Virus record (IMG/VR): IMGVR_UViG_3300044825_001878
Location: 1 to 26,430 of that record
Source: a virus
Direction: 5' to 3' (one strand)
DNA: 26,430 bases
Each line of letters starts with the position of its first letter. The first letter of the stretch is position 1. The position numbers and the translations under genes are program-made. A model generated the notes under the pieces. It made no database searches. It saw nothing but the letters and a program-made list of their open reading frames with translations, and was not told the origin of the DNA. Shown here piece after piece: positions 1 through 26,430 of this stretch.

Positions 1-142
1 AGCACCCGTACCTGATCCAACCCCTCCCCAGGGGAGCCCCGCCGTGCGCTCACAGATCGGCGGCGGGGTACGACACCTCATCAGAGGTGGCCTCGGGCAG
101 TGACGCCCCCGAGGAGCGCAGCAGTCAACGACAGGAGTAGCC
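1..142. other. Non-coding leader before the late block
   Basis: The first 15 bases read as four codons and a stop (TGA at 13-15) in frame 1. This could be the very end of an upstream capsid gene, but that is too little to assign. The rest holds no convincing gene. It contains a GC-rich hairpin (37-68) and ends in a ribosome binding site (GACAGGAG) for the gene at 143. Confidence 0.4.
37..68 (+). terminator. GC-rich hairpin, possible terminator or processing site
   Basis: Arms CCCCGCCG (37-44) and CGGCGGGG (61-68) are perfectly complementary with a 16-base loop. There is no T tract, so a classic intrinsic terminator is uncertain. The position, directly after the place where the capsid gene should end, suits partial termination or mRNA processing. 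Confidence 0.35.
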
Positions 143-562
143 ATGAGCTACATGGAAGGCCTCGGGCGCGTCTTCAACGTCGTCCCGATCGCTGCCGGGC
201 AGGGCATCAGCCTCAAGGGTGCGTCCGCCGTGACGTTCATCTGCACCGGCAACGACACGTTCACCCTGACCGTGGCCAGCTCGTTCGCGGGCTCGTACGC
301 CACGCCTGGCAACATCATCACCCGCAAGTACACCAACACCGCCACCAACGGCACGGCGGCCTGGGTCGCGGCCACGCAGGCGGCCAGCAACGCGGTGACC
401 ATCGCGTCCGGTTCGGTCGCGTTCACCGTGGGCCAGAGCCAGCTGACCGACCCGGCGGCCTACCTCAAGGTGTCGGTCGGTGCTTCCGGCCTGGTGTTCG
501 CCATCGTGCACGACCTGAAGGTCAAGCGCGCTCCGGCGAACCTGCCCGCACTGGGGGCCTGA
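143..562 (+). CDS. Putative capsid-associated (decoration-type) protein
   Basis: This 139-residue protein is rich in Thr, Ala, Val and Gly with alternating short beta-strand-like stretches (for example GNDTFTLTVASSF) and has no cysteine pairs or membrane segment. The start follows GACAGGAG at 5-6 bases. It is the first gene after the presumed capsid gene and lies 2 bases before a second protein of the same style, as expected for capsid decoration or capsid-stabilising proteins in actinophages. The family is not firmly recognised. The role rests on position and composition. An alternative is a second minor capsid component. Confidence 0.6.
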   Translation: MSYMEGLGRVFNVVPIAAGQGISLKGASAVTFICTGNDTFTLTVASSFAGSYATPGNIITRKYTNTATNGTAAWVAATQAASNAVTIASGSVAFTVGQSQLTDPAAYLKVSVGASGLVFAIVHDLKVKRAPANLPALGA

Positions 563-564
563 TC

Positions 565-1032
565 ATGACGACCCTGATCTCCGGGGCCTCGTACAAGGCC
601 TTCATCCTCGGCAAGTCCGTGGAGCGTGCGGCGGCTCTCCAGCCGCAGACCGCACAGGCGGCGATCTTCACCGTCTCCGGCGGCAAGGTCCTCGTCACCT
701 CCCTCATCGGCGAGGTTGTGGCTGCCACTCCGGCCACCACCAACACGCTGAAGGTCACTGGTAACCCGACCTCCGGTACCGACGTCGACTGGACGTCCGC
801 CACCTCCACCGCCTCGAAGGAGGCCGGTGCGGTGCTGTCGCTGGCGGCCACCGCTGGCGGCGCGCTGGTCGTGGCGAACGCTGGCGCGGGGAATGCCATC
901 GCCCCCACCGGGTATGTAGCTCAGGTCGGCACCATCGACCTGGTCACCTCCGGGTCAGCGGCGACCGGCACCATCAAGTGGACGCTGACCTACGTCCCGC
1001 TCGATGCGGGCGCGACGGTCGCAGCGGCCTGA
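565..1032 (+). CDS. Putative second capsid-associated (decoration-type) protein
   Basis: This 155-residue protein starts MTTLISGASYKAFILGKSVE. I chose ATG 565 because it lies 2 bases after the previous stop; the longer open frame upstream runs over the previous gene out of frame. The body is low-complexity beta-type sequence (Ala, Thr, Val, Ser, Gly) with no cysteine and no charged clusters, ending TYVPLDAGATVAAA. It is probably translated together with its neighbour. A role as a surface or decoration protein of the head is inferred from composition and location between capsid and connector genes. No catalytic motif is visible. Confidence 0.6.
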   Translation: MTTLISGASYKAFILGKSVERAAALQPQTAQAAIFTVSGGKVLVTSLIGEVVAATPATTNTLKVTGNPTSGTDVDWTSATSTASKEAGAVLSLAATAGGALVVANAGAGNAIAPTGYVAQVGTIDLVTSGSAATGTIKWTLTYVPLDAGATVAAA

Positions 1033-1086
1033 CCCGACGCGGGGCGGCCCCCATCGGCGGGGCCGCCCCTCAGCAGTGGAGGCTTC

Positions 1087-1371
1087 ATGAACACCGCCCG
1101 CGTAGCTGACTCGTACGGCGTGAACCCGCACGAGCACAAGCCGTCACAGGATCCGTGGGATGCGGAGACCGCCGACGAGAAGCAGGCCGAGACCGGGGTG
1201 GCCGAATGGGATGGGACCAGCTCCTCGACATCGCCGAGCAACAGCGAGAGTTCCGGCGAGAAGATCCTGAGCGACGACGAGAGGCCTGCCCCGAATGCGG
1301 AGAGCCCTTCCGCTCCGGCCCGCAAGGCGAACTCTTCTGCCCGTTCGACGGCTACCAACACCAAGAAGTGA
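1087..1371 (+). CDS. Small acidic/disordered protein, overlaps next gene out of frame
   Basis: This 94-residue reading frame has a good ribosome binding site (GTGGAGG, 5 bases before ATG). Residues 1-40 are polar and acidic (EHKPSQDPWDAETADEKQAE). The remainder is Ser, Pro, Thr and Lys rich and looks disordered. From 1206 onward it shares DNA with a zinc-ribbon protein in another frame, yet its own third codon positions there remain about 80 percent G or C by hand count. Either both are made, or an original shorter gene ended near 1206 and lost its stop. No family recognised. Confidence 0.55.
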   Translation: MNTARVADSYGVNPHEHKPSQDPWDAETADEKQAETGVAEWDGTSSSTSPSNSESSGEKILSDDERPAPNAESPSAPARKANSSARSTATNTKK

Positions 1372-1382
1372 GCGTGTTCTGA
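1206..1382 (+). CDS. Small zinc-ribbon protein of actinophage structural operons
   Basis: This 58-residue protein begins MGWDQLLDIAEQQREF and contains CPECGEP (residues about 29-35) and FCPFDGY. The paired Cys-x-x-Cys plus one later Cys suggests a rudimentary zinc ribbon. Small proteins of this shape (helix, then CPxCG and CPFDG) commonly sit between capsid and connector genes in actinophages, from general knowledge of such genomes. The stop overlaps the next start as TGATG, suggesting translational coupling. Its first 166 bases lie inside the 94-residue frame in another register. The function is unknown. Confidence 0.7.
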   Translation: MGWDQLLDIAEQQREFRREDPERRREACPECGEPFRSGPQGELFCPFDGYQHQEVSVF

Positions 1383-1657
1383 TGCAGGGCTTCGTCGATA
1401 ACCAGCCGCTGATCGTCAAGGTCGTCTGGACCGACGCGGAGGTACCGCTGCTGTCCGGCGAAGCCCTGCCCTACGGGCTGCTCGCGCACACGCAGCTGAA
1501 CGGAACGGGCATCACCCGCTGGCTGGTGCCGTGGTCGCAGATCGCCTACATCAAGCAGGACATCGCTCTCGACCAGACGCCGCCGGAACAGCCGGAGCAG
1601 CCTGAGGAGCCGGAAGGCCCGGAGGGCGTGGCCACCGGACGAGGCCGCCGCCGGTAG
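1382..1657 (+). CDS. Hypothetical structural-operon protein with proline/glutamate tail
   Basis: This 91-residue protein begins at an ATG overlapping the preceding stop (TGATG). The N-terminal 60 residues form a compact mixed segment (IVKVVWTDAEVPLLSGEALP and WLVPWSQIAYIKQD). The C-terminal 30 residues are a tail of repeated Pro-Glu units (PEQPEQPEEPEGPEG) ending in arginines, probably disordered. I do not recognise the family. The place in the head-connector segment suggests a minor head or assembly role, which is inference. Confidence 0.6.
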   Translation: MQGFVDNQPLIVKVVWTDAEVPLLSGEALPYGLLAHTQLNGTGITRWLVPWSQIAYIKQDIALDQTPPEQPEQPEEPEGPEGVATGRGRRR

Positions 1658-1723
1658 AGGGATTCGGTCCCAGCTCGGCGGGTCGGTACCCTCTGATCAA
1701 CAACTTCATACCCACCCGGGTAT
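1656..1723 (+). other. Two stem-loops before the connector gene
   Basis: AGAGGG (1656-1661) can pair with CCCTCT (1689-1694), and ATACCC/GGGTAT (1708-1713 and 1718-1723) form a 6-bp stem with a 4-base loop. They fill the only gap of note in the head-tail operon. They may be a processing or partial termination site or may set relative expression of head and connector genes. No T tract is present. Confidence 0.3.
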
Positions 1724-1748
1724 CCCGTAGAAAGCAGCCGTGGAGCCA

Positions 1749-2783
1749 ATGGGCATCTGGTACATCACCAGGGAAGCCGTGAAGGCTGCCTTGGACATCA
1801 AGGAGACCGCTCGTTCTGACGGGCAGGTCGACCGTGCGATCGAGGCTGCCTCTCGCACGGCTGAAGGCATTCTCCATCGGCGCTTCTACCCGCTCACGGC
1901 GACCAAGACGTTCGACTGGCCGCAGCCTGCCGGAAACCCGTCATACCGTCTCTGGCTGCACGACCAGGAGCTGGTGTCCCTGACGTCGGCGACTGCCGGT
2001 GGCGAGGCGCTGGACGTGGCGCAGCTGCTGCTGGAGCCCAACAACGATGGGCCGCCGTACAACCGGGTTGAGACCAACCGGGGAGGCTCGGCCACCTTCG
2101 GCTCTGGCGACACGAACCAGCGCGCGCTGTCCCTCACCGGGGTGTGGGGCTACCGCAACGACGAGGTCCATGAGGCCCACCTGAGCGACGACATCACCGG
2201 CTCGACGACCACTGTTCCGATCACCGCCTCAGCCACCATCGGAGTTGGCTCACTGCTGCGGGTCGGCAACGAGCGCATGGCTGTCACCGGTCGCTCCTGG
2301 GCCACCACCGGGCAGACCGGAACGCTGGCCGCTCAGAACAACGCCACGCTGCTGTCGGTCGTGTCGAGCATCGGGTTCGTCGCTGGCGAAGTTCTGCTCC
2401 TTGATGCTGAGAAGGTCCGCATCACCGACATCGCCGGGAACAACCTGATCGTTCAGAGGGCCGTAGATGGCTCAGTGCTCGCCGCCCACACCTCTGCCAC
2501 CATCTACGCCCAGCGATCGCTCACCGTGCAGCGTGGGGCGCTTGGAACTACTGCTGCGGCACATGGCTCCGGCGCGGCGGTCTGGACGTTCGTCTTCCCG
2601 GGCGATCTGGTCCGTCTCGTCATGGCCCTGGCTGAGGACACGATCTTCCAGGAGCGCACCGGATACGCCCGCACGTCGGGCTCCGGGGACTCCGAGAGCG
2701 AGGCCACCGGCAAGGCGCTGCGCCAGGCTAAGGCCGACGCGGTTGTCTCGCTGGGCCGCAGGGCGCGAACGAGGGCCGTCTGA
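1749..2783 (+). CDS. Head-tail connector protein (adaptor type) with internal beta insertion
   Basis: This 344-residue protein starts MGIWYITREAVKAALDI; the opening (residues 1-50, ending EGILHRRFYPLT) is the helical signature of gp6/gp15-like adaptors that sit under the portal. A GTG at 1740 is a possible alternative start. The C-terminus returns to a helical segment (LVRLVMALAEDTIFQ) after a central beta-rich stretch (about residues 130-275). That stretch has two VGxxLRVGNERM/VAGEVLLLDAEKV-like units, so the protein is much longer than a minimal adaptor of about 100 residues. It is translated directly into the next gene through TGATG. Confidence 0.75.
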   Translation: MGIWYITREAVKAALDIKETARSDGQVDRAIEAASRTAEGILHRRFYPLTATKTFDWPQPAGNPSYRLWLHDQELVSLTSATAGGEALDVAQLLLEPNNDGPPYNRVETNRGGSATFGSGDTNQRALSLTGVWGYRNDEVHEAHLSDDITGSTTTVPITASATIGVGSLLRVGNERMAVTGRSWATTGQTGTLAAQNNATLLSVVSSIGFVAGEVLLLDAEKVRITDIAGNNLIVQRAVDGSVLAAHTSATIYAQRSLTVQRGALGTTAAAHGSGAAVWTFVFPGDLVRLVMALAEDTIFQERTGYARTSGSGDSESEATGKALRQAKADAVVSLGRRARTRAV

Positions 2784-3157
2784 TGAGTGACTTCCGAGGG
2801 CCAATCTTCCGCCCCGACATCGATGCCGTGATCGACTCTCGCATCACCGAGCTGCGTGACGAGGTTGCTCAGCAGATGTACGAGCAGATCCAGGCCAACC
2901 TGGCTGCCTCTCTGCGCAACCCGACGGGCCGGTACCAGCGTGCTGTGCGCAACGTGGAGGAAGGCGGCAGCCGGGTCATCGACGACCAGAACATCGTCTA
3001 TGGCCCGTGGCTGGAAGGCACCGGCGAGCGCAACCGGACCACCCGGTTCAAGGGCTACGCCTCGTTCCGGCGCGCAGTGCAGGCCGTCGAGTCGCGCCTG
3101 GGGCCGGGCATCAGCCGTGCCGTGGGTGACATCGTCCGAATTGCTGGAGGTCGGTGA
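2783..3157 (+). CDS. Neck / tail-completion protein
   Basis: This 124-residue protein has a helical N-terminus (ITELRDEVAQQMYEQIQANL), then VYGPWLEGTGERNRTTRFKG and a C-terminal helix. This arrangement is seen in HK97 gp10-like and minor-capsid/neck proteins of siphophages, which close the head and prepare it for tail joining. The start overlaps the previous stop (TGATG), and its own stop overlaps the next start in the same way. Assignment to the head-tail joining step follows from gene order; the precise subclass is uncertain. Confidence 0.65.
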   Translation: MSDFRGPIFRPDIDAVIDSRITELRDEVAQQMYEQIQANLAASLRNPTGRYQRAVRNVEEGGSRVIDDQNIVYGPWLEGTGERNRTTRFKGYASFRRAVQAVESRLGPGISRAVGDIVRIAGGR

Positions 3158-3609
3158 TGGAGAACAGCGCGATCATCGACGCGGTCGTGAGCCACGCGCT
3201 CACCCTCGGCGTCTTCTCGTCAGTGAACAAGCACGAGCCGAAGTCGGCACCGGAGAACGGCTACGTCGCGGGCATGTGGGTGCAGAGCCTCGGCACGTCC
3301 AGCCGTCACTCCGGCCTGGCCGTGAGTGGCGTCCGGATCGTGTACCGCTTCAGGATCTACGGCCGGATGCTCCAGGAGCCGCAGGACGAGATCGACCCGG
3401 GCCTGGTGGAGGCTACCGACCTGTTCCTGAACTCGCTGCACGGGGACTTCCAGCTCGACGACCTGGTCACTGCGGTCGACCTTCTCGGGCAGTCGGGCTC
3501 GGCGATGGCCGGGCAGGCTGGCTACATCAAGCTCGGTGACGGGCTGTACCGGGTGATGGACATCGACATCCCCGTGATCATTGCGGACGCATGGGAGCAG
3601 GTGCCCTGA
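3157..3609 (+). CDS. Tail terminator / head-tail joining protein
   Basis: This 150-residue protein has start ATG 3157 preceded by GGAGG; a GTG three bases upstream would add one residue. It lies directly before the major tail gene, where siphophages encode the tail terminator that stops tube growth. Visible features are a helical start (IIDAVVSHALTLGVF), beta segments (GVRIVYRFRIYGRM) and a helical middle (VEATDLFLNSLH). No motif proves the role, so position is the main evidence. Confidence 0.6.
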   Translation: MENSAIIDAVVSHALTLGVFSSVNKHEPKSAPENGYVAGMWVQSLGTSSRHSGLAVSGVRIVYRFRIYGRMLQEPQDEIDPGLVEATDLFLNSLHGDFQLDDLVTAVDLLGQSGSAMAGQAGYIKLGDGLYRVMDIDIPVIIADAWEQVP

Positions 3610-4352
3610 TGGCCAAGACCTCAGGCCTCGGCGACAACTTCTACATCGCCGGATACGACGTCTCCGGGGACACCAACAGCCTGTCGCGGGTCGGCGGTGG
3701 CCCTGCGGTGATCCCGCAGACCAGCATCGTCCAGAGCGCTCAGGCTCGCGCTGGAGGGCTGCGCACCGGCGACCTTCAGTGGGTGTCGTTCTTCAACGAC
3801 GACACGCTGGCCGATTCGGCGCACACCGCCCTCAAGGGCATCAGCGTCGATGATCAGGTCTGCTCCTATCTGCGGGGTACGGCCATCGGTAACGCCATGG
3901 CCTCCTGCGTCGCCAAGCAGATCGGCTACGACCCGACACGTGGAGCGGACGGCTCACTGACCCTCGGCGTTGCGGCCACCTCCAATGGCTACGGCATCGA
4001 GTGGGGGCAGCAGCTCACCGCCGGGATCCGGACCGATACCACGGGCACCAACGGGGCCAGCCTCGATGGTGGCGCGGCTACGACCTTCGGGCTCCAGGCC
4101 TACCTGCACGTGTTCGCAGTGACCGGGACCTCGGTGACGATCACCCTGGAGGACTCGGCCAACAACAGCACCTGGGCGGCCATCTCCGGAGCCGCCTTCG
4201 CCGCAGCCACCGGCAAGGGTGCGCAGCGGATCAGCATCTCCAACGCCGCCACCGTCCGCCGATACGTACGCGCGGTGTCGAGCGGCACCTTCACTAACGC
4301 CCGGTTCGCCGTGAACCTGGTCCGCAACGAGACCGCAGGGGCGGTGTTCTGA
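3609..4352 (+). CDS. Major tail protein (tail tube)
   Basis: This 247-residue protein starts MAKTSGLGDNFYIAGYDVSG, a very typical opening of actinophage major tail proteins, followed by QIGYDPTRGADGSLTLGVAA and YGIEWGQQLTAGIRTDTTGTN, which also recur in that family. The C-terminal about 80 residues (VTITLEDSANNSTWAAI onward) form a separate beta domain. The protein polymerises into the tail tube, and its length is normal for the family. The start overlaps the previous stop (TGATG). A second, shorter tube-like protein follows at 4808. Confidence 0.8.
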   Translation: MAKTSGLGDNFYIAGYDVSGDTNSLSRVGGGPAVIPQTSIVQSAQARAGGLRTGDLQWVSFFNDDTLADSAHTALKGISVDDQVCSYLRGTAIGNAMASCVAKQIGYDPTRGADGSLTLGVAATSNGYGIEWGQQLTAGIRTDTTGTNGASLDGGAATTFGLQAYLHVFAVTGTSVTITLEDSANNSTWAAISGAAFAAATGKGAQRISISNAATVRRYVRAVSSGTFTNARFAVNLVRNETAGAVF

Positions 4353-4804
4353 TGCAGGGCATGATCCAGCAGCAGATCCCGGGCCAGCGCCCGATCCTGC
4401 GTTGCGCTCCTGCGCTGCGCGCCGACCAGATGACCACCTACGGCATTCAGATCCCGAAGCGTCGGGCCACCTGCAAGGAGGTGAACTGCCCGCACTACCT
4501 GAAGGGCTGGGCTACCACCGTGGTTGCCAGCAGCGCCGACGAGTCTCTGATCCGCAGCTCCAGTCGGCGCTGGTCGAACATGGAGCCGCTTCCGGGCGGG
4601 TTCCGGCGCTACACCTTTCCCGCTGGTCAGGCGTGCTTCGCTGCGTCACGCCATCGGGTCGCCGTCGACTCTCCGCTGTTTTACAAGCGGGGCGGTGACT
4701 GGCGGGCGATCGTCACACAGGCGGTCAAGATGCGTCCCTCGGACTGGGTGGACGATTTCGCAAACCACCAGCAGGCGCTGGCGGACAAGCAGCAGGAGGG
4801 CTGA
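4352..4804 (+). CDS. Hypothetical tail-region protein with Cys-Cys-His motif
   Basis: This 150-residue protein overlaps the major tail gene by TGATG. Residues 41-49 contain CKEVNCPHY and there is another cysteine near residue 92 (QACFAASRH), which could bind a metal. The protein is basic with many Trp and Phe residues. Genes of this kind occur between tail tube genes in actinophages, from general knowledge, with no assigned function. It could be a tail assembly factor. No membrane segment or enzyme motif is visible. Confidence 0.6.
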   Translation: MQGMIQQQIPGQRPILRCAPALRADQMTTYGIQIPKRRATCKEVNCPHYLKGWATTVVASSADESLIRSSSRRWSNMEPLPGGFRRYTFPAGQACFAASRHRVAVDSPLFYKRGGDWRAIVTQAVKMRPSDWVDDFANHQQALADKQQEG

Positions 4805-4807
4805 GTC

Positions 4808-5218
4808 ATGGCCAAGGAGACCGGGCTGGCCATTGCCGGGCTGACCGTGGACGATGCGGCAGGCGCGGGCAAGGACATCCGTAACGACGTCAACAACTTC
4901 CAGTTCGCCACGCCTCGTGCCGTTCAGGACGTGACCGGTGTCGACAAGTCGGCCTACGAGCGGCTGCTGCTGCTCGCCGACTTCTCGATCACCCTGAACG
5001 GTGCCGGGTTCAACGACGCCGCCGACCACGCGCACGCCGTCTTCAAGACGGTGCCGTCGACCTCGGTGGCCCGCACGGTGGCGCTGAACATCAGCGGCCA
5101 GACGCTGAGCAACGAGACGCTGTTCACCGACTACAGCCTCACCCGTGGTGCCGACGGTGGCATCACCTGGACCGCGCCGGGCGTCCTCGCTGACGGCACC
5201 GTCCCGACCTGGTCCTGA
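4808..5218 (+). CDS. Second tail-tube-like protein
   Basis: This 136-residue protein starts MAKETGLAIAGLTVDDAAGA and carries FATPRAVQDVTGVDKSAYERL and a beta-rich C-terminus ending VLADGTVPTWS. These features recur in small actinophage tail proteins annotated as tube or major tail proteins. It sits immediately before the tail assembly chaperone genes, the canonical tube position. With the 247-residue protein at 3609 the phage appears to encode two tube-type proteins. Either this is the tube and the larger one a decorated variant, or both build the tail. Confidence 0.7.
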   Translation: MAKETGLAIAGLTVDDAAGAGKDIRNDVNNFQFATPRAVQDVTGVDKSAYERLLLLADFSITLNGAGFNDAADHAHAVFKTVPSTSVARTVALNISGQTLSNETLFTDYSLTRGADGGITWTAPGVLADGTVPTWS

Positions 5219-5247
5219 TCAACCCCTACCACCACAAGGAGCTTCCG

Positions 5248-5616
5248 ATGGGGTTTCGTTTCAAGAGGACGATGCGGCTGGCCTTCGCTGGCGACTTGGA
5301 AGGCCTGGAGATTCAGGTCCGCCCGGTCTCCTTCGACGACCTGATGACCTTCCTGGCTTTGGAGCTGCGCGACCCCAAGTCGACGGAGATCCTGGCCAGC
5401 ACTATCACCGAGTGGAACTACGAGGACGAGCAGGGTTGGCCCGTCACGGCCGACTCAGAGGGCCTGCGCACTCTTCCTCCGCCTGTTCTGCGCGCCGTCA
5501 TCGCCGCCTGGACCGAGGCTCAGTCGGGAGTCTCCGCCCCTTTGGCGCTCGGCTCGACCAGTGGAGAGGAGCCCTCGATCGAGATGGCTTCACTGCCGAT
5601 GGAGAGCTTGCCGTAA
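5248..5616 (+). CDS. Tail assembly chaperone, short form (G-like)
   Basis: This 122-residue protein with start MGFRFKRTMRLAF lies 8 bases after AAGGAG. It sits between the tube gene and the tape measure, the invariable place of tail assembly chaperones, which bind the tape measure and deliver tube subunits. The sequence is acidic (ELRDPKSTEILA, WNYEDEQGW) as usual for this family. A -1 slip at 5538-5544 replaces its last 23 residues with a longer tail to give the GT-like form. Confidence 0.8.
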   Translation: MGFRFKRTMRLAFAGDLEGLEIQVRPVSFDDLMTFLALELRDPKSTEILASTITEWNYEDEQGWPVTADSEGLRTLPPPVLRAVIAAWTEAQSGVSAPLALGSTSGEEPSIEMASLPMESLP

Positions 5617-5756
5617 AGCCGCCGGAGCTGGTGGAGGCGGAGCTGCTGCTCTCGATCCTCCGCCGGTTCCCCGGCTACACACTGACCACGCTGCTCGCCG
5701 AAGACGCGCGGCTGCTGCAACTGCTGGCCATCGAGGCGAGGGGGAACGGTGGATAA
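5248..5756 (+). CDS. Tail assembly chaperone, frameshifted long form (GT-like)
   Basis: Ribosomes slipping back one base at CCCTTTG would join the first 99 residues of the short form to 70 residues read in the -1 frame from 5544 (starting GARLDQWRGALDRDG, later PPELVEAELLLSILRRFPGY, ending LAIEARGNGG). The product is about 169 residues. The -1 frame downstream of the short-form stop codes for a well-formed helical protein and ends at TAA 5754-5756, five bases into the tape-measure start. This matches the G/GT arrangement of lambda-like tails. The frameshift is inferred, not shown. Confidence 0.8.
5538..5544 (+). promoter_or_regulatory. Programmed -1 frameshift slippery site CCCTTTG
   Basis: In the zero frame the codons are GCC CCT TTG, so the heptamer fits the canonical X-XXY-YYZ pattern exactly (C CCT TTG). 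Six bases downstream GGCTC (5551-5555) can pair with GAGCC (5569-5573), a short stem that could stimulate slipping. The -1 frame entered here is open up to the tape-measure start. Confidence 0.82.
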
Positions 5757-7467
5757 CGAAGTCGTCGTCCGCGTCACCGGTGAGAACGACACCAAGGCAG
5801 CGTTCGATGGGGCGCGGGCCGATGCGAAGAAGCTGCACAACGACATCCACGAGGACGCCAAGAAGACCGGGCCGTCCGCTGGTTCGTCGCTGGGCAAGGG
5901 CATCGGCTCCGGCCTGCTCGGTGCCATCCCGGAGATCGCCGGGGTCATCGGCAAGGGCCTCGGTGCTGCCTCGGAGTCCATCTCCGGCCTTGCCGCCTCC
6001 CCCATCGGCAAGGCCATCGGGGCTGGTGCTGGTGCTGTGGCTGGCACCGTGCTCATGGCCACGCTCTCCTCGGTGGTGGCTGCCGGTGCTGGTCTGGGCG
6101 TTATTGGCGTCGGCGTCACGGCTGCGGTCAAGAAGTCGCCAGAGATTCAGCAGGCCGGTAAGCAGGCTGGTCAGCGCTTCATGGACGCACTCGGCCGGGA
6201 AGCGGCCGTCTACAACAAGCCGATCCTGGAGGCGCTGGGCACCCTGGACGCGGCCGGTCAGCGCATTGCTGGGAAGCTCGGCCAGGCATTCGGAGCTACG
6301 GCCAAGTCCATCGGCCCGCTCGTCGACTCCATCACGTCCGGCATCGAGGCGCTGATCGACTCCATCGCCGGGATCGCCAGCAACTCCGGCGGCGCGCTGG
6401 AAGGGCTGGGCGAGGCGTTCGAGATCGTCTCCGAGTCCGTTGGTCAGGCACTGGAGTACATCGTCGGCAACGGTGAGAGTGCCGGTGACTCGCTGGTGGT
6501 TCTCGCTGGTGTGATCGGCAAGCTGATCGAGTGGGCCGGTGCCGCCATCGGATCGTTCACCGTTCTTGCCGACACGCTCGGCTTCCTCGGGCCACTCGCT
6601 GACCTGTTCCGAGACACCGGTGACGGAGCGAAGAAGGCGGCAACCGACACGAAGGTGCTGACCGACTCGATGACCGAGGCGGCCACAGCTGCCACACACG
6701 AGCGTGACGCACTGGCTAAGCTGTCCGACGAGCTGAAGGCGCAAACCGACCCGGTGTTCGGGCTCCTTGAAGCGCAGGAGGCGCTGAAGGAGGCGCAGGA
6801 CAAGACCACGGAGGCGGCCCGCAAGTACGGCCGCAACAGCCCCGAGTTCAAGGGCGCGCTGCGTGACCAGGCGCGGGCTGCTCTGGAGCTGGAGTCCAAC
6901 GCGGGCAAGCTGGGCGACACCTTCAACGGCAAGATGACCCCGGCCATGCGGGCGACACTGCGGGCTGCCGGTATCACCGAGAAGGGCATCGCCGACCTGG
7001 AGAAGCAGTTCCGGGACGCCAAGCGTGCCGGTGACCGGTTCGCCGGGACCTACACCGCGAACATCGTCACCAGATACTCGACTGTGGGCAAGAGGAATGG
7101 TGACTTCGGACGGGGTGGCAGCTACACCGGTGTCGGTGGTCTCGCATCCGGTGGCATCAAGGGCGCGGCCAACGGCTCCACCAGCTCGGGCCTGACATGG
7201 GTCGGTGAGCGGGGCGCTGAGCTGATCGACCTGCCTCCGGGGACGCAGGTTCACTCCTCGGGCGATTCGGACCGCATGATGAGGCAGGGCGGCGGGCTGG
7301 GTGGCTCGGCGCGTGGTGGAGACGGCGGTGAGCTGAAGGTGACTCTGGTGTTCGATCCGTCGCAGGCTCCGGAGGCGATTCAGGGGCTGATGAAGGGGAT
7401 CCGTGCTGAGATCCGTGATGGTGGCGGTTCGGTGCAGACGGTGCTCGGTGTGGCGGGGGTGTCCTGA
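5749..7467 (+). CDS. Tape measure protein (short)
   Basis: This 572-residue protein has a GTG start that overlaps the end of the chaperone frame. A charged helical N-terminus is followed by a long Gly/Ala/Ile hydrophobic stretch (residues about 45-130), then amphipathic helices and a coiled-coil-like segment (QEALKEAQDKTTEAARKYG). The C-terminal block SGLTWVGERGAELIDLPPGT is a hallmark of actinobacterial tape measure proteins. It sets tail length and passes through the tube. At roughly 0.15 nm per residue, 572 residues predicts a tail near 85 nm, short for a siphovirus. No muramidase or peptidase domain is visible. Confidence 0.88.
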   Translation: MDNEVVVRVTGENDTKAAFDGARADAKKLHNDIHEDAKKTGPSAGSSLGKGIGSGLLGAIPEIAGVIGKGLGAASESISGLAASPIGKAIGAGAGAVAGTVLMATLSSVVAAGAGLGVIGVGVTAAVKKSPEIQQAGKQAGQRFMDALGREAAVYNKPILEALGTLDAAGQRIAGKLGQAFGATAKSIGPLVDSITSGIEALIDSIAGIASNSGGALEGLGEAFEIVSESVGQALEYIVGNGESAGDSLVVLAGVIGKLIEWAGAAIGSFTVLADTLGFLGPLADLFRDTGDGAKKAATDTKVLTDSMTEAATAATHERDALAKLSDELKAQTDPVFGLLEAQEALKEAQDKTTEAARKYGRNSPEFKGALRDQARAALELESNAGKLGDTFNGKMTPAMRATLRAAGITEKGIADLEKQFRDAKRAGDRFAGTYTANIVTRYSTVGKRNGDFGRGGSYTGVGGLASGGIKGAANGSTSSGLTWVGERGAELIDLPPGTQVHSSGDSDRMMRQGGGLGGSARGGDGGELKVTLVFDPSQAPEAIQGLMKGIRAEIRDGGGSVQTVLGVAGVS

Positions 7468-10313
7468 TGGCCAGCCTGTACGGCAACAGCGACTCCCCCA
7501 TCATCGAGGCCCTAATCAGCGGTGTGTGGACCGACATCAGCTCCCGGGTGCGTGGGGACCAGAAGTGTGTGATCTCGCGCGGGCGGGCTTCTGAGCAGGC
7601 GCGCACCACCGCTCAGCGCCTCAACCTGACCCTCGACAACGCGGACGCCTACTTCTCCAACCGGGCTCCGCTGTCGGCCAACTACGGCCTCATCGGTAAG
7701 AACACCCAGATCCGCGTGCGGGCCGGAGAGGAGGCCGCCGATCGCTACCTGAAGCTGCCATACACCGAAGCCGAGAGCGACGCCGGAGCGGAGACGGCCG
7801 ACAAGGCAGTCCTCGACATCACCGGCGACATCGACGTGCGTGCGGAGATCATGCCTCGCACGTGGCGTCCGACAGACGACATGATCATCGCCTCGAAGTG
7901 GAACTTCACGAACAACGCCCGGTCGTGGATGGTAGCCGTCGACACCGAAGGCAAGCTGTCTATCGCCTGGACGACCGACGGCCTCTTCGCCACCAGGCGC
8001 ACTGCCACTTCCACGGTTGCTGTTGACGCGTCGTCCGGAAGGCTGGCAGTCCGCTTCACCCTGGACGTCAACAACGGCGCAGGTGGCGTCACAGCCGCGT
8101 TCTACACCTCAACGTCGATCGGTGGAACCTGGACACAGCTCGGCACCAACGTGGTCTCGGCGACAACGTCGTCCATCTACAGCGGCTCGGCCAACCTGGC
8201 GGTCGGGCGCGGCGACGACTACCGAGGGGCGAACACCGCGAACCGCATGGGCTTCGGTGGCCGGATCTACGAGATGGAGGTGCGCAACGGCATCGGAGGC
8301 ACCCTGGTCGCCGACTTCTCCGCGACCGGACAGGCTCTCGGAGCCACCTCCTGGTCTGACGGGCTGGGCACCCCGAACACCTGGACGGTCGGCGGCACTG
8401 AGGTCGGCGTTCGGGTCACCTCCGACCGGGTGCGGTTCTGGGGCGAGCTGACCAACCTGCCGCAGCGCTGGGACACAACCGGCACCGACGTGACCATCCC
8501 GGCCCTAGCCACGGGGATGCTGCGTCGCCTGTCGCAGGGCGCTAAGCCTCTCGACTCGGCCATGACCCGCAACACCCGCCGCCGTGACCCGTACGCCTGG
8601 TGGGCACTGGAAGACGGCTCAGGGGCCACGTCAGCAGCCTCTGGCGTGTCTGGTGGCCGGGCGCTGACGTTGACCGCCGCGCAGCTCGGCGACACGGATA
8701 AACCGCCCGGCTCCAAGTCGGCGCTTGCGTTCACGGGGGCCACCTCGCAAGCCATCATTCAGAGCTTGCCAGTGCCGACAACCACCGGCGTCCTGTCGCT
8801 GGTGTTCTACATGCGGATGGCTGCCCTGCCTGCTACCAAGTCGATGTTCGCCTCGTTTGCGACACCTGGTACCGCACGCCGCATCGAGGTTGGCATCGCC
8901 TCGGGAGCCTGGTACGTCGACTTCTACGACAGCACCGGCGCAATCATCGGCAACCAGTCGGTTGCAGTGACGCCCGGTAATAACCCGGCCCTCGGATGGG
9001 TCGGGTACAACCTGCTGCTGGAGCAATCGGGGGCTGACCTGAACTATTCCCAACGCTGGGACCAGGTCGGCGTTGGGCTGGGTGGCGGTGTCGGCCCGGT
9101 CACGATCTCATCGGCGACGGTACAGCCAATCAACTCGGTGCGGTTCTATGCCTCAGGGGCGTCAGAGTTCCAGGCGTTGAAGCTATCGCAGGTGTTTCTG
9201 TCAACGGAGTCCTTTGAGCTGTCCGACGCTGGGTTCCGGGACGCCTCCAACGCCTACTTCGGCGAAACGGCCGTAGACCGCCAGGTCCGCCTGTGCGCTG
9301 AGGAGGGTATCTCGTTCGAGCACGAAGGCTTCGCCTCAGAGTCCGAAACGATGGGCTTCCAGACGATGACGACCTTCCCGGACCTGATGAACGAATGCTG
9401 GGAAGCCGACGGTGGGGTGGCCAGTGAGGCGCGTGATGCGCTGTTCATCAGCTACAGGACTCGTGCAGATCTAGAGAACAACAACAACCTGACGGTGGCT
9501 TATCCGTCAGGTCTGATGTCCGAAGTGCCGCAACCGGACGACGGGGACCAGGGGCTGCTGAACGACGTCACCGTACGTCGTTCGTCCGGGTCGACGGCCC
9601 GCGTGCAGGTCATCGACGGTCCCAACTCGATCAACTCTCCCACGGCCACACCGCCGGGCGTCGGGGTCTACGACACGGACCGAACCCTGAACGTCGCCTA
9701 CGACGATCGGTTGCCATCGATCGCAGGGTGGATCGCGCTGGTCGGGTCGTGGGATGCCGACCGGTATCCGCTGGTGGCCTTCGGGATGCACCGACAGCAG
9801 CTGCTGTCCGACGACGCGCTATTTGCGCAGGTCATGAAGGTCAACCTCGGTGACACGCTCACTCTCTCCGACATGCCATCATGGATGTCTCCGGACGACG
9901 TACCGGAAATCGTCCAGGGCATCGACGAGGTGTTGGGCAAGTTCCTGTGGGAGATCAAGCTCAACTGCACCCCCGGTGGCCCGTACCGGGCGACGGCGAC
10001 TCTCGGCGATGACACGTACGTACCGCGCCTGGACGCCACCAGTCACACCACCGGTGGATCGTTGACCACCACGGCGACCTCGGTGTCACTGGTGACCCCT
10101 GCCGGGAGCGCGCGCTGGGTGGACTCGGCCACCTACCCGGGCGACTTCCCCATGGACATCGTCATCGGGGGTGAGGTGATGAGCCTGACCGCCGTGACCG
10201 GCACTAGCAGCCCGCAGACGGGCACGGTGACCAGATCGATCAACGGCATCGTCAAGTCGCACTCCTCCGGCGCGCTGGTACGACTGGCCCGCCCGTTCTA
10301 CATCGGAAGGTAG
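7467..10313 (+). CDS. Large minor tail protein with two concanavalin/LamG-like regions
   Basis: This 948-residue protein is coupled to the tape measure gene by TGATG. The N-terminus (MASLYGNSDSPIIEALISGV; then SRGRASEQARTTAQRLNLTL) resembles distal-tail/hub starts. Two beta-sandwich-type regions are suggested: about residues 110-285 (DVRAEIMP, SKWNFTN, YEMEVRNG) and 375-590 (YAWWALEDGSGA, LVFYMRMA). The C-terminal third resembles hub or receptor-side segments (PSGLMSEVPQP, IVIGGEVMSLTAVTG). It probably fuses distal-tail, baseplate hub and carbohydrate-binding functions in one chain, as in several actinophages. This is inferred from layout. Confidence 0.75.
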   Translation: MASLYGNSDSPIIEALISGVWTDISSRVRGDQKCVISRGRASEQARTTAQRLNLTLDNADAYFSNRAPLSANYGLIGKNTQIRVRAGEEAADRYLKLPYTEAESDAGAETADKAVLDITGDIDVRAEIMPRTWRPTDDMIIASKWNFTNNARSWMVAVDTEGKLSIAWTTDGLFATRRTATSTVAVDASSGRLAVRFTLDVNNGAGGVTAAFYTSTSIGGTWTQLGTNVVSATTSSIYSGSANLAVGRGDDYRGANTANRMGFGGRIYEMEVRNGIGGTLVADFSATGQALGATSWSDGLGTPNTWTVGGTEVGVRVTSDRVRFWGELTNLPQRWDTTGTDVTIPALATGMLRRLSQGAKPLDSAMTRNTRRRDPYAWWALEDGSGATSAASGVSGGRALTLTAAQLGDTDKPPGSKSALAFTGATSQAIIQSLPVPTTTGVLSLVFYMRMAALPATKSMFASFATPGTARRIEVGIASGAWYVDFYDSTGAIIGNQSVAVTPGNNPALGWVGYNLLLEQSGADLNYSQRWDQVGVGLGGGVGPVTISSATVQPINSVRFYASGASEFQALKLSQVFLSTESFELSDAGFRDASNAYFGETAVDRQVRLCAEEGISFEHEGFASESETMGFQTMTTFPDLMNECWEADGGVASEARDALFISYRTRADLENNNNLTVAYPSGLMSEVPQPDDGDQGLLNDVTVRRSSGSTARVQVIDGPNSINSPTATPPGVGVYDTDRTLNVAYDDRLPSIAGWIALVGSWDADRYPLVAFGMHRQQLLSDDALFAQVMKVNLGDTLTLSDMPSWMSPDDVPEIVQGIDEVLGKFLWEIKLNCTPGGPYRATATLGDDTYVPRLDATSHTTGGSLTTTATSVSLVTPAGSARWVDSATYPGDFPMDIVIGGEVMSLTAVTGTSSPQTGTVTRSINGIVKSHSSGALVRLARPFYIGR

Positions 10314-10316
10314 ATC

Positions 10317-10865
10317 ATGGCCACGTCGTATCTAACCGGGCAGCGGCTGACGGCTGATCTGCTCAACACCAACACCACGGCATTCATGCCGACTCAGACA
10401 GTCAAGGGAGGCACGACGTCCCGGAACACCACAACCACGTTGACCGCCGATCCGGACCTGTCGGGTATCGCGCTGGGGGTGGGCACCTACCGGATCGAGG
10501 TGGGCCTGTACTTCACGGTGGCGGCGGCGGCGAACGGTGGTCTGCGGACGCAGTGGTCGTTCTCGGGGACGTGGAACAACCCGACGCGGGCATGTTCGGG
10601 CCCTGGGGCGAACCTGACGGGCGTGTCGACGACGGGGCCGTCTCGCATTCCGGAGATGACCTCGATCACCTACACCAGCACCCAGAACGCCGACTATCAA
10701 ATGGGCAACACGACCACGGCCCGCACGAGGGTCCTGGAGGACTGCGCAAACGTCGTTGTGACCGTGGCGGGGAGCATGTCGGTGACGTGGGCGCAGACCA
10801 CCAGCAACGCCAACAACACCAACATCCACGCCGAGTCGTTCGTGCGGGTGACGCGGCTGGCGTAG
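10317..10865 (+). CDS. Tail-tip / putative receptor-binding protein
   Basis: This 182-residue protein starts MATSYLTGQRLTADLLN, a usual opening for small actinophage tail-tip proteins that follow the hub. The rest is Thr/Asn/Ser-rich beta sequence without catalytic motifs (VGTYRIEVGLYFTVAAAANG, VVVTVAGSMSVTW). It starts 3 bases after the previous stop and is the last gene of the rightward block. A role in receptor recognition is inferred from position. No lysin gene follows it. Confidence 0.65.
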   Translation: MATSYLTGQRLTADLLNTNTTAFMPTQTVKGGTTSRNTTTTLTADPDLSGIALGVGTYRIEVGLYFTVAAAANGGLRTQWSFSGTWNNPTRACSGPGANLTGVSTTGPSRIPEMTSITYTSTQNADYQMGNTTTARTRVLEDCANVVVTVAGSMSVTWAQTTSNANNTNIHAESFVRVTRLA

Positions 10866-10869
10866 GGCT

Positions 10870-10885
10870 CCCGGCTTCGGCCGGG
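10870..10885 (+). terminator. Short stable hairpin after late operon
   Basis: CCCGGC (10870-10875), loop TTCG and GCCGGG (10880-10885) form a stem with a UUCG tetraloop closed by C-G, a very stable hairpin. It lies 5 bases after the last late-gene stop. It has no T tract, so it may back up the stronger terminator that follows. Confidence 0.55.
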
Positions 10886-10916
10886 CAGCAGTAACGCAGG
10901 TTGCCCCAGGAACGGC

Positions 10917-10950
10917 AAAAGACCCCGGCTGTGGTGGTCCGGGGTCTTTT
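10917..10950. terminator. Bidirectional intrinsic terminator between convergent operons
   Basis: AAAAGACCCCGG (10917-10928) and CCGGGGTCTTTT (10939-10950) form a perfect 12-bp stem with a 10-base loop. The flanking A and T runs give a U tract in either direction. It separates the rightward tail operon from the leftward translocase operon, whose last stop is at 10962. Confidence 0.88.
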
Positions 10951-10961
10951 GCTTGCTCGGA

Positions 10962-13010
10962 TCAGGCAGCGCGCTGAGCCTTCAGGGTCCAACGGCCGTG
11001 CGAGGCCTGCTCTACCAGCCCCTGCTCGCGCAGGTCCTTCAGGTGCTTGAACACCATGTCCCGGCCGATGCCCGCTTCGGTGGCGATGTCCTTCCAGGAC
11101 GTGCGCCCGGCCTTCACCGCGTCGAGCACCCGCTGAGCCGTGCCCTCCACCTTCGGGCCGTGGCCGATGAACTCCGACTTCAGGCTGAAGGAGGTGAAGG
11201 CCGAAGCGCCTCCGGTGGCCTGAGAGCGCTGCTGCGGCACGCGGACCGGAGCGGGCACGTGTTCCCCGCGCTGAGCCGCTTCGTGGCGTTCACGGCGCTT
11301 CTGGACCCGCCGCTTGGCCTCCTCCAGGTCACCGTCTGCCGTCGACTTGCGGTCCCGGTAGGCCGGGCTCAGGTCAAGAGCAGTCATCGGAGAAACGGAG
11401 CGCCAGAAGATGGAGCCCATGTTGCTGGCCGTCGTGTCGTCGTCGTCGTAGAACCCACGCATCATCGCCTTGCGCGAGCCCTCACCACCAGCCACGAAGC
11501 CGTAGCCGCCACCGGACGGGATCGAGCGCATCGTCGCCGAGGGCACCCCGAAGATGTTGCCGCCCGCCGCCTCCTCGCTCTTGAGCAGGACGCCGTTCGC
11601 ACCCTTGATGTTGTTGCGGATGGCCGCCGGGTACTGGCCACCACCACCGAACGTCGGCAGCGTCGCCTCCTGGCCCGCAAGGATGATGCCCACCCCAGCC
11701 TTGTTGCCGGTGGTGGCGATCCGAGCGACCAGGCGCTGCGTCTCCTCCCAGAACTCCGGGTTGTTCTGCTTGTCCAGCACGAGCTTGCACTCGTCCAGGA
11801 TGATCAGCAGCCCGGGGCGTTCCTCGGTCGGGGTGAAGCCCTGCACGCCGTTGACCTTGTTCTCGTCGCCCTGCATCACGATGACGTCCACGGCCTCGCG
11901 CAGCATCTGGACGATCTGCTCCGGCTTGCCCGCGTAGTAGTCGGCGTGACGCATCAGCAGCGGCGAGGACAGGCCATCCTGACCGTCGGCGAACCAAACG
12001 GCCGTCGGGAACTGCTGAGAGCCCGCCGCCGTCTGGGCGATGTTCTCCAGCAGCCGCGACTTACCGGATCCGGTACCACCGGCGATCATGCCGTTGTGGA
12101 TGCGGTTCGTGCTGTAGAGCTTCCACAGCGCCTTACCCTCGCCGTCGAGGTACGGCCCGATCCAGATGGTGCCGTCGCTGTTCATCGCGCCCAGGCCCGG
12201 CCAGCTGGTACCAGCCGCCACCGGGGAGCTGTCGATGATGGTGATCAGCAGCGTCGGGGCCTCCAGCGTCGGGTGTTCCTCGATGATCAGCTTGTGGTTG
12301 CGCTTGAGGCGCAGGCCCGAGCGGATCTTCGCAGCCAGGTGCTCGATCTCCTCCAGCGTGTGCGTGCCCGGCACGACCTCCATCGCGTACCGCGCGCCGA
12401 AGCGCAGGTGCTCATAGTGGGTCAGCGCCGTGCCGTGCAGGATCTTGCCCGGACCGGCCAGGTTCTGCTCCCACAGCGGGCTGTAGACATCGACCTCGGG
12501 GGTCGGCGCGTAGATCGCCTCCTCCTTCGGGGCATCCCAGCCGTAGCCCAGCCGGTGGTCAGCCCAGTGCCACAGTGAGGTGCCGATCCCGACGATCGCG
12601 AGAGTGAACATCATCGGCCCGGTCACGCCGGTCAGCATCGCGGCCACCGTCCACCCGGCAGCCGCTGCCAGGAAGGCGTAGACGCGAGTCCGGCGCTTCA
12701 CACACAGCAGGCGACGCTTGGCCTGAACGCCGAGCACGACGGCCACAGCGAAAGCTGCGATCGACGTGGCAATGGCGATCTCGGCGTCAGCGCCGGTCTG
12801 GTGCATGGCGATCCGTGCGGCCGTAGCGGCGATGGCGACCGAGGCGATGGCGACCCACGGCTTGCTCATCTCGACGATCTGCTCGCGGTCCGCGCCGGGG
12901 GCGACGGGACGAGCGGCGTAGTCGGACGCGGCCTCGGAGATCTTCGCCTTGATCGGGTCGGTGAGCCACTGGGTGTAGGTCTGGGTGGTGGTGGCAGTCG
13001 TGGTGGTCAT
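10962..13010 (-). CDS. Membrane-anchored FtsK/SpoIIIE-type DNA translocase (TraB-like)
   Basis: This 682-residue protein has start ATG 13010 with AGGAG 8 bases upstream. Hydrophobic segments near residues 51-70, 78-96, 110-130 and 132-148 suggest a membrane anchor. The motor has Walker A GGTGSGKS (311-318) and Walker B LLIILDE (401-407). After a basic linker a winged-helix-like domain occupies about 622-675 (WKDIATEAGIGRDMVFKHL). The order anchor, motor, winged helix matches both FtsK and the Streptomyces plasmid transfer protein TraB, whose winged helix reads an 8-bp repeat. Neighbours are small membrane proteins, as in plasmid spread regions. It probably moves double-stranded phage or plasmid DNA through a membrane. 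A role in segregation is an alternative. Confidence 0.85.
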   Translation of the reverse strand: MTTTTATTTQTYTQWLTDPIKAKISEAASDYAARPVAPGADREQIVEMSKPWVAIASVAIAATAARIAMHQTGADAEIAIATSIAAFAVAVVLGVQAKRRLLCVKRRTRVYAFLAAAAGWTVAAMLTGVTGPMMFTLAIVGIGTSLWHWADHRLGYGWDAPKEEAIYAPTPEVDVYSPLWEQNLAGPGKILHGTALTHYEHLRFGARYAMEVVPGTHTLEEIEHLAAKIRSGLRLKRNHKLIIEEHPTLEAPTLLITIIDSSPVAAGTSWPGLGAMNSDGTIWIGPYLDGEGKALWKLYSTNRIHNGMIAGGTGSGKSRLLENIAQTAAGSQQFPTAVWFADGQDGLSSPLLMRHADYYAGKPEQIVQMLREAVDVIVMQGDENKVNGVQGFTPTEERPGLLIILDECKLVLDKQNNPEFWEETQRLVARIATTGNKAGVGIILAGQEATLPTFGGGGQYPAAIRNNIKGANGVLLKSEEAAGGNIFGVPSATMRSIPSGGGYGFVAGGEGSRKAMMRGFYDDDDTTASNMGSIFWRSVSPMTALDLSPAYRDRKSTADGDLEEAKRRVQKRRERHEAAQRGEHVPAPVRVPQQRSQATGGASAFTSFSLKSEFIGHGPKVEGTAQRVLDAVKAGRTSWKDIATEAGIGRDMVFKHLKDLREQGLVEQASHGRWTLKAQRAA

Positions 13011-13051
13011 CGTCGTACTCCTGTCGATGCTGTCGGTATCGTTTCCGGGAC

Positions 13052-13084
13052 AGGACCGGCCCTCGTGCGAGTAGGGCCGGTCCT
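13052..13084. other. Perfect 12-bp inverted repeat between operon genes
   Basis: AGGACCGGCCCT (13052-13063) and AGGGCCGGTCCT (13073-13084) form a perfect stem with a 9-base loop, between the translocase start and the preceding gene's stop. No T run is present on either side. It may be an attenuator, an RNA-processing hairpin or a DNA operator that lowers translocase expression relative to upstream genes. Confidence 0.6.
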
Positions 13085-13093
13085 CGTTGTCTG

Positions 13094-13630
13094 TCAGTCG
13101 TTCCCGCTGAGGAACGAGCGGTTGCCGTGCTCGCCCCCGATCGCGTCGCTGGCGTCCTTCACGGTGAGCTGGTCGGTCAGCAGCTGAAGCAGCCGCTCGG
13201 CCACCGGCAGTGCCTCGTCGAACGCTGCCTGGATCTCGTATGCGGCGTCGATGGTCATCTGCCCGTTGTCGGTGTCCAGCAGGTGGTTCACGAAGGCTTC
13301 GCCACCGGGCGTGCCGAGTTCGGTGCAGGCGTCCACCATCAGCTGCGCGTGGTCGATGGACTGCTGAAGGCCCTGGACCTCCGGGTTGATGTCGATGCTC
13401 ACGTCGTTCTCCTTCGGGGCGAATCGCTTGAACAGGGGGATGACCTTGGCCAGTGGCCGGTCGTCGTCTTCGGTCTCGTCGGGGTGGTGGGAGATGAACT
13501 CCCTGGGTGGCTTCTGGATCTTCCGTTCGGGCACGTTGCCCTTGAGGGCGTTGATGATGTTCACCGCGCCGCGCTGGGCCACATGGATGGCGGCCACAGC
13601 GGCGACGCAGATGAACAGGGTCTCGATCAC
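13094..13630 (-). CDS. Small membrane-anchored helical protein, transfer cluster
   Basis: This 178-residue protein has start GTG 13630, chosen because it overlaps the upstream stop as GTGA; longer frames upstream are shadows. Residues 1-25 (VIETLFICVAAVAAIHVAQR) form one membrane segment. A basic, then acidic linker follows (KIQKPPREF, HHPDETEDDDRP), and the C-terminal 100 residues are helical and acidic. It lies between the translocase and another membrane protein in one leftward operon. A Spd-like accessory role for the translocase is inference; no family is recognised. Confidence 0.65.
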   Translation of the reverse strand: MIETLFICVAAVAAIHVAQRGAVNIINALKGNVPERKIQKPPREFISHHPDETEDDDRPLAKVIPLFKRFAPKENDVSIDINPEVQGLQQSIDHAQLMVDACTELGTPGGEAFVNHLLDTDNGQMTIDAAYEIQAAFDEALPVAERLLQLLTDQLTVKDASDAIGGEHGNRSFLSGND

Positions 13631-14028
13631 TTGCCGAGGAGGCTGATGCCCCACCAGATCAGGCCGCCCACGACGATGGCGCGGGCAGGGCGCTCGAACA
13701 CCCACTCGACAGTCCGGGCGACCAGAGCCATCGGCAGGGCGACGAGCCGCCAGTACCAGACGCCCGCCTCCCGCATCCAGCGGTGCCCTCCGAAGATCCA
13801 GGGGGCGTGGTGGGCGTAGTCGCGCATCTCGGTCCAGGCCGGGCGGGGCTCGGTGAGCAGGTTCGGCGGGATGATCAGGGACCGGAACTTACTCTCCGTG
13901 GCCGGAACGGAGGCCGGAACTTCCGCCCGACCCGTCCCGATTCGTACCGTTTCGTCTACCGGATTGAGTCCCGAAACCGGGGTTTCGCTGTCCGACCGGA
14001 ACGACCGGAATTCACTCTGCGTGGTCAT
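13627..14028 (-). CDS. Small protein with C-terminal membrane segment, transfer cluster
   Basis: This is a 133-residue protein from ATG 14028, preceded by AGAGAGG at 5 bases. A GTG at 14043, overlapping the upstream stop as GTGA, is an equally possible start. The N-terminal 50 residues are polar with repeated FRS triplets (SEFRSFRS, SKFRS). The C-terminus is hydrophobic and Trp-rich (YWRLVALPMALVARTVEWVF, VGGLIWWGISLLGK). The N-terminal coding DNA carries five copies of G(A/G)CCGGAA. It resembles no enzyme. Position suggests a membrane component next to the FtsK/TraB-like protein. Confidence 0.6.
   Translation of the reverse strand: MTTQSEFRSFRSDSETPVSGLNPVDETVRIGTGRAEVPASVPATESKFRSLIIPPNLLTEPRPAWTEMRDYAHHAPWIFGGHRWMREAGVWYWRLVALPMALVARTVEWVFERPARAIVVGGLIWWGISLLGK
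13880..14010. repeat. Five dispersed G(A/G)CCGGAA octamers
   Basis: GACCGGAA occurs at 13880, 13994 and 14003, and GGCCGGAA at 13900 and 13912, all in the same orientation within 131 bases of the small membrane-protein gene. Octamers of this look recall the GACCCGGA repeats recognised by TraB of plasmid pSVH1. They could also simply encode the repeated FRS residues. Confidence 0.5.
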
Positions 14029-14039
14029 CTCTGCCTCTC

Positions 14040-15038
14040 TCACTTCTCGTTCTCAGCGAGCAGCTTGGCCAGCTCGTCGTCGATGTTCATGGCCTTCAGC
14101 TCGACCTCAGCCGCGTCGGGCTGCGCCTCGATCTCCTTCTTCATGCCGGAGACCTTGCCAACGCTGATGTTCATCTCAGCGGCGATGGCGCGAACCGACT
14201 TGCCTTCGTTCAGCAGCTGCCGGACGGTGTTCAACTCGGCGGCCCGGTCGGTGTTCACCGGCTTGGCCTTCGGGGTGTTCATCTTCTTCGCGGTGTTCAT
14301 CTTGGAGGTGTTCACCGGCTCAGCCGGGGTGTTCATCTGAACGCTGGCCGGGGTGTTCATCTCGGGCTCGGCGGTGTTCATCTGAACGCTGGCCGGGGTG
14401 TTCATCTCGGTGTTCATCTGAACGGTCGCGACGTGTTCAACCGGGTGTTCATCGTGCTGTTCAACCGGGTGTTCATCTGCGCCCTGAACAGCGGAAACCT
14501 CGATCTGAACGCCGGTGTTCAGGGTGTTCATCTGAACGCTCGGCTGAGTGTTCATCTCGGTGTTCACCGGGGTGTTCATCTGAACGCTGGCCCGGTGTTC
14601 ATCGCTGGTGTTCAACTCGGCCGTGAACACCTTGTCGCCGGTGTTCATCTGAACGCTGGCCGGGGTGTTCATCTGAACGCTGCGGTGGTCCGCCCCGAGG
14701 CCCCGGATGGCGAGTGAGGCGACCATGACGACGCCGTCGTAAGCCAGCGGAAGCAGGTAGGCGACGAAGGCGGGAACCTTGTGGTCGAGCGCCATGGTGG
14801 CCAGCCCGACGTACGAAGCGATTCCAGCACCGCCACCGACGACGATCGCTGCCGCGTAGAGCGGCAGGCTTCCCTTGCCTCGGGCCACGAGCGCTTCGAG
14901 GAGAAAGATCACCGCAGCGAAGCCGACGGGGACGACGGCCATCAGCGCGCCGCCGAGACGGTCCTCGCCGTGCAGGAAGTTGGCGACGGCCGATACGCCG
15001 ATGAACGCGAGGAAGACGAACCAGGCGACGACCTTCAT
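14040..15038 (-). CDS. DUF2637/SpdB-like membrane protein with MNT repeats and C-terminal HTH
   Basis: This 332-residue protein has start ATG 15038 after a strong AGAAGGAGG; a longer frame to 15134 lacks such a site and crosses the promoter. Four hydrophobic segments lie near residues 3-22, 28-50, 58-82 and 89-112, as in DUF2637 proteins of Streptomyces plasmids and phages. Residues 120-272 are a repeat region (VQMNTPAS, EMNTPAS, PVNT; also DEHPVEQ/DEHPVEH). Residues 272-303 look like a helix-turn-helix (VRQLLNEGKSVRAIAAEMNI). It is the first gene of the leftward translocase operon and may connect membrane, DNA array and translocase. The family call is fairly sure, the function is not. Confidence 0.75.
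   Translation of the reverse strand: MKVVAWFVFLAFIGVSAVANFLHGEDRLGGALMAVVPVGFAAVIFLLEALVARGKGSLPLYAAAIVVGGGAGIASYVGLATMALDHKVPAFVAYLLPLAYDGVVMVASLAIRGLGADHRSVQMNTPASVQMNTGDKVFTAELNTSDEHRASVQMNTPVNTEMNTQPSVQMNTLNTGVQIEVSAVQGADEHPVEQHDEHPVEHVATVQMNTEMNTPASVQMNTAEPEMNTPASVQMNTPAEPVNTSKMNTAKKMNTPKAKPVNTDRAAELNTVRQLLNEGKSVRAIAAEMNISVGKVSGMKKEIEAQPDAAEVELKAMNIDDELAKLLAENEK
14227..14672 (+). repeat. Array of 22 oriented GTGTTCA(T/C/A/G) octamers
   Basis: Read on the + strand, GTGTTCAT occurs 15 times, GTGTTCAC 3, GTGTTCAA 3 and GTGTTCAG once, at 14227, 14251, 14275, 14293, 14308, 14329, 14353, 14374, 14398, 14410, 14433, 14445, 14469, 14515, 14524, 14548, 14560, 14572, 14595, 14608, 14641 and 14665. 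One reversed copy is at 14623. Common spacings are 24 and 12 bases. Seven copies extend to GTGTTCATCTGAACG, containing the inverted repeat GTTCA-N2-TGAAC. Several copies are read in another codon phase. Confidence 0.9.
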
Positions 15039-15078
15039 GTCAGCCTCCTTCTCTGTAGTCGGTAACTCAATGACTCTT

Positions 15079-15107
15079 AAGGTACTCCTCCCTGAGCCAG
15101 ACGTCAA
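15079..15107 (-). promoter_or_regulatory. Promoter for the leftward membrane/translocase operon
   Basis: On the minus strand TTGACG (15107-15102), a 17-base spacer and TACCTT (15084-15079) form a sigma-70/HrdB-type promoter about 40 bases before the ATG at 15038. The -35 is strong and the -10 moderate. It probably drives all four genes down to 10962. Confidence 0.65.
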
Positions 15108-15165
15108 GGTGTCTTCAGGGAAATACTTGTACATGTCGGACTCATGCTGTACGTAGATAGCAGGA

Positions 15166-15194
15166 AGCCCCGCCCTCTTGTGAGGTGCGGGGCT
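15166..15194 (-). terminator. Terminator hairpin after the small-gene operon
   Basis: AGCCCCGC (15166-15173) and GCGGGGCT (15187-15194) form an 8-bp GC-rich stem just beyond the stop at 15209 of the leftward small genes and upstream of the next promoter. The trailing T tract is weak, as is common in high-GC actinobacteria. Confidence 0.65.
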
Positions 15195-15208
15195 CGCTTG
15201 CGTTTCGG

Positions 15209-15433
15209 TCAGTCCTGGAAGACGGCCAGGCCCTTCGTGGTGCGCGGGGCGGAAGAGGACAGCTCCAGCAGCAGGTGCGCTGCGGTGCCGAATCCGTCAG
15301 TGGCTCCGAGGAGGAACATCTCGACCTCCTTGACCGCCGCGATCCGCTGCGGGCTGGTCAGCAGGAACCGATGCGCTCCGGGCCAGGTGGCCACCAGCTT
15401 CTCTGCGCGAACGTGCGCCTGGGTGTGCCTCAT
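15209..15433 (-). CDS. Hypothetical 74-residue protein
   Basis: The start ATG 15433 overlaps the upstream stop as ATGA, implying coupled translation; the longer frame to 15865 is a shadow of two other genes. The sequence (RAEKLVATWPGAHRFLLTSP, then VEMFLLGATDGFGTAAHLLL) looks like a small helical globular protein without a clear membrane segment or motif. It is the last gene of a three-gene leftward operon. No function can be assigned. Confidence 0.6.
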   Translation of the reverse strand: MRHTQAHVRAEKLVATWPGAHRFLLTSPQRIAAVKEVEMFLLGATDGFGTAAHLLLELSSSAPRTTKGLAVFQD

Positions 15434-15774
15434 GCCGTCACCTGCTTGTGGCCGTTGGAGCTGATCGGAGCGGTCCGGGCCTGGGTCTCCAGGTCGTGCA
15501 GCAGGACGGTGGTGGCGTGGACGGTCTCCCGGGTGGCCGGAACCTTCAGCTGCGACAGCCAGGTCGAAGCGTGGTTGAGGGCGAACCCGGCGGTCGCGCC
15601 GAGGACCGAGACGGCGAAGGCGATCTGCGAGAGACCCTGCGGGAGGTCGCAGGTCCAGCCGATGCAGGCGACGGTGACGCTGCCCAGGCCCAGCAGCCCG
15701 AAGCGGCCAGCGGCGATCTGAAGGGAATCGCTCTTGGCAGCGACGGTCTTGGCGAGGGAGTTCTGAGTGCTCAT
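15430..15774 (-). CDS. Small membrane protein, two predicted transmembrane segments
   Basis: This 114-residue protein has start ATG 15774 preceded by AGGAG at 7 bases. Residues about 22-42 (AGRFGLLGLGSVTVACIGWT) and 49-66 (IAFAVSVLGATAGFALNH) are hydrophobic, and the C-terminal 45 residues are polar and helical. It is the middle gene of the leftward operon 16035-15209. It resembles the small Spd-like membrane proteins that accompany plasmid transfer genes only in general layout. A holin role is conceivable but has no supporting context. Confidence 0.6.
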   Translation of the reverse strand: MSTQNSLAKTVAAKSDSLQIAAGRFGLLGLGSVTVACIGWTCDLPQGLSQIAFAVSVLGATAGFALNHASTWLSQLKVPATRETVHATTVLLHDLETQARTAPISSNGHKQVTA

Positions 15775-15804
15775 GAAATGCTCCTGTGGTGGTTGGTGTG
15801 AGAG

Positions 15805-16035
15805 CTACAGGGTGATGTCTTCGGCGGTGATCAGCTCCAGCGCGAGGCGCAGGTGCTTGATGCACAGCTCGATCTCGGCGTCGAGGCTACCGACCGGGAC
15901 CCCGGTGCAGCGGTGTCCGTAAGGCCCGTCCAGGTACCGGCAGGTCCTGCGTCGTCCGTCGGCTCCGGCCTCGACCAGCGGGGTGGTGGTTCCCTGAACC
16001 CTGCGGCGCAGGGCCTCGATGCGGTGTTCGATCAC
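15805..16035 (-). CDS. Small Cys/His protein, possible zinc-binding regulator
   Basis: This 76-residue protein has GTG start 16035 with AAGGAGG 4-5 bases before it. C32, H41, C43, C58 and H61 (RTCRYLDGPYGHRCTG, ELCIKH) could hold a zinc ion. The N-terminus is an arginine-rich helix (EHRIEALRRRVQG). It is the first gene after the strong leftward promoter that faces the ribbon-helix-helix gene. Small Cys/His proteins are frequent next to transfer and replication genes of actinobacterial mobile elements, but I do not recognise the family. Confidence 0.6.
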   Translation of the reverse strand: MIEHRIEALRRRVQGTTTPLVEAGADGRRRTCRYLDGPYGHRCTGVPVGSLDAEIELCIKHLRLALELITAEDITL

Positions 16036-16086
16036 GAGTCCTCCTTGTGCTGCGCCGCTGGGTGGTGCGGCTGGCTTGTGCTTACG

Positions 16087-16115
16087 ATCTTAGCCTGGCA
16101 TCATTGACTCGTCAA
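16087..16115 (-). promoter_or_regulatory. Leftward promoter of the small-gene operon
   Basis: On the minus strand TTGACG (16115-16110), 17 bases and TAAGAT (16092-16087) are an almost consensus vegetative promoter, about 50 bases before the GTG at 16035. Its -35 box abuts the -35 of the opposite promoter. Confidence 0.75.
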
Positions 16116-16133
16116 GGGGAAGTCAGGTACTGT
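16104..16133 (+). promoter_or_regulatory. Rightward promoter of the ribbon-helix-helix gene, with shared palindrome
   Basis: TTGACT (16104-16109), 18 bases and TACTGT (16128-16133) precede the gene at 16162 by a normal leader carrying AAGGAGG. The back-to-back -35 boxes create the inverted repeat TTGAC-TC-GTCAA (16104-16115), a natural operator for a small dimeric repressor controlling both directions. Confidence 0.6.
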
Positions 16134-16161
16134 TCCCTCACCAACGAGAAGGAGGCCGGAG

Positions 16162-16332
16162 ATGGCGCGCAAGGCGAAGTTCACCCACCAGCTGGTGATT
16201 CAGGTGACGGAGGACGTGAAGGCATGGATCGAGCAGCGGGCCGCCGACGAGGAGATGTCGCAGGCGGACGTCGGTCGCGAACTGCTCGACGTGGCACTGC
16301 GGAGCAAGAACGGCCCGACCAACCTCGACTGA
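16162..16332 (+). CDS. Ribbon-helix-helix (Arc/CopG-type) small regulator
   Basis: This 56-residue protein starts MARKAKFTHQLVIQVTEDVK, a basic N-terminus and a beta strand with alternating residues, followed by helix WIEQRAADEEM, a turn, and helix SQADVGRELLDVALRS. This is the strand-helix-helix layout of Arc/CopG/MetJ repressors, which bind palindromic operators as dimers of dimers. It is the only rightward gene within the leftward half. It lies downstream of a divergent promoter pair whose -35 boxes form a palindrome, so autoregulation and control of the 16035-15209 operon is likely. Plasmid copy control is another known role of CopG proteins. Confidence 0.75.
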   Translation: MARKAKFTHQLVIQVTEDVKAWIEQRAADEEMSQADVGRELLDVALRSKNGPTNLD

Positions 16333-16351
16333 TACTCCAGCTCAAACGCAG

Positions 16352-16382
16352 AGAAGCCCCAGGTTTTCGGCCTGGGGCTTCT
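16352..16382. terminator. Bidirectional terminator between convergent genes
   Basis: AGAAGCCCCAGG (16352-16363) and CCTGGGGCTTCT (16371-16382) form a perfect 12-bp stem with a 7-base T-rich loop. It separates the ribbon-helix-helix gene (stop 16332) from the DUF3987 gene arriving from the other side (stop 16396). Confidence 0.85.
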
Positions 16383-16395
16383 TGCTGTTCCGGTA

Positions 16396-18075
16396 TCACT
16401 CGGCGGGGATCACGGTCCTCGTGCCGACCTTCTTGATGACCGTCTTGGGACGGCCGGATCCGGTGATCTTCGCGACCTCGTAGTCACCGGTGCTCAGCAG
16501 CTCATCGATCCACATGTCGAGCTGCGCTGCCGCCACGTTCTTCTTGAAGACCAGAGCGTTGATCTCCGTCCGCGACGACCAGCCCATCTCGGTGCCGTCG
16601 ATGTGCTCCTTGATCCGGCCTGCACCGTCGGACAGCCCGACCACCCGACTGGCCATCAGGAAGTGCTCGATCGACCAGGCTCCGATGGCGATGGCAGCGT
16701 GCATGACACGCTCCGACAGCCGGTCGTCCGGCGTCTTGCCCGAAGCGAGGTGCAGAAGGGCTGCGAGCCGGAGAACCCGGGCTACGTGCTTGGCCGCCCA
16801 ACCCCGGACCCGAGACAGGTCGCCGTTGCTGGTCGGGTCCATACGCGACTCGAACGCGCACTGAAACTGGTAGTGCAGGTTGTACGCCTCGCGCGTCATG
16901 TCGATGACCTGGCCACAAGCTTCCAGCTCCTGGTCAAGCGCCTGGGCGTCGGCGATGACCCGGTACTCCACCAGCGAGTTCAGCAGGTTCGACCACCACG
17001 CCTTGCGACGCTTGTCCTCGGCCAGCCCCAGGTCGTCGTCGATGAACACCGACGGCCGGTTGACGCGCTTGCCGACCAAGTCGCCCGGCAGCGACAGCAG
17101 GAACCGGTTGATGAAGCCGGTCTCGTCCATCACGCCGTTACGCAGCATGTCGGCCACCAGGCCCGGCTGCGGGCTCACGACCACCGCCAGGGAGGCACGG
17201 CCGATCTGACCGGTCTCACGGGTGACACGGGTCGGGTTGTAGGGCGAGCAGTCGTAGCCCTTCAGCACGATGCCCAGGTTGGCCGTGCGTCCGCTGTACT
17301 GACCTCCGAGGTTACGCAGCAACGTGCCCTCATCGTCGATGACCGCACCGTAGCCGCCGTTCTTGGCCATCTTGTCGGCCAGAGCCTCCGGCGTCGTGTC
17401 GCCGTCCAGCGCCAGGATCGGCGCGGCGGGCGGCTTCTTCGCCAACTCCAGCGCCTCCGCCTCCAGCTGCTTGGCCCGAGCCTTCAGCCCTTCCTGCTCC
17501 TCCAGCGGCGTCGCCGGGTGCTTGGCCCGCTTGTAGCAGTCCTCGATCTCCTCGTTGAGGTCGAGCTGTCGCTGAGCCAGCTCGGAGGCGTGCTGCTCGG
17601 CCAGCGTGTTGTTCGCCTTCCAGAGGCCGTTGCGGATCTCGGTGACAGCCGGAGACTTCGCCGAGCCCGAGGCCATGCCGGTCAGCACGTACAGGTTCGT
17701 CGGCTCGATGAAGCCCAGGTCCCGGCGCACCACGATGCGCGGACCGGTGACGCCGGACAGCACTCCCAGCATGGTCAGCGCGACCAGGTCGGTCGGGACC
17801 TGCTTGCGCGCCGCCAGATCCAGCACGTACTCCCGCATGTCTCGCGGAAGCTGCTCCACCGGGAAGCGGCGAGCGTAGCCGTGACCAGCCTCTGTGGGGG
17901 TTGCGCCCTCACCGCGAGCCAGGACCGGCTGGTCGTCGGCGACCTGCTGATCTGAAGGAGTGTCGTCGTAGTCGCTGCCGTCGTAGAAGTGCGGCTCGTC
18001 GTCGAACGACGGCTCCTCCAGGGTGGCCAGGTAGTTCGGGTCGTTCAGGAAGGAGAGGTCGTTGTCGATGCTCAT
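16396..18075 (-). CDS. DUF3987-type P-loop protein, candidate replication initiator/helicase
   Basis: This 559-residue protein has ATG 18075 overlapping the upstream stop as ATGA; an extended frame to 18288 is a shadow. The N-terminal 60 residues are acidic. A Walker A-like GMASGSAKS spans 133-141, followed by a long charged coiled coil (about 150-213), Walker B-like VIDDEG (245-250), SPQPG (301-305) and FINRFLLSLP (321-330, a possible arginine finger). These features and order fit DUF3987 proteins, common in phages, plasmids and prophage-like islands and thought to act in replication as ring-type ATPases. It is the only replication-enzyme candidate here and lies next to the origin-like region. 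Confidence 0.75.
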   Translation of the reverse strand: MSIDNDLSFLNDPNYLATLEEPSFDDEPHFYDGSDYDDTPSDQQVADDQPVLARGEGATPTEAGHGYARRFPVEQLPRDMREYVLDLAARKQVPTDLVALTMLGVLSGVTGPRIVVRRDLGFIEPTNLYVLTGMASGSAKSPAVTEIRNGLWKANNTLAEQHASELAQRQLDLNEEIEDCYKRAKHPATPLEEQEGLKARAKQLEAEALELAKKPPAAPILALDGDTTPEALADKMAKNGGYGAVIDDEGTLLRNLGGQYSGRTANLGIVLKGYDCSPYNPTRVTRETGQIGRASLAVVVSPQPGLVADMLRNGVMDETGFINRFLLSLPGDLVGKRVNRPSVFIDDDLGLAEDKRRKAWWSNLLNSLVEYRVIADAQALDQELEACGQVIDMTREAYNLHYQFQCAFESRMDPTSNGDLSRVRGWAAKHVARVLRLAALLHLASGKTPDDRLSERVMHAAIAIGAWSIEHFLMASRVVGLSDGAGRIKEHIDGTEMGWSSRTEINALVFKKNVAAAQLDMWIDELLSTGDYEVAKITGSGRPKTVIKKVGTRTVIPAE

Positions 18076-18584
18076 GCGGCACTTCCCATCGAGGTCGTGG
18101 TGGAACGGATGAAGCGCACGTCTGCGGGAAGCTGGGCCGGGGTGGGCCAGTCGTGCGGCACGGGCTTGTCGTTGAGGTAGTCCTGAACCGGGACGAGCTT
18201 GCGGGTCTGAACGCAGATGGGGTCGACGTCGTTGCGCCAGTCCTTCGCCTCCCAGTCGACCGGACCGCCGAGGTAGTCGCCGATGCACGGCTGCGCAGCG
18301 ATCTCCTCCTGAGCCTTCCGGTAGATCGACTGGGTGACCAGCTTGGTGTCCTGGGCGCTCCAGACGGGCTTGGCCACCGTGGCGTTCTCCTCAGCGACGC
18401 GGGCCTGGTAGCCAGCCTCGAAGGCGGCACGGTAGGCCAGCGACTCACCGGCGGGGCTCTCGTTGCTCCAGCGACCGGCTGTGGCCATCAGGTAGGCGAC
18501 CTGGTCGGCGGTGAAGAGGTGGTTCGGGTCGTTCAGCGCGAGGATCAGGCGCTCGTGCGCCGTTGACTCGTGTCGCTCAGTCAT
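18072..18584 (-). CDS. Hypothetical protein coupled to the DUF3987 gene
   Basis: This 170-residue protein has start ATG 18584 with ACAGGAG upstream. Residues 16-39 (ALNDPNHLFTADQVAYLMAT) look like a compact helical domain. The middle has two hydrophilic helices (ESLAYRAAFEAGYQARVAEE) and the C-terminus is Trp- and Pro-rich (GGPVDWEAKDWRNDV, PHDWPTPAQLP). No enzyme motif is visible. Its stop overlaps the DUF3987 start by ATGA, so a replication accessory or loader role is plausible but unproven. Confidence 0.65.
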   Translation of the reverse strand: MTERHESTAHERLILALNDPNHLFTADQVAYLMATAGRWSNESPAGESLAYRAAFEAGYQARVAEENATVAKPVWSAQDTKLVTQSIYRKAQEEIAAQPCIGDYLGGPVDWEAKDWRNDVDPICVQTRKLVPVQDYLNDKPVPHDWPTPAQLPADVRFIRSTTTSMGSAA

Positions 18585-18651
18585 GCTATGCTCCTGTTGT
18601 GCTTGGGGGTGGTGCCCCAGGAACGTCGGTTTGAGAGCTGACAGTGCGTGG

Positions 18652-18685
18652 AGAAGGCCCTTGTCCTGGCAGACGGGGGCCTTCT
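18652..18685 (-). terminator. Hairpin after the leaderless small gene
   Basis: AGAAGGCCC (18652-18660) and GGGCCTTCT (18677-18685) form a 9-bp stem with a 16-base loop, directly after the stop at 18697 of the small leftward gene. No promoter is evident for the next gene (start 18584), so this may be an attenuator with read-through rather than a full stop. Confidence 0.5.
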
Positions 18686-18696
18686 TGCTGTCCTGG

Positions 18697-18861
18697 CTAC
18701 CGCTGCGGCGACGCAAGCTCGTCCGGGATCTCCACGATGATGCCGTACTTCGCCATCTCCTGAGCCTGCCGCTCGAACATCTTGCGCTTGCGGACGAGGA
18801 CCGACTTCTCGGTGGCCTTGGTGGTGTCCCGGCTCGCCGTCCGGGCCTCTGTGGTGGTCAT
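18697..18861 (-). CDS. Small basic protein, first gene left of the origin-like region
   Basis: This 54-residue protein starts MTTTEARTASRDTTKATEKS, followed by a basic-helical stretch (VLVRKRKMFERQAQEMAKYG) and ending IIVEIPDELASPQR. The ATG at 18861 is 7 bases from a -10 box, so the mRNA should be leaderless, which fixes this start. It could be a small DNA-binding or early regulatory protein, judging only from charge and position. No family recognised. Confidence 0.65.
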   Translation of the reverse strand: MTTTEARTASRDTTKATEKSVLVRKRKMFERQAQEMAKYGIIVEIPDELASPQR

Positions 18862-18868
18862 GGAGATA

Positions 18869-18897
18869 AAGCTACACGCTCAAGCGTTTAGCGTCAA
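18869..18897 (-). promoter_or_regulatory. Leaderless leftward early promoter with embedded palindrome
   Basis: On the minus strand TTGACG (18897-18892), 17 bases and TAGCTT (18874-18869) lie 7 bases before the ATG, so transcription should begin at the start codon. The spacer contains ACGCT-CA-AGCGT (18876-18887), a perfect inverted repeat between -35 and -10, the typical place for a repressor operator. Confidence 0.75.
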
Positions 18898-19413
18898 CCC
18901 TCCCACTCGATCTTTCTTCAGGCGCGTCGAGTAAGGCGACCCTTAGTTCGTCTCGGGACTTAGTTCGTAACTTCGTACGTAGCCGGTTACGTAGAAAGTC
19001 CACCGCCCCTGAGCTGCGAAAACGTCGTCGTCGGGGGGCTTAATTCGTTAATTCGTTTCTTTCGTAGGGGAGAGCACGGGTGTGCCGGTAGACCCGTACC
19101 CCCGTATGTGTGACCTAGGCCACTCCTTAAACGATGTCCATTTTTTAGATAACTTACTTACTTATTTATATATATGCAGGTCAGAGGCTCTTTGTTACCC
19201 CATCATCGGGGGTGGGTGTTGGAGACGCCTCCCCTCACCCACTCTCCCCCCTACGAAAGAAACGAATTAACGAAAGAAGCAGGTCAGGGCCACGAAAAAA
19301 GGTACGTACGAACTACGAACTAACTCTGGGAGGGCGCTTCGTACGTAGACCGACCGCCTGGAGGTCCCACTCACCTCCCCGATGAGCCTTTGATCTTCCC
19401 TTCCTCGTACCCG
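18898..19413. other. Symmetric non-coding region, candidate replication origin
   Basis: About 515 bases without a credible gene lie between the leftward replication genes and the rightward recombination genes. The centre is strongly AT-rich (19140-19176, with a T6 run, repeated ACTT and a TATATATA tract) in an otherwise very GC-rich genome. On the left are six TTCGT units (18947, 18964, 18972, 19044, 19052, 19061). On the right are six in the opposite sense, ACGAA (19253, 19262, 19270, 19292, 19308, 19315), plus one TTCGT at 19338. An unwinding element flanked by mirror iterons at a divergent gene junction next to a replication gene is what an origin looks like. Operator array or attachment site are alternatives. 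Confidence 0.7.
18960..19348. repeat. Nested inverted repeats around an AT-rich core
   Basis: A perfect 27-bp inverted repeat has arms at 19044-19070 and 19248-19274 (left arm begins TTCGTTAATTCGTTTC). An outer imperfect pair lies at 18960-18981 and 19303-19323 (right arm begins TACGTACGAA; the arms match as 10+10 bases around a 2- versus 1-base centre). A 12-bp direct repeat CTTCGTACGTAG is at 18971 and 19337. TTAGTTCGT is repeated at 18943 and 18960. The inner symmetry centre (about 19159) falls inside the AT-rich tract. Confidence 0.9.
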
Positions 19414-19443
19414 TTGACTTCTCCCTGAGTCTTCAGGTAAGAT
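19414..19443 (+). promoter_or_regulatory. Rightward early promoter for the recombination operon
   Basis: TTGACT (19414-19419), 18 bases and TAAGAT (19438-19443) form a near-consensus vegetative promoter. The transcript would carry a short leader with GAGAGGAAGGGG before ATG 19471. GAGTCA just after the -10 also appears near the promoters at 16087 and 15079. Confidence 0.75.
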
Positions 19444-19470
19444 TGAGTCATCCGAGAGGAAGGGGTGAAC

Positions 19471-19986
19471 ATGACGTTCGCCAAGAGGTTCTGGGTCAGT
19501 GGACTGCCGAAGCCGAAGGGCTCTCTGCGTCCAGTCGGACGGCTGGGCCAGAAGGCGCGGCTGATCGAGCAGGTCGACCCGAAGGGCGTCTGGAAGACCG
19601 CCATCAAGGCGGAGGCGCTGAAGCACGTGGACGGCGAGCCGTACACCGGCCCGGTCCAGGCCCGGCTCAGCTTCTACTTCCCGAAGCCGCAGAAGCCGCG
19701 TCACGCACAGCCCACCACCCGCACGTCCGGAGACGTCGACAAGCTCCAGCGCAACGTCTTCGACGCCCTCCAGACCAAGAGCGGGGCCGGGCTCATCCAG
19801 GACGACTCGCAGATCGTCCACGTGATCGCCGAGAAGCACTACGTCAACATGAACACGCCCGAGCCGGGCATCTGGATCACGCTCACCCCGTACCAGCCCT
19901 CGGTCTGCTCCGTCTGCGGCAGCGACCAGGGGATCGCCGGGGAGTGCAACACCTGCTTCCTCGACTGGGACGAGAGGTTTGCCTGA
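19471..19986 (+). CDS. RusA-like Holliday junction resolvase with C-terminal zinc ribbon
   Basis: This 171-residue protein uses ATG 19471 (AGGAAGGGG upstream; GTG 19465 is an alternative). The core motif SGDVDKLQRNVFDALQ (86-101) and LIQDDSQIV (109-117) supply D88, D90 and D111, corresponding to the three catalytic aspartates of RusA, and K91 is nearby. This enzyme family cuts four-way junctions made during replication and recombination. An added C-terminus carries C146-x2-C149 and C159-x2-C162, a zinc-ribbon-like extension not present in minimal RusA of about 120 residues. It is the first gene of the rightward recombination operon. Confidence 0.85.
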   Translation: MTFAKRFWVSGLPKPKGSLRPVGRLGQKARLIEQVDPKGVWKTAIKAEALKHVDGEPYTGPVQARLSFYFPKPQKPRHAQPTTRTSGDVDKLQRNVFDALQTKSGAGLIQDDSQIVHVIAEKHYVNMNTPEPGIWITLTPYQPSVCSVCGSDQGIAGECNTCFLDWDERFA

Positions 19987-20162
19987 TGATTCCAGGACTA
20001 GCCGAGGAGCTGGACCAGCGGCTCGCTGAGCGGGTCGAGCAGGCCAGGCTCAAGCAGGAGCAGAAGCGGGCGGAGCGGATTCAGGCCAAGGCCCGGCGCG
20101 ATGCCGGACTTGCCGCACGACACGCCGCCAAGCTCGCACGAATCCAGAAGGAGCGGTCATGA
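19986..20162 (+). CDS. Small charged coiled-coil protein
   Basis: This 58-residue protein has an ATG overlapping the RusA stop (TGATG) and a stop overlapping the exonuclease start (ATGA). Apart from MIPGLAEELD it is a single long helix rich in Arg, Lys, Glu, Gln and Ala (QARLKQEQKRAERIQAKARR), very basic overall. It may bind nucleic acid or assist one of its recombination neighbours. No family recognised. Confidence 0.6.
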   Translation: MIPGLAEELDQRLAERVEQARLKQEQKRAERIQAKARRDAGLAARHAAKLARIQKERS

Positions 20163-21181
20163 CCGTTCAGCAGAAGGTCAGCCCCACCGGCATCCGGGTC
20201 CTGTCCGCCGACGTCGACCGCGAGACGTGGCTGAAGGAGCGGGCCAAGTATCTGTGCTCCTCGGACATGGCCGCCGTGCTCGGGGTGACCGAGTACTCCA
20301 CCGCGCTGCACGTGTTCCTCTCGAAGCGGGGTGAGGCCCCCGAGGACACCGCAGGCGAAGCGGCTCTCTGGGGCAACCTGCTGGAGGACGTCGTCGCTCA
20401 GGAGTGGTGCAGGCGCAACCGCTCGGTCATCCGCCGCATCGGCCTGGTCCGGCACCAGGAGCGGACCTGGCAGGCCTGCACGCTGGACCGGGTCGTGAAG
20501 GAATGCCCGGACGGCCTGGGCCACTGCGCCCTGGAGATCAAGACCCGCTCGGCATTCCTGGCGGGCAAGTGGAAGCGCGACATCCCCGACGACGTCCTGG
20601 CTCAGGTCGTCTGGGCGATGGAGACCTGCGGCTACAGCCACATGCACGTGGCTGTGCTGATCGGTGGTCAGGACTACCGGCAGTACGTGGTCAAGCGCGA
20701 CCCGCAGCTCGCCGCCGACATCGTCGCCGCCGGACAGAGGTTCTGGACCGAGCACGTGCTGTCCGGCATCGAGCCGGTCGTCACGGGCCACGGCGACGCG
20801 CTGGCCGAGCTGTACGACGCGTTGCACCCCTCGCACGAGGGCGTCCAGCGCATCTCCGACCTCGACGACCAGATCGACACCCTGCACTGGATGCGGGAGT
20901 ACGAGCTGGGCCGGGTGATGGAGAAGCGCGGGGAGAAGCGCAAGAAGGACGCCCGTGCGCAGCTCCTGCGAATCCTCGGCCCGGCAGACACCGCCGTGGT
21001 GGAAGACGAGGAGGCCTTCAGCTACCGCAGCCACAGCAAGGAGGCCCTGAACACCAAGAAGCTCAAGGAGGAGCGGCCCGAGATCTACGACGCCTACCTG
21101 AGCCAGTCCGCAGTCACGACCCTGCGCATCGCCAAGAAGTACACGCTCCGCAACGACTACCAGGAGGAATTCGATGTCTGA
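20159..21181 (+). CDS. YqaJ-type (lambda Exo-like) recombination exonuclease
   Basis: This 340-residue protein carries YLCSSDMAAVLGVTEYST (31-48), the signature start of YqaJ nucleases. LLEDVVAQEW (74-83, E76), CTLDRVV (107-113, D110) and ALEIKT (124-129, E126 and K128) form the PD-(D/E)xK active site. Such 5'-3' exonucleases resect double-stranded DNA ends to feed an annealing protein, and the next gene is an ERF protein, so this is a Red-like pair. The C-terminal 120 residues are charged and helical. The start ATG overlaps the upstream stop. Confidence 0.88.
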   Translation: MTVQQKVSPTGIRVLSADVDRETWLKERAKYLCSSDMAAVLGVTEYSTALHVFLSKRGEAPEDTAGEAALWGNLLEDVVAQEWCRRNRSVIRRIGLVRHQERTWQACTLDRVVKECPDGLGHCALEIKTRSAFLAGKWKRDIPDDVLAQVVWAMETCGYSHMHVAVLIGGQDYRQYVVKRDPQLAADIVAAGQRFWTEHVLSGIEPVVTGHGDALAELYDALHPSHEGVQRISDLDDQIDTLHWMREYELGRVMEKRGEKRKKDARAQLLRILGPADTAVVEDEEAFSYRSHSKEALNTKKLKEERPEIYDAYLSQSAVTTLRIAKKYTLRNDYQEEFDV

Positions 21182-21935
21182 CCTTCGCAGCAACGCCGCC
21201 ATCGCCGCCGGACGCACCACCGTCGCCGTCGAGGAGCTGCCGGAGACCTCGGCTTCCGTGTCAGCCCCGCCCGCCCTGGAGATGCCCGACCTCGGGGAGA
21301 GCCCGGCCGATTACGACCAGGTGCCGGTCGTGGTGGCCTGGATGCGGGTCATGCGGGAGATCCGGGAGATGCGCAAGGAGGGTCGCTACAGCGGTGGCGG
21401 CACCACCTACAACTTCCGGGGCGTCGACCAGGCGATGAACATGTTCGGCGCGGCCGTCCGTAAGCACGGCGTGGTGATCATGCCGTCGAACGTGGAGGCG
21501 ACCTACCGCGACACCACCACCAACAAGGGCAACAAGATGCGCGAGTGCACCGTGACGGTCACCTACGACATCTACGGCCCCAAGGGCGACAAGATCGTGG
21601 CCATGTCCGCCGGTGAGTCGCTGGACTCCTCCGACAAGGGCACCGCCAAGGCGATGAGCGTGGCCCTGCGCGTGCTGCTGCTCCAGGGCGGCATGGTCCC
21701 GACCGAGAACCGTGACCCGGACGCCGACCGGCACGAGCGCGGCGAGGCCGAGATGCGGACCGCCGAGAGCTACATGATCGAGGCGTCCAGCGAGCAGACT
21801 TCCAAGCAGCGGCTGCTGACCATCTACAACGAGCTGAAGCGCAACAACCGGCTCGGGGAGATGGTGATGCCGGAAGGCGCTGAGGAGCCCCAGACGATCG
21901 GCGACTACGTGGTGGCGATCGGGAAGACCCGCTAG
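21174..21935 (+). CDS. erf: ERF-family single-strand annealing protein
   Basis: This 253-residue protein has ATG 21174 following AGGAGG, overlapping the exonuclease end by 8 bases. The ERF core spans about residues 48-175, with YNFRGVDQAMNMFGAAVRKH (79-98), then CTVTVTYDIYGPKGD and GESLDSSDKGTAKAMSVALR (147-166), all typical of the family. ERF proteins form rings that anneal complementary single strands. With the YqaJ nuclease and RusA-like resolvase this makes a self-contained recombination module, useful for circularising or concatenating phage DNA. It is the last gene before a structured intergenic segment. Confidence 0.88.
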   Translation: MSDLRSNAAIAAGRTTVAVEELPETSASVSAPPALEMPDLGESPADYDQVPVVVAWMRVMREIREMRKEGRYSGGGTTYNFRGVDQAMNMFGAAVRKHGVVIMPSNVEATYRDTTTNKGNKMRECTVTVTYDIYGPKGDKIVAMSAGESLDSSDKGTAKAMSVALRVLLLQGGMVPTENRDPDADRHERGEAEMRTAESYMIEASSEQTSKQRLLTIYNELKRNNRLGEMVMPEGAEEPQTIGDYVVAIGKTR

Positions 21936-21946
21936 ACCGGCTGAGA

Positions 21947-22016
21947 GCCACGCAGAGCCCCTAGAACGGCTTGCCCTTGGAAGGCTTAGGGTGAGCCCGG
22001 ACAGGGGCTCTGTGGC
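21947..22016 (+). other. Long structured element upstream of small terminase
   Basis: GCCA-CG-CAGAGCCCCT (21947-21962) pairs with AGGGGCTCTG-TGGC (22003-22016), about 14 pairs with a 2-base bulge. The enclosed segment can fold again (CCTT-GG-AAGG and GCTTGCCCT with AGGGTGAGC). It may be the terminator of the recombination operon, a small RNA, or a packaging recognition (cos/pac) element, since such sites often lie next to the small terminase gene. Confidence 0.55.
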
Positions 22017-22060
22017 GTTCTGAGCGGGCTACAGGAGGGGTGTGGTGGTGGCGTCCAAGG

Positions 22061-22090
22061 TTTAACAGCTCCCCTAACGCCATCTATCCT
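22061..22090 (+). promoter_or_regulatory. Possible leaderless promoter of the packaging operon
   Basis: TTTAAC (22061-22066), 18 bases and TATCCT (22085-22090) end 6 bases before ATG 22097. The ATG lacks a clear ribosome binding site, which would fit leaderless translation. The -35 is weak, so confidence is moderate. Confidence 0.45.
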
Positions 22091-22096
22091 CAGGGC

Positions 22097-22510
22097 ATGG
22101 CAGCTCCAGGACATCTTGAGAAGGCGTGGCGGCGAGTACCGCTCATGCGGGAACTGGCTGCTGGCGAGAAGACCCAGACGCAGCTGGCGAAGGAGTACGG
22201 CTGCACGCCGGGTGCGGTGTCGATCTTCGCATCACGGCACGAGGAGGAGATCCAGGCGCTGCGCGACAAGCTCGAAGACGAGTGGGTCGGGCTGTGGGTC
22301 GCCAACAAACGCGACCGCCTGGCCGTCTACCAGAACGACATCGAGATGCTGGACGAGCTGGGCCTCACCGACGAGCGCATGGCCAACCTGAAGGCGAAGC
22401 TGCTGCGTCAGGTGGCCGAAGAGGTCGGAGACCTGCGCGCCGACGTCAACGTCACCGGGAGGGTGCTGCACCACATCCTCGAAGGGGTCAACCTCAACGA
22501 CCTGGAGTGA
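22097..22510 (+). CDS. Terminase small subunit (putative), HTH protein
   Basis: This 137-residue protein has a helix-turn-helix at about residues 20-45 (TQTQLAKEYGCTPGAVSIFA), followed by a helical oligomerisation segment (LRDKLEDEWVGLWVANKRDR) and a helical C-terminus. It stands directly before the large terminase, where the small subunit that recognises packaging DNA is normally encoded, and after a structured DNA element. A frame starting at 22040 would add 19 unlikely residues. A plain transcriptional regulator is the alternative. Confidence 0.7.
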   Translation: MAAPGHLEKAWRRVPLMRELAAGEKTQTQLAKEYGCTPGAVSIFASRHEEEIQALRDKLEDEWVGLWVANKRDRLAVYQNDIEMLDELGLTDERMANLKAKLLRQVAEEVGDLRADVNVTGRVLHHILEGVNLNDLE

Positions 22511-22517
22511 GGCCGAC

Positions 22518-22610
22518 ATGGAGCGCTTCCGTCACCACCTTCGCGTCTTCCTCATCTCGTTCACCTGGCTGATCTTCATGTCGCTGCTGCTCTGGAGCTT
22601 TCTGCCGTGA
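22518..22610 (+). CDS. 30-residue single-pass membrane microprotein between terminase genes
   Basis: The frame runs MERFRHHLRVFLISFTWLIF to LLLWSFLP. A basic N-terminus is followed by one hydrophobic segment of about 20 residues and a Trp/Phe-rich end. It begins 8 bases after the small terminase stop, and its TGA overlaps the large terminase GTG start (GTGA), a coupling that argues it is translated. It may be a leader for terminase synthesis, a membrane tether or a holin-like peptide. No family is recognised. Confidence 0.6.
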   Translation: MERFRHHLRVFLISFTWLIFMSLLLWSFLP

Positions 22611-23917
22611 CGACCACGATCAAGCGCGTGTACCGGCCGCGCGGTACTGCCGCCGAGGTCTTCTCTCGTCGCGAGCCCGAGGTGGTCATCAGTGGACCGG
22701 CAGGCACCGGCAAGTCCCGGGCCTGCCTGGAGAAGGTCCACGCCATGGCCTTACGGAAGCCGAGTCGCCACCTGATCGTCCGTAAGACCCTCGCCAGCCT
22801 GGGCGCTACCGGCCTGGAGACGTGGCGCAAGTTCGTGGTGCCCGAGGCCATGGCTACGGGGGTGGTGGAGTTCTACGGTGGCAGCGCACAGGAGCCGCCG
22901 CAGTACCGCTACGAGAACGGCAGCCGGGTGCTGATCGGTGGACTCGACAAGGCCTCGAAGATCATGTCGCTGGACATCGATACGGCCTACGTGCAGGAAG
23001 CCACCGAGCTGACCCTCAACGACTGGCAGATGCTGAGCACCCGTCTGCGCAACGGCGCGCTCTCCTTCCAGCAGCTGCTCGCCGACTGCAACCCGGGAGC
23101 GCCTAGCCACTGGCTGAAGCTGCGGGCCGACGAGGGCAAGACCGTCATGCTCAACGCGGCGCACACCGACAACCCTGTGCTCTACAACGAGGACGGCACG
23201 CTCACCGAGCGCGGGGCCGCGTACATCGCCCGGCTGGATGCGCTGGACGGAGTCGAATACCTCAGGCTGCGCAAAGGTCTCTGGGTTGCTGCTGAGGGTT
23301 TGATCTACGACGGCTTCGACCCGAACCACCATCTGGTCAACCGGCCGGTCGAACCGCCGGACAGCTGGGAGCGCTACTGGACCGTCGACTTTGGATTCAC
23401 CAACCCGTTCGTGCTCCAGTGCTGGGCCATCGATCCCGACGGCCGGGCGTTCCTGTACCGCGAGATCTACAAGACGAAGACCCTCGTCGAGGACCACGCC
23501 AAGCACATCATCAAGCTGGTCACACGGGCCGATGGGACCTGGCGCGAACCGAAGCCACGCGCAATCATCTGCGATCATGACGCCGAAGACAGAGCCACGC
23601 TGGAACGCCACCTCGGGATGCCTACTGTGGCTGCCAAGAAGTCGGTTTCCGACGGTATTCAGGCCACGCAGGCGCGCTTCAAGCAGGCAGGTGACGGCAG
23701 GGCTCGGATCTTCTACGTCCGGGACGCTCTCGTGGAGCGCGACGCTAGTCTCGCCGAGGCCGGGCTGCCCATCAGTACTGCTGACGAGGTGGGTGGATAT
23801 GTTTGGAACAGTGACAAGGACGCGCCTGTGAAGAAGAATGACCACGGGATGGACGCGCAGCGATACCTCGTGGCGCACCTGGATCTCAAGAAGCAGGTAC
23901 GGATGAGGTGGCTGTGA
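22607..23917 (+). CDS. terL: Terminase large subunit
   Basis: This 436-residue protein has a GTG start overlapping the microprotein stop. ATPase domain: Walker A GPAGTGKS (30-37) and Walker B region DIDTAYVQEATEL (123-135, with E131 following the aspartates). Nuclease domain, RNase H-like: VDFGFTNP (D261), ICDHDAED (D323) and KNDHGMDAQRY (D412/D416). Length and motifs fit the PBSX/terminase_6 type. It drives DNA into the prohead through the portal encoded two genes on. Packaging by headful or cohesive ends cannot be decided from the sequence. Confidence 0.92.
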   Translation: MTTTIKRVYRPRGTAAEVFSRREPEVVISGPAGTGKSRACLEKVHAMALRKPSRHLIVRKTLASLGATGLETWRKFVVPEAMATGVVEFYGGSAQEPPQYRYENGSRVLIGGLDKASKIMSLDIDTAYVQEATELTLNDWQMLSTRLRNGALSFQQLLADCNPGAPSHWLKLRADEGKTVMLNAAHTDNPVLYNEDGTLTERGAAYIARLDALDGVEYLRLRKGLWVAAEGLIYDGFDPNHHLVNRPVEPPDSWERYWTVDFGFTNPFVLQCWAIDPDGRAFLYREIYKTKTLVEDHAKHIIKLVTRADGTWREPKPRAIICDHDAEDRATLERHLGMPTVAAKKSVSDGIQATQARFKQAGDGRARIFYVRDALVERDASLAEAGLPISTADEVGGYVWNSDKDAPVKKNDHGMDAQRYLVAHLDLKKQVRMRWL

Positions 23918-24096
23918 TGATCTCCCAGGAGCAGGTGGCCATGATGCTGGTCATCTGCACGGCCGTCGGAGTTCTGCTGCTGTCCGCCGCAGCGTGGGCC
24001 GTCAGCGTCGCGCTCGGCCTCGCCGTCACCGGCATTCTCGTCGTTGTTGCTGGCCACTGGCTGGCGTTCCTGCGGATGCGCGGAGGTAACCAGTGA
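23917..24096 (+). CDS. Small membrane protein between terminase and portal
   Basis: This 59-residue protein has ATG 23917 overlapping the terminase stop (TGATGA), and its stop overlaps the portal GTG start (GTGA). Residues 9-55 are almost wholly hydrophobic (MMLVICTAVGVLLLSAAAWA and VALGLAVTGILVVVAGHWLA), giving two transmembrane helices, and the end is basic (RMRGGN). The hairpin membrane layout resembles small holins, but the setting among packaging genes is unusual. The function is unknown. Confidence 0.65.
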   Translation: MISQEQVAMMLVICTAVGVLLLSAAAWAVSVALGLAVTGILVVVAGHWLAFLRMRGGNQ

Positions 24097-25349
24097 AGCT
24101 CCTCGATGCGCTGAGCAACGCCATGAGCGGCGCGCGACCGGCAGTGCCGTACAACCCGCGCGGTGCCTCATCGATCCTGCTCAGCGGCTACGGAGGCGCA
24201 CGAGCCACCCTGCTGGGCGCGATGGGTAGCAACGGCACCCTGCACGCGACTGTCAGCCGCTACGCCAATGCCACCTCGCAGGTGTGCTGGAAGCTGTGGC
24301 GCAAGAGCCGCAGCGGGCTCGACGAGGACCGCGTGGAGATCCGCTCCCACCTGGCGCTCGATACCTGGCGACAGCCGAACGCCTACATGTCGCAGCAGCT
24401 GTTCGTCGAGACCTTCCAGCAGCACCTGGAGCTGGTTGGTGAGGGCTGGTGGGTGGTTCGGCGTAACGAGCTGGGTTGGCCCGAGAGCATGTGGGTGGTC
24501 CGGCCCGACAAGATCGCACCTGTTCCCGGTGGCGAGTTCGGCCTGCTCGGCTACGTCTACTTCGGCCCGAACGGTGAGCGCATCCCGCTTGACACCCAGG
24601 ACGTGATCCCGCTGAAGTGCCCGGATCCGCGCGATCCCGGACCGGCCGGTCGTGGCCTGGGCGTGGCGCAGACGATCCTCACTCAGGTCGAGGCGGCCAA
24701 CTACAGCGCCGAATGGAACCGCAACTTCTTCGCCAACAGCGCCGTGCCGGGCGGTGTCATCACCGTGCCGGAGACGCTTCAGGACGAATCGTTCGAGCGC
24801 CTGCGGATGCAGTGGGCCGAGCAGCACCGGGGCGTCAGCGCCGCTCACCGCGTCGGCATCCTCGAAGGCGGGGCCACCTTCGCGGCCTCCAGCTCCCACA
24901 GGGACATGGAGTTCTCAGAGCTACTGAACGTCAGCCGCGACGTGATCCGCGAGGCATACGCCATGCCGAAGTTCATGCTCGGCCTGGTCGACGACGTGAA
25001 CCGCGCCAACGCTGAGGCTTCCGATGCGGCGTTCGGATCCTGGGGCCTGGTGCCGCGCCTGGAGCGCATCAAGCAGGCGCTCAACACCCGCTTCCTGCCG
25101 CTGTTCGGCCCGTACGGCTACGGCACCGGCCAGCCGGACGTCGAGTTCGACTACGAGAACCCGGTGCCCGAAGACGCAGAGACCGAGCGGGCGGAGATGT
25201 CCGCCAAGGTGACGGCGTACGTTGCGTTGATCGAGGCGGGGGTTGATCCTGAAGCGGCGAGCCAGTATCTGGGCCTGCCGTCGCTGCCGCTGACGTCCGC
25301 GCCTGGGGCAGCTCAGGCTCCGACAACCGAGGGGTTCATCAATGCCTGA
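24093..25349 (+). CDS. Portal protein (HK97/SPP1 superfamily)
   Basis: This 418-residue protein with a GTG start starts MKLLDALSNAM. Characteristic portal features are the N-terminal amphipathic region, HLALDTWRQPNAYMSQQLFV, ELVGEGWWVVRRNELGWPES, and the long helical segment around YSAEWNRNFFANSAVPGGVI. A C-terminal acidic block (DYENPVPEDAETERAEM) follows. The length is usual for HK97-type portals. It forms the dodecameric ring at one capsid vertex that docks terminase and later the connector. It overlaps the protease gene by 8 bases. Confidence 0.9.
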   Translation: MKLLDALSNAMSGARPAVPYNPRGASSILLSGYGGARATLLGAMGSNGTLHATVSRYANATSQVCWKLWRKSRSGLDEDRVEIRSHLALDTWRQPNAYMSQQLFVETFQQHLELVGEGWWVVRRNELGWPESMWVVRPDKIAPVPGGEFGLLGYVYFGPNGERIPLDTQDVIPLKCPDPRDPGPAGRGLGVAQTILTQVEAANYSAEWNRNFFANSAVPGGVITVPETLQDESFERLRMQWAEQHRGVSAAHRVGILEGGATFAASSSHRDMEFSELLNVSRDVIREAYAMPKFMLGLVDDVNRANAEASDAAFGSWGLVPRLERIKQALNTRFLPLFGPYGYGTGQPDVEFDYENPVPEDAETERAEMSAKVTAYVALIEAGVDPEAASQYLGLPSLPLTSAPGAAQAPTTEGFINA

Positions 25350-26115
25350 CATGGGCAAGCTCCGCAACCTGGCTGGGCAGCTGAGGGAGCGGGTCGAGAA
25401 GCAGGCTCAGGAGGCGTCTCCGGGCCGGTGGTACAACATCCGCAACCAGGCCGCTCGGGACGTCGCCGAGGTCTACATCTACGACCAGATCGGTGCGGAC
25501 GGCGTGTCGGCCGTCGACATGATCACCGAGCTGAAGGCGATCAAGGCTAAGCAGATCCACCTGCACCTGTCGTCCGAGGGCGGCGAGGTCTTCGACGGCA
25601 TCGCCATCTACGAGGCGCTGCGGCAGCACCCGGCCAAGGTCCGCACCATCGTGGACTCCCTGGCCGCGAGCGCTGCGTCCTTCATCGCCATGGCCGCCGA
25701 TCCGTACGACGAGGCGGCTGACACCGGCGGTGTGTTCATGGGCCGTCACGCTCGTATGATGATCCACGACGCGGCCTGCGCCGGTGGTGTCGTCTACGGC
25801 AACGCGGCTGACATGCGGCGCTTCGTACAGGAAGTTGAGGTTGTCGCCTCGCTCCTGGACGATATGAGCGACAACATCGCCGAGATCTACGCGGCGCGCA
25901 CCAACAACGACGTCGGACACTGGCGAGCCCTGATGTCCGCTGAGACCTGGTTCTCCGCGAGCCAGGCAGTCGAGGCGGGCATCGCCGATGCCATCCTGGG
26001 CGAAGCAGCACAGAAGGCCCCGGTCAACAAGACCGAGGCGGTCATCAACGACGAGCTGGACCTCGACTTCGAGGCTCTGGCCGCCGCACTGAAGGGAGCT
26101 TGGGATGGCGAGTGA
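25342..26115 (+). CDS. ClpP-type prohead maturation protease
   Basis: This 257-residue protein uses ATG 25342; a second ATG at 25351 is possible. The ClpP fold is recognisable from HLHLSSEGGEVFDGIAIYEA (73-92), VDSLAASAASFIAMAAD (104-120, catalytic S110 most likely) and MMIHDA (H142). The terminal block LMSAETWFSASQAVEAGIAD (198-216) is usual in phage members. It cleaves capsid N-termini and scaffold during head maturation. It overlaps the capsid gene start by 11 bases, so head genes are tightly coupled. Confidence 0.9.
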   Translation: MPDMGKLRNLAGQLRERVEKQAQEASPGRWYNIRNQAARDVAEVYIYDQIGADGVSAVDMITELKAIKAKQIHLHLSSEGGEVFDGIAIYEALRQHPAKVRTIVDSLAASAASFIAMAADPYDEAADTGGVFMGRHARMMIHDAACAGGVVYGNAADMRRFVQEVEVVASLLDDMSDNIAEIYAARTNNDVGHWRALMSAETWFSASQAVEAGIADAILGEAAQKAPVNKTEAVINDELDLDFEALAAALKGAWDGE

Positions 26116-26430
26116 GCCGATTCCCACCGGGGCCGCCGAGCTGGAGGAGATGCTCAACGACCCCAAGCAGGTGAAGAACCTGTTCGCTGACCCGGGCCGT
26201 TTCAAGGAGTTCGTCTCCAACTACGGCAAGGCGCAGCTGAGCGAGAAAACCGAGATCGCCGCGCAGGTCCGCGACGAGACCCAGCGCGTGCTGGCGGACT
26301 TCCTGAAGACCCAGCGCAACGAGGTCCCCAAGTTCAACCCGCTCGACGGCAACCACGCTCAGCGCGTGACCGGCATGGGCAAGGGCACCTTCTACAACAA
26401 GCGCGCACCGGGTGCCAAGATCGACGAGGC
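26105..26430 (+). CDS. Major capsid protein, N-terminal part (truncated by window end)
   Basis: The frame is open from ATG 26105 (AAGGGAG upstream) to the window end, 108 codons. The visible sequence is charged and helical (ELEEMLNDPKQVKNLFADPG, EIAAQVRDETQRVLADFLKT), as expected for the delta/scaffold domain of an HK97-fold capsid protein removed by the upstream protease. The conserved capsid core lies beyond the window, so the call rests on gene order and the delta-like start. If the molecule is circular, the gene should end near position 1. Confidence 0.72.
   Translation, partial: MASEPIPTGAAELEEMLNDPKQVKNLFADPGRFKEFVSNYGKAQLSEKTEIAAQVRDETQRVLADFLKTQRNEVPKFNPLDGNHAQRVTGMGKGTFYNKRAPGAKIDE

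Follow-up and report, generated by a model that had tools for sequence, protein, structure and literature searches.

The window, a viral record of 26,430 bases, carries siphophage genes (terminase, portal, protease, head-tail adaptor and tail proteins) together with genes for ERF and YqaJ-type recombination proteins and a DUF3987 helicase. No integrase was found among the window proteins searched. A roughly symmetric non-coding region at 18960–19345 adjoins the DUF3987 helicase gene, with TTCGTA/TACGAA repeats flanking an AT-rich stretch (TTTTTTAGATAACTTACTTACTTATTTATATATATG); this region is likely the replication origin. The head genes are divided between both ends of the window, and in a related phage contig, IMGVR_UViG_3300023275_000039 (L002/L003), the contig ends fall between the two genes that correspond to the array gene and translocase described below. 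These arrangements suggest circular or permuted genomes.

The operon of concern lies on the minus strand. It consists of the array gene (14040–15038), two small open frames and the gene for an FtsK/TraB-like translocase (10962–13010). The array-gene reading frame as listed extends to 15134, but the ATG at 15038 is more likely to be the start, since AAGGAGG precedes it and the homologue in phage L003 starts at the matching point. The small protein encoded at 13627–14043 (minus strand) overlaps the end of the array gene and has one hydrophobic C-terminal stretch; a counterpart is found in the related phages L039 and L002. These phages also have counterparts of the C-terminal part (EVQGLQQSI...) of the next frame, 13094–13705 (minus strand). 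The translocase, P0002, ends in a winged helix (residues about 627–671). Its score against the NCBIfam plasmid_TraB model (NF041214) is 26.7, so that the curated cut-off of 800 is not reached, and on sequence grounds P0002 is a distant FtsK/TraB-like protein.

Pfam, hydropathy and AlphaFold together predict that the array gene encodes a DUF2637-like protein with four transmembrane helices, a disordered linker and a C-terminal helix-turn-helix (HTH). The DUF2637 (PF10935) match scores 23.0 bits against a cut-off of 22.8 and covers only 49 of the 161 model positions; the L003 homologue, at 21.7, is just under that cut-off. The four membrane helices (residues 33–147) are encoded by 14694–15038 (minus strand). 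AlphaFold places them at residues 29–55, 59–84, 90–117 and 122–147 with moderate confidence, and hydropathy also gives four. This membrane part is 73% identical in L039 and 67% identical in L003. The linker (residues 148–294; 14253–14693, minus strand) is the location of almost all array copies, that is, linker codons and array coincide almost exactly. AlphaFold, run on a three-sequence alignment with low overall confidence, leaves residues 142–293 disordered (pLDDT about 30) and makes the C-terminus helical. Modelled alone, the C-terminal 75 residues form a helix-turn-helix with a core pLDDT of about 90. The HTH (residues 295–337; recognition helix SVGKVSGMKKEIE; 14124–14252, minus strand) is the proposed array binder, its assignment by Pfam being weak (E 4e-4). 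A Foldseek search with the HTH gave nothing below 0.1 and only generic resolvase/LuxR-type matches. The segment 14040–14252 also yields a weak NCBIfam match of the HTH to the CRISPR repeat-binding protein Cbp1 (E 0.0075).

The array spans 14227–14671 and contains 22 forward copies (plus strand) of GTGTTCA, read TGAACAC on the coding strand, a single reverse copy at 14624–14630 (minus strand), and the near-copies TGAACGC, TGAACAG and CTGTTCA. A recount confirmed what the initial annotation had reported, namely the array coordinates, the 22 forward copies and one reversed, the DUF2637 call and four phase-shifted copies. Enrichment was likewise confirmed by counting across the whole window, which has 29 copies, as against a shuffle mean of 2.35 and a shuffle maximum of 7. 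The array holds 23 of the 29, and the other six are spread over the remaining 25.9 kb, a frequency that would predict about 0.1 copies in 446 bp. The repeat had been described as an octamer with one variable base in one orientation. The repeat is real, but its eighth base carries little information, and the core is TGAAC(A/G)C. The single orientation holds for the 7-mer (22:1) but is incomplete, as TGAAC half-sites are present on the plus strand too and the 5-mer core splits 26:11. Seven of these half-sites form dyads with GTTCA, of the form GTTCA-NN-TGAAC, starting at 14331, 14376, 14412, 14526, 14574, 14643 and 14667 (extent 14331–14678, either strand), and L039 has two perfect dyads, GTGTTCA-NN-TGAACAC. 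Array spacing is irregular, often 12 or 24. An Rfam search for structural RNA gave no match, and an RNA-level signal was dropped as a candidate because the relatives use both orientations.

The copies are read in more than one phase. Eighteen are read as x-Asn-Thr (12 MNT, 3 VNT and 3 LNT), and the other four, shifted by one phase, give Glu-His (three DEH, and VEH at 14433). Three of the phase-shifted copies, at 14433, 14445 and 14469, are grouped with the near-copy CTGTTCA at 14457 in a segment read Val/Asp-Glu-His (14433–14475, plus strand); the fourth, at 14595–14601 (plus strand), is read Asp-Glu-His. The forward bias in the phages can be a coding effect, because TGAACAC on the coding strand reads as the polar x-Asn-Thr or Glu-His, whereas the reversed word gives Val-Phe, Val or Cys-Ser, which are less fit for a disordered linker.

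Related array genes were found in phages and plasmids. The phage L039 has the same word, TGAACAC; as it was found by searching for that word, it shows an association and not a frequency. In the phage L003 the word is CCGAGCA. Nine pSLE1-type Streptomyces phage-plasmids of 90 kb have TGAGCC, in 17–22 copies, in both orientations and in all phases. Orientation in this group is about 11:9, and polarity is thus not conserved. Seven other plasmids have GTCACG (L019, L020, L023, L026, L035, L037, which is pSCL2, and L038, which is pSCL4). In the window, as in each of the nine TGAGCC loci and the seven GTCACG loci, the strongest 6-mer cluster of the locus is the one inside the array gene. Of the 57 TGAGCC copies on NZ_CP108377 (89.7 kb), 23 fall within or directly beside the array gene, a stretch of about 1.5 kb, and the others are scattered over 88 kb. 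The operon is also conserved: in many plasmids the array gene is accompanied by small genes and a nearby GntR-type regulator, with the translocase downstream. A phage packaging site was dropped as a candidate, since the GTCACG-group arrays have no terminase gene in the stretch examined.

The survey covers phages and plasmids; scans of genome contigs gave no relatives. A tblastn search of phages and plasmids gave no matches, whether with the full-length array protein or with the membrane part alone, and blastn of the array gene against phages gave none either. No word was found in L008, L009 and L012, plasmid genes chosen by their position near a TraB-like gene. The plasmids L021, L022, L024 and L025 have homologous membrane domains with an array not above background, and the array is not universal among homologous membrane proteins. 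A weak CGGACG excess, near locus noise, is seen in L021, L022 and L024, 15–17-kb Streptomyces plasmids with array-type genes at about 6930–8070, and their transfer site may lie elsewhere. The CGTCCG/CGGACG signal of these three, and the signal in L025, were left uncounted, as they are not clearly above other clusters of the locus.

Is the word kept for the peptide or for the DNA? Codons were shuffled within each gene with protein and codon usage kept, in 2000 permutations. The window gene has 23 words against a null mean of 14.7 (maximum 19), a count reached in none of the 2000. The excess is greater still in L003 (22 CCGAGCA against 8.2, 0/2000, with words in all three phases) and in L010 of the TGAGCC group (20 against 2.9, 0/2000); L039 has 14 words against 6.8. 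Across the TGAGCC genes the synonymous null is about 2–3 (run on seven of the nine). The GTCACG group gives a weaker synonymous excess, with 0–8 of 2000 permutations in four of the seven genes. The relatives' words were picked as the most enriched 6- or 7-mer, and lone weak p-values should not be over-read for this reason, but the excesses of TGAGCC, CCGAGCA and TGAACAC are far too large for this to matter. Codon choice agrees. Val before Asn-Thr is encoded by GTG in nine of nine cases in the window and L039 together, as against 6 of the 41 Val codons of the window gene, and Leu in this position is TTG or CTG in both phages, preserving TGAACAC. L039 often has Val at positions where the window has Met, a swap that preserves the word.

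Turnover of positions points the same way. In seven aligned TGAGCC genes, with 17–21 copies each and linkers only 41–81% identical, the words occupy 37 positions, of which five are common to all and ten occur in a single gene. The DNA array is thus reckoned to be under selection, because copy number stays constant while positions turn over. The initial annotation's contention that a DNA word is selected within a gene of transfer or segregation type in a phage is strongly supported by the synonymous excess, the phases and this turnover. Homologue comparison, which might have revealed a kept peptide with freely varying codons, instead shows the word kept while peptide and positions change. A coding by-product, that is, a low-complexity linker grown by tandem duplication whose DNA has no role, would fit with the spacings that are multiples of 12 and with parts that look duplicated. 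The words' independence of phase, their synonymous excess and, in relatives, copy numbers that stay constant while positions turn over make this account very improbable. As judged from these comparisons, the array is almost certainly real and selected as DNA.

The initial annotation had assigned the array to the translocase, as a site for loading or orienting it, or alternatively as a centromere-like site for that protein's own helix-turn-helix. Such a clt/TRS-like role for the winged helix has some grounds: the operon encodes a translocase with a C-terminal winged helix; Streptomyces TraB reads repeated 8-bp TRS in clt (PMC4170104); and in pWTY27 four TGACACC repeats lie in a clt that overlaps traA by 16 bp (PMC3583192). 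The distribution of words among relatives tells against it. L010 and L013 have array genes that are 93.7% identical in DNA, homology stopping at the gene, and both have TGAGCC (20 and 21 copies). Their downstream translocases are not alignable, and no match to the L010-type translocase was found on the whole L013 plasmid. L015 and L014 repeat the pattern, with array gene and word kept and translocases unrelated. Conversely, the L037 translocase is 47% identical to that of L010, C-terminal domain included, but L037 has the GTCACG word and a GTCACG-group C-terminal domain on its array protein. The phages supply a second example. The L002 translocase is closer to those of the window and L039 (69 and 66%) than those two are mutually (64%), and its winged helix is 48 and 54% identical to theirs, as against 42% between window and L039. 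The window and L039 nevertheless have the word TGAACAC in common, and their array-protein HTHs align over 63 residues with a score of 119; L002/L003 has CCGAGCA and a different HTH (L003 HTH score 33).

The translocase is therefore disfavoured as the binder, because the word is kept with unrelated translocases (L010/L013, L015/L014) and changed with homologous ones (L010/L037; window/L002). The lack of a consistent polarity in the TGAGCC group is a further argument against translocase loading or orienting. The evidence points instead to the HTH of the DUF2637 protein, which the initial annotation had named only among the proteins for binding assays, and we consider a translocase-read array unlikely. 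The word follows the array protein's C-terminal HTH and not the translocase, and the array is, on this covariation, probably read by the array protein's own C-terminal domain.

In the L010/L013 and L014/L015 pairs, DNA identity over the array gene is 90–94% and the downstream modules are non-homologous. By this comparison the array gene is exchanged as a block between elements. At another place in the L014 plasmid record (NZ_CP108469), a stretch at 80275–80544 resembles the C-terminal domain of the L010-type translocase and lies inside a frame annotated as a GIY-YIG nuclease family protein.

We propose that the array's clustered words are sites bound by the HTH which the same gene encodes. Many copies of the protein in the membrane would bind the approximately 20 sites within that gene, and the bound protein would hold the phage or plasmid DNA at the membrane, beside the translocase of the same operon. 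The array would in this way act in DNA transfer, as an element for docking or spreading. As anchor, binding domain and sites are all in one gene, they would travel between elements as one cassette, and the word and HTH would be able to change together. We lean towards such a self-contained membrane tether, with the protein attached to its own gene and the element's DNA thereby docked at the membrane for the transfer operon. A role in membrane docking for transfer or spreading is about as likely as not. Transfer or spreading is favoured by the gene neighbourhood and, by analogy, by the SpdB2 precedent in Streptomyces (PMC4170104).

The same binder evidence would serve an alternative in which the membrane protein segregates the element by binding the array as a centromere-like partition site. 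In favour of this alternative, a multi-copy site adjoining the gene for its likely binder is how partition loci are usually laid out. No ParA/ParM/TubZ-type motor was identified in the operon, and none is among the family matches for the window proteins searched. The array gene sits in a translocase operon, and partition is credited to separate ParA/ParB genes in pSLE1 (PMC4487206); ParA/ParB genes are also nearby in L019. We regard partition as unlikely, about on a par with the translocase-read site.

Less likely again is transcriptional control, with the HTH protein acting on its own gene to block or tune the downstream transfer genes. The array does lie inside the gene directly upstream of the translocase genes, and HTH proteins often autoregulate. 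Against this, a roadblock would need fewer words than the roughly 20 that the gene contains, and the promoter has none; membrane anchoring is left unexplained, and in many plasmid relatives the operon has a GntR-type regulator next to it. A replication origin with initiator sites (iterons) has a precedent in the lambda O protein, which binds iterons within gene O (PMC5043065), but 18960–19345 is the better candidate, given its TTCGTA inverted repeats, AT-rich stretch and adjoining helicase gene. Moreover, the array region is not strongly AT-rich (62.9% GC) and the protein is membrane-bound. An origin in the array is highly doubtful.

Returning to the proposed tether, its closest relative in logic is lambda O with ori-lambda, and in biology Streptomyces clt/TraB/SpdB2. 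In lambda, too, a site cluster lies within the coding sequence of the binder (here, the proposed binder). Lambda O, however, serves to initiate replication, and its four sites, each of 19 bp, adjoin an AT-rich region (PMC5043065), whereas the window gene encodes a membrane protein, has about 20 words of 6–7 bp, belongs to a transfer operon and has a word that differs between elements. Like the array, clt/TRS loci, including that of pWTY27, are short clustered repeats in transfer regions of actinobacterial elements, plasmid-specific and near an FtsK-like translocase. Unlike the array, the known clt repeats are translocase-read (PMC4170104) and are largely non-coding in pWTY27 (PMC3583192); the array's word does not follow the translocase and sits in a membrane-protein gene. 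Sites inside the binder's gene (lambda O, PMC5043065) and short transfer-locus repeats (clt/TRS) are already known.

SpdB2 of pSVH1, compared by description, is integral to the membrane, binds DNA, is associated with transfer and interacts with TraB; PMC4170104 calls its binding non-specific and mentions no internal array of sites. The same paper presents SpdA of pIJ101 as a plasmid-encoded DNA-binding protein with short element-borne sps sites and a suggested role in stability or spread, but SpdA binds palindromes, and neither a membrane location nor sites inside its own gene are described for it there. FtsK KOPS and SpoIIIE SRS are also short repeated words near an FtsK-like protein, whereas the array is one local cluster, with mixed orientation in relatives. 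KOPS and SRS octamers are polar and genome-wide. In the literature searched, mostly outside subscription sources and so weak evidence, no description was found of a membrane protein with an element-specific word array in its linker codons that follows its own HTH.

The chances are about even that the array genes form a hitherto undescribed class of self-contained DNA-tethering genes in phages, phage-plasmids and conjugative plasmids, with an anchor, a sequence-specific domain and sites in the linker codons, word and domain changing together so that each element tags its own DNA to be docked at the membrane and transferred. If the tether proposal is right, there would be a second DNA-recognition layer in actinobacterial transfer, distinct from the translocase, which may help to explain how an element gets picked and held at the membrane. 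The large DUF2637 family, hardly mentioned in the literature searched, may then gain a function, and the array gene would be a transferable, orthogonal anchor-plus-site cassette. One DNA stretch is here under two codes, and the natural replicates make DNA-level selection measurable.

An exception among the relatives is L036, a Streptomyces albus plasmid, the C-terminal domain of which is 53–70% identical to that of the GTCACG group, yet its word is different and weaker, CGGCAC. Its array-type gene, at 6986–8287, precedes genes for an FtsK/SpoIIIE-domain protein, a lytic transglycosylase and a VirB4-like ATPase. L036 perhaps reflects a changed specificity or another transfer apparatus.
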